This document shows, piece after piece, positions 1 through 64,000 of a stretch of 64,000 bases of DNA. Where the stretch lies: contig PMTV01000047.1 of NCBI GenBank assembly GCA_003167215.1, forward strand, positions 1 through 64,000. The letters run 5' to 3'. Each line of letters opens with the position of its first letter. The stretch's first letter is position 1. This DNA is from Acidobacteriota bacterium (lineage in GTDB: Bacteria > Acidobacteriota > Terriglobia > Acidiferrales > UBA7541). Below the pieces are notes generated by a model. That model searched no databases and was not told the origin of the DNA. It was given only the letters and a program-made list of their open reading frames with translations. The position numbers and the translations under genes were made by a program.

Positions 1-47
1 GCCCTTTCAAGGCTGAAATACGGGTTCGATTCCCGTTAGCGCTACCA
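1..47 (+). tRNA. tRNA-Glu (UUC), 3' part only
   Basis: The window opens inside the anticodon arm. The loop reads C-T-TTC-A-A closed by GCC/GGC, followed by a 4-nt variable region, a perfect T arm (ACGGG / TTCGATT / CCCGT), the 3' acceptor strand TAGCGCT, discriminator A and an encoded CCA at 45-47. Anticodon TTC means glutamate. The D arm and 5' acceptor strand lie outside the window, so the acceptor pairing cannot be checked. Confidence 0.88.
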
Positions 48-400
48 AGCCTTTTTTCTTGACCTGCTTCCCTTCCAACTTAAAGAAGACCATCCTCGTT
101 TCAGCGGTTCGATAAGCGCCATCTCCAAACTGTAGTTCGATCGGAAAGATTGCTTGCTGCAATCGCTGTTTTTGTTCCGGCGATAACTGTACTCAAAAAC
201 GCGTGGCATCGTCGGAGATGTGCAAGAGCAAGACCGATTCTGGTCCGACTGGCATGGCGTTGTTTGTTTTGAATAGGTTAGGGCGGCGCCCCTGGACACT
301 AACCTGGGGGTCGCCCGATGGTGCTTCGCCGTGCCGTTTCCGCCGGCGCGCGGCAAGCCTAAGAGGAATGAAGAGTGTGAGTCCTGCGCTACGAACAGGG
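48..400. other. Intergenic region, no convincing gene
   Basis: The stretch between the tRNA and the HTH-TPR gene has only short overlapping frames on both strands with no recognisable family. A T-run follows the tRNA CCA (about 52-57), which may help termination, but there is no clear hairpin before it. Nothing else can be supported here. Confidence 0.5.
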
Positions 401-406
401 TATAAT
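401..406 (+). promoter_or_regulatory. Candidate -10 box for the HTH-TPR gene
   Basis: A perfect TATAAT lies 60 bp upstream of the start at 466. The matching -35 region (TGAGTC or GAGTCC at 17-18 bp spacing) is poor, so the promoter may need an activator or may be chance. Transcription would start near 413. Confidence 0.4.
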
Positions 407-441
407 CGAGAAAGCTGACTCGCGGGGCAAACGGCAATTAA

Positions 442-461
442 GGACAAATCGGGACAAATCG
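442..461 (+). repeat. Tandem 10-bp repeat in the 5' leader
   Basis: GGACAAATCG occurs twice head to tail, ending a few bases before the ATG at 466. Two copies one helical turn apart place identical sequence on the same DNA face, as in binding sites for helix-turn-helix proteins. No good Shine-Dalgarno is seen, so the repeat also occupies the ribosome-binding region. Confidence 0.5.
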
Positions 462-465
462 GGAT

Positions 466-1956
466 ATGAGCCCTTCGGACAGCACTCCAGGCCCCAATAG
501 ACGCCTCGACACTTGGAAAGAGATTGGCGCATTCTTTGGCCGCGACGAGCGCACGGTAAAGCGGTGGGAGACTTCGCGCGGACTTCCAGTCCGTCGGGTC
601 CCAGGCGCAGGACGCGCGAATGTCTATGCCTACACGGATGAGCTCGCCGAATGGCTGAAGGGTAAAAACGATACCGTCGAACTCGAAGGTGAGGGCAACC
701 CTGGCAATGAGGCAGGGGAGACAGATGCCGAGTACTTCACGGAACCTATCTGGCCCGATTCTTTATTAGCCGATCCTGTGGTTAACGATCGGCGCATTGG
801 CGAGCGCCGCAGCGTGGGGGGCGTCCGCCGCACATCGCCGCTATTCGACCGCCGGCGGCGCGAATTCCGGTATTTCGCGATTGCGCTGATGATCTTGGCG
901 GCGCTCGCGTTTGTTGCAATTACGCGCCGCAGTTGGTCTGCGCGAGCGGCGCGCAAAGAGGCCGCGGTTTCACAGCCGCGCGCGATTGACCCGGAAGCCG
1001 AACAACTCTATTTGAAGGGAATCTATTACTTTAATAAGAGGACACCGGAGTCTCTGAATCAAGCGGTGGACTATTTCACGCAGGCGGTGGTGCGCGATCC
1101 ACAGTACGCGGAACCCTACGTGGGAATGGCCGACAGTTATAACCTGCTGCGTGAATATTCCGTGATGCCGCCGAGCGAAGCGTATCCGCGGGCGGCTGCG
1201 GCAGCCAAACGCGCGATTGCCCTCAATGATTCGCTCTCAGGGGCGCACAGCTCCCTCGCGTTCGTAGATTTTTATTGGTCCTGGGACGTTCTCAGCGCAC
1301 AAAGTGAGTTCAAACGCGCGCTCGAACTAGACCCGAATTCCGTGCGCGCCCATCACTGGTACGCCACGTTTTTGCTGCATTTGGGCCGCTTCCCGGAATC
1401 GCTCGATGAAATTGAAAGAGCGCAGAAGCTGGACCCGGAGTCCAAGTCCATACTCGCGGATAAAGGCTTGATTCTGTTTTATGCCGGCAACACCGATCAG
1501 GCCGTCGCCTTGTTGAAGCAACTGGAGGCCAGCGAGCCCGATTTTCTTTCCCCTCATACTTATTTGGCGATCATATACGCTTCGCAAGGAAATTGGCCGC
1601 AATATCTGGCGGAGTCCAGAAAATCGGCGGTACTGCTGCACGACGACCATCGCCTAGCCATCGTCGCCGCAGGAGAGAAGGGCTTTGCCCGCGGCGGATC
1701 TCGCGCTATGTTGCTTGCAATCCTGAAAGAGCAGCAAAATCTGTACGCCAACGGGCAGGAACGAGCGTATAACCTGGCGCAGACATCCGCGCTGCTCGGG
1801 AATAAGGAACAAGCGCTGGACGATTTGCAGAATTCCTACCTGAAACGCGACACGTACCTTACTCAATTGAGAATCGACCCGACCATGTCCACTCTCCACG
1901 ATGAACCCCGCTTTCGCGAAATCCTGGCGCAAGTCGGCCTGCCTGCATTGCCATAA
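466..1956 (+). CDS. HTH / transmembrane / TPR regulator-like protein (496 aa)
   Basis: Residues 12-65 form a winged or MerR/excisionase-like helix-turn-helix (WKEIGAFFGRDERTVKRWE) followed by a wing-like turn. A charged linker leads to one membrane helix at about 135-153, flanked by arginines. From about 175 to the C-terminus there are tetratricopeptide repeats, with tandem AEPYVGMADSYN and VRAHHWYATFLLHLGR type helices. The layout, cytoplasmic DNA-binding head, single membrane pass and exported TPR tail, is common in acidobacterial genomes and recalls CadC-like one-component sensors. Target genes are unknown; the repeat just upstream suggests possible autoregulation (inference). Confidence 0.85.
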   Translation: MSPSDSTPGPNRRLDTWKEIGAFFGRDERTVKRWETSRGLPVRRVPGAGRANVYAYTDELAEWLKGKNDTVELEGEGNPGNEAGETDAEYFTEPIWPDSLLADPVVNDRRIGERRSVGGVRRTSPLFDRRRREFRYFAIALMILAALAFVAITRRSWSARAARKEAAVSQPRAIDPEAEQLYLKGIYYFNKRTPESLNQAVDYFTQAVVRDPQYAEPYVGMADSYNLLREYSVMPPSEAYPRAAAAAKRAIALNDSLSGAHSSLAFVDFYWSWDVLSAQSEFKRALELDPNSVRAHHWYATFLLHLGRFPESLDEIERAQKLDPESKSILADKGLILFYAGNTDQAVALLKQLEASEPDFLSPHTYLAIIYASQGNWPQYLAESRKSAVLLHDDHRLAIVAAGEKGFARGGSRAMLLAILKEQQNLYANGQERAYNLAQTSALLGNKEQALDDLQNSYLKRDTYLTQLRIDPTMSTLHDEPRFREILAQVGLPALP

Positions 1957-2033
1957 GAAATCCGTATAACAGGATAGATTTCGCGGCGGAGCATTAGCGA
2001 CGGCTCAAGATCTTCCGGAGGCTAGCGAGAAAT

Positions 2034-2204
2034 ATGCTGAGCGGATTTCTGGGTGGTTTTCTCGGCGGAACTGGAGGGTCTAAGACGCCAACCGCTGTCT
2101 TTCTCGGAGGCGAGCCGCCGAATTTGCCCGAGGATTGCGGCTCAGGCTCGGCATCATACTTTGAAAAGCTGTGCGGCATGATCAGATTCTACCACTTATG
2201 GTAA
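2034..2204 (+). CDS. Possible small glycine-rich ORF (56 aa), doubtful
   Basis: An ATG at 2034 opens a 56-codon frame. The protein begins MLSGFLGGFLGGTGGS and ends in a hydrophilic segment with two cysteines. A GGAGG sits 12 bp upstream, rather far for a ribosome site. The frame lies in the 274-bp gap between the HTH-TPR gene and the convergent YfiT-like gene. There is no recognised family, and a 61-codon antisense frame overlaps it, so it may be chance. Confidence 0.25.
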   Translation: MLSGFLGGFLGGTGGSKTPTAVFLGGEPPNLPEDCGSGSASYFEKLCGMIRFYHLW

Positions 2205-2230
2205 CGGCATCTCGCAAAGGGATTGCCGGC

Positions 2231-2764
2231 CTACTGCCATCCGTTGCGTTCGCGCAGGGCGGTGATGTGCGCGACGTGATGTTTTCCGTGCCAGGCGTAG
2301 AGGGCGAGCGAGTCGTCGAGGGACATGGGCTTCTCGTGATCCGGGTGGCGGAATTTGCGCGCCCAGTCGGACGGGGTGAGCGACTTGAGCAAAAGAACCC
2401 AGCGCTTGTGCAGACTTTCCAGGATTGCCAGGGACGGCTCGATGGGCGAGCTCTTGCCGTCAGGTAACTCGGCCCAGCGCGCCTCGTCATACGGCTTGAT
2501 GGTGGGCTCGTCTTCGGTGAGCGCGAGCTTCATGCGCACGTAGGCGTTCATGTGGCTGTCGGGAAGATGATGCACAACTTGGCGCACGGTCCATCCACCG
2601 GGACGATACGGCGTGTCGAGCTGCCCGGCCGAGAGATTTTTCAGAGCGGAGGCCAGGTGCTGAGGCGTCTGGTCGATAGCGCTAATGAATTCGAGGCGCT
2701 GGTCGCTCGTCAGCTCGCCGGGACGACGGTATTTCCCGATGGGGTAACGCAGATCGGCTTCCAT
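2231..2764 (-). CDS. yfiT: YfiT-like putative metal-dependent hydrolase (DinB-fold)
   Basis: The 177-aa protein matches the YfiT/BstA branch of the DinB four-helix fold: an N-terminal DLRYPIGKYRRP segment, then GGWTVRQVVHHLPDSHMNAY and a C-terminal HGKHHVAHI. The histidines in these motifs are the expected triad for a divalent metal. In Bacillus, relatives are annotated as metal-dependent hydrolases or bacillithiol transferases; the substrate here is unknown. It is 36 bp downstream of iscX on the same strand and is probably the last gene of the Isc operon, which hints at a thiol or stress role (inference). Confidence 0.85.
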   Translation of the reverse strand: MEADLRYPIGKYRRPGELTSDQRLEFISAIDQTPQHLASALKNLSAGQLDTPYRPGGWTVRQVVHHLPDSHMNAYVRMKLALTEDEPTIKPYDEARWAELPDGKSSPIEPSLAILESLHKRWVLLLKSLTPSDWARKFRHPDHEKPMSLDDSLALYAWHGKHHVAHITALRERNGWQ

Positions 2765-2800
2765 TCGAGTTCCCTCCCAATTTGAGATCCGGCTTCTCGG

Positions 2801-3019
2801 CTATTGCTGGCTGTCTTGAAATTCCTCGTGCCATGCCATTTGGATGGCTTCGAGCTTCCCCTCGTTCGATAGCTTGGGATCGCCGATAAAGCCCGGCAGC
2901 TCGATGATCCATTTATGCAAGTCGGTAAAGCGGATGGTGAGGGGGTCGACGCCTGGGTGCTTCTCGGCAAGCTGGAGGCCGATTTCTTCCGGGTCGTCCC
3001 AATCAAATGTGTGGGGCAC
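2801..3019 (-). CDS. iscX: IscX, Fe-S assembly adaptor
   Basis: A 72-aa acidic protein beginning MPHTFDWDDPEEIGLQLAEK, with the DP-x-T-IRFTDLHKWI core and acidic helices typical of IscX (YfhJ). IscX binds IscS and iron, and modulates cluster assembly at the site also used by frataxin. It follows fdx by 46 bp, the usual end of an isc operon. Family length and position both fit; start and stop are unambiguous. Confidence 0.95.
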   Translation of the reverse strand: MPHTFDWDDPEEIGLQLAEKHPGVDPLTIRFTDLHKWIIELPGFIGDPKLSNEGKLEAIQMAWHEEFQDSQQ

Positions 3020-3065
3020 GATTACCTCTCGACTTCGTTCCGTGAGATGAGAGCTAAACTAGAAT

Positions 3066-3476
3066 CTAGTGCTCGGCTTCCTTCGCGTAATTCTTGTTCC
3101 ACTCGGGAATTTCGATGACGATGTCTTTCGTTCCGTCGGGGACGCATTGGCAGCCCAGGCGCGATTTCGGTGTGACGCCGGGGGCTTCGTCGAGCTGATC
3201 GAGTTCGGCATCCGTGGCTTCATTGCAGGTATCGAGACCCTCGTGAACGATCACGTGGCAGGTGGAACAAGCGCAGACGCCACCGCAGGCGTGGTCCAGT
3301 CCCTTGTGAAAGCCCTGAGAAATATCGAGGATACTTCCGGGCAAACCGTCGTGCCCGTACGGGATTTTTTCGGGATCGACTTCGACCGGTTGGCCATCCT
3401 TGACGAAGGTGATCTTATATTTCTTCGTCGCCGGCGTGTACTTGGTTTCTTCGATGTAGGGGTTCTTGCCGCCCAT
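3066..3476 (-). CDS. fdx: Isc-type [2Fe-2S] ferredoxin
   Basis: The 136-aa protein is an adrenodoxin-type ferredoxin. The cluster loop ACGGVCACSTCH supplies Cys64, Cys70 and Cys73, and the SRLGCQC motif supplies the fourth ligand, most likely Cys109. Extra cysteines at 68 and 111 match the extra ones common in this family. It would donate electrons for cluster assembly on IscU. It carries a roughly 20-residue N-terminal extension compared with E. coli Fdx. It lies between hscA and iscX; the 160-bp gap to hscA holds a pair of palindromic repeats. Confidence 0.95.
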   Translation of the reverse strand: MGGKNPYIEETKYTPATKKYKITFVKDGQPVEVDPEKIPYGHDGLPGSILDISQGFHKGLDHACGGVCACSTCHVIVHEGLDTCNEATDAELDQLDEAPGVTPKSRLGCQCVPDGTKDIVIEIPEWNKNYAKEAEH

Positions 3477-3517
3477 ACTTAAACGCTCCTTCCGGTAACA
3501 ATCTCGCGATTGGCTTC

Positions 3518-3572
3518 AGGGGCTAAAGCCCCTTTACAGCCAGTTCCGGGACGGCGGGGTTAAAACCCCGCC
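3518..3572. repeat. REP-like pair of palindromes between hscA and fdx
   Basis: Two perfect hairpins lie 19 bp apart. The first is AGGGGCT/AGCCCCT with an AA loop (3518-3533). The second is GGCGGGGTT/AACCCCGCC with an AA loop (3553-3572). The same two-hairpin layout, with related GGCTAAAGCC cores, occurs again at 6757-6809. They resemble REP/BIME units. As RNA they would form stable stems inside the isc transcript. Confidence 0.75.
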
Positions 3573-3636
3573 CTTCCAAAAAACAAAATGCGTCCATCGC
3601 CGGCTCGGGGTGACGCGTTGCCGAGACGCCGCAGCA

Positions 3637-5478
3637 TCACACGTCTTCAAGGCGCTTGCCTTCCAGCGCGGTTTGCAGCGCGCCGTTCATCAGTATTTCG
3701 GCTAGATGCATTGTCGCTTCATTTAGAGCATCGATACGCTCACGCATTAGTTTGTAATCCGATCCGGCCATCGCGGCGCGCAGTTGTGCTGCGGAATCAT
3801 CGATGGCGCGGCGCTCTTCAGGGGCAAGCTCGCCGGCGCGAGGATTCAGCAGGGTCTTCTCTGTGGCTGCGAGGATGGTTTCGGCTTCGGTGCGCGATTC
3901 GATCACCTGGCGCTCGGAGAAATCCTGCTCGGCAAATTCGATGGACTCTTCCAGCATGCGTTCAACTTCTTCATCCGACAGGCCGTAACTAGGCTGCACT
4001 TCGATGGTGTGCTCCGCGTTCGTTCGCAGATCGCGAGCGGCCACCTGGAGAATGCCGTTGGCGTCGATTAGGAATTTTACTTCGATCCGCGCCAGGCCCG
4101 CGGGCCCCGGCGGAACTTTCAGCTGAAACTTTGCGAGCGAGCGGCAATCTTTTGCGAGTTCGCGTTCGCCTTGAAGGACGTGCACGTCAATACCGGTCTG
4201 ATTTTCCACGCCGGTGGTGAAAAGCTCCTGGGCGCTCGCGGGGATCGTCGAGTTGCGGGGAATAATTTTTGCGACTACGCCGCCCATGGTTTCGATGCCG
4301 AGCGAGAGCGGCGTTACGTCGAGCAGCAGCATGGTTTTTACGCCGGACTCGAGGATGTCCGCTTGCACTGCGGCGCCGAGAGCTACTACTTCGTCCGGAT
4401 TCAACTCGCAATGCGGCGCGCGGCCGAAATAATCACCGACCGTCTTGCGCACGAGAGGAATGCGCGTGGAACCGCCGACCAAAACAACTTCTTCGATTTG
4501 GCTGGGAGCGAGTTTTGCGTCAGCAAGAGCTATTTTTACAGGGGCCATGGTTCTCGCGACGATGGGCTGAATCCATTTTTCGAATTCGGTGCGCGTGAGA
4601 AGCTCTTCGAACATCTTGCCGCTGGAAAGGTTGAAACGGAGCATCACACTATCTTCTGAGGAAAGCGCGTGCTTCGCCGCGATCAGGATCTGGCGCAGCT
4701 CCTGGACGTCTTTCGGGCGATTCGCGAGATCGGTCTGAAATAGCTTGAGAATTGTTTCGCGCGTTCTGCGCTGCATTTCGTTGTCGATGTCGTCTCCGCC
4801 GAGGTGCGTGTCGCCGTTGGTGGAAAGGACCTGGTAAATGTCGCCTTCGATGGTGGAGACGAGCTTGAGGATCGAGATGTCGAACGTGCCGCCGCCAAAG
4901 TCGTAAACCGCTACGTAACCGCGTTTTTGTTTGTGCAATCCGTAGGCGAGCGCGGCAGCGGTGGGCTCGTTTACGAGACGCAAGACTTCGAGGCCGGCGA
5001 TTTTGCCGGCATCCTTTGTAGCCTGGCGCTGCGCGTCGTTAAAGTAAGCTGGAACGGTGATGACCGCGCGGTCAACCGGCTCCTTGAAATAATCGTCGGC
5101 CCAGGATTTCAATTCGCGCAGGATGAACGCGGAAATCTCCGGCGGCGTGAACCATTTGTCGCCCAAGCCGACGCGGATCACGCTGCGGCCGGCTTGGTCG
5201 ATGCGGAAAGGAAAGATTTTGAGTTCTTCTTGAACGTCAGCGAGTCCGCGGCCCATCAGTCGTTTGACTGAGTAAATCGTGCGATCGGGTTTCGTGAGGA
5301 GGAGCGCGCGTGCCGGCTCACCGACGATTACTTTGCCGTCTTCATCGACACTTACCACAGACGGGCACAGTGTTGAGCCGTAAGGGCCGGGGATACACTT
5401 CGGCGCGCCCGTTTGCGGATCGAGATACGCAATCAGGCTGAAAGTTGTGCCGAGATCGATGCCTACAACGCGTCCCAT
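3637..5478 (-). CDS. hscA: HscA, Hsp70 chaperone for Fe-S assembly
   Basis: A 613-aa Hsp70 with the N-terminal phosphate loop [13 protein letters not shown], the second ATPase motif [12 protein letters not shown] and the adenosine loop [15 protein letters not shown]. The substrate domain contains [14 protein letters not shown] and a short C-terminal lid. The length and lack of a long DnaK tail fit HscA, and its position between hscB and fdx settles the assignment. With HscB it uses ATP to release clusters from the IscU LPPVK motif. The gap to hscB (106 bp) holds another palindromic repeat. Confidence 0.95.
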
Positions 5479-5540
5479 TGGTCCTCTGAGTAAAACTTTT
5501 CTGCTAAACGTTTCAACCGCGATTCATCGACAAAGAACAG

Positions 5541-5561
5541 ATCCCTCGCTGCGCTCGGGAT
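5541..5561. repeat. Imperfect palindrome between hscB and hscA
   Basis: ATCCCTCGCTGCGCTCGGGA and the following T form a hairpin with ATCCC/GGGAT outer pairs, a short mismatched step and a GC/GC inner pair. The sequence resembles a short dispersed repeat I know from acidobacterial intergenic DNA (recollection, not a search). It sits in the 106-bp gap between two isc genes. Confidence 0.5.
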
Positions 5562-5584
5562 GACGGCTTAAGGCTCTTAGTTGC

Positions 5585-6292
5585 TTAAGCTTCGGCCAGT
5601 TCTTTTTGCACGCCGGCAACGAGATTGCGGATGTAGCTTCGGCGATTCAGCACTTCGTTCATACGAGCCAGCAAAGCTTGCTTCTTCGCTTCATCCGCGG
5701 CGGTGTCGAGGGCCGCATCCCATTCCTGGCCGATTCGCACGAGCTCGGCGTCCACTTCTTCGAGCTTTCCCTGAAAATTTCCTTGCGCGGCGTCGAGCGG
5801 TTCGCGCAATGCGGCCAAGTCGCCGCCTTCGGCGCGCGCCTCCCGCAACTCGTCGAGCGATTCATTCAATTCAAAAACCTCCTCGAGCAATTCGGGCGGC
5901 ACCTGCTGTTTGGTGGTGCCTTCTTTTCTGAGGCCGCGGCGCAACAGCAGATATTCCACGCGCGAGATGGGTTCGCGCAGCGTGCGGTAGGCGTCGTTCA
6001 ATTCCGAGGAGCGGTTTAGCGAAAGTTCGCGTTCGAAATCCGTGGCGCGCACGAAATTGTCCGGATGAAGTTTCCAGCTGAGCTTGTGAAACTGCGCTTC
6101 GAGCTGCGCCGAATCGAGCGACAATTTTTCCTGCAAACCGAAGAATGCAAAATAATCGGTGCCCTCGGGCAGGGGCTGAATCTTGCCGCACGCGGCACAA
6201 AAATGTGTCTCGGCAACGGGAGCCTGGCAATTCCAGCACTTCGTGCCGGCAGACCGGCCGGTTTCGTCGCGTCGTGTTTGCGTCACACTCAT
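5585..6292 (-). CDS. hscB: HscB J-domain co-chaperone with N-terminal zinc domain
   Basis: The 235-aa protein has a J domain with the HPD motif at 76-78 (KLHPDNF), which would stimulate the HscA ATPase, and a C-terminal helical bundle for IscU binding. Before the J domain lies CWNC...FCAAC (Cys19, 22, 32, 35), a four-cysteine knuckle absent from E. coli HscB. Its CWNC-x9-CxxC followed by Q-x-P and DYF closely recalls human HSC20. The start at 6292 keeps this domain. It lies between iscA (85 bp) and hscA. Zinc binding is inferred from the motif. Confidence 0.93.
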   Translation of the reverse strand: MSVTQTRRDETGRSAGTKCWNCQAPVAETHFCAACGKIQPLPEGTDYFAFFGLQEKLSLDSAQLEAQFHKLSWKLHPDNFVRATDFERELSLNRSSELNDAYRTLREPISRVEYLLLRRGLRKEGTTKQQVPPELLEEVFELNESLDELREARAEGGDLAALREPLDAAQGNFQGKLEEVDAELVRIGQEWDAALDTAADEAKKQALLARMNEVLNRRSYIRNLVAGVQKELAEA

Positions 6293-6377
6293 GTTCGTTT
6301 GGCTTTGCCCGGATGCGGGCCGGAGTCGGGCTGCAGCGCGCAGGAGGAAACTTCGCGAGTGCCGCTCATCAGAAATC

Positions 6378-6707
6378 TCAAGCGGTGAAGGAACTGCCGC
6401 AACCGCAACTCCGCGTGGCCTGCGGATTCTGGAACACGAAGCCCTGCTTCATCAGGTCTTCGAGATAATCGAGCGTGGTGTTGTGAAGGTAGAGATAGCT
6501 TTTCGCATCCACGAAAATACGAGCGCCATTCTCTTCAAAGACTTTGTCGCGATTTCGCGCTTCGGTATCGAGCCGCATCGCGTACGTCAGCCCGGAACAG
6601 CCGCCTCCCTGCACACCTACACGCAACCCACCGGAATCTGCAGGCACGCCCTCTTTCGCCAACAACTCGCGGATTTTTGCTGCTGCTTTTTCACTTACGT
6701 GAATCAT
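6378..6707 (-). CDS. iscA: IscA/ErpA A-type Fe-S carrier
   Basis: A 109-aa HesB-family protein starting MIHVSEKAAAKIRELL, with GGCSGLTYAM supplying the first conserved cysteine and CGCGSSF supplying the C-terminal pair. I chose the ATG at 6707 because the family starts at the MIHVSEKA motif; ten further in-frame codons exist upstream. It would carry a Fe-S cluster from IscU to apoproteins. It is in the isc operon between iscU and hscB; ErpA and IscA cannot be told apart with certainty by eye, but context favours iscA. Confidence 0.92.
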   Translation of the reverse strand: MIHVSEKAAAKIRELLAKEGVPADSGGLRVGVQGGGCSGLTYAMRLDTEARNRDKVFEENGARIFVDAKSYLYLHNTTLDYLEDLMKQGFVFQNPQATRSCGCGSSFTA

Positions 6708-6756
6708 ACGATCGTGTCCCTTTAGCCCTTGCTGCAAAGCTTCACTGCGGAACTTC

Positions 6757-6809
6757 AGCGGCTAAAGCCGCTCCGATTCGCAACTTTATGTCGTGGCTGA
6801 AGCCACGAC
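6757..6809. repeat. REP-like pair of palindromes between iscU and iscA
   Basis: Two perfect hairpins: AGCGGCT/AGCCGCT with an AA loop (6757-6772) and GTCGTGGCT/AGCCACGAC with a GA loop (6790-6809), 17 bp apart. The cores GGCTAAAGCC and GGCTGAAGCC match the pair at 3518-3572. The unit occupies the 160-bp gap between iscU and iscA. Confidence 0.75.
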
Positions 6810-6867
6810 CCACAAAGCCTTCAAACTTCTCCTGCACTCTGGTGGCTAGAACTGCGCCGCAAGAAAC

Positions 6868-7296
6868 TTAGTGGCTTGCTGCCGTCGCTGGTTCAGCCGG
6901 CTTTGCTTCGGCGTCGCCCTGTTTTTTCTTCCAATCCGATAGCGCGGCCTTGATCGCGTCTTCCGCCAACACCGAGCAATGGATTTTCACCGGCGGAAGC
7001 GACAGCTCGCGCACGATGTCCGTGTTCTTGATGGCAAGAGCTTCTTCGACCGTCTTGCCCTTCACCCATTCGGTAGCGAGCGAGGAGCTAGCGATGGCCG
7101 AGCCGCAGCCGAAGGTTTTGAACTTCGCCTCTTCGATAATGCGAGTGTCGGGGTTCACTTTCATCTGCAGCTTCATCACGTCGCCGCATTCCGGCGCGCC
7201 AACCAAGCCGGTGCCGACGTTGGGGTCTTTCTTGTCGAGCGAGCCGACGTTACGCGGATTGTTGTAATGCTCGATCACCTTATCGCTGTAAGCCAT
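6868..7296 (-). CDS. iscU: IscU, Fe-S cluster scaffold
   Basis: The 142-aa scaffold begins MAYSDKVIEHYNNPRNVG. Three conserved cysteines are visible in APECGDV, FGCGSAIASSS and KIHCS, with the regulatory aspartate in ECGD and the HscA recognition motif LPPVK just before the third cysteine. A roughly 15-residue Ala/Glu/Pro tail is added to the family core. Its start overlaps the stop of the unknown 99-aa gene by one base (TAATG), so translation is likely coupled. Confidence 0.97.
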   Translation of the reverse strand: MAYSDKVIEHYNNPRNVGSLDKKDPNVGTGLVGAPECGDVMKLQMKVNPDTRIIEEAKFKTFGCGSAIASSSLATEWVKGKTVEEALAIKNTDIVRELSLPPVKIHCSVLAEDAIKAALSDWKKKQGDAEAKPAEPATAASH

Positions 7297-7595
7297 TAGT
7301 TGATTCTCCTGTTCAAAGTAACAGTGCTGTCCAACCCTTGATCAAAAATCACTTCGTCCGACAAAACAATATTTTCGATGGACGCCGAACGGCCCTTGCG
7401 AAGTTCATCGAGAGTTCGCGCGACCACTTCATGCTGCACGTCCAGAGCTTCCAGGAATTCACCCAGCTCCTGTAACTCGCGAAACCTCCGAGAGTTGCAG
7501 GCGCTTTTGTCCACATTGGGCGCAAAGAACACGTCGAACACCGGCGTGTCTTCGCTCACCGTGGCATGAACTCCGAGTGTGCCCTGATATTTCAT
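7296..7595 (-). CDS. Uncharacterised 99-aa protein between iscS and iscU
   Basis: I do not recognise this family. The protein begins MKYQGTLGVHATV and has a beta-rich N-terminal third, one cysteine (Cys33, in DKSACNSRR), an amphipathic acidic/basic helix (FRELQELGEFLEALD) and an acidic C-terminal strand region. There is no membrane segment or signal peptide. It starts 4 bp after iscS ends and its TAA overlaps the iscU ATG. This tight coupling argues that it is translated and works with IscS or IscU, for example as an assembly regulator (inference). Confidence 0.7.
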   Translation of the reverse strand: MKYQGTLGVHATVSEDTPVFDVFFAPNVDKSACNSRRFRELQELGEFLEALDVQHEVVARTLDELRKGRSASIENIVLSDEVIFDQGLDSTVTLNRRIN

Positions 7596-7599
7596 CTTT

Positions 7600-8829
7600 T
7601 TAGTGTTCGGCCGCCGTCTGCCAAGTCATTTTGCTGACGTCCACGCCTTCTTTCGCCATTTCATATAGAGGAGAAAGTTCGCGCAGGCGTTGCACGGTTT
7701 CCACCACGCGATCGGCGACGTAGTCCACTTCCTCGGCGGTGTTAAACCGGCCGATACCGAAACGGATGGAAGTGTGCGCCAGGTCTTCGCCCACGCCGAG
7801 CGCCTTGAGCACGTAACTTGGTTCGAGCGTGGCGGAAGTGCAGGCGGAGCCGCTGGAAACTGCGATGTCATTGATGCCCATCAAGAGCGATTCGCCTTCG
7901 ACGAACGCGAAACTGATGTTGATGTTGTGCGGCAAGCGATGCTCCATCGAGCCGTTGATAAACGTTTCGTCCAGGCGCGACATGATGCGTTCGGTCAGAC
8001 GTTCACGAAGCTTGCGGAGCTTTTCGCTTTCCGCCGCCATTTCGTTCTGGCAGATTTCGCAGGCTTTGCCGAGTCCGACGATGCCAGTGACGTTCAGCGT
8101 GCCGGAACGCATCCCGCGCTCGTGGCCACCGCCGTCAATGATCGCTGCAAGTTGCACGCGGGGATTCTTTCTGCGCACGTACAGAGCGCCGATTCCTTTG
8201 GGGCCGTAAATCTTGTGGCCGGAAATCGACATCAGGTCGATGCCGTCTTTTTGGACGTCCACAGGAATTTTCCCCACCGCTTGCACGCCGTCCACGTGGA
8301 AAAAGATGCCTTTTTCTTTTGCGATCTTGCCAATCTCCGCGATGGGCTGGACTACGCCGATTTCGTTATTGGCGTACATGATGGAAATCAGGATGGTCTT
8401 GGGCGTGATGGCTTTGCGCAATTCATCCAGGTTTATGCGGCCGTCTTTCTGTACCGGAAGATAGGTGACTTCGTAACCGTATTTTTCCAGGCGCTTGCAG
8501 GTGTCGAGCGTGGCCTTGTGCTCGGTGACCTGCGTAATAATATGATTGCCCTTTTCGCGATACATTTCCGCAGCGCCCTTGATGGCGAGGTTGGTGGATT
8601 CCGTCGCGCCGCTGGTGAAAATGATCTCCTTCGGCGTGGCGTTAATGAGCTTGGCTATCTGACCGCGCGCATTTTCGACGGCTTCTTCCGCCACCCAGCC
8701 GAATTCGTGGTTGCGGCTGGCGGAGTTGCCGAACTTCTCGGTGAAATAGGGCAGCATTGCATCGAGTACGCGAGGATCGACGGGCGTGGTCGCGTGATTG
8801 TCCATATAAATCGGGAGCTTGATTGCCAT
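7600..8829 (-). CDS. iscS: IscS, group I cysteine desulfurase
   Basis: A 409-aa PLP enzyme that takes sulfur from L-cysteine for Fe-S assembly. Visible motifs: [18 protein letters not shown] at the start, the SGATESTN cofactor loop, [17 protein letters not shown] with the Schiff-base lysine, and [18 protein letters not shown] with the mobile active-site cysteine. The long loop around that cysteine marks group I (IscS/NifS) rather than SufS. It follows iscR by 9 bp. Operon context supports iscS over nifS. Confidence 0.96.
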
Positions 8830-8838
8830 TCTATTCTC

Positions 8839-9276
8839 CTAAACTCTTAACTCAACGACCTCGGACATTGGCGCTTCGTCGGTCATCTGTGAAATTGTCA
8901 CTTTCCCAAGAACTTCCAAAATACTGTCATTCACTCGCCGCAGCGGTTCGCGAATCGAACAAGTGGTAGTGACGCCGCACGCGCCGCGCGAGGTGATGCA
9001 GGACGTGATGAACAAAGGTCCGTCAATCGCGCGAATCACATCCAGCGCGGTGATCAAGGAAGCATCGCGCGCCAGTGTGTATCCCCCACTCGAACCATGC
9101 CGCGCCGCGACCAATCCGCCCTTGGCCAGCTTCTGAAGGACTTTAGCCATCAGCGGCGTGGACATTTTGTAAACCTCGGCGATATCGGATGCGCTACAGG
9201 AACCGTGTCCGTTGTGCATCGCCAAATGCTTCAGAGCGATAAGTCCGTAATCCGCCTTTTTCGATAGCTTCATCAT
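8839..9276 (-). CDS. iscR: IscR, Rrf2-family Fe-S regulator
   Basis: Residues 2 onward (MKLSKKADYGLIALKHLA) form the winged helix of Rrf2 proteins, with the recognition region PLMAKVLQKLAKGGLV and a wing at GSSGGYTLARD. Three cysteines in SCITSRGACGVTTTC (C-x6-C-x5-C) can hold a [2Fe-2S] cluster. I chose the ATG at 9276 (9273 is equally possible). A GTG at 9306 would run through the operator described at 9289-9303, so it is unlikely. First gene of the isc operon; likely represses it when holo (established for E. coli IscR). Confidence 0.93.
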   Translation of the reverse strand: MMKLSKKADYGLIALKHLAMHNGHGSCSASDIAEVYKMSTPLMAKVLQKLAKGGLVAARHGSSGGYTLARDASLITALDVIRAIDGPLFITSCITSRGACGVTTTCSIREPLRRVNDSILEVLGKVTISQMTDEAPMSEVVELRV

Positions 9277-9288
9277 TAGAGTCAAATA

Positions 9289-9303
9289 CGACTGAATTAG
9301 TCG
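9289..9303. promoter_or_regulatory. IscR type-1-like operator
   Basis: CGACTGAATTAGTCG is an inverted repeat whose core GACT-GAATT-AGTC fits the E. coli IscR type 1 consensus core GACT-RWWWY-AGTC exactly; the outer ATA/TAT parts fit poorly. It starts 7 bp past the -10 box of the iscR promoter and covers the expected start of transcription, the right place for autorepression. Further AGTC/GACT half-sites lie at 9317-9325 and 9280-9283. Confidence 0.7.
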
Positions 9304-9310
9304 CACTTGA

Positions 9311-9340
9311 ATTGTAAGTCTGACTCCTACGGCTTGTCAA
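9311..9340 (-). promoter_or_regulatory. iscR (isc operon) sigma-70 promoter
   Basis: Read leftward on the minus strand: -35 TTGACA (9340-9335), an 18-bp spacer, -10 TACAAT (9316-9311). The -35 is perfect and the -10 differs at one base. It lies 35 bp before the iscR ATG and directs transcription through the whole isc operon. An AGTC-T-GACT element sits in the spacer next to the -10. Confidence 0.8.
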
Positions 9341-9777
9341 GCTTAGATGCCCTCACAAGCCTTGAAGACACAACAGTTTAAACAACGACCATTCTAGTCG
9401 CCTTAGTCAAATATGATGCAGCCAATGGCTAAAAAGCATAGCTGAACGGCAGAAAGCCTGGCCGAACGGTTTTGGAGTGCCCGGAGGCGCTTGCGTCCAA
9501 CCGGTCTGACGGGCGGCTCTAGGATCCCCTAAGGTAATCGTAGGGTGACGGCTCAAGCGAGTCGCTGACTGCGCACGACAATCGACCAGCAACGCGAACC
9601 GAACGCCAAGCATGTCGAGACCGTGACCCTGCTTTGGAAGGCTGGAGCGTGAGTTCAGATCAACCCTCTGATATCCGGCGCTAATAAACAGCCTTGCGCT
9701 GCGGATTTTTTGTCGCGGCAGTGCGGGAAAATGTAGGTTAGAATGGCGCACGAAATGCCTTCTGAAGGCAACAACCA
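9341..9777. other. Intergenic region between iscR and coaD, no gene assigned
   Basis: About 440 bp separate the divergent iscR and coaD. A 114-codon minus-strand frame crosses it, but its protein is arginine/serine-rich without domain character and I reject it. The region holds several short GC-rich inverted repeats (for example around 9478-9500) and could encode a structured RNA. It does not show the hallmark motifs of RNase P RNA, tmRNA or SRP RNA. No coaD promoter of good quality was found. Confidence 0.4.
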
Positions 9778-10263
9778 GTGATCGCTATCTATCCCGGGTC
9801 TTTCGACCCCGTTACCAACGGCCACCTCGATTTAATTGCGCGCGGCGCGATGATTTTCGACAAACTGATCGTCGCCGTTGCGCACAACCTGGAAAAAGAT
9901 CCATTATTCGAAGTGAAGGAACGCATTGAGCTGCTGGAAGCTGTTACCTTCGATTGGAAAAATGTGGAAGTGGACGTGTTCGACGGGTTGCTGATGGAAT
10001 ACGCCAACACCAAGAACGCGCGCGTAGTGGTTCGAGGGATACGCGCCGTTTCCGACTACGAGTATGAGTTGCAGATGGCGATGATGAACCGCCATATCGA
10101 GCCGCAAGTGGAAACGGTATTCATGCTGCCGGCGCAACAGTACAGCTACTTGAGTTCGCGGCTGGTGAAAGAACTCGCGCGGCTGGGCGGCTCGGTCAAG
10201 GATTTGGTGCCGCCGATTGTGGCGGAGCGGCTGCGCGCGAAAGTCGGTAAAGAGGACGCCTAA
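9778..10263 (+). CDS. coaD: Phosphopantetheine adenylyltransferase
   Basis: The 161-aa enzyme makes dephospho-CoA from 4'-phosphopantetheine and ATP. The nucleotidyltransferase motif IYPGSFDPVTNGHLDLI stands at the N-terminus, VVRGIRAVSDYEYELQMAMMNR is in the centre, and YSYLSSRLVKELARLGG is the C-terminal substrate loop. It starts at GTG 9778, since the family begins directly before the IYPGSFDP motif. Its TAA overlaps the next ATG by one base, so it heads a coaD-aminotransferase-manA-manC operon. Confidence 0.96.
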   Translation: MIAIYPGSFDPVTNGHLDLIARGAMIFDKLIVAVAHNLEKDPLFEVKERIELLEAVTFDWKNVEVDVFDGLLMEYANTKNARVVVRGIRAVSDYEYELQMAMMNRHIEPQVETVFMLPAQQYSYLSSRLVKELARLGGSVKDLVPPIVAERLRAKVGKEDA

Positions 10264-11474
10264 TGGAACTTGCCACCGGGAGAAAAATGGAAGAGATATT
10301 CCACCTTGCAGACCGCGTGAATCGCATCAGCGTTTCGCAGACGATGGTCGTCCTTCAGGAAGCGGAGCGGCTGAAGGCGCAGGGAGTTGACGTGGCCGAC
10401 TTCGGCCCCGGCGAGCCGGATTTTCCGACGCCGGAACACATCAAGCGCGCCGCGATCAAGGCGCTGGAAGAAAATCGAACGAAATACACTTCGGTATTCG
10501 GCATTGCGCCGCTCCGCCAGGCCATCTGCGACTGGCATGCCGCGCAATTAGGTTCCTCCTATCAGCCGGCTGAGTGCGTGGTGAACACCGGGGGAAAGCA
10601 CGCGATTTTCAACACGGTTTGCGCGCTGGTTAATTCCGGCGATGAAGTAATCATTGGCGCGCCTTACTGGGTGAGCTATCCCGATATTATTAAGTATGCG
10701 GGTGGAAAACCGGTGGTGGTACCCACGCACGCCGAGGATGAATTTATTCTGCGCGCTGCGGAAGTGGAAAAAGCGATCACTCCGCGGACGCGCATGGTGA
10801 TGGTGAATTCTCCAAACAATCCTACCGGAGCGGTAATTCCGCCTGATGAGTTCGCGAAGATTTTGGAGGTTTGCAAGCGCCGCCACGTCTGGCTGCTTTC
10901 CGATGAGTGCTATTCGCACTTCACCTACGGCGACGCGAAACCATTTTCGATAGCGAGCGTGCCGGGTGCGAAAGAACACACGATTATCGCCGGATCATTT
11001 TCAAAAACTTTTGCCATGACCGGCTGGCGCATGGGCTACGTCCTGGCGCCGAAGCCGCTGGTGGACGCAGTCGCGAAATTGCAGAGCCAGTCCACTTCGA
11101 ATCCGAATTCGATCACGCAATACGCCGCCCTGGCAGCCATGCGGGGGAGCATGGATACCGTCGCTACCATGCTGGCCGAATATGCGCGGCGCCGGGAAAG
11201 CATTCTGGCGGGCTTGCGCGCCATTCCGGGAATTACGTGCGCTACGCCGCGCGGCGCGTTCTACGTGTTCCCCAATGTCAGCGCGCATTTCAACAAACAA
11301 ATGCCGGATGACGTGGGGGTGGCCAAGCAACTTCTGGAACGCGAGCATGTGGCCGTGGTACCGGGCGAACCATTTGGCGCGCCGGGACACATTCGTATTT
11401 CTTATGCGACGTCGATGGAGCGAATCCAAGAAGGCCTGAGCAGGATGCGGCGCTTCTTCGGCAGTGCGGCGTGA
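10263..11474 (+). CDS. aspB: Aspartate aminotransferase, class I
   Basis: A 403-aa fold-type I PLP enzyme. The Schiff-base lysine is in GSFSKTFAMTGWRMGY, the cofactor aspartate/tyrosine pair is in LSDECYSHFTYG, and NSPNNPTGAVIPP is the conserved asparagine motif. The N-terminal part has FGPGEPDFPTPEHIKRAA, typical of the AspB/Thermus-like Igamma subgroup. The likely reaction is aspartate plus 2-oxoglutarate to oxaloacetate plus glutamate; substrate breadth cannot be read from sequence. It overlaps coaD by one base and manA by four. Confidence 0.9.
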   Translation: MELATGRKMEEIFHLADRVNRISVSQTMVVLQEAERLKAQGVDVADFGPGEPDFPTPEHIKRAAIKALEENRTKYTSVFGIAPLRQAICDWHAAQLGSSYQPAECVVNTGGKHAIFNTVCALVNSGDEVIIGAPYWVSYPDIIKYAGGKPVVVPTHAEDEFILRAAEVEKAITPRTRMVMVNSPNNPTGAVIPPDEFAKILEVCKRRHVWLLSDECYSHFTYGDAKPFSIASVPGAKEHTIIAGSFSKTFAMTGWRMGYVLAPKPLVDAVAKLQSQSTSNPNSITQYAALAAMRGSMDTVATMLAEYARRRESILAGLRAIPGITCATPRGAFYVFPNVSAHFNKQMPDDVGVAKQLLEREHVAVVPGEPFGAPGHIRISYATSMERIQEGLSRMRRFFGSAA

Positions 11475-12523
11475 ATCTTTGTCCGGCGCGGCTGGAGCCG
11501 ATTTTCAGCCCGCGTCCCTGGGGCGCCCGTTCTCTGGCGCCATTTTTCCCTGAAAAATCAAATTTAACCGAACCGCTTGGCGAAGCTTGGCTGACGGGCA
11601 ACGACTGCGTTTTCGCGTCGGGTCCCTATGCGGGCAAAAAACTCGCTGACGCCTGGCGCGAAATGCCGGCCGAATGGAAGGGAACGTCTGAGCGCGACCA
11701 CGGTTCGTTCCCGCTCCTCGTGAAATTTCTGTTTGTGGAAGATAAGCTTTCCGTACAAGTTCATCCGGATGATGATTATGCTGCGCGGCACGAACAGTCT
11801 GCCGGGGGCCGTGGCAAGACAGAGATGTGGTACGCGATGCGAGCCGGCAAAGGCGCGGAAGTGATGGTGGGACTGAAGGACGGCGTGGATCTGCAGCAAT
11901 TCCGCCGTTCGATAGCCGACGGTACGGCGGAGGATTGTCTGGAGCACATTCCTGTGCATGCAGGAGAGGCAATTTTTGTTCCCGCCGGTACAGCGCACAC
12001 GATTGGACCGGGACTGATCCTCTGCGAGATCCAGGAACATTCCGACATCACCTATCGTGTTTACGATTACAATCGCCGCGACGCGAAGGGGCAGGCGCGA
12101 GCTTTGCACATCGAGAAGGCGCTCGAAGTGATGCGGTTTGGGGCGCAAAACGCAGGAAAAATTCAGCCAGTGCGGGTCCAGCGCAATTCAGTAACGACAA
12201 CATACTTTGCGGCGTGCCGGTATTTTGTGGCTGAGAAATGGGAATTTGAGAAACGTATCACTCCGGATGCAGTAGCCGGCCGCTTCGAACTATTGATCAT
12301 TCTTGAAGGCGCGGGCGAGATTCAGTGGGCCGGCGAGCACATGAAGTACGAGCCCGCACAAGTCTGGCTGATTCCTGCAGCTCTCAGCGCGTATGAATTG
12401 AAGCCCCATTCGCGCTCGGAGCTATTGCGGACTCACGTTCCCGGTGACCTAAGCGAATTGGGGAGACAGCTGATCGCTCAGGGGATCAGCGAAGCGCAAT
12501 GGTCGAGGCTGGTGCATTTTTGA
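11471..12523 (+). CDS. manA: Mannose-6-phosphate isomerase, class I
   Basis: The 350-aa cupin-type enzyme interconverts fructose-6-phosphate and mannose-6-phosphate. It shows the PWGARSLAPFF start, the zinc-site segment KFLFVEDKLSVQVHPDDDYA, GRGKTEMWYAM and the second metal region VPAGTAHTIGPGLILCEIQEHSDITYRVYD. GTG 11471 overlaps the upstream TGA (GTGA), indicating coupling. It is followed by manC, so the operon routes fructose-6-phosphate to GDP-mannose. Confidence 0.93.
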   Translation: MNLCPARLEPIFSPRPWGARSLAPFFPEKSNLTEPLGEAWLTGNDCVFASGPYAGKKLADAWREMPAEWKGTSERDHGSFPLLVKFLFVEDKLSVQVHPDDDYAARHEQSAGGRGKTEMWYAMRAGKGAEVMVGLKDGVDLQQFRRSIADGTAEDCLEHIPVHAGEAIFVPAGTAHTIGPGLILCEIQEHSDITYRVYDYNRRDAKGQARALHIEKALEVMRFGAQNAGKIQPVRVQRNSVTTTYFAACRYFVAEKWEFEKRITPDAVAGRFELLIILEGAGEIQWAGEHMKYEPAQVWLIPAALSAYELKPHSRSELLRTHVPGDLSELGRQLIAQGISEAQWSRLVHF

Positions 12524-13686
12524 GTCGCGCTCAGAAAACAGCGGCAGCAAGGGTCTCGATTCCCACATGCGCTGTCCTACTTGCGGGCGGACGCGGCACT
12601 CGTTTCTGGCCGCGCAGCCGCATGCGCACTCCCAAACAACTTCTGAATATCGCGGGGAACGAAACCATGCTGCGCGAGACTGTTGCGCGGCTGGAGCCGA
12701 TCGTTCCGCTGCGGAATTTCTGGGTTGTGACGAACGCGGAACAGTCCGCTGCAGCCCGTGGCGAACTTCGCGGCGTGCCTTCTTCGCAAATATTGGCTGA
12801 GCCTCTTGGGCGCAACACGGCTGCGGCCATCGGCCTCGCCGCAATCCATCTCGCACGCGTACACGGGGACGCGCTAATGGCTGTGCTTCCCGCCGATAGT
12901 TACATTGCCGATGCCCCGAGATATCGCAAACTCGTGCGCGCGGCGCTGGATTTGGCGCGCTCACCCGGAAACTTGGTGGTACTCGGCGTTCCGCCTGGTC
13001 GGCCAGAGACCGGTTACGGATACATCGAACGCGGTGGCATGTACGCTCGGCCGGGCGGTGTAGCAGCTTATTCCGTCCGCCGGTTTACTGAAAAGCCGGC
13101 GCTACCTGTGGCGCGTAAGTATGTAGCGTCACGAAAGTATTTCTGGAATGCGGGGATGTTTTTCTGGCGAGCCTCGACCTTCCTGGAAAACCTCCGGCGA
13201 TTTCTCCCCGGCACACACGCCGCGCTTACCGAACTCGCGAAGACTATCGGTACGGCTCGATATGCATCCGCGCTGCGGAGAATTTATCCGCGCTTTGAAA
13301 ATATATCGGTTGACTATGCCGTAATGGAGCCGGCTACCCGGTCCACTTCCGGCGTGAGCGCTCGGAGAAACGGCCCAGCCGGCCCGCCGCGCGTTTTCGT
13401 GATTCCCGCGAAAGTCGGCTGGAGCGACATTGGATCTTGGACCGCGGTGTATGAGCTGCTCGCTTCCAAACCCGGCGCGAACGTCTCGGCCGGGCCGTTC
13501 TTTTCAATTGACGCGAGCGGAAATTATTTCTGGAGTCCGAAGAAGTTCATAGCGGCGATTGGGGTACGCGACATGGTGCTGGTCGAGACCGATGACGCCA
13601 TTCTTCTATGTCCCCGCGAGCGATCGCAGGACGTGGGGAGAATCGTCAGGTGGCTCGAAGAGCGGAGGCTGAAGCATCTGCTGTAG
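12499..13686 (+). CDS. manC: Mannose-1-phosphate guanylyltransferase
   Basis: A 395-aa nucleotidyltransferase with the signature LLAGGRGTRFWPRSR, the PKQLL motif, EPLGRNTAAAIGLAA and FTEKP. It makes GDP-mannose from mannose-1-phosphate and GTP. The C-terminal isomerase cupin found in bifunctional ManC/AlgA proteins is absent, consistent with a separate manA gene overlapping it by 25 bp. The roughly 18-residue N-terminal lead suggests that a later start is possible, but no better ATG is present. Confidence 0.92.
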   Translation: MVEAGAFLSRAQKTAAARVSIPTCAVLLAGGRGTRFWPRSRMRTPKQLLNIAGNETMLRETVARLEPIVPLRNFWVVTNAEQSAAARGELRGVPSSQILAEPLGRNTAAAIGLAAIHLARVHGDALMAVLPADSYIADAPRYRKLVRAALDLARSPGNLVVLGVPPGRPETGYGYIERGGMYARPGGVAAYSVRRFTEKPALPVARKYVASRKYFWNAGMFFWRASTFLENLRRFLPGTHAALTELAKTIGTARYASALRRIYPRFENISVDYAVMEPATRSTSGVSARRNGPAGPPRVFVIPAKVGWSDIGSWTAVYELLASKPGANVSAGPFFSIDASGNYFWSPKKFIAAIGVRDMVLVETDDAILLCPRERSQDVGRIVRWLEERRLKHLL

Positions 13687-13785
13687 CCTGAGCGCGGATA
13701 GTTTCTCCATATTGGCTGGGCACGTTTGCCGTGGCTCTACAACACCTCCTTTCCGCCGCAAAATCCATCGCTTATACTCTGAACC

Positions 13786-15204
13786 GTGACACAAATTAAA
13801 TTTGGCACCGACGGCTGGCGCGGCGTTATCGCCGATGAGGTCACCTACGAGAATGTGCGGAAGGTGGCACACGCGATCGCGCGTTACGTGGTTCGCGCAG
13901 AAAAGCCGGGAGCGGAAATATTGGTGGGATTTGACACACGCTTCGGGTCAGAAAAATTCGCACAAGTCGTGGCCGAGACCGTCTCCGCAGCGGGCAGCCC
14001 GGTTTCGCTTGCTTCCGACGCATGTCCTACGCCGGCACTTTCCTTACTGGTGCGCTTGCGCGGCGCTGCCGGCGGAATCCAAATCACGGCGAGTCACAAT
14101 CCATTTCGCTGGAACGGCATGAAATTCAAGGCCAGCTACGGCAGTTCCGCGTCGCCCGCAATCGTTGCGCAGATTGAAACGGAACTGGCGAAAGTTTTGC
14201 GTGACGGCGTGCCTCCGCTTCCGCCGAGAAAAGATCTAATCCGCTCGCTCGACGTTCGCACGCCGTATCTGGAAACGCTGGCCGGACTGGTTGACTGGGA
14301 CCGAATACGCGCAGCGAAATTCCGGTTCCTCATTGATCCCATGCATGGAGCGGGAAGAGGTTTGTTGAGCGAACTTTTTCGCCGCAACGCAATCGAATGC
14401 GAGGAAATTCGCGGTACGCGCGATCCGCTGTTCGGGGGCGTGAATCCCGAGCCCATCGAGCCGCACGTCGAAGCGCTGCGTCTGGCTTTGCGCAAAGGCC
14501 ACTTTGACGCGGGGTTTGCTTTTGACGGGGACGCCGACCGCATCGGCGCCATGGACAGCGACGGCACGTTCATCACGCCACACCAAATATTCTCTATTTT
14601 GCTGTGGCATCTGGCAGGGACGCGCAAGCTAACAGGCGACGTGGCGAAAACATTTTCGACGACGAAAATGATCGACAAAATTGCCGGTCATTTCGGGCGC
14701 AAAGTCTGGGAAACGCCGATCGGCTTTAAATATATCTGCGACCGCATGCTCGAGAGCGACATCCTGTTGGGAGGCGAGGAAAGCGGCGGGATCGGCACCA
14801 AGCTGTATTTGCCGGAACGCGACGCAACCGTGAATGCCCTGCTGCTTGCCGAGGTGATGGCCTGGCACGGCAAGCGACTCGGCGAACTCGTCGCCATGCT
14901 TCACCGGGAATTCGGCGAACATCACTACGGGCGTGTGGACTTGGTCGTCACAGATGCACAGAAGAAAAAAGCACTGAGCCATTTCACGGGCGCCAAATTC
15001 ACCAGGCTACTGGATTGGCCGATCACTCGCCGTGAGGATCTCGATGGCTTGAAGATGTATCTTGGGGATATCGGCTGGGTCATGGTGCGGGCATCAGGGA
15101 CAGAACATATGTTACGGATTTATTCCGAGACCACGCGGCCGGAAACGACACGCCGGGTTCTCGACGAAGCCAGCGCCGTGGTCAAGCGTCTTCACCAGGC
15201 CTGA
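13786..15204 (+). CDS. Phosphoglucomutase/phosphomannomutase
   Basis: The 472-aa alpha-D-phosphohexomutase starts at GTG 13786 with QIKFGTDGWRGVIADEVT. The phosphoserine loop is ITASHNPFRWNGMKFK, the metal loop AFDGDADRIGAMD, the sugar loop GGEESGGIG and the phosphate loop RASGTEHMLRIY. With manA and manC upstream it probably converts mannose-6-phosphate to mannose-1-phosphate, but glucose phosphates are equally possible. The 99-bp gap after manC may hold its own promoter. Confidence 0.9.
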   Translation: MTQIKFGTDGWRGVIADEVTYENVRKVAHAIARYVVRAEKPGAEILVGFDTRFGSEKFAQVVAETVSAAGSPVSLASDACPTPALSLLVRLRGAAGGIQITASHNPFRWNGMKFKASYGSSASPAIVAQIETELAKVLRDGVPPLPPRKDLIRSLDVRTPYLETLAGLVDWDRIRAAKFRFLIDPMHGAGRGLLSELFRRNAIECEEIRGTRDPLFGGVNPEPIEPHVEALRLALRKGHFDAGFAFDGDADRIGAMDSDGTFITPHQIFSILLWHLAGTRKLTGDVAKTFSTTKMIDKIAGHFGRKVWETPIGFKYICDRMLESDILLGGEESGGIGTKLYLPERDATVNALLLAEVMAWHGKRLGELVAMLHREFGEHHYGRVDLVVTDAQKKKALSHFTGAKFTRLLDWPITRREDLDGLKMYLGDIGWVMVRASGTEHMLRIYSETTRPETTRRVLDEASAVVKRLHQA

Positions 15205-15246
15205 AATGCATTCGTGCGCTGCTGGCACGGAAAAGGGAGAGCGAAC

Positions 15247-15606
15247 ATGGAAGTCGTGAATCTGAATGAAAAGCTATCGAAAGTGAAAGAACGCTGGAGC
15301 CCGAAAATCGTCGGCGAGTTGAACGATTCCTACGTGAAGGTCGTCAAGTTCACGGGCGAATTCGTGTGGCACCATCACGAGAATGAAGACGAGCTATTCC
15401 TGGTGATTAAAGGACGCCTGCGCATGAAATTTCGCGATCGCGAAGCCGTGGTGGCGCCGGGTGAATTCATCATCGTGCCGAAGGGTGTGGAACATCTTCC
15501 GGTCGCGGACGAGGAAGTCGAAGTTGTTCTCTTGGAGCCGAAGACGACGCTGAACACCGGCAATGTGCGGAACGAACGGACGCGCGTCGAACTAGAACGC
15601 TTGTAA
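15247..15606 (+). CDS. Small cupin-domain protein
   Basis: A 119-aa single-domain cupin: motif 1 is FVWHHHENEDELFLVIKG and motif 2 is PGEFIIVPKGVEHLPVADEE, giving three or four metal-binding histidines and a glutamate. I start it at ATG 15247, preceded by an AGGGAG ribosome site at good distance. The function of such stand-alone cupins is not known; relatives are annotated as possible isomerases or dioxygenases. It is 42 bp after the phosphohexomutase. Confidence 0.88.
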   Translation: MEVVNLNEKLSKVKERWSPKIVGELNDSYVKVVKFTGEFVWHHHENEDELFLVIKGRLRMKFRDREAVVAPGEFIIVPKGVEHLPVADEEVEVVLLEPKTTLNTGNVRNERTRVELERL

Positions 15607-15646
15607 ATCGAAAAGCTGTGCGCCCGATGGGGCAGAAAGCAGAATC

Positions 15647-16528
15647 ATGAAGCGGCGACTTTACACACTGGATGTTTTCACCACGAAACGTTTTGCCGGA
15701 AATCCGCTCGCCGTGGTTACTGACGGCGACGGTCTTTCCACCGCGAAGATGCAAGCCATTGCACGCGAAATGAATCTTTCCGAAACGGTGTTCATTCAGA
15801 AGCCCACGAACAATCGCGCGCTGGCCCGCCTGCGCATTTTCACAACTACGCGCGAACTCCCGCTGGCCGGCCATCCGGTGATTGGGACGTGGTTTCTTCT
15901 CGCGGAGTTGGGCGTGGTGCCCGCTTCCGAGGGAAGTGTCCACATACTGCAGCAGACCGGCGCGGGAATTTTGCCCGTTGAGTTCACATTTCACAATGGC
16001 CGGGTAGTGCGCGTCACGATGACTCAGAAGCCGGCGAGTTTCAAACGCGCTCGATTCACACGCGCGGCGCTGGCGGAAACGCTGGGATTGAAACCGAGCG
16101 ATCTCGCAGCTTCACTGCCTCTTGAATTTGTGTCCACGGGAATTTCAAACCTGATGGTGCCGGTGAGCCGGCGCAGCGTGCTTCCTCGCATCCATATGAA
16201 TATGCGCGCACTGGCTCACCTGATTTCCAGCAGCGGCACAATGGCATATTGTTTTGCCTTGGGCGGTCGCGGCCGCGTATTTGCCCGCGGCATGGTTCCG
16301 TGGGGAATCATTGAAGATCCGGCAACCGGCTCGGCAGGCGGGTCGCTCGGCGCCTACCTCGTGCAGCACGGGCAATTGCGCGCATCGGAAGGATTGACGA
16401 TCATGCAGGGAGTCGAAATGGGCCGCCCTAGCGAGATCCAAGTGGAAATTATGGCAGAACGCGGGCGGCTGACTCCCAAAGTGAGCGGTTCAGCGGTGCG
16501 CGTTTTCGAAGGCGAAATCGAAGCCTGA
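15647..16528 (+). CDS. PhzF-family isomerase/epimerase-like protein
   Basis: The 293-aa protein starts KRRLYTLDVFTTKRFAGNPLAVV and has the catalytic glutamate region MNLSETVFI, the TTTRELPLAGHPVIGTWF motif and the C-terminal EDPATGSAGGSLGAYLVQHG loop of PhzF proteins. It folds as two similar halves of the diaminopimelate epimerase type. The substrate is unknown; no phenazine genes are nearby. It lies 40 bp after the cupin on the same strand. Confidence 0.9.
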   Translation: MKRRLYTLDVFTTKRFAGNPLAVVTDGDGLSTAKMQAIAREMNLSETVFIQKPTNNRALARLRIFTTTRELPLAGHPVIGTWFLLAELGVVPASEGSVHILQQTGAGILPVEFTFHNGRVVRVTMTQKPASFKRARFTRAALAETLGLKPSDLAASLPLEFVSTGISNLMVPVSRRSVLPRIHMNMRALAHLISSSGTMAYCFALGGRGRVFARGMVPWGIIEDPATGSAGGSLGAYLVQHGQLRASEGLTIMQGVEMGRPSEIQVEIMAERGRLTPKVSGSAVRVFEGEIEA

Positions 16529-16601
16529 TGTTTTGGGTATGCTTTACGCTTTTCGATTCGAGGCGAAAGCGCGCGGAAATTTCAAAGCGCCGAGGGAGGG
16601 C

Positions 16602-17006
16602 CTAAGCTTCGAGAGACTTATACGCAGCGTTGAGGATGCCATTCAGAAACGACGGGGCGTCGGCCGAAGAAAATTTCTTAGCGAGCTCGAGCGCTTCGTC
16701 GATCACAACTTTCGGCGGCGCGGTGCCGAAGCGTAGTTCATACACCGCCAGACGTAAAATACTTCGATCCACGGCCGCCAAACGCTCGAGCTTCCAGTTT
16801 TCGGAAAGTTTTTGAACCAGCTTGTCAGTTGCTTCGGCCTCGGCAATTGCGCCTTCGAAGAGTTGGTTGGCAAACTTGCGCGTGGAATCCGCAGCGCGCG
16901 CCGATTTCCAGAAAAGCTGCTCCACGCGCGAGGCCTTCTGTCGCGTCACGTCCCATTCAAATAACATCTGAAGCGCGAACTCGCGGGATTTGCGGCGAAG
17001 TGTCAT
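16602..17006 (-). CDS. nusB: Transcription antitermination factor NusB
   Basis: A 134-aa all-helical protein: RRKSREFALQMLFEWDVT, a central region and AAVDRSILRLAVYEL followed by PKVVIDEALELAKKFSS and the typical end FLNGILNAA. With NusE it binds boxA in rRNA leaders. Its start overlaps the end of ribH by four bases, the common ribH-nusB arrangement. Confidence 0.95.
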   Translation of the reverse strand: MTLRRKSREFALQMLFEWDVTRQKASRVEQLFWKSARAADSTRKFANQLFEGAIAEAEATDKLVQKLSENWKLERLAAVDRSILRLAVYELRFGTAPPKVVIDEALELAKKFSSADAPSFLNGILNAAYKSLEA

Positions 17007-17527
17007 CTATGGGGACGCGAGCGAGTTGCACCGCGAACAGAACGTTTCGAGAGTTTGCGCGACAGGTGAGCCATCTCGATGGCGGCAAGCCCGGATTCGT
17101 AGCCCTTATTTCCGCCTTTCAGTCCAGCGCGGTTAATGGCTTGTTCGAGAGTGTCGCAGGTCAACACGCACAAGATCAGGGGCACTCCGGAATCAAGTTG
17201 AGCGAGCTGAATGCCGCGAGCCGTCTCGGACACGACGACATCATAGTGTGAAGTTTCTCCGCGCAGAATGCATCCGATACAGACGATCGAATCGAATCGG
17301 TTTGTGGCCGCCAGTTTCTTGGCGGCGATCGGAATTTCGAAAGAGCCCGGCACGCGCACGATTTCAATCTGTTTTTCTCCAGCGCCAGAACGTTTCAGCG
17401 CGTCCAGTGCAGCAGCAAGCAGCCTGTCAGTAATGAAGTTATTAAACTGGCTAACCACAATTCCGAAGCGCAAGCCTGCTGCGTTGAGTTCACCGCGGAT
17501 CGTGGACACCTTGGACTCACCGGCCAT
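17003..17527 (-). CDS. ribH: 6,7-dimethyl-8-ribityllumazine synthase
   Basis: The 174-aa enzyme makes lumazine from the ribityl-aminouracil and dihydroxybutanone phosphate, the penultimate step of riboflavin synthesis. Motifs: GIVVSQFNNFITDRLL, the substrate loop VRVPGSFEIPIAAKKLA, CIGCILRGETSHYDVVVSE with the catalytic histidine, and GVPLILCVLTCDTLEQA. A short basic tail follows the core. It starts 2 bp after the stop of the 35-codon relic at 17530-17637. Confidence 0.95.
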   Translation of the reverse strand: MAGESKVSTIRGELNAAGLRFGIVVSQFNNFITDRLLAAALDALKRSGAGEKQIEIVRVPGSFEIPIAAKKLAATNRFDSIVCIGCILRGETSHYDVVVSETARGIQLAQLDSGVPLILCVLTCDTLEQAINRAGLKGGNKGYESGLAAIEMAHLSRKLSKRSVRGATRSRPHR

Positions 17528-17529
17528 TA

Positions 17530-17637
17530 TCAGCGCCCCTGAAACTGCGGCCGTTTCCGGATGAACGCGCGCGTACGATTGAAAGCGATTCGCGCAGCCT
17601 GTTCTTTCACCTCAGACAGCAAGTTTTCGTAAGCCAT
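17530..17637 (-). pseudogene. Enoyl-CoA hydratase relic: both ends, no middle (35 codons)
   Basis: A GGGGA ribosome site precedes ATG 17637. The first residues, YENLLSEVKEQAARIAFNR, read like the N-terminus of a crotonase-family enzyme, and the last, TRAFIRKRPQFQGR, like its C-terminus (family pattern: TRAF-hydrophobic-x-KRPPxFxGR). About 220 residues, including the oxyanion-hole and active-site regions, are missing in frame, so it cannot be an active hydratase. It follows a thiolase gene and ends 2 bp before ribH. Assignment is by eye from family knowledge. Confidence 0.65.
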
Positions 17638-17717
17638 AATTTCCCCGGCAAATAATGACGGATTGCGGCCCCGCCATAATAACTGAATCGGGGTGTGATT
17701 GTGCAGGATCGAGCGCT

Positions 17718-18905
17718 TCAGGCGAGCGATTCAACGATGACAGCGATTCCCTGGCCTCCGCCGATGCACGCGCTCGCTATGCCGTAACGCGCGCTGCGAC
17801 GGCGAAGTTCGAGAAGAAGAGTCAGCACCAGCCGGGTTCCGCTGGCGGCCAATGGATGGCCGAGCGCGATTGCGCCGCCGTTTACGTTCGTTTTATCGCG
17901 CGGAAGTTTCAGGATTTTTTCCACCGCGAGGTACTGCGCCGCGAAAGCTTCGTTCACCTCGATTAAGTCCATTTGTTCCAGCTTGAGTCCCGCGAGCGCA
18001 AGCGCCTTTTGGATAGCGGGCACCGGGCCGATGCCCATGATCTGCGGAGGAACTCCAGCGGTGGCCCAGCCGACGATGCGTCCGAGCGGCTTCCATCCGC
18101 GTTCTTTCGCGATTTTTGCATGTGTGACGACAACAGCGGCCGCGCCGTCAACAATGCCACTGGCGTTGCCTGCGGTCACGATACCTTCCTTGCGAAAAGC
18201 GGGTGGAAGGGCTTGCAGAATCGCCATCGTCGTGTCGGGCCGCCGGTGATCATCTTCGGTGACAACGACGGTCTTCTTGCCTTTCTTCACTTCCACCGGA
18301 ACGATTTCGTCTTTCATACGGCCATCCTGTACGGCGGCTTCGGCAGCTTGCTGGCTGCGCAAGGCATATTCATCGCATGCGCTTCGGGTGATTCCCTGCT
18401 CCGCAGCAAGATTTTCCGCCGTCTCGGACATGCTGAAACCGCAATACGTATCGTAGAGTCCCGACACCAGCGAATCCTCGAGCTTTCCTTCGCCCAAACG
18501 AAATCCTGCGCGCGCGCCGCGAATCACGTGCGGGCACTGGGACATATTTTCCATGCCACCAGCCAGGACGAGCTTCGCTTCGCCCAGCAAAACACGCTGC
18601 GCGGCTTGGGTGATCGATTCCATGCCTGAGCCGCACAAACGATTCACGGTGACGGCAGGAGCTTCAATCGGCAACCCGGCTTTCAGTCCCACATGCCGCG
18701 CGCCATAGAGAGCGTCCGCGCTGGTTTGCATCACGTTACCGAAAATCACGTGATCGAATTCCTCGGGATCGGAGCCCGCGCGCTGGACGGCTTCCCGGCC
18801 CGCCGCTGCGCCCAATTCAATCGCACTGGTATTCTCGAACGAGCCCATGTAGCGCGCCATGGGCGTACGCGCCCCCTGCAAGATCACGGCATCGGTTATA
18901 AACAT
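17718..18905 (-). CDS. atoB: Acetyl-CoA acetyltransferase (thiolase)
   Basis: The 395-aa thiolase has the nucleophilic cysteine in VNRLCGSGMESI, NEAFAAQYLAVEKIL, the catalytic histidine in NGGAIALGHPLAASGTR and the second catalytic cysteine in IASACIGGGQGIAV. It condenses or cleaves acetyl groups on CoA; biosynthetic (PhaA/AtoB) and degradative roles cannot be separated by sequence alone. Its downstream partner appears to have been an enoyl-CoA hydratase, now a relic. It starts 12 bp after the TPR-GGDEF gene ends. Confidence 0.93.
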   Translation of the reverse strand: MFITDAVILQGARTPMARYMGSFENTSAIELGAAAGREAVQRAGSDPEEFDHVIFGNVMQTSADALYGARHVGLKAGLPIEAPAVTVNRLCGSGMESITQAAQRVLLGEAKLVLAGGMENMSQCPHVIRGARAGFRLGEGKLEDSLVSGLYDTYCGFSMSETAENLAAEQGITRSACDEYALRSQQAAEAAVQDGRMKDEIVPVEVKKGKKTVVVTEDDHRRPDTTMAILQALPPAFRKEGIVTAGNASGIVDGAAAVVVTHAKIAKERGWKPLGRIVGWATAGVPPQIMGIGPVPAIQKALALAGLKLEQMDLIEVNEAFAAQYLAVEKILKLPRDKTNVNGGAIALGHPLAASGTRLVLTLLLELRRRSARYGIASACIGGGQGIAVIVESLA

Positions 18906-18917
18906 GTCACCTCATTT

Positions 18918-21485
18918 TCATGGAGTAGCGAGGGATACGAGCGTGTTGCCGCCGCGCAGACGCGCCTCATCCAGACCCGCTTCGGCGCGATTAATCCACT
19001 CGGTCACGCGATCTTCCGACTCGTCTCCGGGACGCGAGGAGGATTCGGCGACGATCGCGCTGATAGTTAGGTCCGCCTCGCCCCAAGAAGGCCGCGTTGT
19101 GGCCGCGACCTGGCGGAGCTTTTCGGCGAGGGTCTGAGCACTTTCGAGCGAAGTGTCGGGCAAAATAAAAACCAGGGACCATGCCGTATATTTTACCGCG
19201 ATGTCGGTCTGCCGAACCGCGGAAGAAAGAGTGCGCGCGAGTTGTTCGATGTAATGTTCGACGGAAGCGTCACCATGCTGGCGGAGCAATTCGCCGCCGC
19301 GATCGACGTGAATAATCACGAGAGAAAGCGGCCTATTTTGCGCCCGAGAGCGATTGCATTCCGCCAGGAGGCAATCGATATAGGAGCCACGGTTCAACAG
19401 TCCGGTCCTTTCATCGGCAACGGCAAGTGAACGGACCAGCGACCTCAAGCGCGTGTGATTCACCGAAAGGACGAGTTGATCGCCCACTGCTTGGAGAAAA
19501 AAACTCTCATTCGGCCTCCATTTTCTTGCATTCGCGTCCCCGACCAGCAGGGCCCCGGACGGCGCTTGTGTTTCCTTATCCGTAAGCAAAACGCCGAGCG
19601 CCGACTCCAAGCCCAATTCGCGCAGGGCGGGAGTTGTAGACGCCTGGAGTTCGACCCCACCGAGAGAATCCGGCGATACTTTCGACAATAATCCGACGAT
19701 ACTGAAAATACGAGCCGCACCCGTAAGCGAGAGGCCCACAGCCGAATATTCCGCGGTGGCTTGCGGCCCTTGGCCTGGAGTCCCCACAGCGACCAGACAG
19801 CGTGAAACACGGAGATGTTTTCCGATTTCCGAAGAAGTAGTTGATAGAACTTCCTGGGGCGTCTGTTGCCGGTACATCAGCCGATTTATTTCCGCAATGG
19901 CGGCGAGATCGCGATGAGTTTCCGCCGCTGTAGGCGCGGCAATGGAAGCGGCGCTCACCGGCTCTGCCGGCGCAGCGGCCGGCGCCGGCTTGGCTCCCGC
20001 TTTCCGCGGAGCACCTTTGGGCCACCAATTCGCGCGCTCGTAAAGCGTGCGCAAGCGCTCGTTTTTTTCTTCTTCCCCCGGAAATAGTTCGGCAATGCGC
20101 TCGAGCCGCTCGACGGCCTTCATTTGCAGGGAATATTGCAGGAAAATCTCCACCTGCACGACAAGATCCTCGAGCGCCTGCTGCGCGCGCACTTCCTCGG
20201 GCAAGTGCCCCGAGTTCTCGCTCGAATCTCTTCCGGCTCCGGTAAAGCCTTCGTTCCGCGTCGAAATGGTGGCCGCCTTGGCCGCGCGCGCGAGAATATT
20301 TTGCATAAACGCAGGATCGACCTTGCCCTCGAGTTTCGCGATGCGTTCCTGGTTGCGATAATCGTAGGGATCGATGTCCACCAAACGGTCTAGCGCTTCG
20401 CACGCTTCTTTCATCTGGCCCGCCGCCAGATATAAATCGAAGAGGCGCACCAAGGCGTCAAAATATTTCGTTTCGCGATTCAGTTCCTCGTAAAGCCGCG
20501 CGACAACTTCCGCAAGTGCAACGGAGGAGGGGTACAGCACGGCGAGATGATCCATCTGTTCCGCAAGCTCCATTTCTTTGCGGCTGGCGCGCATCCAATC
20601 CTTGGTCTGCATCAGCAGCACTGCCGCTTTCCCCTCTTGCCCCGTGCGGATGTAGGCCCCGGCAACTTCAAAAAGTTTCGCGAAGCTATCAGGTTTCTGT
20701 TTGTAATAAGACTCAAAGGCATCCTTCGCACGATCCAACCGTCCGGTGCGAAGAAGCGCTTCGCCGTAAATTGCCAGGTAAGTTGTGTCGTTAGTGGTCG
20801 ATGACAAAGGATCAAGAAGCAGAACAGCTCCTTCGGCGTCCCCTTTCCGCAGCTTCGCTTCCGCGAAGAGCAAGGCGCCTCCGCGATCTTCCGGCGAAAG
20901 CTGGTGAGCTCGGCCGAAATATTCCAGCGCTGCATCCAACGCGCCGGCCGCTTGTATGAGCTGCCCGGCGCGAAGATAACTGCGCGAGGCCATATCCGAG
21001 TGCCTTAGGCGCTCGGCCTGTTCTCCAAGAACCGCATGGCGCGCCGGATTCTCGGGGTCGAGTTGGGCCATGCTTTCGTAGCAAGCCAACGCTTCGATCC
21101 CTTGTCCGTGTTGCTGAAAAAGTTCCGCGGCCAGTCCAAACTGTTCGATCGCTTCCACCGGGCGGTTTTGCCTTTGAAGCAAAGTTCCGTAACGCATCAA
21201 GCGATCGGGAGGCTGGGGAAAGGTGCGAAGAAAGCGCACAAACACAGCCGAAGCTTTGGCGCCGTCACCCGCTTCCAGTAAGCGGTCAAACTGAATGCCA
21301 TAATATTGCGCGGCGAGAGACGGTTCGTTCAGCCGGGTATAAATATCCGCAAGAGCTTGCAGGGCTTCCTGATGAGCGGGAGCTTCTTCGAGAACCGCCT
21401 GATACTCAGTCACGGCCTCGCGCAGCTTATTTTTTTCGAGGTTGCGTCGAGCGCGGTCGAGATGTTTATTTAGGTCCTGAGCCAT
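18918..21485 (-). CDS. TPR - GAF-like - degenerate GGDEF protein (855 aa)
   Basis: Residues 1-510 are TPR-like helical repeats, starting with DLNKHLDRARRNLEKNKLREAV and including AEYFQ-type pairs. After an Ala/Pro linker (about 510-540) comes a GAF-like sensor (about 545-690), then a GGDEF-fold domain beginning LAVADERTGLLNRGSYIDC. The active-site loop GGDEF is replaced by TAWSL at 767-771, so it should not make cyclic di-GMP. An RQTD at 758-761, five residues before it, keeps the RxxD inhibitory-site spacing. It lies directly upstream of the thiolase gene. There is no membrane segment. Confidence 0.85.
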   Translation of the reverse strand: MAQDLNKHLDRARRNLEKNKLREAVTEYQAVLEEAPAHQEALQALADIYTRLNEPSLAAQYYGIQFDRLLEAGDGAKASAVFVRFLRTFPQPPDRLMRYGTLLQRQNRPVEAIEQFGLAAELFQQHGQGIEALACYESMAQLDPENPARHAVLGEQAERLRHSDMASRSYLRAGQLIQAAGALDAALEYFGRAHQLSPEDRGGALLFAEAKLRKGDAEGAVLLLDPLSSTTNDTTYLAIYGEALLRTGRLDRAKDAFESYYKQKPDSFAKLFEVAGAYIRTGQEGKAAVLLMQTKDWMRASRKEMELAEQMDHLAVLYPSSVALAEVVARLYEELNRETKYFDALVRLFDLYLAAGQMKEACEALDRLVDIDPYDYRNQERIAKLEGKVDPAFMQNILARAAKAATISTRNEGFTGAGRDSSENSGHLPEEVRAQQALEDLVVQVEIFLQYSLQMKAVERLERIAELFPGEEEKNERLRTLYERANWWPKGAPRKAGAKPAPAAAPAEPVSAASIAAPTAAETHRDLAAIAEINRLMYRQQTPQEVLSTTSSEIGKHLRVSRCLVAVGTPGQGPQATAEYSAVGLSLTGAARIFSIVGLLSKVSPDSLGGVELQASTTPALRELGLESALGVLLTDKETQAPSGALLVGDANARKWRPNESFFLQAVGDQLVLSVNHTRLRSLVRSLAVADERTGLLNRGSYIDCLLAECNRSRAQNRPLSLVIIHVDRGGELLRQHGDASVEHYIEQLARTLSSAVRQTDIAVKYTAWSLVFILPDTSLESAQTLAEKLRQVAATTRPSWGEADLTISAIVAESSSRPGDESEDRVTEWINRAEAGLDEARLRGGNTLVSLATP

Positions 21486-21686
21486 GGGAGTGCGCGTGTG
21501 TGTTTCGATATTTCACGGGCTCGCTGGGAAAGTCCGCTAATTGCTTTCGTTAAAAAATTCGCCACCGAGTCTGCGCGTGGCCGAACTACCACTATATAAC
21601 GGACGGCTGCCCGCTCTCAAAATCAAATCCCGATGGCGTACAAAGAAGAACGGTTTCAGACGGAGTTTTTCGGAAAGCGCGGAACA

Positions 21687-22826
21687 CTAGCTGGGGCATT
21701 GCGCGGAACTACGAGCCCCACTGGGCAAATGAGTCACGGTTTCCCGCATGGACTTAAGCGACAATCCGCTGCGCAAAAGCGCCGCAAATCCCAGGAAGAT
21801 AAACGGAATCGTGAGCGCTAGAAAGGCGAAAATCGAGAAGCCCGTTGCCGTTGTTTTCTCGACATTAAAAACGCTGAGGCCCAGCACGCAAAAAAATTGG
21901 TAGGCGCCGATGTTGGCAGGAGCATTCGGCAACGAGACGCCCAGATTGATGATGAGCAGGACGACGATTGCGGCAAGGAAGGGCAGCGTAAGGTGATATC
22001 CCTTCATCATGGCCCACAACCCCATCACCTGGCATAACGGCATGAACACGGATGCCAGCACCGCCGCATAAAAACTTGGCGCGGTTCCCATGGCATGCAA
22101 TCCGAGGAGGGCGCGCATCATTTTCCCCGGTAGAGGGTGCCGTCCCGTTCCCAGCGTAGGATCCTTGCCCAGCCTTACCTCAAGATAAAAAATCATCAGC
22201 ACGATGATCGCGAGTAAAACGAGGGTCACAACTCCAAGCGTGTCAGCCACACGCTCGAACCGCCGCGGCAACGGCACAAGCAGCGATACTATCGCCAGTG
22301 AGGCCGTGGCGATTACGAGATCAATGAGGCGCTCTACTCCCACCGACCCGATCACGCGTCCGATGCTGATGTCTTCGGAATCGGAGACGAGATAACAACG
22401 AAGCAGCTCGCCCGGCCGCAAAGGAAAAACGAGATTTGCGAAAAGGCCAGCATAGACCGCTCGAATTGCACGCGTGAGGGGCACTTTCTTGAAGGGCGTC
22501 AGCAAACATTTCCAGCGTAGGGCTTGCATGCCATAGCTCAATACATCGAAGCCCATACCGATCAGCACCCATCTCCAGTTTACGTTTGAAAGCTCCTTCA
22601 TTGCCTGGACGATATGGAAGTCGTGCAGGACCCATATCAGGCACCCAATCGACAGGCTATATCCCAGGATTAACGGGATTTTGGACCTCTCGGGCTCGGC
22701 GGTCTGGAACAGGGTAATCAATTGGAAGGTTCCGGTGAGGTCAGGGCGATTTTCTTTATCATGAGAATTTAGGGTGCATTCCGGCCAATCCCGCTCCCAG
22801 TTCACGGGTATGGAAATGTATTGCAA
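21687..22826 (-). CDS. YbhN/LPG-synthase-TM-like integral membrane protein
   Basis: The protein (379 aa as the longest frame) has about eight membrane helices and the family motifs ALRWKCLLTPFKKVPLTRAI, FANLVFPLRPGELLRCYLVS, GSVGVERLIDLVIAT and the late SLPNAPANIGAYQFF. Such flippase-like UPF0104 proteins resemble the membrane part of MprF; the substrate is unknown. The start is uncertain: 22826 is a TTG, and the first 35 residues do not look like the family. A TTG at 22721 with GGAA upstream gives a more typical N-terminus. Confidence 0.85.
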   Translation of the reverse strand: MQYISIPVNWERDWPECTLNSHDKENRPDLTGTFQLITLFQTAEPERSKIPLILGYSLSIGCLIWVLHDFHIVQAMKELSNVNWRWVLIGMGFDVLSYGMQALRWKCLLTPFKKVPLTRAIRAVYAGLFANLVFPLRPGELLRCYLVSDSEDISIGRVIGSVGVERLIDLVIATASLAIVSLLVPLPRRFERVADTLGVVTLVLLAIIVLMIFYLEVRLGKDPTLGTGRHPLPGKMMRALLGLHAMGTAPSFYAAVLASVFMPLCQVMGLWAMMKGYHLTLPFLAAIVVLLIINLGVSLPNAPANIGAYQFFCVLGLSVFNVEKTTATGFSIFAFLALTIPFIFLGFAALLRSGLSLKSMRETVTHLPSGARSSAQCPS

Positions 22827-22996
22827 ACTTAAATTGGAATCCAGACTTTCTTATTGAACCCTGTTCGGCACAAGTTGGCGCCGGTGAACTCCAGCGATAA
22901 TCACTGGTTAGATCCCGACGGGCGAAGGGAACCCGAAACTCTCTACAGCCTACGACAACGGGGTCGCCGTGGCAATCCGTGAGTTATTCCCGATAG
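22827..22996. other. Intergenic DNA left of the MEDS relic, no gene
   Basis: Part of a 347-bp stretch without an intact gene between the membrane protein and the SRPBCC gene. Short frames are interrupted, and nothing recognisable was found up to 22996; a domain relic follows. The divergent promoter of the YbhN-like gene should lie here but was not identified. Confidence 0.4.
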
Positions 22997-23134
22997 CTTT
23001 GGATCCAATATCACGGGGGGGCAACGCTGGGTGCTTTTATCGCGTCCGCGCTGGAAGCCGGCGATGCCGGCATCATTGTCGCTGGCAAAGCGCATCGCGA
23101 CGGGCTTGCTGGCAACTGGAATATCGCGGATTGA
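22997..23134 (+). pseudogene. MEDS-domain relic
   Basis: In frame after a TAG at 22994, the DNA reads LGAFIASALEAGDAGIIVAG followed by KAHRDGLAGNW before a TGA at 23132. This matches the helix-strand-HR core of the MEDS (DcmR sensory) domain found at the N-terminus of many acidobacterial sensor proteins. The upstream HxxQFYEDD part and everything downstream are lost, and no start codon or ribosome site is seen. A run of seven G at 23015-23021 lies at the left edge. Assignment is by recognition only. Confidence 0.5.
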
Positions 23135-23173
23135 AGGGTGGTGAGTGCTATTGTAGGAAACTTTGCGGTTTTA

Positions 23174-23725
23174 TCATTGCTTGGCATTCGCCTGCAGGTA
23201 AGTGTCGATTGCTGTCTCCCACTCTTTGCCCATGCCTCGATCTTTTTCACCCAGCTTACTTATGTGGTCGTTGAGCTTGGGATCTAACGCCGTGCGCTGG
23301 TACACAACCTTCACTCCCGTGATTGATGGATCTTTTTGTTCGAGATGGATGTCGATCAGCACCGCTTGGGTGTCTGGGATCACGTACACGTATTGAACGT
23401 GGCCTGACTCTAAATCAAAGGCGGTGTTTACCCAGGTACTCCGCACATGGCTATGAGCGATCGTGAAGACTTCTCCAAAAGTGTCGCGCGCAGGCGAAGG
23501 ATGCAGAAATTCCGGATTCCAACCATCTCCGGCCCAGACACGCTCTACAAACGCACCGAACAGCGGAGCCACGGTCTTGTATGGGCCATGGGCGGTAAAT
23601 TCAAACCCATTTTCAACGTGCGCTACGGGTCCTTTCGGTGCGTGTAGCGAACGCAGATGGTAGTAGGCAACGGTCGCGACCACTCCCAACAACAACATTG
23701 AGATTGCGATTAAGATGGCTTTCAC
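23174..23725 (-). CDS. Membrane-anchored SRPBCC-like protein (183 aa)
   Basis: An N-terminal hydrophobic helix (ILIAISMLLLGVVATVAYY, residues 4-22) acts as signal anchor. The rest follows the SRPBCC (START-like) pattern: a strand FTAHGPYKTVAPLFGAFVERVW, then GWNPEFLHPSP, GEVFTI, STWVNTAFDLESGHVQYVYV and a long C-terminal helix. The ligand is unknown. It starts with GTG overlapping the stop of the upstream ribbon-helix-helix-like gene (GTGA), so both form one unit. Confidence 0.7.
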   Translation of the reverse strand: MKAILIAISMLLLGVVATVAYYHLRSLHAPKGPVAHVENGFEFTAHGPYKTVAPLFGAFVERVWAGDGWNPEFLHPSPARDTFGEVFTIAHSHVRSTWVNTAFDLESGHVQYVYVIPDTQAVLIDIHLEQKDPSITGVKVVYQRTALDPKLNDHISKLGEKDRGMGKEWETAIDTYLQANAKQ

Positions 23726-23994
23726 TTGCGTCGCTCCTTTAATTGGTGGCTATCCGATGCCTTGAGAGTCAATCCGTAGATCTTCTTGAACTGCTCGATC
23801 TCTTTCAGCGTTTGCGCGGAAAAAGGAACCAAACCTTCAAACGCATGAAGCACAACCCCTTCCAGCAAATCTCCCAGCGACATGTCTTTCAATTCCGCAA
23901 GGGCTTTTAATACCTTTAACAGCCGCTTCTCCAAACGAACCCCTGTTTGCACTCGTTCCACTTCAATTTCTGGCTGATGGCTTATTTTCTTCAT
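23722..23994 (-). CDS. Probable ribbon-helix-helix regulator (90 aa)
   Basis: I start it at ATG 23994 (MKKISHQPEIEVERVQTGVR). The segment VQTGVRLEKRLLKVLKALAE reads as a beta strand plus helix, followed by a second helix MSLGDLLEGVVLHAFEG, the layout of Arc/MetJ-type ribbon-helix-helix dimers. Residues 60-90 add a basic helix. Its start codon lies inside a perfect palindrome, which fits autorepression. It is coupled to the SRPBCC gene. The assignment rests on pattern, not on a specific signature. Confidence 0.6.
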   Translation of the reverse strand: MKKISHQPEIEVERVQTGVRLEKRLLKVLKALAELKDMSLGDLLEGVVLHAFEGLVPFSAQTLKEIEQFKKIYGLTLKASDSHQLKERRK

Positions 23995-24015
23995 GGTACA
24001 TATGTACCATGGTAC
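23993..24015. promoter_or_regulatory. Nested GGTAC palindromes over the RHH-like gene start
   Basis: ATGGTACATATGTACCAT (23993-24010) is a perfect 18-bp palindrome that includes the start codon at 23992-23994 in part, and GTACCATGGTAC (24004-24015) is a second perfect palindrome sharing its right half. Three GTAC half-sites are thus spaced 8 and 8 bp apart, a layout suited to cooperative dimers of a ribbon-helix-helix protein. Confidence 0.65.
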
Positions 24016-24288
24016 CAGATAGAAAGCGACTTGATTTTGGTTAGCTTGGATCAGGACGGAGCTGCGGTCCGAACGCGGTAACAACGCTACGCATTATGAC
24101 GATAGATCCAACGGACGCGGCTTTCGTTTACGCGATTCTAGCTCACGATTTTCGGCAGTCACTTCCCTGCCCGACTCTTGGCGGTGGCCGGGCGTGCGAA
24201 TCTATGGCAAACTCGACAGTTTGAAAGACGCGACGGGCGCGCGCAGACAATTGCGCTTTAGACGCTCGGGCGCAGCGCAAAAAGAGCC

Positions 24289-26103
24289 ATGGATCCTCAG
24301 TTCATCCGGAATTTCTGCATCATAGCGCACATCGACCACGGCAAATCCACGCTGGCCGACCGTCTGCTTGAGTTGACAGGGGCGCTCACCCAGCGCGAAA
24401 TGACCGCGCAGGTGCTCGATTCCATGGATCTTGAGCGCGAGCGCGGAATCACCATCAAAGCGAAAAGCATCCGCCTCCATTACACCGCGCGAGACGGCCA
24501 CGAGTACCGGCTGAATTTGATCGACACGCCCGGCCACGTGGATTTTTCTTACGAAGTTTCGCGCGCGCTGTCCGCCTGCGAAGGAGCTCTGCTGGTCGTG
24601 GACGCAAGCCAGGGAGTGGAAGCGCAGACGGTTGCCAACGCGTTTCTCGCTTCGCGCCACAACCTCGCTATCATTCCGGTCATCAACAAGATTGATTTGC
24701 CTGCCGCGCAGCCCGAATTCGCCAAGGAACAAATCGAAAATGTTCTCGCGATTCCCGCCGAAAATGCGCTTCTCATCAGCGCCAAGAGCGGCCAGGGTGT
24801 CGAAGACGTTCTCGAAGCCATCGTAAAACTGGTGCCTCCGCCGGTGGGCTCGTCCGATGCGCCGCTGCGGGCTCTTATTTTCGACTCGTGGTTCGACATT
24901 TACCGCGGCGCCGTCATTCTGGTGCGCGTGATGGAGGGGCGCATCGCGCCGCGCATGAAGATTCGCCTCTGCGCCAATAACGAAGTCTATGAAGTCGAGA
25001 CGCTTGGCGCCCTTACTCCCAAACCCGTCGCCCTGGACGAGCTTGCCGCGGGCGACGTCGGTTTCATCGTCGCCAATATCAAGCGCGTGGCCGACGCCCG
25101 CATGGGCGATACCGTCATCGAGGCAGACCGTCCTGCTCCTCCACTCCCGGGCTTTGAAGCCATTAAGCCCATGGTCTTCGCGGGTCTGTTTCCCGTGAAC
25201 GCGAGCGATTACGAATTGCTGCGCGATGCGCTGGGAAAATTGCAGCTCAACGACGCCGCCTTTTTCTACGAGCCGGAAACTTCCACCGCCCTGGGATTTG
25301 GATTTCGCTGCGGCTTCCTGGGCTTGCTCCACATGGAAATCGTGCAGGAGCGCCTGGAGCGCGAGTTCGGCATCGACTTGATCACCACGGCGCCGAGCGT
25401 GGAATTCCGCATCACCACGACGGCCGGCGACGTGTTGGAAGTGGACAACCCCACGAAATTTCCTCCCCCCACTTCGATTCAGAAGATCGAAGAACCGATT
25501 TTGACCGCTATGATCATCACTTCCGAGGAATCCGTCGGAGGGGTTCTTTCGCTCTGTGAAGAAAAGCGGGGAGTGCAGAAGAAATTCGAGTATCTCTCAC
25601 CGACGCGCATTATGCTGACCTACGAAATGCCCTTGAACGAAATCGTGCTGGATTTTTACGACCGGCTGAAGAGCGTTTCGCGTGGGTACGCTTCGCTCGA
25701 CTATCACCTGTCCGGCTATCGCGAATCCGATCTCGTCAAGCTAGACGTTCTTGTCGGCGGCGAACCGGTGGATGCCTTGACGATCATCTGCCATCGCGAT
25801 CTGTCCTACGATCGCGGACGCGACCTCGTCTCGCGCCTCCGCAAACTTATTCCTCGCCAGATGTTCGAGATCGCTATCCAGGCCGCCATTGGCAGCCGCA
25901 TCATCGCCCGCGAATCCATCAGCGCGATTCGCAAGAACGTGATTGCCAAATGCTACGGCGGCGACATCTCGCGCAAAAGAAAGCTTCTGGAGAAACAGAA
26001 AGAGGGCAAGAAACGCATGAAACGCGTGGGCCGGGTGGACATCCCCCAGGAAGCGTTCCTCGCCGTGCTAAAAGTCAGCAGTTCCTCCGACGACGACGAA
26101 TAG
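24289..26103 (+). CDS. lepA: Elongation factor 4 (LepA)
   Basis: A 604-aa translational GTPase. G1 is [16 protein letters not shown], switch I leads to [15 protein letters not shown]3 is [13 protein letters not shown]4 is NKIDLP and G5 is SAKSGQG. The LepA-specific C-terminal domain ends with [22 protein letters not shown] and a tail carrying the basic stretch typical of EF4. It back-translocates or remodels stalled ribosomes. It is monocistronic: it converges with xseA and has a 294-bp upstream gap in which no clear promoter was seen. Confidence 0.98.
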
Positions 26104-26179
26104 CTAAAACGGAAACAAGAAATGACAAATGCCCGCTGAGGGTCGCACCAGGACCTTGTTTACTGACTTGAGGGCTCAA

Positions 26180-27688
26180 CTATTGCGATTCCGTCGCTTT
26201 CTTGGTGCGCACGGTGGCCCCAAGTTCGCCGCGGGCCAGGCGAACTGAAATATCATCGCCCAAAGAGACTTGGTCGGGCGAGCGCAACACCTTTCCGGCA
26301 GCGTCGTAAGCGATGGCATAGCCTCGTTCCAGGAGTTGAAACGGGCTGCGCTCTTCAAGCTGCAACGCTGCAGCTTCGAGCCTCCGGCGTTTCGTCACCA
26401 GCGCCCGAACTAAACGCGCCTGCAGTTCCGTGGAGCGTTGGTCGAGCTTGCGGCGCAAGCGACCCACGCGAGCCCGCAAGTCGAGCGCGGCGAACTGCAC
26501 GTGAGCGGCGGTAAACCGACGGCGTTTGCGCAACACGACCCGGTTCAGCGCAACCTGCAGCGCGCTTTGCACCCGTTCGATGCGGCGTCGAATCACGTGG
26601 CCGCGGCTTCGAAGGTCGAAGGAAGCGATGCGGGTGCTCGCTTCACCAAGACGTTGCCGCGAGGCTACAAGCTTTTCCCTCAGGCCAACGGCGAGAGATG
26701 ACGACAGTTCGTCCAGCAGTTGCCGACGGCGCCGCACCATGAATTCGAGCTGACGGAAGGATCGATGTGTTTGCAAATCGCGGGAGCGATGGCGCAATTC
26801 CGAAAGCCGGTAGCGCATTTGTTGCACGAGATGCCGGTAACGCTCGGCGAGATGATCCTCGAATTCCTGGCGCGAGCGAACCACAATTTCCGCGGCGGCG
26901 GAGGGCGTGGGAGCGCGGACGTCAGAGACAAAATCCGCAATGGTGAAATCGCTCTCATGGCCTACTCCGACGATCACCGCAATTTCAGATGCGACTATGG
27001 CGCGCGCCACGATTTCTTCGTTGAAGGCCCACAAATCTTCGAGCGACCCGCCGCCTCGCGCGAGAATAATTACTTCTACGGACTTCACACGATTGAAATG
27101 GCGCAGAGCCTCCACAATTTCGCGCGCCGCCAAGTCGCCCTGCACTTGCACCGGATAGAGCATCACGTGTGCGTTCGAGAATCGCCGCTTTAGGACCCGC
27201 AGGATATCGAATATAGCTGCGCCCGCCGGGGAGGTGATGACTCCGATGCATCGCGGCAGCACCGGTAGCGGCTTTTTTCTGTCTTCGTTGAACAAGCCTT
27301 CGTCGGCGAGGCGCTTCTTCAATTGCTCGAAGGCGATTTGCAGCGCGCCGGCGCCCACGGGCTCGATGTGGCTGACGTAAATCTGATATTCGCCGCGCGG
27401 CTCGTACACGCTGAGCGCGCCACGCACGGTGACGTGCAATCCGTCTTCGGGACGAAATTTCAGTCCGCGCACTTGATCGCGAAAGCACACGCAGCGAATT
27501 TGCGACTTCGCGTCTTTGAGCGTGAAATACAAGTGGCCCGACTGCGCCGGGCGATAGTTGGACACTTCACCTTCGAGCCAAATGTCCGGCAGCGTGGTTT
27601 CCAGCAGCTCGCATATGCGAGCGTTCAGCTCGCTGACTTTCCATACGCGCCGCTCGGGCATCAGGTTGAACAGGTTTGCTTGGCTCAT
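26180..27688 (-). CDS. xseA: Exodeoxyribonuclease VII large subunit
   Basis: The 502-aa protein has the N-terminal OB fold ([40 protein letters not shown]), the catalytic domain with [18 protein letters not shown] and [43 protein letters not shown], and long C-terminal coiled-coil arms rich in Arg and Leu. ExoVII digests single-stranded DNA together with the small subunit XseB. No xseB gene follows; the gene is convergent with lepA and 4 bp downstream of the DUF2905 gene. Confidence 0.96.
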
Positions 27689-27692
27689 GGAG

Positions 27693-27926
27693 TTAGCGCC
27701 GGAAGGAATCGACGACCCAAACTATGAGGGTCAACACCAGGCTCAAGACAATGCATGTCACGATCGGAAAGTAAAAACTGCTGTTGCGCCCTTGCACAAC
27801 GATATCTCCCGGAAGGCGCCCCAGCCGAAACGGCATTTTGACGCCAAACATTAGCAGAGCGCCCGCGCCGGCAATAACGATACCGACGACGAGCAGGAGT
27901 TTTCCAAGTTCGCGAAGAGAATCCAT
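27693..27926 (-). CDS. DUF2905 small membrane protein (77 aa)
   Basis: Two membrane helices, [19 protein letters not shown] and [20 protein letters not shown], flank the conserved loop [21 protein letters not shown], which defines DUF2905. Function is unknown. It sits 4 bp before xseA and is probably co-transcribed with it. Confidence 0.9.
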
Positions 27927-28030
27927 CGGCAGCTATTCTACCCCGACTAGCCGGACGAAATCTTTCGGAAGCAAAAAGCGGAAATAGAACGAGCATTTTT
28001 CCGCCAGCCACCCGGACATCCCGATAGCCG

Positions 28031-28058
28031 TTGACATCGGCAAAGGAGGGCGTATCGT
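28031..28058 (+). promoter_or_regulatory. Promoter of the exported DinB-fold gene
   Basis: A perfect -35 TTGACA (28031-28036), 16-bp spacer and -10 TATCGT (28053-28058) lie 39 bp before the ATG at 28098, with an AGGAG ribosome site in between. The -10 matches four of six bases. Confidence 0.6.
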
Positions 28059-28097
28059 AGCGAACGAACCCAAGAATCCATTCCAGGAGAAATCAAA

Positions 28098-28697
28098 ATG
28101 AGGAAGACGCTATTAATTATGTGTGCGGCCGTTTGCCTCGGTCCCGCCGCATTTGGCCAGACTCTTACGCAAGCCGACCGCGATCGGGGCGTGAAGTATC
28201 TCGAGCAAACGCGCGACGGAGTTATTGCCGCTACCAAAGATCTTTCCGAAGCGCAGTGGAAATTCAAAGCTGCCCCGGACAAATGGTCCGTGGCCGAAAC
28301 GCTCGAACACATCACACTTGCCGAGGACTACATTTTTGGAGCCGCGGAGAACACCGAGAAGAGCGGACCTGCGGGCGCACCCGATCGCGATTTTGCGAAG
28401 ATCGACGCCATGATTCTCCAGATGACTCCCGACCGCAGCGAGAAGAGGCAGGCCCCGCCGCCGTTAGTTCCGACAGGACGATGGACGCCCGCTGAGACCC
28501 TGGACCATTTCCTGAAAAGCCGAGCGCGAACGATCGAATTCTTGAAGACCACACCGGATCTTCGCGAGCACGTTAGCAACGGTCCTTTCGGGTCCATGGA
28601 CGCCTACGAATGGCTCATTTTCATCGGGGCGCACAGCGAACGGCACACCAAGCAAATGCTGGAAGTGAAGGCATCGCCGGACTTTCCGAAGAACTGA
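28098..28697 (+). CDS. Exported DinB-fold protein (199 aa)
   Basis: A signal peptide (MRKTLLIMCAAVCLGPAAFG, cleavage near AFG-QT) leads to a DinB four-helix domain: DKWSVAETLEHITLAEDYIF provides one histidine, TPAETLDHFLKSR a second, and IFIGAHSERHTKQMLEV the C-terminal pair. This is a putative metal-binding protein in the envelope; it is unrelated to DNA polymerase IV. Function is unknown. It has its own promoter and ribosome site and is convergent with ndk. Confidence 0.85.
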   Translation: MRKTLLIMCAAVCLGPAAFGQTLTQADRDRGVKYLEQTRDGVIAATKDLSEAQWKFKAAPDKWSVAETLEHITLAEDYIFGAAENTEKSGPAGAPDRDFAKIDAMILQMTPDRSEKRQAPPPLVPTGRWTPAETLDHFLKSRARTIEFLKTTPDLREHVSNGPFGSMDAYEWLIFIGAHSERHTKQMLEVKASPDFPKN

Positions 28698-28708
28698 CAC
28701 ATCCAAAA

Positions 28709-28760
28709 CGGGCGGCGCAAATCGCAGGCGCTTTTCTTACTTGAAGATATTGGCCGCCCG
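28709..28760. terminator. Possible shared terminator between DinB-fold gene and ndk
   Basis: CGGGCGGC at 28709-28716 is the exact reverse complement of GCCGCCCG at 28753-28760, enclosing 36 bp. It lies between two convergent genes. There is no T-run directly after either arm and the loop is long, so the call is weak. Confidence 0.3.
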
Positions 28761-28766
28761 GAATTC

Positions 28767-29186
28767 CTAAACTAATTCCGAGCCGGAAAAAAAGTATCCG
28801 ATTTCAAAAGCGGCCGTTTCCGGTGCGTCGGAACCGTGCGTGCAATTGCACTGGATGCTGGCTCCGAGATCTTTTCGGATGGTCCCGGAGGCCGCTTTGG
28901 ACGGATCGGTTGCCCCCATGGTATCGCGCCATTTCGCGATTGCGTTTTCCGCTTCAAGCACCATTACAACCGCTTTGCTCGTGCTCATGAATTCCGTCAG
29001 CTCCGCGAAAAACGGGCGCTCGCGGTGAACGGCGTAAAATCCTTCGGCTTCTCTTTTGGTGAGTCGCCGCGTCTTGATTACGATGATACGGAACTTCGCC
29101 GCATGAATTCGGCTCAATATTTCACCGGTCAAGCCCCTGCCAACTGCGTCTGGCTTGATAATTGCAAGCGTTCGCTCTATCGCCAT
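28767..29186 (-). CDS. ndk: Nucleoside diphosphate kinase
   Basis: The 139-aa enzyme starts [20 protein letters not shown] and has the phosphohistidine in [16 protein letters not shown], plus [18 protein letters not shown] in the nucleotide-binding loop. It transfers the gamma phosphate between NTPs and NDPs. It follows sucD by 39 bp, so NTP balancing and the NTP-forming succinyl-CoA synthetase may be co-expressed. Confidence 0.97.
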
Positions 29187-29225
29187 TCTGTTCTCCCGTC
29201 ATTAAGAGATCTGTATCAAAGACTG

Positions 29226-30179
29226 CTAGCGTTTTCTTTTCTTTGATTTTGTCTTTACCCTGGATTTTTTGTTTGGCCGTGCCTTCGGCTTCGACTTTGA
29301 TTTTCCCGCTTTGCCCAGCGCGTCGGCCAGCGTGTGGCCGATTTCCGCGGGGCTCTGGACGGTGTGAATGCCGGCGACCCGCATCGCCTTGTATTTGTCC
29401 GCGGCAGTTCCCTGCCCGCCGCTAATAATTGCTCCAGCGTGGCCCATGCGGCGTCCGGGCGGCGCGGTCTGGCCGGCGATGAATCCTACCACCGGCTTTC
29501 GTACGTGCTTCTTGATGTATTCCGCGGCGACTTCTTCCGCATTACCGCCGATTTCGCCAATCAACACAATTGCGTGTGTGTCAGGATCTTCGTTGAACAT
29601 GCGCACAGCGTCCAGGAAGCTGGTGCCGATGATGGGATCGCCGCCGATTCCGATACATGTGGATTGGCCAATGCCAAGCTTCGTAAGCTGATCTACGGCT
29701 TCGTAAGTCAGCGTGCCGCTGCGGCTGACAAGACCGACGTGACCTTGCTTGTGGATCGACCCCGGCATGATTCCGATTTTGCATTTTCCCGGAGAAATAA
29801 TCCCGGGACAGTTCGGGCCGATGAGGCGCGTCGTTGAATCTTTCAACACGGCCGCGACACGGACCATATCGAGCGTAGGGATTCCTTCCGTTATGCAAAT
29901 GACGAGAGGCACTCCAGCATCGGCGGCTTCGAGAATAGCGTCTGCCGCAAACGGCGGAGGAACAAAGATCACAGAAGCATCTGCGTGTGTGGCCTTCACC
30001 GCTTCGGCTACGGTGTTAAATACCGGGCGGCCAAGATGTTTGGTCCCGCCTTTGCCGGGTGTGACGCCGCCAACCACCTTCGTTCCATACTCGATCATTT
30101 GTTGCGCGTGAAAACTGCCTTCACGGCCGGTGAATCCCTGCACCAGCACGCGCGTGTTCTTGCCGACGAGAACGCTCAC
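29226..30179 (-). CDS. sucD: Succinyl-CoA synthetase alpha subunit with basic tail
   Basis: The 317-aa subunit has the CoA-binding Rossmann fold ([18 protein letters not shown]), [20 protein letters not shown] and the phosphohistidine loop [18 protein letters not shown]. With SucC it makes ATP or GTP from succinyl-CoA in the TCA cycle. The core ends near residue 290; a further 27 or so residues are almost only Lys, Arg, Ser and Pro ([15 protein letters not shown] and so on), not part of the family. It overlaps the end of sucC by four bases. Confidence 0.95.
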
Positions 30180-31345
30180 CGCGCACCTCCGGCGAGCTTC
30201 ACGACTTTTTCGGCGCCGTCTTTCATGCCAGCGGCGATGGTGAAATTCAATCCGGAACTGCGCAGGATTTCCTGACCTTGCTTCACGTTGGTTCCTTCCA
30301 TTCGTACGACAACCGGAATCTTAAACCTCAACTCTTTCGCCGCGTTCACTACGCCACTGGCCAGAACATCGCAGCGAAGAATGCCTCCAAAAATATTCAC
30401 GAACACGGCCTTTACGTTGGGATCGCTCAGCAGAATGCGAAAGGCATTCTTCACCTGATCTTCCGAAGCGCCGCCGCCGACATCGAGGAAATTCGCCGGG
30501 CTACCGCCGCTCAGCTTGATAATGTCCATCGTAGCCATGGCCAAGCCGGCGCCGTTGACCATGCAACCGACGGTGCCATCGAGCTTGATGTAGTTGAGTT
30601 TGAATTTCGAGGCTTCCACTTCCAGCGGTGTTTCTTCGTCGAGGTCGCGCAAGTCTTTGTACTCGGGATGGCGATAAAGCGCGTTGTCGTCAAAAATCAC
30701 TTTTGCGTCGAGCGCAACCAGGCGGCCGTCGCCGGTGACGACGCAGGGATTGATCTCAATCATGGATGCATCCGTTTCGATAAACGCGCGGTAAAGCGAT
30801 TGAAAAAACGGGACGGCCGCGCTTACAACTTCAGGAGCGAGCCCCAGTCCGAATGCAATTTTCCGAGCTTGGAACGCTTGAAAACCGCTTGCGGGGTCAA
30901 TCGTCTCGCGCAAAATCGCTTCCGGATGGTCTTTTGCTACTTCCTCAATCTCCATTCCGCCCGAGGCGCTGGCCATGAAAATCGGCATGCCGGTTACGCG
31001 ATCCACAAGCACGCTGACGTAAAGTTCGCGCTTGATGTCCAACCCTTCTTCAATCAACAGCCGGTGGACGATGCGTCCTTCTTCGCCCGTCTGCGGCGTG
31101 ACCAGTTTCATTCCGAGTATGCGCTCGGCGTTCGAGTAAGCTTCGTCGGCTGACTTTGCGAGCTTCACGCCGCCGGCCTTTCCGCGCCCACCAGCGTGAA
31201 TTTGCGCTTTGACAACGACCACGGGCACGCCAAGCCGCTGCGCGGCGGCACGGGCTTCGTCTTTCTTGGTAACCATCTCGCCGCGCGGAACCGGCACGCC
31301 AAACTTCGCGAGGATGGCCTTGGCCTGGTATTCATGAATCTTCAT
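30176..31345 (-). CDS. sucC: Succinyl-CoA synthetase beta subunit
   Basis: A 389-aa ATP-grasp protein starting [20 protein letters not shown] at ATG 31345 (chosen because the family begins here; 14 further upstream codons exist). Nucleotide-binding motifs [18 protein letters not shown] and [20 protein letters not shown] are followed by [16 protein letters not shown] and [18 protein letters not shown] of the CoA-ligase part. It is first in a sucC-sucD-ndk operon divergent from the DUF1272 gene. Confidence 0.97.
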
Positions 31346-31429
31346 TGCCCATCCATTAGTGCTAGAATTTGGCTGCAATCGAAACAAAGAAGTTTACCTA
31401 CAACCGCGAGTGCGAGCAAGGCGTTCCCC

Positions 31430-31621
31430 GTGGCATTGGAAATGAAGATGGGCTGTGAGAAATGCGATCGCGCGCTGCGAGAGGACGCCGGAGCGTACAT
31501 CTGCTCGTATGAATGCACCTTTTGCCCGGATTGCACCGCAAAGATGAAGCAAACCTGTCCGAATTGCGCCGGAGAACTCGTGGCGCGGCCACGGCGCAAA
31601 GATTCTCCTTCGTCGGTGTAG
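31430..31621 (+). CDS. DUF1272 zinc-ribbon protein (63 aa)
   Basis: A small protein with eight cysteines in CxxC-type pairs: GCEKC, ICSYECTFCPDC and TCPNC, the DUF1272 pattern (ALxEDAxAYICSYECTFC). It starts at GTG 31430; ATG 31442 is an alternative. It likely binds two zinc ions; function is unknown. It ends 38 bp before the trpD start. Confidence 0.88.
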   Translation: MALEMKMGCEKCDRALREDAGAYICSYECTFCPDCTAKMKQTCPNCAGELVARPRRKDSPSSV

Positions 31622-31659
31622 AGGAAAACTCGGTCGAAGAATTCGCCACGGCAATTACC

Positions 31660-32727
31660 ATGATTCACGAAGCCTTGCAGAAAATTTCCGCCGGAGTAGA
31701 TCTGTCGCGCGCCGAAGCTGATGGCGCGATGGAGCAGATTCTTTCCGGTCGCGCGACAGACCCGCAGATTTTGGAGTTGCTCTCCGCGCTCCAAATTAAA
31801 GGTGAAACTGCGGAGGAGCTGGTTGGCTTCGCTACCGCGATGCGGCGTCACGCAACTAAAATATTTCTACGGGATCATGCGCGTGTAAATGAACCGCTCG
31901 TTGACACCTGCGGCACCGGAGGCGATGCCAAGGGCACGTTCAATGTTTCAACAGCCGCTGCGTTTGTGGTCGCAGGTGCGGGCGTCCGCGTGGCGAAACA
32001 TGGAAATCGCTCGATCAGTTCGAAGTGTGGTTCCGCGGATGTTCTGGAAGCCCTGGGCGTGCGGATCGATCTCGAGCCCGAACGTGTGGCGCAGTCCATT
32101 GACGAGATCGGGATTGGCTTTCTGTTTGCGCCGGCTATGCATGCGGCGACGCGGCATGCCATGTCCGCACGGCGCCAGCTTCGCGGCCGCACAGTCTTCA
32201 ATCTTTTGGGCCCGCTGACCAATCCCGCGGGAGCTTCGGCACAAGTGGCCGGTGTGTACGACGCCAGTTTTACGGACCTGATGGCGCGGGCGCTAGGCGA
32301 ACTGGGCGTGACGCGGGCATTTGTAGTGCACGGCGCGGACGGTCTGGACGAAATTTCAATCGGTGGCGAAACGAACGTCGCCGAGTTGCGCGACGGAATC
32401 GTCCGAAGTTACACGATCGTTCCTGAAGATTTCGGATTGCGTCGTGCGCCGCTGGAATCGATTCTCGGCGGGGATGCAAAACATAATGCCCTGATCATTC
32501 ACAAGGTGCTGGGCCGACCACTGATGCGCCACGAGCTCGGACCGCACCGCGATATCGTCCGCGCGAACGCCGCTGCTGCGCTCGTGGCCGCGGGGCGAGC
32601 CACGGATTGGCTTGACGGCGTGCGGATAGCGACGGAATCGATTGATTCAGGCGCGGCGCGCGAGCGGTTGGAGCGATTGATTGCGTTTACGCAGGCTGAA
32701 AAAGGAAATGCTCACGGCGCGGTCTGA
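31660..32727 (+). CDS. trpD: Anthranilate phosphoribosyltransferase
   Basis: The 355-aa enzyme joins anthranilate to PRPP in tryptophan synthesis. Motifs: DTCGTGGDAKGTFNVSTAAA (PRPP loop), AKHGNRSISSKCGSADVLEALG, the anthranilate region HAAT-RHAMSARRQLRGRTVFNLLGPLTNP and VVHGADGLDEIS. I start it at ATG 31660, in front of the typical helix MIHEALQKISAGVDLS; earlier starts overlap the DUF1272 gene. It is convergent with the aroDE-trpE-trpG operon, so this pathway is split over two units. Confidence 0.95.
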   Translation: MIHEALQKISAGVDLSRAEADGAMEQILSGRATDPQILELLSALQIKGETAEELVGFATAMRRHATKIFLRDHARVNEPLVDTCGTGGDAKGTFNVSTAAAFVVAGAGVRVAKHGNRSISSKCGSADVLEALGVRIDLEPERVAQSIDEIGIGFLFAPAMHAATRHAMSARRQLRGRTVFNLLGPLTNPAGASAQVAGVYDASFTDLMARALGELGVTRAFVVHGADGLDEISIGGETNVAELRDGIVRSYTIVPEDFGLRRAPLESILGGDAKHNALIIHKVLGRPLMRHELGPHRDIVRANAAAALVAAGRATDWLDGVRIATESIDSGAARERLERLIAFTQAEKGNAHGAV

Positions 32728-32745
32728 AAAAGTTAAACGTCCAAT

Positions 32746-33636
32746 TCAATTTTGCACCCTGCCATTCGACGGATCTGGGGAAGTTGCGGAATCGAGATCG
32801 AGATAAATCGGGCCCTCGCCATTTCCTGGAGGCCCATAGCAATTGCCGTCGCGATTGTAATTAGCGGGACAGGCCCGCGCGAAATCCTTGCGGCGGGGCG
32901 ACTGTGCAAATTGCCAGACGTCGGCGAATTCGATGCCGCTCGCGGATGCAGGCGGCGGGAGGTTTGAACTCGCGCATCCCGGAGATGGCGGACACACATC
33001 GTTATAGACGAAGTAGACGATTTTCCGTCCACCGGCATGATCGTGGATATCGTTCGCTGTAGTAATGGATTGGCCGTGGCTCTCTTCCACCGGAATTCCT
33101 GAACAATAAACGCCTGCGCGGAAGCCCGCGGAAATTATTTCATCAACCCAGGCCAGCAAATATTTCTGCTGCTCGAGCAATAGTCGTCCACCCTCTTCCT
33201 GGTCTAGAAAAATTACCGTGCCGGGCGAGAAGCCTTCGCGCCGTGCAATCTCGATCGCGTTACGTGCGTCAGCTGCCGCCAAAGCAGCAGGGTCCGCGGC
33301 CCGCTTAAGCTCGGCGGAGATGCGGCCGTTGAAAAGCACAAGAAATCCGAATCCGTTGTGGCGAAGCATTGCGCGCCTGCCGGCCCAGCCATTCGATTTC
33401 GTACCCGGCGGCGCGTTTAGCCAATAGCCGACAAAAGAGAAAGATTGTTTAAGCGCGGGCAAGTAAGAATCGCCCGGATACTCGTTTCGGTCGAAGCCTA
33501 GGTACGCGGGCTCAGGATTCTGCGCGGCTGGCTTGAAAGAAAATTTCGTGCGTGCCGGCGAGCGCCCGGCGGCAAGAACAAAACTGCACAAAATGATTGT
33601 GAGGATCCACGCTGCGTTCTTTCCTAGACCCGGCAT
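32746..33636 (-). CDS. Exported DUF1906 glycoside-hydrolase-like protein
   Basis: A signal peptide (NAAWILTIILCSFVLAAG) is followed by a DUF1906 (Rv2525c-like) TIM-barrel domain: YLGFDRNEYPGDSYLPALKQ, FVGYWLNAPPG, GFSPGTVIFLDQEEGG and AGVYCSGIPV. Acidic residues in FLDQEEGG are candidate catalytic ones. The family resembles GH25 lysozymes, so a cell-wall role is possible. I prefer ATG 33636 with GAGG six bases upstream; a TTG at 33654 would overlap the trpG stop. It is last in the aroDE-trpE-trpG operon, an unrelated partner. Confidence 0.85.
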   Translation of the reverse strand: MPGLGKNAAWILTIILCSFVLAAGRSPARTKFSFKPAAQNPEPAYLGFDRNEYPGDSYLPALKQSFSFVGYWLNAPPGTKSNGWAGRRAMLRHNGFGFLVLFNGRISAELKRAADPAALAAADARNAIEIARREGFSPGTVIFLDQEEGGRLLLEQQKYLLAWVDEIISAGFRAGVYCSGIPVEESHGQSITTANDIHDHAGGRKIVYFVYNDVCPPSPGCASSNLPPPASASGIEFADVWQFAQSPRRKDFARACPANYNRDGNCYGPPGNGEGPIYLDLDSATSPDPSNGRVQN

Positions 33637-33650
33637 GTTTGGCCTCGATT

Positions 33651-34214
33651 TCAAATTTTCAGAAAGTTTTCGAGGAGGCGAAACCCTGCGCTGGTAAGAA
33701 TGGATTCCGGATGAAACTGCACGCCTTCCACGCGCAGCTTGCGGTGGCGTAGGCCCATGATAGTTCCGTCCGCGGTTTCAGCGGAAATTTCCAGCATCCC
33801 CGGCAGTGATTTGCGTTCCACGATGAGCGAGTGGTACCGCGTGGCAACGAATTGCTGCGGCAGATCCCGGAATATCGTTTTGCCGTCGTGCTGAATTTCG
33901 CTCGTCTTGCCATGCATGATCTTTTGCGCGCGAATCACCCGGCCGCCGAACGCCGCTCCGATGGCTTGATGTCCCAAGCACACTCCCAGGATTGGAATTT
34001 CTCCTGCGAAGCGCTGGATGAGCGGCACGCTGACTCCGGCTTCTTTAGGAGTACACGGCCCGGGAGAAATCACGATGCGTTCCGGCCGCAAGTCTTGAAT
34101 CTCGTCCAAAGTTACTTGGTCATTGCGGCGGATTTCCAGCTCCTGGCCCATCTGGCCGAGATACTGGGCCAAGTTGTAGGTAAACGAATCGTAGTTGTCG
34201 AGCAGGAAAATCAT
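33651..34214 (-). CDS. trpG: Anthranilate synthase glutamine amidotransferase
   Basis: The 187-aa class I amidotransferase starts [19 protein letters not shown]. The nucleophile is in [17 protein letters not shown] and the His/Glu pair in [11 protein letters not shown]. It supplies ammonia to TrpE; in many bacteria the same protein also serves PabB. Its ATG overlaps the trpE stop by four bases. Confidence 0.96.
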
Positions 34215-35695
34215 TTTTGTCCCGCTTGCCCGTTATGCGCAATCTCGAGCGCGGCCATTACCGCCCGCGCTTTATTTATCGTCTCCTGATACTCACGCTC
34301 GGGGACTGAATCAGCAACCACGCCGCCGCCGGCTTGAATATAGGAGTGGCCGCCTTTTGCCACCAGCGTCCGAAGGGCAATGCACGAATCCAGATTACCG
34401 GAAAAGTCGAGATACAGGATCGCGCCGCCATAGAGTCCGCGGCGGGTGGGCTCGAGTTCGTCGATAATTTCCATCGCGCGAATTTTGGGCGCGCCCGAAA
34501 GTGTTCCTGCCGGGAAACAGGCCATCAACGCTTCGAAACAATCTACGCCTTCCCGTAATCGGCCGCGCAGGCTCGAAACGAGATGCATCACGTGCGAATA
34601 ACGCTCGACGAACATCAGGCGTTCTACACTCACCGAGCCATATTCGCAAACGCGGCCGAGATCATTGCGCCCGAGATCTACTAGCATAATGTGTTCAGCG
34701 CGCTCTTTCGGGTCGGCTAGCAGTTTTGATTCCTGCTGGCGGTCCTCAACTTCATTGTGCCCACGCGGCAGCGTCCCGGCAATCGGGCGATAAGACACTT
34801 CGCGTCCCTGCACCTTCACCATCATTTCAGGCGAGCTGCCGACAACTGAAACATCGTTCAGCCTTAAAAAATAAAGATAGGGTGACGGATTCACCACGCG
34901 CAGCGCGCGATAGATTTCGAACGGATCGGCATTCGTTCGAGCGGAAAACCTCTGGCTGGGAACGACCTGAAAAATATCGCCGGCGCGGATATAAGATTTT
35001 GCTTTGCGAACGGCGGAAAGATATTCGGCTTTCGAGAAATTGGAACGGAAGCGAAGTGGACGGCGCGGCTGCGCGTTACGCTGGCGCGATAAAGGGCCGT
35101 CCAATTTGCTGCGAACCTTGTGTATTTCCCGCGTCGCGGCGTTATATTTCGCCCGCAGGGTCCCCTCGCCTTCGGTGAACACGTTACGCACGATCCAGAC
35201 GCGATGGCGGACGTGATCGAACGCGACGAGCCCCAGGTAAAACATCATTACGCAATCGTCCAAACCGAGGTCGTCTCGGCCGCTCGCGGGAATACGTTCG
35301 ATTAGGCGAACCATGTCGTAAGCGAAATAGCCGATCGCGCCGCCGATGAGCGGGGGTAGTCCCGCTACGCGCACCGGCTTATAGCGCGCCACTAGCCGCC
35401 GCAAGTGCTCGATGGGATCGCCTTCGAGCTGCGTCTGCTTCCGAGCGCTTTCGAGCGAACATGCGCGGCCGCGCGATCGAAAAACCTCTTCGGGATTCGC
35501 GCCGGTGAACGTGTAACGCGCTAAGTTCTCACCCCCTTCGACGCTCTCCAGCAGAAAGGAATATTTCGCTTTGTGGGCGAGCCGGAGATGGGCGCCCACC
35601 GGCGTCAGCAGGTCCGCCGTGAACGTTTCGTAAACGGGCACGAGATTGCCCTGTTGCGCCAGCTTACAGAACGATTTGAAGTCGGGTTGAATCAT
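34211..35695 (-). CDS. trpE: Anthranilate synthase component I
   Basis: A 494-aa chorismate-utilising enzyme. It starts at ATG 35695 ([20 protein letters not shown]), overlapping the aroDE stop (ATGA). The catalytic domain has [60 protein letters not shown] and [20 protein letters not shown]. The N-terminal part carries a LLES-type segment ([13 protein letters not shown]), the usual tryptophan feedback site, favouring TrpE over PabB. Confidence 0.95.
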
Positions 35696-37206
35696 GCCTG
35701 CGCTCGCGCATTTTGTTTGCCCTCGACGCCAAGAGCATCGAGAACGGCGCGGCGCATAGCCGCAACCGGCGCGCGCTCGCCGGTCCATATTTCCCACTGC
35801 GCGACGCCCTGCGCAAGGAACATCTCGAGTCCCGATATGGTTTCGATGCCGCGACGCGCGGCAAGTTGCAGAAGCTTGGTTTCAATTGGACGATAAACTA
35901 GGTCAAAGACCAGCCTGCAATTCAACTCATGCTCCGTCAGTGGCGAACGTTCTACTGCGGGAAACATCCCGACCGGTGTTGCGTTCACGATTGCATCGAA
36001 AAATTCTTCTCGCAACCGGCCGCGCGTCACAGCTTCTCCTCCGACCGCTCGCGCCAACATTTTTGCTTCCTGCGCCCGCCGCGCGCATATGCAAACGGCA
36101 GCTCCGGACTGAGCAAGCGCAAACGCGACGGCGCGCGCTGCGCCGCCTGCTCCCACAATAAGTACGCGGCTCGCAGGCAGTGAGATGCGCAGTTGAAGCG
36201 CGCGAAGCACGCCAATATAGTCGGTGTTATAACCGTAAAGTTTCCCCGCACCGCGAACGACCACGGTATTTACGGCGCCGATAGCCGTTGCCAGCGAATC
36301 GCAATAGTGCAAATGGCGCAGGATTTTCTGTTTGTACGGCAGAGTAACACTGAATCCACGAACACCCAGCGGTTCGACGGCCGAGATGAAATCTCGCAGA
36401 TCGTGTACTAAGAAAGGCAAGTACACCGCATCCATTTCCCGGGCTTGAAAACCGGCGTTTTGTAATTGCGGCGACAGCGAATGAGCGATCGGATCGCCGA
36501 TTACGCCGTACACGCGAGTTTTGCGGCTGATCCGGTCTGCTCTATACAGATTTTTCAGAGCATCGAGCGGGACCTGGCCGGGCGCCGTTGCCATTTCAAC
36601 CGGGGCATAGGAGAGGGCGCTGCCGTCACGTAACGCGAGGCATCGCAACGGTAGTGCCACCTCTCCCATGGGTACGGCGACAACGTTCCGTTTGCCGTTT
36701 GCGAGACGCAGCAGCTTGAGACCATCAACGAGTGAGCTGGAGTTTGCCGCTATTTTCACCGCATCCGGCAGTGTTCGCCAGAGCCTGGCGGCAACACTGT
36801 GCCAATCTGCGGAATGGGCGCGGAAAAAGTGCGCTGATGCCAGTCGGCGACCCTCGCCTATAAGAACCTCGAGCAATTCAGGCGGACACTGGGACGCGCT
36901 TTCAATCTCAAGGTCGCACCAGCCGCAACCAGCCCGAAGCGCCTCGGCAAGTACGAGCAACTGGCTTGCAATGGTTCCACGAAAGCGGCCCCCTGCCTCG
37001 CGACGTCGACAAGTGGCGATTAAAGTCGCGCGAGGTCTCTCAGTCGCGAGCCGCCGGAGGAAAGCTTGCATCTCCTTCTCCGTCAGGAGCCAGTCCAGAC
37101 GCAATTCCACGGTGCGAGTCTGGCGAAGCGCCCGCTCGAGCTGCTTCCACATGGAGCGCGACCGCTCCGCAGCGACAACTGCACAGATCTTGTCTTTGCC
37201 GATCAT
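35692..37206 (-). CDS. aroDE: Fused 3-dehydroquinate dehydratase (type I) - shikimate dehydrogenase
   Basis: Residues 1-215 are a type I dehydroquinase: VELRLDWL, the catalytic histidine in LASAHFF and the Schiff-base lysine in DAVKIAANSSS. Residues 230-500 are shikimate dehydrogenase: VYGVIGDPIAHSLSPQLQNA, the catalytic lysine in FSVTLPYKQKI, GAVNTVVVRGAGKLYGYNTD, the NADP loop VLIVGAGGAARAVAFAL and SGLEMFLAQGVAQWEIWTG. The usual HN of SLSPxxHN is QN here. It performs two successive shikimate steps and heads an aroDE-trpE-trpG unit. Confidence 0.94.
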   Translation of the reverse strand: MIGKDKICAVVAAERSRSMWKQLERALRQTRTVELRLDWLLTEKEMQAFLRRLATERPRATLIATCRRREAGGRFRGTIASQLLVLAEALRAGCGWCDLEIESASQCPPELLEVLIGEGRRLASAHFFRAHSADWHSVAARLWRTLPDAVKIAANSSSLVDGLKLLRLANGKRNVVAVPMGEVALPLRCLALRDGSALSYAPVEMATAPGQVPLDALKNLYRADRISRKTRVYGVIGDPIAHSLSPQLQNAGFQAREMDAVYLPFLVHDLRDFISAVEPLGVRGFSVTLPYKQKILRHLHYCDSLATAIGAVNTVVVRGAGKLYGYNTDYIGVLRALQLRISLPASRVLIVGAGGAARAVAFALAQSGAAVCICARRAQEAKMLARAVGGEAVTRGRLREEFFDAIVNATPVGMFPAVERSPLTEHELNCRLVFDLVYRPIETKLLQLAARRGIETISGLEMFLAQGVAQWEIWTGERAPVAAMRRAVLDALGVEGKQNARAQA

Positions 37207-37345
37207 TACCGGGCACTCGCTGGCGCTTGTTCCAGCCGTCCATTCGCTTGATTCACGAGACTAGCAAACGGCCGGTCTGACGATTCAACGCTACAAAACA
37301 AAACCTGGCCCAAAGGACAGGTGAGTTCAGGCTTCTAGCATGCGG

Positions 37346-37358
37346 TACACAATGTGTA
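37346..37358. promoter_or_regulatory. Palindrome upstream of the 37379 promoter
   Basis: TACACAATGTGTA is a perfect inverted repeat (arms of six, central A) centred 27 bp before the -35 box of the following promoter, a usual activator position. The regulator is unknown. Confidence 0.35.
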
Positions 37359-37378
37359 AAGCACAGGCCACCAATGTA

Positions 37379-37407
37379 TTGACGGGTTCCAGTACGTCTA
37401 TTACAGT
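37379..37407 (+). promoter_or_regulatory. Promoter of the exported duplicated-domain gene
   Basis: -35 TTGACG (37379-37384), 17-bp spacer, -10 TACAGT (37402-37407). The gene starts at 37473 behind an AGGAG ribosome site, giving a leader of about 60 nt. Confidence 0.55.
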
Positions 37408-37472
37408 CGAGTCATCGGCATAGCTACGGCAAGCCCGTTTGAGTGGCCGGTTGGTTTAAAGGAGCAAGCATT

Positions 37473-38348
37473 ATGCGTGGGAAAATTGTCCTTGCTGGTC
37501 TAATTCTAAGCCTGTCCGGAATCGCTATTTCGGCGCAAGATGCAAGCCCTGTGCCCATCCGGAAAGATTTATATTGCTCGGGCATCGTCTCTACCGAAGC
37601 AATCCCGCGCGATACCTATGTAATTACGGGCGAAGGCTCGAACTACAAGATCACGTTTCAGGAAGGCGACTACGTTTACGTCAACAAAGGTGCGAAGCAA
37701 GGCGTAAAAGTCGGCGACGAATTCTCAGCAATCCGCCATACGGAAGACGCCATCAAGACCGAGTGGACCAAGTGGCAATTCATCATCCTCCGGAAAATGG
37801 GCATACTGTGGGAAGACGAGGGACGCGTAAGAGTGGTGGTGGTCCATGGCGATACCTCGGTGGCGCAAGTGGAGAATTCCTGCAATTACCTCCAGCGCGG
37901 TGATATTCTTCTGCCCTTCGCCGAACGGCCCGCACCGCCACTCAAGTCCGAAGATAAGTTTGACCGCTTCGCTCCTCCTTCCGGCAAGGCTACGGCCATG
38001 ATCATCACTGGCAAGGGCTACGTGTCGGAATTGGGTTCCAACGACACTTTCTACGTCAATCTGGGCAGTGCGCAGGGCGTGAAAGTCGGGGATTACTTCC
38101 GCATCTTCCGTTATACCGGCACGGAGCATGAAGCTGTCTTCCAGACAAAGCGGTTCGCCTTTGACTCAGATAGCTGGGCCGGAGTGTACGGTTTCGGAAG
38201 TGTGCCGGCGAAATACAAGTGGGATAACACGCCTAGAGAGGTCGTCGGAGAAGGAATCGTCGTGCGCACCGCGCCAAATTCCTCTTCCGTGCTTTTGACT
38301 TTTGGACTTCGCGAAGCATACGCCGGAGATTACGTCGAAATTGAGTAG
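37473..38348 (+). CDS. Exported protein with duplicated beta domain (291 aa)
   Basis: I start at ATG 37473, preceded by AAAGGAG. A signal peptide ends near ISAQDA. Two copies of one motif are visible: YVYVNKGAKQGVKVGDEF (67-84) and TFYVNLGSAQGVKVGDYF (192-209), each followed by a strand-rich stretch with an IRHTE or FRYTGTE turn and an AVF/W strand. This resembles the FlgT C-terminal or similar small beta-barrel domains (tentative). No flagellar genes are near. Probably periplasmic; function unknown. Confidence 0.75.
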   Translation: MRGKIVLAGLILSLSGIAISAQDASPVPIRKDLYCSGIVSTEAIPRDTYVITGEGSNYKITFQEGDYVYVNKGAKQGVKVGDEFSAIRHTEDAIKTEWTKWQFIILRKMGILWEDEGRVRVVVVHGDTSVAQVENSCNYLQRGDILLPFAERPAPPLKSEDKFDRFAPPSGKATAMIITGKGYVSELGSNDTFYVNLGSAQGVKVGDYFRIFRYTGTEHEAVFQTKRFAFDSDSWAGVYGFGSVPAKYKWDNTPREVVGEGIVVRTAPNSSSVLLTFGLREAYAGDYVEIE

Positions 38349-38377
38349 GCTGTTTCTCCGCCGTTCGCCAGGTTGTT

Positions 38378-38941
38378 TCACGGTGTTGCTGGAAAATCGG
38401 CCTCGCTGAAAACTTCCGCCGTAAACGCCTGGACCCGCGTAGCCGGGTCTTTCCAGGCATCCCGGGCAAGATCCGCTTTGGCGCACGTCTCCTCCAGAAA
38501 TTGCTGGGCGTTCCAGTGAAATTGTCCCGCCACCTGCGGCAATAGAACCCCGCGCTTCCATCCGCAACTGACAATCAGTCCATGTTTACCAGGCTCGATC
38601 TGTTCCAGGTTTACGTCCACGGGCACGGATAGCACCGAAAGTTCAATCTTGATCCCGGGCAATTCGGCGGCGCGCACTTCCTCGAAGCGCGGATCCTCCA
38701 GTGCGGCAGATTTCGAACAATGCGCGACGACCTCGGCCAAAGTGTCTTTCGAAGGAAGTTGCCCAACGCAACCGCGTAGTCTTCCGCGATGATGCAGGGT
38801 GACAAATGCGCCGCCAGGCCGCTGCAAGGCTTCATCGTTCGGGAGGTTCTTGAGGGATTCTCGGTTTCGAACAGCCGTTGTGAGGGCCCGCCGCGCGAGT
38901 GCCAGAAGCAACTGCTTTTCGTGATTACCGAGTAAGGACAT
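38378..38941 (-). CDS. amrA: AMMECR1-domain protein AmrA
   Basis: The 187-aa AMMECR1 domain has the invariant motif LHHRGRLRGCVGQL and later EDPRFEEVRAAELPGIKIELSVLS and GWKRGVLLPQVAGQFHWNAQQFLEETCAKA. Such proteins often accompany radical-SAM (AmmeMemoRadiSam) partners, which are absent here. The activity is not known. Its start overlaps the end of pgsA by 17 bp. Confidence 0.9.
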   Translation of the reverse strand: MSLLGNHEKQLLLALARRALTTAVRNRESLKNLPNDEALQRPGGAFVTLHHRGRLRGCVGQLPSKDTLAEVVAHCSKSAALEDPRFEEVRAAELPGIKIELSVLSVPVDVNLEQIEPGKHGLIVSCGWKRGVLLPQVAGQFHWNAQQFLEETCAKADLARDAWKDPATRVQAFTAEVFSEADFPATP

Positions 38942-39554
38942 CCTGAGGCTTTTCTTGCTGCTCTACGATTGCCACACCACGGCGCCGCTGCTGCACGCGG
39001 AAATTAATCTGGCTCCAAAACATCTGGAAATAATGCACCGCGGAAGCTATCGCGCTTACCACCACGAGCCACAGCAGCGTTATACCGAGAGGCTTCAACG
39101 CCGGATGCTTCGCCGTTAATATCACGGCACACCCTGCCAGCACTTGCAGGATCATTTTTGTTTTGCCTAGCGCTGAAGCAGGAATAATCAACCCCTCGGA
39201 TGAGGCGATGTCGCGCAAACCCATGACCACGAACTCGCGTCCGATGATTATCACCACCATCCAGGCCGGCACCAAACCCATCTCTACCAGGGAAATAAAA
39301 GCCGCGGATATCAGCAGTTTATCGGCGATGGGATCGAGCAGAATTCCGAGCGTGGTGATTTCGCGGCGCTTGCGCGCTATATACCCATCCATTACGTCGG
39401 TAGCGGCGGCCACCAGCAGGATCAACACGCCCCAAACTTCAAAATGTATCGGAAAGCCTTTCACATCCCAATTCGGTTGGCGGGTCAACAGAACGACTAC
39501 CAGCAGCGGAACAAAAAAGATTCGGAGGGTCGTGAGACTGTTTGGCAGGTTCAT
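38925..39554 (-). CDS. pgsA: CDP-diacylglycerol-glycerol-3-phosphate phosphatidyltransferase
   Basis: A 209-aa membrane enzyme starting MNLPNSLTTLRIFFVPLLVV at ATG 39554. The CDP-alcohol phosphotransferase motif DVMDGYIARKRREITTLGIL continues with LDPIADK, giving D-G-x2-A-R-x8-G-x3-D-x3-D. About five membrane helices. It makes phosphatidylglycerol phosphate. An unusual hydrophilic C-terminal stretch of about 25 residues (QQRRRGVAIVEQQEKPQ) follows the last helix. Confidence 0.93.
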   Translation of the reverse strand: MNLPNSLTTLRIFFVPLLVVVLLTRQPNWDVKGFPIHFEVWGVLILLVAAATDVMDGYIARKRREITTLGILLDPIADKLLISAAFISLVEMGLVPAWMVVIIIGREFVVMGLRDIASSEGLIIPASALGKTKMILQVLAGCAVILTAKHPALKPLGITLLWLVVVSAIASAVHYFQMFWSQINFRVQQRRRGVAIVEQQEKPQDVLTR

Positions 39555-40072
39555 ATTGATCTCTGCAAGAACCTCGGCGACCGTCGGGCAGCTACCGTGT
39601 GTTCGATTCACTATAGTCCTGCAATTCCAACGAGTCAACGCCCCGAATTTGGGTGTGGAACGTCTCGGCCTTTCTTCGAGAATATAGGTCCTAGGTCCTA
39701 CTGCTGTGGAAATCCTTGTGGAAAAGGAGAGCTTGAATTCCCGGGAATTTAGCGAAAAAACGAATGAGAAAGATTGACGGTCGCAGCTTTCGTCTCGTAA
39801 TCAACTGATAGCAGGAGGTTTAGATTCGAACCAAGCCTGAGCTAGATCGAACATTGAGATGATTCGACCCTCACTAACTCCCTTTAGAATTTGCACAGGT
39901 TTGCAGCATTTTGTGAGCTAAGGGTCACTAGTAATTGGATTTGCTGTTATCGAGCATCTCGATTCAATTCCATCCTGTTTTGATCCCGTGCACTATAAAT
40001 ACTAGGAAATATTACGATTAATGGGCTTCTGACATCGCGCAAATGGTTCGTCGGGAGCAACCGTCGATTTTT
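39555..40072. other. Intergenic region between pgsA and hflX, AT-richer, no gene
   Basis: About 520 bp upstream of pgsA and downstream of hflX. The right half (about 39840-40030) is visibly richer in A and T than the neighbouring genes and has no open frame of note. A tandem 7-bp repeat (TAGGTCC twice) lies near 39685-39699. The pgsA promoter should be here but no good -35/-10 pair was found. Confidence 0.4.
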
Positions 40073-41392
40073 CTAATGCGAGGCTTCGGCTGGCGGAAAT
40101 ACGAAATTTTCCAATCGCCGAGCGAGTGATTCGGGCAGTTCCGCCTCCAGATTCATATGCCCATCCGAGACTTCGGAGTGAAGGACGCGGCCGCACGCGT
40201 GGACCAGGGAGAGATGCCGGCCGTCGGAAATGGGGATTCGCAGGTTCAGGCGGACAAGAGGATCGACAGGCATCACCGCGTCAACTCGCGCGAGAAGTTC
40301 GTCCAAGCCGGCGCCTGTGAGCGCTGAAACAAAAATCGTGTTATCGCGGCGCTCGTTTGATTTCACCAGAATGGCCAAATCTTCTTCCGGGAGCCGGTCG
40401 GTCTTGTTGAAGACGTTTAGGCGCGGACGATCTTGAACGCCGAGATCCCCGAGAACTTTCAGGACATCCGCATCGTGTTCGGCGTGATGCGGATTGGAAA
40501 TATCCGATACATGAATGATGACCGCAGCCTCCTGAACTTCCTCCAGCGTGGCCCGGAAAGCCGCAATCAGGTCCGGCGGAAGATCGCGAAGAAATCCCAC
40601 CGTGTCAGAAAGCAAAACTCTGCGGCGTGACGGCAAGCGAACAGCGCGCACGGTGGGATCGAGGGTGGCAAACATTTTAGAAGACGTCAGGACGTCGGCG
40701 TGAGTCAGTGCATTGAACAGCGTGGATTTCCCGGCGTTAGTGTAGCCCACCAGAGCGATCATGCCCAGCGGAAGCGCCTGGCGCGCCCGGCGGCGTGTGG
40801 TGCGCTGGCGGCGAACCGTTTCAATGGATTCCTGGATTTTGCGCACCCGATCGCGGATGCGGCGGCGGTCCGTCTCCAGCTTTTGCTCTCCAGGGCCGCG
40901 CGTTCCAATTCCGCCGCCGAGTCTGGAAAGCTCTTCACCGCGGCCGGTAAGGCGGGGCAGCAAATAATTCAGTTGGGCCAGCTCCACTTGTAACTGGCCT
41001 TCCCGCGTGCGCGCATGTGTAGCGAAAATGTCCAGAATCAGCTGCGTGCGATCGATCACCCGGCGGCCAACTCCCTTTTCAAAATTGCGGAGTTGCCCCG
41101 GCGTGAGGTCGTGATCCACGATTACGAGCGGCGCATGGCGCATGTCCGCCTCGATGCGTATCTCTTCCAGCTTGCCGCGGCCCACTAGGGTGGCGGGGTC
41201 CAGCGCATCGCGAACTTGCAGCAACGAGCCTTCGATCTTGGCGCCCGCGCTTTCCGCCAATTCTTGAAGCTCCTCCAGCGAATCCCGCCCAGCCGCGGTT
41301 GGATCGCCGGCGCGTCCGCGCGGAGCTTTTTTCAGGCCCACTCCGACGAGCAAGACACGTTCTCGGTTATCTACGGGCTGGGCTGTTTTCAT
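40073..41392 (-). CDS. hflX: GTPase HflX
   Basis: The 439-aa protein has the N-terminal HflX domain (LVGRGKLEEIRIEADMRHA, FDHDL-type VIVDHDLTPGQLRNFE, RTQLILDIFATHARTREGQL), a glycine-rich linker (RLGGGIGTRGPGEQKLE) and the G domain: GYTNAGKSTLFNALT, SDTVGFLRDLPPDLIAAF, FNKTD and SALTG. HflX splits stalled or hibernating ribosomes. It stands downstream of miaA and a TetR gene, like the miaA-hflX neighbourhood of many bacteria but without hfq. Confidence 0.96.
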   Translation of the reverse strand: MKTAQPVDNRERVLLVGVGLKKAPRGRAGDPTAAGRDSLEELQELAESAGAKIEGSLLQVRDALDPATLVGRGKLEEIRIEADMRHAPLVIVDHDLTPGQLRNFEKGVGRRVIDRTQLILDIFATHARTREGQLQVELAQLNYLLPRLTGRGEELSRLGGGIGTRGPGEQKLETDRRRIRDRVRKIQESIETVRRQRTTRRRARQALPLGMIALVGYTNAGKSTLFNALTHADVLTSSKMFATLDPTVRAVRLPSRRRVLLSDTVGFLRDLPPDLIAAFRATLEEVQEAAVIIHVSDISNPHHAEHDADVLKVLGDLGVQDRPRLNVFNKTDRLPEEDLAILVKSNERRDNTIFVSALTGAGLDELLARVDAVMPVDPLVRLNLRIPISDGRHLSLVHACGRVLHSEVSDGHMNLEAELPESLARRLENFVFPPAEASH

Positions 41393-41497
41393 TCGATGGC
41401 GCGGTATCGGATCGCGCGGGAAACAGCAGGATTGGCTCTCATCTGGCAGTCATTATACGCCGTTTGAGCAGCGCGGAGAAAAGTGCAGAAGGGCCCG

Positions 41498-42145
41498 CTA
41501 GTGATCCACGGGAGCGGAAGCGGCCAGGATCAGATCGGAGAGAAATTCACCGAGCCCGCGACCGGTAAGCTGAAATCCATGATCGCGCGTGGCCCTATCC
41601 ATCCACCCGAGATAGACGAGCAACGCGATTTCCGACCATTTTTCGGCGGTCGAAGGAGTGAAGCCGACGTCACGGAGCACGCTGACGATGTGCGCTCGTC
41701 GTTTCGCCTCGATGGCTGCGACGCGGCTGGCGACCACCTCGTCTTGGCGCGCCCAGGCACGCAAGCACACTTCCAAACGAGCGCGTTCGGGGTTTGCACT
41801 GCGTTCAATGAAACGAGCCCATCGGGCGGCCGCGCCCGAAGCCGATTCCTGCGCCGCTTCCAACCATTGCATTTCTTCGCTTTCCCACTGCAATAGCACG
41901 CGCGAGAGCAACTCGTCACGGTCTTTGAAATGCCAGTAAAAGCTGCCTTTCGTCGCACCAAGGTCGCGAGCCAAAATTTCGATGCGCACAGCCTCGACGC
42001 CTTGCGCCGAAAGGCGCGAGAAAGCAGCTTGAATCCAATTGTCAGGCTGAAGCGGGGACTCGCGAACTGGAGATGCGGACGCCATGCGTATATCGTCTGC
42101 ACGATAGCGAAACTGGTTGCTAGGGTCAAGCGCTTGTGAGTACAT
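41498..42145 (-). CDS. TetR-family transcriptional regulator
   Basis: A 215-aa regulator. The helix-turn-helix is in GVEAVRIEILARDLGATKGSFYWHFKDRDELL, the classical TetR signature; the rest is an all-helical ligand and dimer domain. ATG 42145 has GGAG nine bases upstream; ATG 42085 is possible. Effector and targets are unknown. It starts 38 bp after miaA ends on the same strand and precedes hflX by 105 bp. Confidence 0.9.
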   Translation of the reverse strand: MYSQALDPSNQFRYRADDIRMASASPVRESPLQPDNWIQAAFSRLSAQGVEAVRIEILARDLGATKGSFYWHFKDRDELLSRVLLQWESEEMQWLEAAQESASGAAARWARFIERSANPERARLEVCLRAWARQDEVVASRVAAIEAKRRAHIVSVLRDVGFTPSTAEKWSEIALLVYLGWMDRATRDHGFQLTGRGLGEFLSDLILAASAPVDH

Positions 42146-42183
42146 CACCGACCGCTCCGGCGTGATAACAGTTGCTGACGGCG

Positions 42184-43116
42184 TTATGCGCGAGGGGCTT
42201 GAAGCAAACCGAGGGCAGCCGCGCCAACCTCCGGGTCGTCGCCAAAACCCGGGAGCCAATGTACCGATGGCTCTTTGCGGAACCAGGTGAGTTGGCGCTT
42301 CGCGAATTGGCGGGTGGCCAGCTGAATCTTTTTCATCGCCGCTTCCATCGTCAATCGGCCCGCCAGATGAGCAAGCAGTTCAGGATAGCCGATGAATTGG
42401 AACGGTTTTGCATCGGGTGGGACGCTGGATGAAAGCTTGCGGACTTCGTCGAGCCAGCCGTCACTGAGCATGGTGACGGTGCGCGCGTCGATTCTTGCGT
42501 AAAGGGCAGCGCGTGGAGGCGAGAGTCCGATTTTTTGCACTTGATAACCTTCCAGACTGTTGCGTCCGGCGCGATGAATTTCTCCTACCGGCTTTCCGGC
42601 CAGTATCCTCATCTCGATGGCGCGAATCACTTTCTGGGTATCGCGAGGGCCAATTCGCCGCGCAATTTCGGGATCCAAGCGCGCGAGCGTCCGATGAAGA
42701 TGTTCTGATCCGCGAAGTTGCGCTTTCGCGCGCAGACGCGCGCGCAATTCCTCGGAGCGTTCCGGGGCATCCGCCAACCCTTCGAGCAGCGCGCGCAAGT
42801 AAAGGCCGGTGCCTGCCGTTAAAATAGGCAATTTCCCGCGCTGACTAACTTCGGTGAGAGCCAGCAGCGCTTGCCGGCGATATTCCCCGGCAGTGAAAAT
42901 TTCCTCAGACTCGACCAGATCGATCAGGCGGTGTGCGATCCCGTGCCGTTCGGCAAGGGGAACCTTAGCCGTACCGATATCGAAATGGCGGTATACCTGC
43001 GTAGAATCGCAAACAAGAACTTCGCCGTTTAGCTGCTGGGCGAGGCGAATGGCAAGAGAGGATTTACCCGAAGCGGTTGGTCCCAGAATGACGACGAGCG
43101 GAGCGAGCACGCTCAT
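42184..43116 (-). CDS. miaA: tRNA dimethylallyltransferase
   Basis: The 310-aa enzyme transfers dimethylallyl to A37 of tRNAs reading UNN codons. The P-loop is VILGPTASGKSSLAIRLA, followed by VLVCDSTQVYRHFDIGTAK, the substrate loop GTGLYLRALLEGLADAP and the C-terminal ATRQFAKRQLTWFRKE. ATG 43116 overlaps the stop of the 31-codon gene in front (ATGA), indicating coupling; a GTG at 43140 would lie inside that gene. Confidence 0.95.
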   Translation of the reverse strand: MSVLAPLVVILGPTASGKSSLAIRLAQQLNGEVLVCDSTQVYRHFDIGTAKVPLAERHGIAHRLIDLVESEEIFTAGEYRRQALLALTEVSQRGKLPILTAGTGLYLRALLEGLADAPERSEELRARLRAKAQLRGSEHLHRTLARLDPEIARRIGPRDTQKVIRAIEMRILAGKPVGEIHRAGRNSLEGYQVQKIGLSPPRAALYARIDARTVTMLSDGWLDEVRKLSSSVPPDAKPFQFIGYPELLAHLAGRLTMEAAMKKIQLATRQFAKRQLTWFRKEPSVHWLPGFGDDPEVGAAALGLLQAPRA

Positions 43117-43208
43117 CGGGAAAACTTCCAATAACGCCACAACAGCCAGAGCAACACGACCGCTGCCAGAAGAAGCGTCCCGGAGACTTGCGCACGATTG
43201 AGTTTCAC
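43113..43208 (-). CDS. Tiny single-pass membrane protein (31 aa)
   Basis: GTG 43208 opens a frame coding for KLNRAQVSG, a hydrophobic helix TLLLAAVVLLWLLW and a basic end RYWKFSR. Its TGA overlaps the miaA ATG by four bases, and it starts 7 bp after the TonB-like gene ends, filling the gap between two genes exactly. Positive charges on both sides of one membrane helix are typical of small membrane proteins. There is no strong ribosome site; it may depend on coupling. Confidence 0.5.
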   Translation of the reverse strand: MKLNRAQVSGTLLLAAVVLLWLLWRYWKFSR

Positions 43209-43215
43209 GGAACTG

Positions 43216-44610
43216 TTACTGCTGGGAACCTGGCGGAATGTTATAGAAAAAAACGGCCCTTAGTTCGAGACCTGGCTTTTTGTATTGCGATGGCAAAGCT
43301 TCGAATGGAACCGACGTACGAATTGCGGCAAGCACGGCGCGATCGAGCGCCTCTTTCCCGGAAGTTCGCTCCAAAATCGGCTCATTTATGTGGATCGTGC
43401 CGTTGCGATCAATAGTAAATGTAATTACGACGATTCCCTTGTCTCCCATGTAATACGATTCGGGAAGAACAGCCGTCCAGTTCCTCATCACGATGTCGTG
43501 AAGCCGGTTCATGTAGCTGGTAAAGTCCACGCCCTCGGTATCGGACAGGATGCTCATGCCGCCCATCCCTACTCCTGAACCGCGGCCATTGCCACCTCGA
43601 CCTGTGCCTCCCTGGCTCGTCGAGTCTCCGCCGTAGGTTACTCCGCCCGGCGCTCCCTTAATCGCGCCCTGTATCTGATCCTGCATAAGTTTTCCCGGCG
43701 AAGAGCTTGGCAAACCCAGATTCAACCCTGGTTTGGGCTGTGCCGTAACCTCGCTCGGCAACAGCAGCTTTGAGGGCGCGGGATTGTCAGTCGAAGGCAC
43801 CGGCTGGCTTGGCGTGGTGTTGGCCGAAACCCGGGGAGTTGGAGCCGAAGGCAAATCAGACGGTGGGCGCTCCGGACTTGCAGCGGGCGGTGCTTCGATC
43901 GCATGCGATTCCGCGCGCGGTGGCGCAACCTTGTTCAAAGTTTTCGAATTAATGCGAACTTTCGGAGCCGGAGAACCGGCAGGAGCCTTGGACAATGACT
44001 CAGCGTCCGAAGGAAGGTACACAACGCCCAGCGATTTGCCCGCCGCTATAGTTTCATCGAGGGTGGGAACGCGGGGCGGAAAGATCTTTGGCAGGAAAAT
44101 CACGAAGATAATGAGGCCGACGTGAACCGCGATCGAAAGCGCTCTGGTGATCAGATCTTCCTTGGCATCCCGCTTTTCTTCCGGCTCGACCAGGAGGTTC
44201 GCTTCGCCGGTGTTGAACATGTCCGGCTCGACGAGTTCGCGAAGCTGGGCCGTCATTTGAGGCGGTTTGTCGAATTTATCTATTTCGCGCTGCTCGGGCG
44301 GTTCAACATAGGCGGGCACCACGACGCGAGAGTCGAGAATATCGAGCGCAGGGTAATCGCTGATGGGGCCGAAGGCTTCAAACGGCTTGGCTGGCATCGA
44401 ACGAGAAACGAGAGTCCGGTCAACCAGAACTCCAAGCGGAAGATGTGAAGGGATGGTAGTTTTTCCGTCGAGTGGAACCGCACCGTCCGACAACTCGGAA
44501 GGCACCACCGTGCGGTCGTCCATGTAAGTCGTCCGCCGGCGGGACGGTTTCTGAGCCTCTGCTTTTGTGAGAGGACGCACATCTGTCGGCACCAGCGTCC
44601 GCGGAATCAT
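43216..44610 (-). CDS. TonB-family envelope protein with long cytoplasmic N-terminus
   Basis: The 464-aa protein starts at ATG 44610, overlapping the upstream stop. Residues 1-155 are cytoplasmic and hold five spaced copies of a short motif (RTLVP 4-8, RTVVP 33-37, KTTIP 50-54, RTLVS 65-69, RVVVP 95-99). One membrane helix at 157-177 leads to a Pro/Ser/Ala-rich periplasmic spacer, a Gly-rich patch (TGRGGNGRGSGVGMGG) and a TonB C-terminal fold (MNRLHDIVMRNWTAVLPE, VVITFTIDRNGTIHI). It may energise an outer-membrane transporter or export step; context is lipid A synthesis. Confidence 0.85.
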   Translation of the reverse strand: MIPRTLVPTDVRPLTKAEAQKPSRRRTTYMDDRTVVPSELSDGAVPLDGKTTIPSHLPLGVLVDRTLVSRSMPAKPFEAFGPISDYPALDILDSRVVVPAYVEPPEQREIDKFDKPPQMTAQLRELVEPDMFNTGEANLLVEPEEKRDAKEDLITRALSIAVHVGLIIFVIFLPKIFPPRVPTLDETIAAGKSLGVVYLPSDAESLSKAPAGSPAPKVRINSKTLNKVAPPRAESHAIEAPPAASPERPPSDLPSAPTPRVSANTTPSQPVPSTDNPAPSKLLLPSEVTAQPKPGLNLGLPSSSPGKLMQDQIQGAIKGAPGGVTYGGDSTSQGGTGRGGNGRGSGVGMGGMSILSDTEGVDFTSYMNRLHDIVMRNWTAVLPESYYMGDKGIVVITFTIDRNGTIHINEPILERTSGKEALDRAVLAAIRTSVPFEALPSQYKKPGLELRAVFFYNIPPGSQQ

Positions 44611-45590
44611 CGGGAATCCTGTGGCGCAAAAGTCCCCAGTTGGACGCGTTGCGCGTGTTCCAGGGTTGCCGCCATCACGCGATGGGCTAGCTCCAGAGCG
44701 CGCCGTCCTGCACGGCCATCCACCAGCGGCACGCGGCGCGTGCGAACGCATTCGAGAAACTCGCGGAGTTCGGCATGCAGCGGCTCTTCCAGCGAAGTAG
44801 GCACTTGCTCGAATTTGATTTCAGGCTGCGCGCCGCCGGATTCCACGCGCACACGCAAGACATCCTGTCGCGTGAAATCCAGGGACACGTATTCGTGCTC
44901 CTGAAAAAATCTCATCTTGCGGACGCGCTCGGTGGAAACGCGGCTGGCGGTAAGATTCGCGACCGTTCCGCTTTCAAATTCGATGCGGGCTTGTGCAATG
45001 TCCACTTTGTCGGTCATCACCGGAATTCCAACCGCCTTCAAATCCACGATCGCCGAGTTCACCAGCGAGAGAAGAATGTCGAGATCGTGAATCATGACGT
45101 CGTAAACTACATCAATATCCAGGCTGCGCGGAGTGAAAATTCCCAATCGATGCACTTCAAAGAACATCGGGCGCGAGACAATTTTTTGCACGGCAGTGAC
45201 GGCTGGATTGAAGCGTTCTACATGACCCACTTGCAGGATGCGCCGCCCTCGCATGGCGGATGCAATCAATTTGTCCGCTTCGCCAAGAGACGCCGCCATG
45301 GGCTTTTCGACCAATACGTCCAGGCCGCCGTCCAGGAGTTGGCAACCGACACGAGCGTGCTCTTTCGTCGGCACCGCCAGGCTGACGGCCTGCACGCCTT
45401 CCTGCTCCAGCGATGAAATATCCCGAATGACGTGCGTCCCGAATTCAGCGGCAACGCTTTCCGCGCGTTTGGAGTTTGCGTCAACGACACCAACAAGCTC
45501 CGCGCCTGGAATCTCGCGCCATACGCGGACGTGGTTCCGGCCAAACTCGCCGGACCCGACGACAGCAACGCGAATGGGCTTGTCAGTCAC
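44607..45590 (-). CDS. Gfo/Idh/MocA-family oxidoreductase
   Basis: A 327-aa NAD(P)-dependent dehydrogenase: VAVVGSGEFGRNHVRVW dinucleotide loop, the EKPMAAS motif with the catalytic lysine, VGHVERFNPAV and VYDVMIHDLDILLSL with the catalytic histidine. It overlaps lpxI (upstream) and the TonB-like gene (downstream) by four bases each. Such an enzyme beside lpxA can be GnnA, which oxidises UDP-GlcNAc for amide-linked lipid A. No GnnB aminotransferase is in view, so the substrate remains open. Confidence 0.88.
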   Translation of the reverse strand: MTDKPIRVAVVGSGEFGRNHVRVWREIPGAELVGVVDANSKRAESVAAEFGTHVIRDISSLEQEGVQAVSLAVPTKEHARVGCQLLDGGLDVLVEKPMAASLGEADKLIASAMRGRRILQVGHVERFNPAVTAVQKIVSRPMFFEVHRLGIFTPRSLDIDVVYDVMIHDLDILLSLVNSAIVDLKAVGIPVMTDKVDIAQARIEFESGTVANLTASRVSTERVRKMRFFQEHEYVSLDFTRQDVLRVRVESGGAQPEIKFEQVPTSLEEPLHAELREFLECVRTRRVPLVDGRAGRRALELAHRVMAATLEHAQRVQLGTFAPQDSR

Positions 45591-46471
45591 AATTTCCTCT
45601 TCGGCGGCCGTTTTTCCGGCGAGTTCGCCGAATCTACTTCTGTCGCGAACGCCTCGATTGCAATTCCCGCATCGTCCGCGGCTCGAATTAAGTCGTCGCG
45701 ATCGAACAAAAGCGTGCGGCCGGCATCAATTGCCAACGCCGTGGCATTCGCCTTCCGCATTACCTCAATCGTCTTGAGCCCGACCACCGGAACGTCAAAT
45801 CGCATATCTTGCAGCGGCTTGCTTACCTTCACCACCACTAGCTTTTGCCCGCCTGTAATGCGCGCTGCACGTTCGATTGTCTCATCCGTGCCTTCCATAG
45901 CCTCTATCGCGACGCAGGCGCGATCGCGAACGACGACCATTTGCCCCAGGTCGAGTCCGGCAATCTGCCGGGCGACTTTGTGTCCGTAGGCGATATCAGC
46001 GGCTTCCGACTCATTCGGAGCGCGCTTCGTCAAAACCCCCGCCTCCGGCAAAAGCGGCCCAAGAAATTTCGTCGAATTTACGAGTTCGATGCCTTCTTCG
46101 CCCAGTACGCCGGCAATGGCGCCTATCAGCGAGTCCGTATTCTTTGCCGGCAGAGAAAATAGCAATTTCGCAAGGCGCCAGTCAGGCCGGATGGCGCTGA
46201 AGATTTTATTGTGTTTCACCTGTCCGGCCATCACCGCGCGCTTCACACCTTCTTGATGCAATAACTCAATTGTACGGCTAAGCTCGCCCAGGCTCACCCA
46301 GTGCAGGCGCTTCGCCACGCGCTCCAGCTCCGGTGAAGCTTCCTCGCGAATAGCGACCACGGCCATTTCAATACCGCGGCTGCGGGCGCCCTCCAGCACC
46401 AGGAAAGGAAAGTCTCCGTTACCCGCAATCAGTCCCCAGCCAGATGTAACTTTTTTTTCAGGTGCTGCCAC
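45587..46471 (-). CDS. lpxI: UDP-2,3-diacylglucosamine diphosphatase LpxI
   Basis: The 294-aa protein begins with GLIAGNGDFPFLVLEGARSR and contains VKRAVMAGQVKHNKIFS, NTDSLIGAIAGVLGEEGIEL, GQMVVVRDRACVAIEAMEGTDETI and DMRFDVPVVGLKTIEVM, the pattern of the LpxI family first characterised in Caulobacter. It hydrolyses UDP-diacylglucosamine to lipid X, replacing LpxH. It stands 6 bp after lpxA and overlaps the oxidoreductase gene. Confidence 0.93.
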   Translation of the reverse strand: MAAPEKKVTSGWGLIAGNGDFPFLVLEGARSRGIEMAVVAIREEASPELERVAKRLHWVSLGELSRTIELLHQEGVKRAVMAGQVKHNKIFSAIRPDWRLAKLLFSLPAKNTDSLIGAIAGVLGEEGIELVNSTKFLGPLLPEAGVLTKRAPNESEAADIAYGHKVARQIAGLDLGQMVVVRDRACVAIEAMEGTDETIERAARITGGQKLVVVKVSKPLQDMRFDVPVVGLKTIEVMRKANATALAIDAGRTLLFDRDDLIRAADDAGIAIEAFATEVDSANSPEKRPPKRKL

Positions 46472-46477
46472 GGCGTC

Positions 46478-47257
46478 CTATTTGATCAGGCCGTGCTCGG
46501 CCGATTCGATAAACCGGATTAATGTTAAGACGTCCTCGGAACCGCCAAGGGTTTCACGCATTTTCTCCAGCGCCTGCGAAGTGTTCAACTTCGAGCGCAG
46601 CAGCAGGCGATACGCCTTCTCGATGGATTCAATTCGCTCGGGAGAAAATCCCTGGCGTTCCAGGCCGATGGCATTCACACCGTAGCACCGGCTATCGCGC
46701 GGCGAGACCACCTTTGAAAATGGCGGAACGTCCTGAGTAATCACGGTATGCGCCCCGATGTAAGAATGCCTTCCGATGCGGCAAAATTGCTGCACCGGAC
46801 AGAACGCGCCCACCGTGGCATAGTCCTCCACGGTCACATGGCCCGCGAGTGTTCCGCCGTTTACAAATATGGTGTGATCGCCTACCGAGCAATCGTGTCC
46901 GATATGTGCGTACGACATGATCAGGTTATGGCTGCCGATTCGCGTGACGCCGCCGCCCTTCACCGTGCCGCGATTTACCGTGGAGAACTCGTGAAATTCG
47001 TTGGCGTCCCCAATTTCCAATGACACACGCTCGCCTTTGTAGGTTAGGTCCTGAGGATCGCCGCCGATAACGGAAAAAGGGTAAACGTGGTTTCCGCGGC
47101 CAAGCCGCGCCGGGCCTTGCACCACCGCGTGGTGGTCGAGAACGCAGCCGTCGCCCAGTTCGACTTCCACGCCGACCACGGCGAAGGCTCCGATTTTTAC
47201 GCCACTTCCGATCCGCGAGGAGGGGGAAACGTCGGCCCGCGCATCAATTTCGCTCAT
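46478..47257 (-). CDS. lpxA: UDP-N-acetylglucosamine acyltransferase LpxA
   Basis: A 259-aa left-handed beta-helix of hexapeptide repeats (IGSGVKIGAFAVVG, VGDHTIFVNGGTLAGHVTVE). The catalytic histidine is in SYAHIGHDCSVG, and the C-terminal helical domain has YGVNAIGLERQGFSPERIESI. It adds the first acyl chain of lipid A. The start overlaps the fabZ stop by four bases, the widespread fabZ-lpxA pairing. Confidence 0.96.
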   Translation of the reverse strand: MSEIDARADVSPSSRIGSGVKIGAFAVVGVEVELGDGCVLDHHAVVQGPARLGRGNHVYPFSVIGGDPQDLTYKGERVSLEIGDANEFHEFSTVNRGTVKGGGVTRIGSHNLIMSYAHIGHDCSVGDHTIFVNGGTLAGHVTVEDYATVGAFCPVQQFCRIGRHSYIGAHTVITQDVPPFSKVVSPRDSRCYGVNAIGLERQGFSPERIESIEKAYRLLLRSKLNTSQALEKMRETLGGSEDVLTLIRFIESAEHGLIK

Positions 47258-47733
47258 TGAGGCTTATCACCGGGATTCGCAGCCGGATTTAGTTCTGTTT
47301 CGATGTCCACCATCTTGCACATCAGCGTCGCCTCGGCAGCGAGTTCCCCATTCACGGAAGCTTTGCCTGCCAGCTTGCAGAATGTGCCGCGCCAGGCGAG
47401 AACATCCACTTCCACGCGCAGTTGGTCGCCGGGGACGACCGGCCGGCGAAAGCGGGCGTTATCAATTGCCACGAAATAAAGCAGCTTCTTTTCCCGGTCT
47501 TTCACTTCTTGCAGCAGCAATACGCCCCCCGTCTGCGCCATGGATTCTATGATCAGAACGCCGGGCATGATGGGCTGGCCGGGGAAATGGCCCTGAAAGA
47601 AGCTTTCATTGATCGTGACGTTCTTTATTCCCACAATCCGCTTCCATCGTTCCATTTCTTCAATCGTATCGACGAGCAAAAATGGATAGCGATGTGGGAG
47701 AATCTTCTGGATCCCGTTACTGTCGAGGATCAT
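47254..47733 (-). CDS. fabZ: 3-hydroxyacyl-ACP dehydratase FabZ
   Basis: The 159-aa hot-dog enzyme has ILPHRYPFLLVD with the catalytic histidine, NESFFQGHFPGQPIMPGVLI with the catalytic glutamate region, and FVAIDNARFRRPVVPGDQL. ATG 47733 has GAGGG at good spacing; four further upstream codons begin at a TTG. It competes with LpxA for 3-hydroxyacyl-ACP, balancing phospholipid and lipid A. First gene of the lpx operon, divergent from the M20 peptidase. Confidence 0.96.
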   Translation of the reverse strand: MILDSNGIQKILPHRYPFLLVDTIEEMERWKRIVGIKNVTINESFFQGHFPGQPIMPGVLIIESMAQTGGVLLLQEVKDREKKLLYFVAIDNARFRRPVVPGDQLRVEVDVLAWRGTFCKLAGKASVNGELAAEATLMCKMVDIETELNPAANPGDKPQ

Positions 47734-47891
47734 CGTTGCCCTCAAATTTCTGTTTTATTTCCACGCGCAGGTTACAGCCGCATGTTTCCCCATCGCGCAA
47801 TCCGACGATTCTATACGAAACAGGAGCGCTTTTGAATCGCTCTGGAATGCTCGTTGCTGCGTTTCGGCGCTGCTGCTAGCATACCCGCGTA

Positions 47892-49073
47892 ATGGACCAT
47901 CGCGAAATGACCCTGCCGACCGGCGCAATGCGAAAAATTCTCCGCGAATTGAAGAATCGCGAGAAGGACATGGTGCGGCTGCTCGGCGATTTTGTGCGAT
48001 GCGAGTCTCCTAGCCACAATAAAACTGCGGTGGATCGCTTTGGGGCAATAGTCGCGCGAGAATGGCGGCGACGCGGCGCCAAGGTTCGCATCCTCCACAA
48101 TCCATCGCGCGGCAATCATCTGCGAGCTGAGGTGTGGCTCGGACGAGGGCGCCCGCCTCGGCAGCAGCTCATGGTTCTCGGCCACATGGACACCGTGTAT
48201 CCGCTCGGCACTCTGGCGAAAATGCCGTTTCGCGTTTCAGGCGGCCGGGCTTGGGGACCGGGAACATTCGATATGAAGGGTGGACTCGTTTTAGCCCTTT
48301 TCGCCGTGGACGCGCTGAAGGCAGCGGGAATCAAATCCAGCAAGCGCCTCGTGTTTCTCTGGAACTCAGATGAGGAAATCGGGAGCGAAAGTTCGCGGCG
48401 AGCCATTGAACGCGAAGCGCGGCGTAGCGATGCCGTCCTTGTTCTAGAGCCGTCATTTGGCCCCGATGGAAGGTTGAAAACGGCGCGCAAAGGAGTAGGC
48501 GGCGCGGAGATTGTGGTAACAGGACGCTCGGCGCACGCGGGTGTCGATCCGGAAAAAGGTGTCAATGCGGTGCACGAGCTTGCTCTGCAGATTCAACGGA
48601 TGATGAAGTTGAACGATCCACAGCGCGGAATCACGGTACAGGCGACCGTTGTCGCCGGCGGGACGGTTTCAAATGTGATTCCAGCCCATGCGCGCGCGGA
48701 ACTGGATATTCGCTACTCGCGAACGGCTGATGCAGCGAGCCTCCAGGGGCAGCTTCGCCGCCTGCGTCCAATACTGAAGGGAGCGCGTGTGGAAATTCGC
48801 GGAGAAAGAAGTCGCCCACCGATGGAGCGTACTGCCGCAACGCGCGCCTTATTTCGTCAGGCGCAATCACTAATGCGCGAACTGGGATTGCCGCTCGGTG
48901 AAGCTGCAACGGGAGGCGGATCTGACGGAAACCTTACCGCGGCTCTCGGCGTGCCAACGCTGGACGGCCTTGGAGTTGTTGGCGACAGCCCCCATAACCC
49001 GCGCGAGCACGTGGTGATTCGCACGCTGCCGCAGCGCGCGGCGTTGATCGCCGGACTGCTAGCCTCGCTGTAG
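47892..49073 (+). CDS. M20-family metallopeptidase (carboxypeptidase G2-like)
   Basis: The 393-aa protein has the first metal motif MVLGHMDTVYPLG, GPGTFDMKGGLVLALFA with the bridging aspartate, the catalytic glutamate pair NSDEEIGSESS, the dimer domain marked by GRSAHAGVDPEKGVNAVHEL, and a final metal histidine in GDSPHNPREHVVI. Two zinc ions are expected. Likely a peptidase or deacylase releasing glutamate-like residues; the substrate is not defined. There is no signal peptide. Confidence 0.92.
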   Translation: MDHREMTLPTGAMRKILRELKNREKDMVRLLGDFVRCESPSHNKTAVDRFGAIVAREWRRRGAKVRILHNPSRGNHLRAEVWLGRGRPPRQQLMVLGHMDTVYPLGTLAKMPFRVSGGRAWGPGTFDMKGGLVLALFAVDALKAAGIKSSKRLVFLWNSDEEIGSESSRRAIEREARRSDAVLVLEPSFGPDGRLKTARKGVGGAEIVVTGRSAHAGVDPEKGVNAVHELALQIQRMMKLNDPQRGITVQATVVAGGTVSNVIPAHARAELDIRYSRTADAASLQGQLRRLRPILKGARVEIRGERSRPPMERTAATRALFRQAQSLMRELGLPLGEAATGGGSDGNLTAALGVPTLDGLGVVGDSPHNPREHVVIRTLPQRAALIAGLLASL

Positions 49074-49116
49074 CTGCACGATGTTCGAACCACTCTGGCG
49101 AGTTAGTCGATCGCAT

Positions 49117-50556
49117 TCAGCGGACGTCTTCGTGCCGCAGATACGTGATGGTCTGCTGTTGAAGGTCAGCGTAATTCTCGTGCAACGTATCGCGCAGAGC
49201 ATCTTCTGTCGAGGGAGCAGCGGCAATGTGGTCCAGCAAATGGCTGATATCGCTCACTCCCCCTGCCTGAATAATGGATTCAACAGCAGCAAGTGACCAA
49301 GCGTACGCCATGGACGCTGAATTCCCGGGCAGCGCCAGCCATGAACCTTCCAGCATTCCGAGAGTGGGCACCGCTCCCTGATTCGCGGCATCCAGCAATG
49401 CTCCGGCCGAAGAGCTGCTACGGCGCCCTTCCATGTATTGCGCCACTCCTTCCTGAAGCCAAGTCGGCGCCCGACCATGCGATTTCTGCCCGATAAAACT
49501 GTGGGTCAGTTCGTGCTTTAACACATGGGCGAGTTCCGGGGTTACGCTCGTGAGTCCTTGAACAGGAATTCGTATGCGCCCATCGTTGATAGCCCCTGCC
49601 CAGCTCGGCGCGCGAGTGATGTCCGCAAAGGACTGCTCGGTGTAAAGGATTACGCCAATTTGTTCGGGGGGCGTGTAATCAAGTTGCGATTCCAGATCGC
49701 GAAAATCATCTTCTAGAGCGTGCAAGATTCCCTGAGCCAGATCCGGTGTTGCGCTGCCGTTGTACTTCAGAGCGAAATGCGCAGTTTCACCTTCCCGATA
49801 ACTTTCCTCTTCAGATTTATCCCGCTCGGCCTTTTCCAAAGCATGTTCGACCTCGGGATCCGGGTGCAAACGTTCGGCTCGCGTCCATTCCTCCACAGCC
49901 CGATCCATTTTATTTGCGCCGTAATAAGCCCAGCCGGTAAGTTTCGCGATATCCGCCGCACCCGGAGAGGAATCGGGTGTGAGGCGGCGCGCATGTTCTA
50001 GCGGCTCGAGAGCGGTAGTGAATTGGCTTTCCCGCAGATAAAGAGCAGACAGGTTCAGCAGCAAACCAAGATTGTCCGGAGCGAACGAAAGAGCCTGGCG
50101 ATAGTGATCGATCGCCGCGTCCGTGTCGCCCTTGCTGACTAGAAATTGAGCGGCGGCGTAGTGCGAGGCTGCGAGTTTTTCGACTGCGGTCGCGCCCCCG
50201 CTCCGCGCAGAGCCTTCCAGCTGCGCGATGTAGCCAAAATCGATGGCATTGTCGTGCACGGTGAGGTGCGCAACATCCTCATACCCGCGCGCTGGGTCAA
50301 CCGCGGCCACCGAGATCGGCGGAACGGATGACGCGCCGGCGGCGGAAGAGTATCCAAGATTGTCTCGGTCAATGCGCTCAACGATGGATTTCGGGATGGA
50401 CATCTGGCCGGCCGGGGTTTCATAGGTGATGTGGTCGCCATCTTCGGTGACATTCGAAGCCACAATCCGGCGGCCGTTCTTCAGGACAATCGTGTCGGCC
50501 GACGCGGACGCAGCGGCCAGCACGAATAACAGTCCGATAAGCGCTGTTCGACGCAC
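49117..50556 (-). CDS. Exported TPR / gluzincin peptidase-like protein
   Basis: A signal peptide (RRTALIGLLFVLAAASASA) leads to a short beta domain (TIVLKNGRRIVASNVTEDGD), TPR repeats (AAAQFLVSKGDTDAAIDHYR, LGLLLNLSALYLRESQFTTA) and a peptidase-MA-like domain with the zinc motif LKHELTHSFIGQ and the third ligand in WLQEGVAQYMEG. Probably a periplasmic metallopeptidase; the substrate is unknown. It is divergent from the M1-like gene at 50635. Confidence 0.85.
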   Translation of the reverse strand: MRRTALIGLLFVLAAASASADTIVLKNGRRIVASNVTEDGDHITYETPAGQMSIPKSIVERIDRDNLGYSSAAGASSVPPISVAAVDPARGYEDVAHLTVHDNAIDFGYIAQLEGSARSGGATAVEKLAASHYAAAQFLVSKGDTDAAIDHYRQALSFAPDNLGLLLNLSALYLRESQFTTALEPLEHARRLTPDSSPGAADIAKLTGWAYYGANKMDRAVEEWTRAERLHPDPEVEHALEKAERDKSEEESYREGETAHFALKYNGSATPDLAQGILHALEDDFRDLESQLDYTPPEQIGVILYTEQSFADITRAPSWAGAINDGRIRIPVQGLTSVTPELAHVLKHELTHSFIGQKSHGRAPTWLQEGVAQYMEGRRSSSSAGALLDAANQGAVPTLGMLEGSWLALPGNSASMAYAWSLAAVESIIQAGGVSDISHLLDHIAAAPSTEDALRDTLHENYADLQQQTITYLRHEDVR

Positions 50557-50634
50557 ACTCCGATTTTACCAAGCGATTTCACTTTAGTTCGCCATTGCTT
50601 GCTGCTTCATGCCCTAAGTTGTACAGTCGATTTA

Positions 50635-53112
50635 ATGCGACCGAGAATGCGAGTTTCGCCCGGCTTTCTCCTGCTGCTTGCTTGTCTTGTTATCGTCCCG
50701 TTTCCCTTGTGCGGTGACACACATGCTCGTGTCGCGACAAGTTCGCTGCCTGATGATCCCAGCGCGCTATACCGGGCACTGAACGAGCTGCGGCCGGATG
50801 GAGCGCACGTGTATGACGTTCACGACCTGAACGTGAAACGCGATGTCATTAGCATCACATTCTCCGAAGGCAAGCTGGCGTTTCTTCCCGCCATGGGAGG
50901 CCACGTGACTGGTGCAGTATTTGCCGGCCGCGGCCGCGTACTTGCGACGCCCAGGGACCCCGGCGAGCGGCGCTCTCTCTCTCAATTTCTCGGCGTGCCC
51001 ATTCTCGATCAGACCTTTTCTCGCGCCTATATCCGATTCACGGACGAGACCGCCATTGAGCTCCAACAACAGTTGGAATCAGCGGGCACTCCGGAAGCTG
51101 TTGACACGCGGTTTGCAGAAAGTTGGAACGCGGTCGTTGGAGCTCTCGCGCCGACGCAAGCGCTTCGAATCATGCAGGATCTGTTATCGAACAACCCGCT
51201 GCCCTTCTTCTACGCAATGCTCGACGGCAATTCCACCGGCGCATTCGATGTGCTGGTTGACCGGCGGCGGGGCGAACAAGTTTTTATTGGGCAACCGCGG
51301 AAGGCCGAGGGTGTTTCGTTTTACGATGTTTGGGCCTCCTTTCGGGCCCAAGATGCTCCGGCCGTGCCGATGGAGCCCTTCCTCCCCGTCGAATATCGCA
51401 TTGATTCAACGATCGCAAACGATCTTTCGCTCGAAGGCAAGACAACCGTGCAGCTGAAAACTGCGCGCGCCGGGGATCGATTCGTTCTACTGGAACTTTC
51501 TCGCAATTTGGTGGTGGAAGAAATCCATTCTGAAGATAAAACCCCTCTCGTTTTCTTTCAGAACAAGGACTTGGAACGCCGTGACATTCTTCGGCGGGGA
51601 GATGATGTAATTTTCGTCGCCCTCGCCGCGCCTGCGCAAGACGGCCAAGAATTTCGATTCCAGATTTCCTACCGCGGAAACGTGATTAATGAATCGGGAA
51701 ACGGAGTGGAATTCGTCGGCGAGCGCGAAAATTGGTACGCCCATGTGGCAAGCAACGGGCGATTCGTGCCCTTCGATTTGACGTTTCGCTGGCCTAAGCG
51801 CTTTACGCTGGTTGCCACTGGAACGAAGATCGAGTCACATGACGACGGAGACTCGATCACCGGGCATTGGCAATCGGAAGTCCCTTTTTGCGTAGTAGGG
51901 TTCAACTTGGGCGAATACAAGATGGAGAGGGCCGCCGAACAACCGAAAATTCAACTGTATGCCAACAAGGAGCTCGAAGATGCCATCGCTTCTCGTCTAC
52001 GCGCGCACGCGCAGCTTCGTCAACTCCCTTCCATCGGCCAACCGAGTTCTCAGGCCGTTCCCGATCCCACGGGGCCTGAACCTCCTTTGCCCAGTCCCGC
52101 GGCGGTGCTGAAGCAGCTCGGAAGAGGAGTTCTTGACTCGATTCACTTCTATGAAAAGTTGAACGGCGAATTTCCCTTCGATCACCTCGACGTTGCGCAA
52201 ATCCCGGGCTCGTTCGGCCAGGGTTGGCCGGGCCTGGTATATCTCTCGACTCTCGCGTTTTTACCGGCGCAGGTACAGGAGAGTGCGGGATTAAGAGAAT
52301 GGGAACAACGCGAAGCCAGCGACTTAATGCCTTTTCACGAAGTCGCGCATCAGTGGTGGGGAAACGTTGTAGGTTCGGCGACTTATCGGGACGCATGGAT
52401 CCAGGAAGGAATGGCCAACTATCTTGCGCTCCTCTATTTGGATGCTCGGAAGCCTTCCAGCCATTACCTGTCGGCTTGGCTCGAACATTATCGCGAAAGC
52501 CTTGTTGCCAAGGTTCCAGGATCGAATGAGTCCACGGAGGAAGCCGGACCGTTAAGCCTGGGTCCTCGACTGCGATCGTCGAAGATGCCGGATGCGTACC
52601 GCACAATCATCTACGGGAAAGGAACCTGGGTGATTCACATGCTCCACGAGATGCTGCACGATCCGGCGGCAAAGGACAGTGATGCGCGGTTCCGCGAGCT
52701 TCTTCAGGGCATTCTCACGAAATATCGGTTTCGAGCGCTCACGGCCGAAGATTTCCAGCGAGAGGTGGAACGCCAGATGACTCCGGCAATGGACTTGGAG
52801 GGTACGCGCCGAATGGATTGGTTCTTCGACGAATGGGTTCGCGAAACAGGAATTCCTCACTACTCCGTGAAATTCGAAGTGAAGCCCCACGGAAATGAGT
52901 TTCTTGTTACCGGACGGCTGGAGCAGGACGAAGTCGACGACCTATTTACCGCCCCCGTGCCGCTGTATGTAGCGCGACCGGGAATACGGCCGGATCGTCT
53001 CGGAATTGTAATCACTACGGGCCCCACCACTCGCTTCCATTTCATTTCCCGCATTCGGCCCACGCATCTTCTAATTGATCCGCATCTCACGCTGCTTTGT
53101 CGAACGAACTAA
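50635..53112 (+). CDS. Exported M1-family (aminopeptidase N-like) metallopeptidase
   Basis: The 825-aa protein (ATG 50635; 50647 is possible) has a signal peptide (VSPGFLLLLACLVIVPFPLC). A large N-terminal beta region is followed by GQGWPGLVYLSTLAFLP, the zinc motif FHEVAHQWWGNVVGS and the third ligand in WIQEGMANYLALLY. A tyrosine in RTIIYGKGTWVIHML may stabilise the transition state. The usual GxMEN exopeptidase motif is not visible (GQGWPGLVYL stands in its place), so aminopeptidase activity is uncertain. Confidence 0.87.
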   Translation: MRPRMRVSPGFLLLLACLVIVPFPLCGDTHARVATSSLPDDPSALYRALNELRPDGAHVYDVHDLNVKRDVISITFSEGKLAFLPAMGGHVTGAVFAGRGRVLATPRDPGERRSLSQFLGVPILDQTFSRAYIRFTDETAIELQQQLESAGTPEAVDTRFAESWNAVVGALAPTQALRIMQDLLSNNPLPFFYAMLDGNSTGAFDVLVDRRRGEQVFIGQPRKAEGVSFYDVWASFRAQDAPAVPMEPFLPVEYRIDSTIANDLSLEGKTTVQLKTARAGDRFVLLELSRNLVVEEIHSEDKTPLVFFQNKDLERRDILRRGDDVIFVALAAPAQDGQEFRFQISYRGNVINESGNGVEFVGERENWYAHVASNGRFVPFDLTFRWPKRFTLVATGTKIESHDDGDSITGHWQSEVPFCVVGFNLGEYKMERAAEQPKIQLYANKELEDAIASRLRAHAQLRQLPSIGQPSSQAVPDPTGPEPPLPSPAAVLKQLGRGVLDSIHFYEKLNGEFPFDHLDVAQIPGSFGQGWPGLVYLSTLAFLPAQVQESAGLREWEQREASDLMPFHEVAHQWWGNVVGSATYRDAWIQEGMANYLALLYLDARKPSSHYLSAWLEHYRESLVAKVPGSNESTEEAGPLSLGPRLRSSKMPDAYRTIIYGKGTWVIHMLHEMLHDPAAKDSDARFRELLQGILTKYRFRALTAEDFQREVERQMTPAMDLEGTRRMDWFFDEWVRETGIPHYSVKFEVKPHGNEFLVTGRLEQDEVDDLFTAPVPLYVARPGIRPDRLGIVITTGPTTRFHFISRIRPTHLLIDPHLTLLCRTN

Positions 53113-53179
53113 GTTTCTGTTCATCCTCCAAAGAGATATCTTCCGTCGTCTTGGCGAGCCGATATTTTTTGCTTTCAAC

Positions 53180-53208
53180 TTGCGCACGGCGTTTTCCGGT
53201 CTTATGCT
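53180..53208 (+). promoter_or_regulatory. Candidate promoter of the act-cox operon
   Basis: -35 TTGCGC (53180-53185), 17-bp spacer, -10 TATGCT (53203-53208), about 195 bp before the GTG of actC. The match is moderate. The long leader (53215-53402) contains no gene. No other good candidate was found in the 290-bp gap. Confidence 0.4.
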
Positions 53209-53402
53209 ATGCAGTCCTGAGTGGTCCATAACGTGAAAAAGCAAGATCATTCATAAAGACGTAAGAATTCGATAGCACTCTTTGTATATCAAATGCGCTT
53301 CCGACCGGCACTGGGTCTGGGGGGACATCGATGTGACGGCTCTAAACTTTGATGCCCTTCCGGCAGTTCACTGACATCGTTTTCTGATTCCGAGGTTACT
53401 TC

Positions 53403-54788
53403 GTGGATCCTGAGGGTTCTCAGAACATAAACGAAGCGAGCCAAGCTCCTGTCCTGGAGCCGGGCCATACGCTTTCGTCCGTTACCGAAAAGATCAGCTC
53501 GATTGTGCTGGGCCGCGGCACTACCAAGGGCTGGATGTTCGGTTTCGCGATCTCCTTTGCCCTCCTGATGTTGTTCAACGTAGCCGTTACCTATTTACTG
53601 GTAAAAGGCGTGGGAATTTGGGGAATTCGAATCCCGATTGCCTGGGGATTCGCCATCGTAAATTTCGTTTGGTGGATTGGTATCGGGCACGCTGGAACGC
53701 TGATCTCCGCCATCCTTCTCCTCTTGCATCAGAAGTGGCGAACGTCTATTAACCGCTTCGCCGAAGCGATGACCATTTTCGCCGTAGCTTGCGCCGGCAT
53801 GTTCCCCCTGCTGCATATGGGGCGCCCATGGCTGTTTTACTACCTGATGCCCTACCCGAATGCCATGTGGATGTGGCCGCAGTTCCGCAGCCCTCTGGTT
53901 TGGGACGTTTTTGCCGTGTCCACCTACGCTACGGTATCTCTCCTTTTCTGGTTCGTAGGAATGGTTCCGGATCTGGCCACTCTCCGCGATCGCGCGAAGA
54001 ATCGCCCGGCGCGAATCATCTATGGCGTGCTGGCGATGGGCTGGCGCGGCTCCGCCGTTCATTGGTCGCGCTATGAAACGGCGTCAATACTTTTGGCCGG
54101 CCTCGCGACGCCCCTGGTCGTATCCGTGCACACGGTCGTAAGTTTTGACTTTTCGGTCGCCATCGTTCCGGGCTGGCATAGCACGATCTTTCCGCCCTAT
54201 TTCGTTGCCGGTGCAATTTATTCCGGATTTGCGATGGTCATAACCCTGGCGATTCCGATTCGAAAGTTTTATCACCTGGAAGATCTTGTCACCATGCGCC
54301 ATCTGGACAACATGGCCAAGGTCATGCTCGCCACTGGAGTGATCGTCGCCTACGGCTACATGATGGAGACCTTCATTGCCTTCTACAGTGGAAATCAATA
54401 CGACCGCTTCATGATTATGAATCGCATGACCGGGCCTTATGCCTGGGTTTATTGGCTCCTGATCACCTGCAACATCGTGATTCCGCAAGTTCTGTGGTCA
54501 CGCAGGGTGCGCAACAGCATCCCGATTCTGTTCGTCGTAGCGCTGGTCGTAAACGTAGGCATGTGGCTGGAACGGTTTGTAATCGTTGTTGTCAGCCTGC
54601 ATCGCGATTACATTCCTTCGGCTTGGGGCACGTACATGCCGACGCGCTGGGACTGGGCCACCTACGTCGGGACCATTGGGCTGTTCCTAACGTTGTTCTA
54701 TCTTTTCATCCGCTTCCTGCCGATGATTTCCATCGTCGAGATGCGCTCTTTGGTCGAAGAAACAAACGAGGAAGGGCAAGCTAAATAG
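53403..54788 (+). CDS. actC: Alternative complex III subunit ActC (NrfD/PsrC-like)
   Basis: The 461-aa integral membrane protein has about ten helices. It contains WWIGIGHAGTLISAILLLL, GRPWLFYYLMPYPNAMWMWP, SRYETASILLAGLATPLVVS and the late FVIVVVSLHRDYIPSAWGTYMPTRWDW, all typical of ActC-type NrfD proteins. It would form a quinol-binding core of alternative complex III. It starts at GTG 53403 and is the first gene of the operon, whereas actC usually follows actB. Confidence 0.92.
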   Translation: MDPEGSQNINEASQAPVLEPGHTLSSVTEKISSIVLGRGTTKGWMFGFAISFALLMLFNVAVTYLLVKGVGIWGIRIPIAWGFAIVNFVWWIGIGHAGTLISAILLLLHQKWRTSINRFAEAMTIFAVACAGMFPLLHMGRPWLFYYLMPYPNAMWMWPQFRSPLVWDVFAVSTYATVSLLFWFVGMVPDLATLRDRAKNRPARIIYGVLAMGWRGSAVHWSRYETASILLAGLATPLVVSVHTVVSFDFSVAIVPGWHSTIFPPYFVAGAIYSGFAMVITLAIPIRKFYHLEDLVTMRHLDNMAKVMLATGVIVAYGYMMETFIAFYSGNQYDRFMIMNRMTGPYAWVYWLLITCNIVIPQVLWSRRVRNSIPILFVVALVVNVGMWLERFVIVVVSLHRDYIPSAWGTYMPTRWDWATYVGTIGLFLTLFYLFIRFLPMISIVEMRSLVEETNEEGQAK

Positions 54789-54810
54789 CGGGGTTTAAAG
54801 GCTCGATGTA

Positions 54811-55461
54811 ATGTCACAAATTTTTCACACCAGTACGAATGTTCTCTCGCGCCTGAGCATCTACGGCGGCGTGTTCATCGTTGCTCTGCTCGGCGCCGTG
54901 CTCTACGGCATCGAACTGTCGCCCTGGTACACCGATGTCCATGTGTCTCGCGAGCAGCCCGTCCCCTTCAGCCACAAGCACCACGCAGGCGAGCTGGGGA
55001 TTGACTGCCGCTACTGCCACACCTCGGTGGAAAAGTCTTCATTCGCGGGACTTCCGCCGACACAAACTTGCATGACCTGCCATTCGCAGATTTGGACGAA
55101 TTCCGCCATGCTCGAACCTGTCCGTGCCAGCTACCGCACCGATAAATCCATTTCCTGGACGCGAGTAAACGCGTTGCCCGACTTCGTATATTTCGATCAC
55201 AGTATCCACTTAAGCAAAGGGATCGGCTGCACCACTTGCCACGGCCAGGTTGCCGAGATGCCGCTGACCTACCGCGAGGGCACGCTATACATGTCCTGGT
55301 GCCTCGATTGCCACCGGCAGCCGGAGAAATACGTTCGGCCGAAATCTCAAGTTTTCAATCCGAATTACGTAGTGCCGTCCAATCAAATCGAACTGGGCCG
55401 GCAGCTGGTGAAAGATTACAAAATCCAGAGTCTGCAAAACTGTTCCGTGTGTCACCGATGA
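54811..55461 (+). CDS. actA: ActA, pentahaem cytochrome c of alternative complex III
   Basis: A 216-aa protein with one N-terminal membrane helix (GGVFIVALLGAVLYGI) and five CXXCH motifs: CRYCH, CMTCH, CTTCH, CLDCH and CSVCH, the last being the very end. The VPFSHKHHAGELGIDCRYCH segment is typical of ActA. It passes electrons from the complex to the periplasmic carrier. It is 22 bp after actC and 19 bp before actB. Confidence 0.95.
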   Translation: MSQIFHTSTNVLSRLSIYGGVFIVALLGAVLYGIELSPWYTDVHVSREQPVPFSHKHHAGELGIDCRYCHTSVEKSSFAGLPPTQTCMTCHSQIWTNSAMLEPVRASYRTDKSISWTRVNALPDFVYFDHSIHLSKGIGCTTCHGQVAEMPLTYREGTLYMSWCLDCHRQPEKYVRPKSQVFNPNYVVPSNQIELGRQLVKDYKIQSLQNCSVCHR

Positions 55462-55480
55462 AAGCTGAACGAAAAATATT

Positions 55481-58400
55481 ATGAGCTCAAACCCAAACAC
55501 ACCGGACCCGAAAATCGTGGATCTCGCTGCCGTCCGCGCGAAGCTTGCGCAAGCCGGGCAGAATCACTTTTGGCAGAGTCTCGAGGAATTGTCGGAAACC
55601 AAAGAATATCGTGAATTCCTCGAACATGAATTTCCGCACGACACCGCCAAAAATCCTGAAGGAATCGACCGTCGAGATGTCCTGAAGCTCGCCGCCGCTT
55701 CCGCAGCGCTGGCCGGTCTTAGCGCCTGCACGAAATTGCCCACGGAAAAAATCGTCCCGTATGTAAGGCCGCCGGAAGAAATTATTCCCGGTAGGCCGCT
55801 TTTCTATGCCACCTCCATGCAACTAGCGGGAGTGGCGACGGGGTTGTTGGTCGAAAGCAATATGGGGCGGCCCACGAAAATCGAAGGCAATCCCGAGCAT
55901 CCCGGCAGTCTGGGTGGCACGGACGTTTTCACGCAAGCTTCGGTTTTGACGCTTTACGATCCGGACCGGTCTCAAACAGTCATACACGAAGGCCGCATCA
56001 GCGATTGGAGCACATTCGGGGTAGCCATGGCCGACGTCCGTGGGCAACAATCCCCGAAAGGATCCGGACTGCGAATTCTGACCGAGACGGTTACTTCACC
56101 TTCGCTCACCGCGCAGATTCGCGCCATCTTTACGCAATTTCCGGAAGCAAAGTGGCATCAGTACGAGCAATTCGGGCGCGACAATGTGCGCGCCGGAGCA
56201 AAACTGGCCTTCGGCAAGCCCGTCAATCCAGTCTACAAATTCGATGAAGCAGACGTAATTGTCTCTCTGGACGCGGATTTCCTTACCGCCGGTGCAGGAC
56301 ACGTGCGCTACGCGCGCGATTTTTCTTCACGGCGTTCAATGGAATCGCCGTCGTCGAATCCAAATCGCCTTTATGTCGTCGAGTGCATGCCCACCAGCAC
56401 AGGCGCGATGGCGGATCATCGCAAACCGGTGCGAGCGAGCGAAGTTCCAGACTTTGCGGCTCGCCTTGCTTCCGAACTGGGTGTCGCACCTTCAAATGGC
56501 GCAAGTCCCGCTTTGCAAGGAATCTCTTCGGAATGGACGCGCGCCATCGCCAAAGACCTACAGCAGCATCGCGGCTCGTCCCTGGTAGTTGCCGGAGAGG
56601 AGCAGCCTGCCCGCGTGCACGCACTGGCGCACGCGATGAATGCCGCGCTAGGCAACGTGGGGAAAACCGTGTACTACACGGATCCACTCGACGCGAACCC
56701 GGTTGATGGAATCGAATCGCTCGGCGACCTAGTCAACGATATGAAGGCCGGAAAAGTTGACGTTTTGTTGATTCTCGGAGGCAATCCCGTTTACGACGCA
56801 CCTGCCGATTTCGATTTCGGACCGGCGCTGCTCAACGTCAAGCTGCGCATACATTCCGGGCTGTATTACGACGAAACCGGCGAGCTTTGCCAGTGGCACG
56901 TTCCCGCCACGCACTACCTCGAATCCTGGGGCGACGCGCGAGCCTACGACGGCACTATCGGAATCATTCAGCCACTGATTGCTCCGCTTTATGAAGGCTG
57001 CCACTCCGCTTACGAGATCACCGCTTTGCTGGGAAGCGATCCCGGCAAATCAAACCACGAGATCGTTCGCGATTATTGGGCAGGCCAGCGTCCCGAGAAA
57101 GAAAAGGCGTTCGAGGATTTCTGGGAACGTTCGTTACACGATGGAATCATACCCGGTACGGCGCTGCCGGCGATCAGCGTCAGCGCACGATCTGATTTTG
57201 CAAAGCCAGTACGCGCGCAAGCTCCTGCGACCGCTACATCTTCTCCAGATTTGGAAATTTCCTTCCGTGCCGATCCCGCAATTTTCGACGGACGTTTCGC
57301 GAATAATGGATGGCTGCAAGAGCTCCCCAAGCCCAATACACGGCTGACCTGGGACAACGCCGCCATGATCAGCGCGGCAACAGCGCAGCGTTTAAGTGTC
57401 ACGACCGGCGACTATGTGAAGCTTCAGCTAAATGGCCGGGAGACCAAAGCCGGGATCATGATTGTGCCGGGTCACGCGGAGAATTCCGTCACGCTGCATC
57501 TTGGTTATGGAAGACGTAGGGCTGGAAAAGTGGGAACTGGTCCGGGGTTCAACGCAAATTTCATCCGCACATCGCCGTCGCCTTGGGCAGCTACCGGCTT
57601 GCGCCTGGAAAAAACCGGCAAGCAATACTATTTTGCCGTTACCCAGCATCAATACATCATCGACCATCAAGGTCACGGCTCGGAAGAAGCGAGCGACGCC
57701 GCGTTCCATCGCGATCTGGTGCAGGTAGCCACGCTGGAAGAGTTTCGCGCCAATCCTAATTTCGCCAGAGATCCGAACGAAGAAGCCTCTCGCGGGCTCA
57801 CGCTTTATCCCGGCTTCAAATACGAAGGCTATGCCTGGGGCATGTCCATTGACCTGAACAAGTGCGTCGGGTGCAACGCCTGTGTGGTTGCTTGCCAGTC
57901 TGAAAATAATATCGCCGTGGTAGGCAAGGAACAGGTGATGGCCGGTCGCGCAATGCATTGGATCCGGGTTGACACCTATTTCCGCGGCGGCCTTGAAAAC
58001 CCCGAAATGTATTACGAGCCGATGCCGTGCATGCAGTGCGAAAATGCGCCTTGCGAAGTCGTATGCCCGGTCGGAGCCACCACGCACAGCCCTGAAGGCC
58101 TGAATGAAATGACCTACAACCGCTGCGTCGGCACTCGTTATTGCTCCAACAATTGTCCGTACAAAGTGCGCAGATTTAACTTTTTTCTGTTCTCCGACTG
58201 GCAGACGCCCAGCCTTTACGGCGTGCGCAATCCTAACGTGACCGTGCGCAGCCGCGGCGTGATGGAAAAATGCACTTACTGCGTACAGCGAATAAATGCT
58301 GCGAAAATCCGTTCCGAGGAAGAAAACCGGGCCGTGCAGGACGGCGAGATCGTAACCGCCTGCCAGGGAGCTTGCCCGGCCGATGCCATCGTTTTCGGTA

Positions 58401-58540
58401 ATATCAACGACCCCAACAGCCGCGTTGCAAAACTCAAAGCGCAATCGCGGAATTATAGTTTGCTGGGAGAATTGAATACCAAGCCGCGCACTACCTATCT
58501 GGCGCGCGTGCGAAATCCTAACCCGGAGATTCACGAATAG
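55481..58540 (+). CDS. actB: ActB, molybdopterin-like/Fe-S subunit of alternative complex III
   Basis: The 1019-aa protein carries an internal Tat-like signal (RRDVLKLAAASAALAGLSAC, about 65-85). Residues 100-720 resemble a molybdopterin oxidoreductase that lacks cofactor. The C-terminal ferredoxin part has CVGCNACVVACQSEN, CMQCENAPCEVVCPVGATTH, CVGTRYCSNNCPY and CTYCVQR...CQGACPADA, the pattern for one [3Fe-4S] and three [4Fe-4S] clusters. It relays electrons between ActC and ActA. Confidence 0.95.
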   Translation: MSSNPNTPDPKIVDLAAVRAKLAQAGQNHFWQSLEELSETKEYREFLEHEFPHDTAKNPEGIDRRDVLKLAAASAALAGLSACTKLPTEKIVPYVRPPEEIIPGRPLFYATSMQLAGVATGLLVESNMGRPTKIEGNPEHPGSLGGTDVFTQASVLTLYDPDRSQTVIHEGRISDWSTFGVAMADVRGQQSPKGSGLRILTETVTSPSLTAQIRAIFTQFPEAKWHQYEQFGRDNVRAGAKLAFGKPVNPVYKFDEADVIVSLDADFLTAGAGHVRYARDFSSRRSMESPSSNPNRLYVVECMPTSTGAMADHRKPVRASEVPDFAARLASELGVAPSNGASPALQGISSEWTRAIAKDLQQHRGSSLVVAGEEQPARVHALAHAMNAALGNVGKTVYYTDPLDANPVDGIESLGDLVNDMKAGKVDVLLILGGNPVYDAPADFDFGPALLNVKLRIHSGLYYDETGELCQWHVPATHYLESWGDARAYDGTIGIIQPLIAPLYEGCHSAYEITALLGSDPGKSNHEIVRDYWAGQRPEKEKAFEDFWERSLHDGIIPGTALPAISVSARSDFAKPVRAQAPATATSSPDLEISFRADPAIFDGRFANNGWLQELPKPNTRLTWDNAAMISAATAQRLSVTTGDYVKLQLNGRETKAGIMIVPGHAENSVTLHLGYGRRRAGKVGTGPGFNANFIRTSPSPWAATGLRLEKTGKQYYFAVTQHQYIIDHQGHGSEEASDAAFHRDLVQVATLEEFRANPNFARDPNEEASRGLTLYPGFKYEGYAWGMSIDLNKCVGCNACVVACQSENNIAVVGKEQVMAGRAMHWIRVDTYFRGGLENPEMYYEPMPCMQCENAPCEVVCPVGATTHSPEGLNEMTYNRCVGTRYCSNNCPYKVRRFNFFLFSDWQTPSLYGVRNPNVTVRSRGVMEKCTYCVQRINAAKIRSEEENRAVQDGEIVTACQGACPADAIVFGNINDPNSRVAKLKAQSRNYSLLGELNTKPRTTYLARVRNPNPEIHE

Positions 58541-58543
58541 CAC

Positions 58544-59080
58544 ATGAAGCGCAAACCTATTTACGGATTGCTGGCGGAATTCGAGACGCCTGAACAGCTT
58601 CTCGAAGCGGCGCATCGCACGCACGATGCCGGCTACAAGAGCATCGATGCGTTCACGCCCATGCCGGTTGAAGGGATGGCTGAAGCTGTCGGCTTCGAAC
58701 ACACGACCTTGCCGGCCGTAGTTTTTACCGGTGGACTACTGGGCGGCCTATTCGGCTTCTGCATGTGCTACTACGCGAACGTAATCAGTTTTCCGCTGAA
58801 CATCGGAGGCAAGCCGTATAACAGTTGGCCCGCGTTTATTCCGATCACATTCGAGCTGACCATTCTCGGCGCGGCTCTTTCAGCCGTTTTCGGCATGCTG
58901 GCGATGAACGGCCTGCCAACGCCGTATCACCCCGTTTTCAACGTCGCAAGGTTCGCGCTCGCATCGAAAGACCGTTTCTTCCTTTGCGTGAAGGCGCGCG
59001 ACAAGAAATTCGATTTGGCAAAGACGAAGGATTTTTTGGAAAGTTTGCATCCTCACGGAGTGTTCGAAATTGAAGTCTAA
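58544..59080 (+). CDS. actD: ActD, membrane subunit of alternative complex III
   Basis: A 178-aa protein with two membrane helices ([20 protein letters not shown] and [20 protein letters not shown]) and a conserved N-terminus [20 protein letters not shown], typical of ActD. The C-terminal [15 protein letters not shown] segment is soluble. Structural subunit between ActC and the periplasmic part. It starts 3 bp after actB and overlaps actE. Confidence 0.93.
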
Positions 59081-59741
59081 TTTCCATCGCGTCGGGAACC
59101 GAGCAGCCTATACAGGCATCAGCCCGGTGTTGTCGTGCGCAAGAAGACTCGCTTGCCTCGGCGGCATTGCCATGCTGCTGGCTGGTTGTCGGCTCGACAT
59201 GCACATTCAGCCGAAATATCTTCCCGACGAGCCCAGCACCTTCTTCGATGACGGCCGTTCCGATCGGCCCGTAGTCCCCGGCACGGTGGCGCGCGGTCAG
59301 CTCCACACTGACGAATTGCTTTACACCGGCAAAGAGAACGGCGTCGTGGCAGACAAATTTCCCTTCCCCATGACGCGCGAGGATTTGGAGCGCGGCCGCG
59401 AGCGCTACAACATTTACTGCACTCCTTGCCACGATTACACTGGCGGCGGCCAAGGCATGATCGTTCAGCGCGGCTTCCCGCCTCCGCCCTCGCTTCACCT
59501 TGAAAGCTTGCGGAAAGCTCCCGCCGGACATTATTTTGAAGTTATCACCAACGGCTTTGGCTCCATGTACAGCTACGCTTCACGAGTAGAGCCAGAAGAT
59601 CGCTGGCGGATAGCAGCGTACATTCGCGCTCTTCAGCTAAGCCAGCACGCCACCATGCAGGATGTACCGGAAAATGAACGTTCGAAGTTGACGGAACAAA
59701 ATGCCGGGAACGTCCCGGGACACGCGGCAGGGCAACCATGA
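59070..59741 (+). CDS. actE: ActE, monohaem cytochrome c lipoprotein
   Basis: The 223-aa protein starts at TTG 59070, inside the end of actD. A lipoprotein signal ends at the lipobox LLAGC. One haem site, [14 protein letters not shown], is followed by a methionine-containing C-terminal helix ([21 protein letters not shown]). The [20 protein letters not shown] segment is characteristic of ActE. Lipid-anchored electron carrier of alternative complex III. Confidence 0.93.
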
Positions 59742-60943
59742 CGAACGCGCTGGAAAAATTTGAGCCGCGGGTTGACCGCATGCAACGAGTCGCGCTCTTT
59801 GTGGGTGGATTCTCCCTGCTGGGATGTGCGCTTTGGGGATGGTTGCTAGGTCCGGACGTTGCTAAACAAGCTTTCCAGTCCTACCTGTTTTCCTACATCT
59901 ACTGGTTCTCAATTCCGCTTGGGTGCATGGCGCTGTTGATGATGCATCACCTGACCGGCGGCTGGTGGGGTTATCCCATTAGGCGTCTGCTGGAGGCGGG
60001 CACCAGAACGTGCCTGGTGATGGCAGCTTTATTCATCCCCGTGTTGCTCGGGATAAACAAACTATATCCGTGGGCGCAATGGGCGACTGACAAGCCCGCG
60101 GATCCGAACCTGCATTTCAAAGTGATGTACCTCACCAAGAATTTCTTCGTCCTTAGGTCGGTAATCTACTTCGCCATCTGGCTCACCATCGTCTATTTCC
60201 TGAACAAATGGTCGGCCGAGCAGGATGCTACGGGCAATACACGCCTCGCCTCCATTCTGGAAGCATTCAGCGCGCCTGGCTTGATCCTGTGGGGAATCGC
60301 GGTCACCTATTCCGCCATCGATTGGGTAATGTCCATCGAACCGCTTTGGTTTTCGACTATCTATGGTTTTCTTTTCATGATCGTCGAAGCGCTGGTAGCC
60401 ATGGCCTTTGTGATTTTCGTCCTGCGCCTGCTTTCGGCTACCGAGCCCATGAAGAATGTTGTCACGGCCTCGCAGTTCAACGATCTTGGCAACCTGATGC
60501 TGGCATTCGTGATGCTGTGGGCTTATATGTCATTTTCGCAATTCCTTATCATCTGGGCCGGCAACCTGAAAGATGAAATCCCTTGGTACATGGCGCGCGC
60601 ATTTGGCGGATGGGGAACTTTGGCAGTATTTCTGATCGTGATGCACTTCGCGGTGCCCTTTCTTCTGTTGCTCCAGCGCGGAGTAAAGCGGCGCCTGCAC
60701 CTGCTTTCTATCGTGTCGGGGATGCTGGTTGTGCTGACGCTTGTGGATGTTTACTGGCTCGTCGTTCCAGCCTTTCAAAGCAAACGCAGCGCGCCCCGCC
60801 TGCATCCCTCGGACTTTTTTGCCGTAATCGGAATTGGCGGTATCTGGGTCGGCACGTACATCTGGCAGCTCAAGAAAATGCCGCTGCTGCCCTTGCACGA
60901 CCCGCGGTTTGAAGGAGCGCTCCAGCATGAGCATGGAGACTAA
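59738..60943 (+). CDS. actF: ActF, membrane subunit of alternative complex III
   Basis: A 401-aa membrane protein with about ten helices. Motifs include SYLFSYIYWFSIPLGCMALL, MMHHLTGGWWGYPIRR, YSAIDWVMSIEPLWFSTIYG, MLWAYMSFSQFLIIWAGNLK and DEIPWY, matching the ActF family (structurally like half of ActC). Its ATG overlaps the actE stop by four bases. Likely part of the quinol-oxidising membrane core. Confidence 0.94.
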   Translation: MTNALEKFEPRVDRMQRVALFVGGFSLLGCALWGWLLGPDVAKQAFQSYLFSYIYWFSIPLGCMALLMMHHLTGGWWGYPIRRLLEAGTRTCLVMAALFIPVLLGINKLYPWAQWATDKPADPNLHFKVMYLTKNFFVLRSVIYFAIWLTIVYFLNKWSAEQDATGNTRLASILEAFSAPGLILWGIAVTYSAIDWVMSIEPLWFSTIYGFLFMIVEALVAMAFVIFVLRLLSATEPMKNVVTASQFNDLGNLMLAFVMLWAYMSFSQFLIIWAGNLKDEIPWYMARAFGGWGTLAVFLIVMHFAVPFLLLLQRGVKRRLHLLSIVSGMLVVLTLVDVYWLVVPAFQSKRSAPRLHPSDFFAVIGIGGIWVGTYIWQLKKMPLLPLHDPRFEGALQHEHGD

Positions 60944-61472
60944 GCGTCCGGTTGGTCTTATTCCGCCGGGCGGCCGTCAATCTGTGCCCGATCCGTCGGA
61001 AGATTACGAGCACAGGGATGCCGACACCGGCAGCCTGCTGAAATTCGGGCTTGGACTTGTGATTGTCCTCATCGTCGTATTGTTTTCGATGAAATGGATG
61101 TTTTCTTACTTTGCGAAATCGCAACCGCTTGGGCCGCCGGCCTCCCCATTCGAGAACGTCCGTGTGTTGCCGCCGCAGCCGCGATTGCAAGTGAAACCCG
61201 GGGCGGATTTGCGCAGTTATTGTGGCGATCAAATGCAGAAACTCGACACCTATGCGTGGGTGGACCCGGAGAATGGCGTGGTTCGAATCCCGATTGACCG
61301 TGCAATCGACGTCACGATCGAGCGTGGTTTACCCGCGCGTCCCGCGAGCGCGGCACAATCATCCGCGCGCCCCCTGAGTATATTGCGCGAAGCAGCGTCA
61401 TCTCCCAATGGCCCGTGCGCCTATTGGACGCCGGAAGACGCAAAAGCAAAATCGCAGAATTTGGAGAAGTAG
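60927..61472 (+). CDS. Uncharacterised membrane protein in the act-cox operon (181 aa)
   Basis: A single membrane helix (LLKFGLGLVIVLIVVLFSMK, about 37-56) follows a hydrophilic N-terminus. The exported part has the conserved-looking block YCGDQMQKLDTYAWVDPENG, then VVRIPIDRAIDVTIERGLPA. It overlaps actF by 17 bp and is followed by the SCO gene. I know similar proteins only as unnamed neighbours of act/cox genes; a structural role in the oxidase supercomplex is possible. ATG 60933 is an alternative start. Confidence 0.75.
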   Translation: MSMETKRPVGLIPPGGRQSVPDPSEDYEHRDADTGSLLKFGLGLVIVLIVVLFSMKWMFSYFAKSQPLGPPASPFENVRVLPPQPRLQVKPGADLRSYCGDQMQKLDTYAWVDPENGVVRIPIDRAIDVTIERGLPARPASAAQSSARPLSILREAASSPNGPCAYWTPEDAKAKSQNLEK

Positions 61473-61491
61473 CTTGCTGGAGGGTTTCAGA

Positions 61492-62391
61492 GTGCGTAAG
61501 GCAGGTAGCGAAGTGCAAAAACTTTTTAATTTTTTCACGCCGGTAGGGACAGGATCGCTGCGGGCGTGCCTGATAGCTGCAGCGATAGCGCTTGCGCTTT
61601 TGCCGCTTTCAACCCACGCGCAGCTTCAGGGTCCGGTACAGGATATCGGCGTGCGCCCGTCTCTCCTCAAGGAAGTTGGGATCGACCAGAAATTAAATCA
61701 ATCGATCCCGCTGGATCTCGTCTTTCGCGACGAGCATGGAAAGTCCGTTCAGCTCGGCGAATATTTCGGCCAGAAACCAGTCATCCTGTCGATGGTCTAT
61801 TACAACTGCCCGATGCTCTGCACCCAGGTCCTCAACGGGCTCGAATCCAGCTTGAAGCTGATCCCGATGGACATCGGCAAGCAATTCAATGTGGTGACCG
61901 TCAGCATCGACCCGACCGAGCGGCCTGTTCTCGCCGAAGCCAAGCAGGCGCTCTATACCGGGCTGTACGGACGGCCGGGAGTAACGGACGGTTGGCATTT
62001 TCTTACCGGGGACGAACAACAAATCCGGCAGCTCGCGAACGCCTTGGGCTTTCGGTATGCGTACGATCCGGATTCAAAACAGTTCGCCCATGCCAGCGCA
62101 ATTATGATCGCGACTCCGGAAGGAAAAATTTCGCGCTACCTTTATGGCATTCAATTCCCGTCGCGAGATCTTCGTCTTGGTTTGGTAGAAGCTTCGGAAG
62201 GAAAAATCGGCACACCGGTCGATCAAGTGCTGCTCTTCTGCTACCACTACGACCCGTCCACCGGAAAATATGGGCTTTTGATCTCGCGCCTGATTCAACT
62301 TGCCGGTGCAGTCACGGTGCTGGCGATCGCCGGTCTTATATTGGTGCTCTACAAGAAAGAACATTACGCGCTGCCCGAACGAAGAACGTGA
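61492..62391 (+). CDS. SCO1/SenC copper chaperone for cytochrome oxidase
   Basis: The 299-aa thioredoxin-fold protein starts at GTG 61492 behind a strong GGAGGG site. The copper ligands are in YYNCPMLCTQV (CxxxC) and the histidine in FAHASAIMI. An N-terminal signal (CLIAAAIALALLPLSTHAQ) and a C-terminal membrane helix (GAVTVLAIAGLILVLY) anchor it. It delivers copper to the CuA site of CoxB, two genes on. Confidence 0.93.
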   Translation: MRKAGSEVQKLFNFFTPVGTGSLRACLIAAAIALALLPLSTHAQLQGPVQDIGVRPSLLKEVGIDQKLNQSIPLDLVFRDEHGKSVQLGEYFGQKPVILSMVYYNCPMLCTQVLNGLESSLKLIPMDIGKQFNVVTVSIDPTERPVLAEAKQALYTGLYGRPGVTDGWHFLTGDEQQIRQLANALGFRYAYDPDSKQFAHASAIMIATPEGKISRYLYGIQFPSRDLRLGLVEASEGKIGTPVDQVLLFCYHYDPSTGKYGLLISRLIQLAGAVTVLAIAGLILVLYKKEHYALPERRT

Positions 62392-62447
62392 AGCCTGCGG
62401 CCTGATAAGCCGGGCGGTACAAGAAAAGGGATACTTATAAATAGACC

Positions 62448-63446
62448 ATGATGGGCGCCATCCAAACCGGTTCCGATTTTCTGTTCGCAGCGGCGATTCA
62501 AGCGCCTCAGCTTCGTCCCGAGGCAGCTTCTTCCATTGCGGAGGGAGTTGATCATCTTTACTTTGCCCTCACTTTCATCACCTTGTTTTTTACCTTCATC
62601 ATTTTTTCCACGATTTTAGTCTTCATGGTGAAGTACCGCCGGCGCGCCGAAAACGAGCGCCCGCCCGACACGGGGGAACACCTAGGGCTTGAGCTAACCT
62701 GGACCATAATTCCCACGCTGATCTGCGTGGGGCTATTCCTCTGGGCTTCCAGCTTGTATTTTGAAAACTCTCGTCCTCCTTCGGCCTCCACTGAAATTTT
62801 CGTAATCGGCAAGCAGTGGATGTGGCACATCCAGCATCCCGAAGGCGTGCGGGAAATCAACGAGCTGCACGTTCCCGTCGGCGTGCCGGTGAAACTCACC
62901 ATGACCTCGGAAGACGTCATTCACGATTTCTACATCCCCGCATTTCGCGTGAAGAAGGACGTGATTCCCGGCCGCTATTCTTCGCTGTGGTTTCAAGCTA
63001 CAAAGATCGGTACCTATCACCTTTTCTGCGCGCAATACTGCGGAGCGGACCATGCCGAGATGCTCGGCTGGGTATACGTGATGTCGCCCGCGGATTACGC
63101 CGCGTGGCTCGCGGGAGGCGTTCCTAGTCAAACTATGCAGCAATCCGGCGAACTGATATTTAACAAACTCGGCTGCGCCTCTTGTCATCTTTCGGATGGC
63201 ACCGGGCGCGGCCCTTCACTCCTGGGAATTTACAGCAAGGAAGAGGAACTCAAGAATGGCGACAAGCGGCTTGTGGACGAAGCTTTTATTCGCCAGGCCA
63301 TTGTTAACCCCAATTCTGTCGTTTTGCCCAAATACCCGGCGATCATGCCCACCTTCCAGGGCCAGATCAACGAGGAACAAGTGCTGCAACTCGTCGCTTA
63401 CGTAAAGTCTCTGGCCTCGGAAGAAAGGAAGACGGACGGCAAATGA
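62448..63446 (+). CDS. coxB: Cytochrome c oxidase subunit II with fused cytochrome c
   Basis: A 332-aa protein with two N-terminal membrane helices. The CuA domain shows [34 protein letters not shown] and [15 protein letters not shown] with Cys/Cys/His/Met ligands. The C-terminal domain adds a haem c site [14 protein letters not shown] and axial Met in [10 protein letters not shown]. This makes it a caa3-type oxidase, which accepts electrons directly from alternative complex III. Its stop overlaps the coxA start (ATGA). Confidence 0.96.
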
Positions 63447-64000
63447 GCACGGCCACAATAGACGTTCCAGAAGTTCCGACCGGTTCGCGCGTTAATTACT
63501 TAAACGCGCAATATGGTGTGAAGTCGTGGCTTTTCACCACCGATCATAAACGTATCGCGCTCCTCTATCTTGTTTCAATTACCCTGATGTTTTTTATTGG
63601 CGGCTTTTTTGCCGTTCTTATGCGGCTTCATTTGATCGAGCCGCAGGGCGCGTTGGTTCAGCCGGAGACTTACAACAAGCTTTTCACCATGCACGGCGTC
63701 ATCATGGTCTTCTTCTTCCTGGTACCGTCCATTCCGGCCACGCTCGGGAATTTTCTGGTGCCGCTGATGATTGGCGCCCGCGACTTGGCGTTCCCAAGGC
63801 TCAATCTTATTAGCTGGTACATCTATGTTGTGGGTGCGTGCTTCACGTTGTATGCCGTCATTTCGGGGGGAGTAGATACCGGCTGGACGTTCTACACGCC
63901 CTACAGCAGTAGCTTTTCTCACACATCAGTGATTCCCACAGCCGTAGGCGTCTTCATCACCGGATTTTCTTCCATTCTCACCGGTCTCAATTTCGTCGTC
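63443..64000 (+). CDS. coxA: Cytochrome c oxidase subunit I, N-terminal part
   Basis: ATG 63443 begins a frame of 186 codons that is still open at the window edge. It reads [20 protein letters not shown], then [15 protein letters not shown] (the subunit I entry motif) and [18 protein letters not shown] with the low-spin haem a histidine, and continues with [20 protein letters not shown]. About four helices are in view; the haem-copper centre and proton-channel residues further on lie outside. Confidence 0.95.

Follow-up and report, generated by a model that had tools for sequence, protein, structure and literature searches.

A naturally gutted enoyl-CoA hydratase gene upstream of ribH in an Acidobacteriota bacterium, and its possible role as a leader cistron

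Results

Two ends of a hydratase gene lie between thiolase and ribH

The window analysed here is a stretch of 64,000 nucleotides (positions 1 to 64,000 of contig PMTV01000047.1, assembly GCA_003167215.1) from the genome of an Acidobacteriota bacterium, named G000 below. On its minus strand, an intact thiolase gene (17718..18905) is followed by an ORF of 35 codons (17530..17637, ATG to TGA), then by the vitamin B2 gene ribH (lumazine synthase, PF00885; 17003..17527) and by nusB (PF01029; 16602..17006), which overlaps ribH by 4 nt. The TGA of the ORF occupies positions 17532-17530 and is followed by 2 bases and by the ribH ATG at 17527. A preliminary description of this DNA had placed a micro-ORF between thiolase and ribH, ending 2 bp before the ribH start, and had read it as the two ends of an enoyl-CoA hydratase (ECH). 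The coordinates confirm this position, and both termini of the ORF, on the minus strand, match full-length ECHs. The product encoded from 17637 to 17530 consists of 21 residues, MAYENLLSEVKEQAARIAFNR, joined to 14 residues, TRAFIRKRPQFQGR. The first 21 codons (17575..17637, minus strand) are 71-76% identical to the ECH N-termini of the relatives G012, G011 and G010, and the last 14 (17533..17574, minus strand), where the relatives have 15, are 67-80% identical to the C-termini of the same genes. In tblastn searches against the fetched loci, codons 1-21 matched the N-terminus of the ECH of G011 with 76% identity (E 4e-7) and that of G012 with 71% (E 4e-6); codons 22-35 matched the corresponding C-termini with 73% (E 0.005) and 80% (E 0.002), respectively.

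The full-length ECH genes of the relatives comprise 260 codons, and the remnant has lost 225 codons net, in line with the some 220 missing residues estimated beforehand: codons 22-245 (about 224, in one block) and one further codon in the C-terminal part. By-eye comparison with the DNA of G012, G010 and G011 places the deletion join at 17574..17575 (minus strand). No repeat is visible at the join, the relatives serving as stand-ins for the ancestor and being too diverged to exclude a short one. The catalytic part of the hydratase is absent from the remnant. Its 35-aa product matches no Pfam and no NCBIfam model, whereas the intact G011 ortholog matches ECH_1 (PF00378) at 2.3e-69 and has short-chain-enoyl-CoA hydratase as its best NCBIfam model, with a score under the cut-off of that model. 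Judged from its sequence, the ORF is an ECH by origin and no longer an ECH.

Start, stop and ribosome sites are preserved

As the preliminary description had also proposed, the ORF retains a ribosome site, a start and a stop, and all of these are found in G019, the other genome carrying the remnant. The Shine-Dalgarno-like motif of the remnant, inherited from the ECH start, is CGGGGA (17642..17647, minus strand), and that of ribH is CAGGGGC (17535..17541, minus strand), located inside the three final codons of the remnant; both are identical in G019 and G012. Their predicted pairing is -5.7 kcal/mol each and is equal in G000, G019 and G012, a general anti-Shine-Dalgarno sequence having been used for the calculation. 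A promoter-like site, TGCACA-18-TATTAT (17676..17705, minus strand), recognised by consensus match only, lies between thiolase and the remnant and ends 38 nt before the latter; in the 2.5 kb scanned on both strands, 3 such sites were found vs 0.5 expected. The same hexamers with a 17-nt spacer are present in G019, and by eye the site reads TGCACA-17-TACTAT in G012.

The gap between the stop and the ribH ATG, 2 nt in G000 and G019, is 0 in G012 and 3 in G010 and G011; across the wider family, mostly tens of nt separate ECH from ribH. Since the spacing is tight in the intact loci of G012, G010 and G011, the close apposition of ECH and ribH seems, from these alignments, to be older than the deletion.

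The deletion is inherited and belongs to the loss of a cassette

The locus was compared in 17 relatives from the genus, G015 and G016 having been left out as they gave no ribH match. The order thiolase-ECH-ribH-nusB is found in G012, G010 and G011. In G002, thiolase is followed by the 5' part of ECH only, the contig breaking off there. G019 carries the remnant, and in the other 12 of the 17 both thiolase and ECH are missing from the interval that separates the TPR-GGDEF gene upstream from ribH. The intact orthologs at the same place, together with the partial one of G002, identify the ORF as a gene remnant produced by internal deletion. Outside the genus, 69 genomes of the family were searched, 66 had a ribH match and all 66 loci were compared. 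A full ECH (>55% identity, at least 240 residues covered) lies upstream of ribH in 59 of these 66, usually after Hbd, which we take from its sequence to be 3-hydroxyacyl-CoA dehydrogenase-like. As far as sequence can tell, the interval once held a hydratase, and the in-frame gutting postulated in the preliminary description stands. Two of the 59 loci are odd, G024 with 910 nt between ECH and ribH and G076 with a ribH-ECH fusion. As to the remaining loci, ECH is partial and broken by a contig end in G077 and G036, the contig ends shortly before ribH in G075 and G111, a scaffold gap interrupts G065, and ECH lies 2.6 kb further upstream in G020 (L052). Finally, ECH has been cleanly lost at this place in G085, where ribH begins 18 nt after Hbd and no remnant is left. 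No second in-frame ECH remnant was found among the 66 loci, so that no conserved family-wide purpose is seen.

Several features of these loci were recorded aside from the remnant. In G076 (L154), the first ~59 ribH residues are fused in frame to the ECH body near a common VRV motif and a complete ribH comes next; this could be a real fusion or an assembly chimera. The ECH of G012 (L038:3218-3997, plus strand) has an in-frame TGA at codon 119 (L038:3572-3574), a Cys codon in the relatives, with ACT ATG next in the same frame. Outside this TGA the gene still looks constrained (dN/dS 0.04-0.07), and a recent nonsense mutation, a sequencing error or a stop-restart site are candidates. In G002 (L033:1000-1500), ~480 bp separate thiolase from ECH, vs <100 bp in G012, G010 and G011, and the insert contains by eye a hairpin-plus-T-run and seemingly a reverse-strand small ORF. 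Downstream of nusB, genes provisionally labelled PhzF-like and cupin-like are absent in each of the 12 genus members that lack thiolase and ECH before ribH (L140-L151) and kept in G012, G010, G011 and G019 (L137-L139, L152) and in the window (15214-16528).

In a tree of four neighbouring proteins, G000 and G019 group together with a support of 0.999, G012 is their sister (1.0) and all ECH-bearing members of the genus form one clade (1.0), the deeper nodes of the genus being weak. G019 carries the same 35-codon ORF at the same place, with 89% amino-acid identity. G000 and G019 have in common the join, the loss of one codon and, in FIRKR, a change from E to R, and two independent deletions are rejected on this ground. 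On this comparative basis, it is nearly certain that the net, frame-keeping loss of 225 codons occurred on the branch leading to these two genomes.

The possibility that the deletion is an assembly or scaffolding artefact was considered, since the data are, or look like, metagenome assemblies and since the G019 contig has 2-N scaffold joins elsewhere, which drop 77, 137 and 105 nt. Against it, the join is base-exact and free of N in both genomes, which have 203 differences between them in 5226 aligned bases (3.9%), and in the window it lies well inside the 133-kb contig to which the window belongs. The same join in a genome ~4% diverged rules out an assembly deletion private to this window, which the preliminary description had wished to see excluded, and an artefact is scarcely credible. 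The 2-N joins of G019 (L152) fall in thiolase, PhzF and a gene provisionally labelled phosphoglucomutase-like, and none falls at the remnant; they make thiolase and PhzF seem frameshifted, and an annotation pipeline could call false pseudogenes there.

Transfer of ECH to another place in the genome was likewise rejected. In the 10 genomes searched, no ECH ortholog was found elsewhere in G000 or G019, where the best whole-length matches are 38% identical, which is the level of the paralogs in all 10 genomes; the estimated completeness of 95.7% for G000 and of 73% for G019 is a caveat on the missing ortholog of the latter. Full orthologs are present only in G011, G012 and G010 among these genomes, G002 having the first 63 residues up to a contig end, and the remaining matches are distant, covering part of the protein and not exceeding 48% identity.

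Placed in the family, the thiolase-Hbd-ECH cassette is old; Hbd is missing in the ECH-bearing clade of the genus, and most of the genus is without the cassette at this locus. As read from gene content, the gutting of ECH is one event within a stepwise loss of this cassette before ribH-nusB.

Substitutions, folding and the fate of the peptide

The G000 and G019 copies of the remnant align without indels and show 4 nonsynonymous and 4 synonymous differences (dN/dS 0.30). The neighbouring TPR-GGDEF, thiolase and nusB genes together have 9 nonsynonymous and 66 synonymous changes (Fisher p 0.019 against the remnant); ribH was excluded from this sum because of a divergent tract (11 nonsynonymous and 22 synonymous changes). 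The substitutions of the remnant are not distinguishable from neutral (p 0.11; 8 changes, two copies), and the 4 to 4 pattern suggests that the remnant peptide as such is not tightly kept. This bears on the idea that the stub encodes a functional small protein. The start, ribosome site and stop intact in two species would suit such a protein, but it has no family match, retains nothing of the catalytic part and changes faster than its neighbours. We therefore regard a functional small protein as very improbable.

G000 and G019 both retain the frame, the start, the stop and the two Shine-Dalgarno sites, on a number of positions too small for significance. Plain gene decay has to be weighed here: a chance in-frame deletion would have left a meaningless, drifting stub that awaits removal, ribH would start from its own Shine-Dalgarno and translation of the stub would be irrelevant. 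The fit of the substitutions to neutrality is in agreement with decay, as is the loss of the cassette across the genus, where Hbd is gone from the ECH-bearing clade and thiolase and ECH are absent before ribH in 12 of the 17 relatives; the clean loss of ECH in G085 points the same way. On the other side, the frame has survived both the large deletion and the further one-codon deletion in both species, a weak argument given that chance would achieve it in about 1 case in 9, and both sets of signals are unchanged, which argues weakly as well. Decay is a serious contender to which we give somewhat less than an even chance.

Predictions of RNA folding were compared between loci, G004 and G013 being left out because their ribH start is uncertain. 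The predicted cost of opening the ribH start is 11.6-19.3 kcal/mol in the five genomes bearing ECH or the remnant and 8.7-20.3 kcal/mol in ten genomes without either, with overlapping ranges (Mann-Whitney p 0.20). In G000 and G019 the ribH start region is predicted to lie within a stem, but G012 is predicted to fold differently.

The tract that led to the exclusion of ribH extends over 17362-17573, where 31 of 212 bases differ between G000 and G019 vs 3.9% overall (0/2000 shuffles). It begins right after the deletion join and spans the first third of ribH, with a raised dS of 0.42, and looks like the result of recombination with a diverged relative.

Discussion

A leader cistron for ribH

The elements that survive, namely a promoter-like site, the Shine-Dalgarno and start of ECH, an uninterrupted frame and the Shine-Dalgarno of ribH, together fit a leader cistron for ribH. 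The following sequence of events can be proposed. The ECH gene between thiolase and ribH lost its middle, with the frame kept, in the common ancestor of G000 and G019. The two ends would have stayed because longer deletions would damage signals for transcribing and translating ribH-nusB. On one side these are the promoter-like site and the ribosome site before the ECH start, on the other the ribH Shine-Dalgarno in the last ECH codons. Following transcription, possibly from the promoter-like site, ribosomes entering at the former ECH start would translate across the region where ribH initiates. On terminating 2 nt short of the ribH ATG they would help to start ribH, nusB then being reached through the 4-nt ribH-nusB overlap. 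Translation of the ORF, the coupling of ribH to it and selection for its retention, if any, are putative steps in this scheme.

Several points speak against such a role: the peptide changes fast, a frame is kept by chance for 1 in 3 indels, the ribH start is not clearly costlier to open than in relatives lacking the remnant, ribH might initiate unaided from its own Shine-Dalgarno, the Keio scar of similar length discussed below proved insufficient for most genes, and only two genomes carry the remnant. According to the preliminary description, the remnant may owe its retention to a role in feeding ribosomes into ribH-nusB. The anatomical side of this claim holds, with the 2-nt gap, the ribH Shine-Dalgarno inside the ORF and the 4-nt overlap; retention by selection finds no such backing, since the substitutions fit neutral drift, the predicted opening costs overlap (p 0.20) and other relatives have no remnant at all. 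Taken together, the 35-codon ORF of the gutted ECH, if it acts at all, most likely acts as a short leader cistron of ribH; from sequence evidence, the chances of such a leader role are about even. A stronger version, according to which a single frame-keeping deletion turned an enzyme gene into a dedicated leader cistron and only the job of loading ribosomes for ribH-nusB was selected, is unlikely in our judgement.

Comparison with known systems

The nearest likeness is an engineered one. In the Keio collection of E. coli, excision of the cassette leaves an in-frame scar peptide of 34 residues meant to keep coupling. This length was reported to be too short to bring back the downstream protein in most cases, and peptides of 41 or 60 residues did better (PMC8547470). 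Like the scar, the remnant joins the start to the last codons of the deleted gene in frame, has 35 vs 34 codons and leaves the downstream ribosome site untouched. It differs from the scar in being natural and inherited by two species, with 21 native N-terminal codons and no engineered sequence; its effect on the downstream gene is putative. The natural stub sits at the length limit of the Keio scar, which cuts both ways.

Termination-reinitiation coupling offers a second comparison. Reinitiation requires a short intergenic distance and is almost eliminated by a gap of ~20 nt, and the final 15 nt of the preceding gene were sufficient to support it (PMC10666635). The stop 2 nt before the ATG, the position of the ribH Shine-Dalgarno within the remnant and the 4-nt ribH-nusB overlap resemble this arrangement. 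Coupling has been measured in E. coli and Haloferax, while at the remnant it is suggested by spacing, and the +2 gap lies outside the most common spacings (-4, -1). A 2025 review relates the proposal that short upstream ORFs deliver ribosomes, perhaps as their sole role (PMC12548453). Such ORFs and the leaders of bicistronic designs share with the remnant a short cistron, tight before the real gene, whose product is unneeded; here the cistron would come from a hollowed-out enzyme gene. With bacterial pseudogenes and other gene remnants the locus shares the loss of the enzyme's catalytic body in a lineage that is shedding the cassette; it differs in that two species still have both ends of the gene along with its frame, start and stop. 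Among the titles and abstract openings listed in the literature searched, from which subscription journals were mostly absent, no natural gutted gene serving as leader for the next gene was described, and a precedent may exist.

Significance

A gene in an operon cannot always disappear cleanly, since its ends bear signals used by the gene that follows. At this locus, a single genus contains ECH in the intact and the gutted state and also lacks it altogether in some members, a natural case in which the question of whether translated stubs are kept for the needs of the next gene becomes directly testable. The remnant is also a natural counterpart of the scars of knockout libraries, whose 34-codon stub is reported to be marginal for expression of the next gene (PMC8547470). 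If the conversion of ECH into a leader is true, it would offer a snapshot of short upstream ORFs being born from decaying operon genes.
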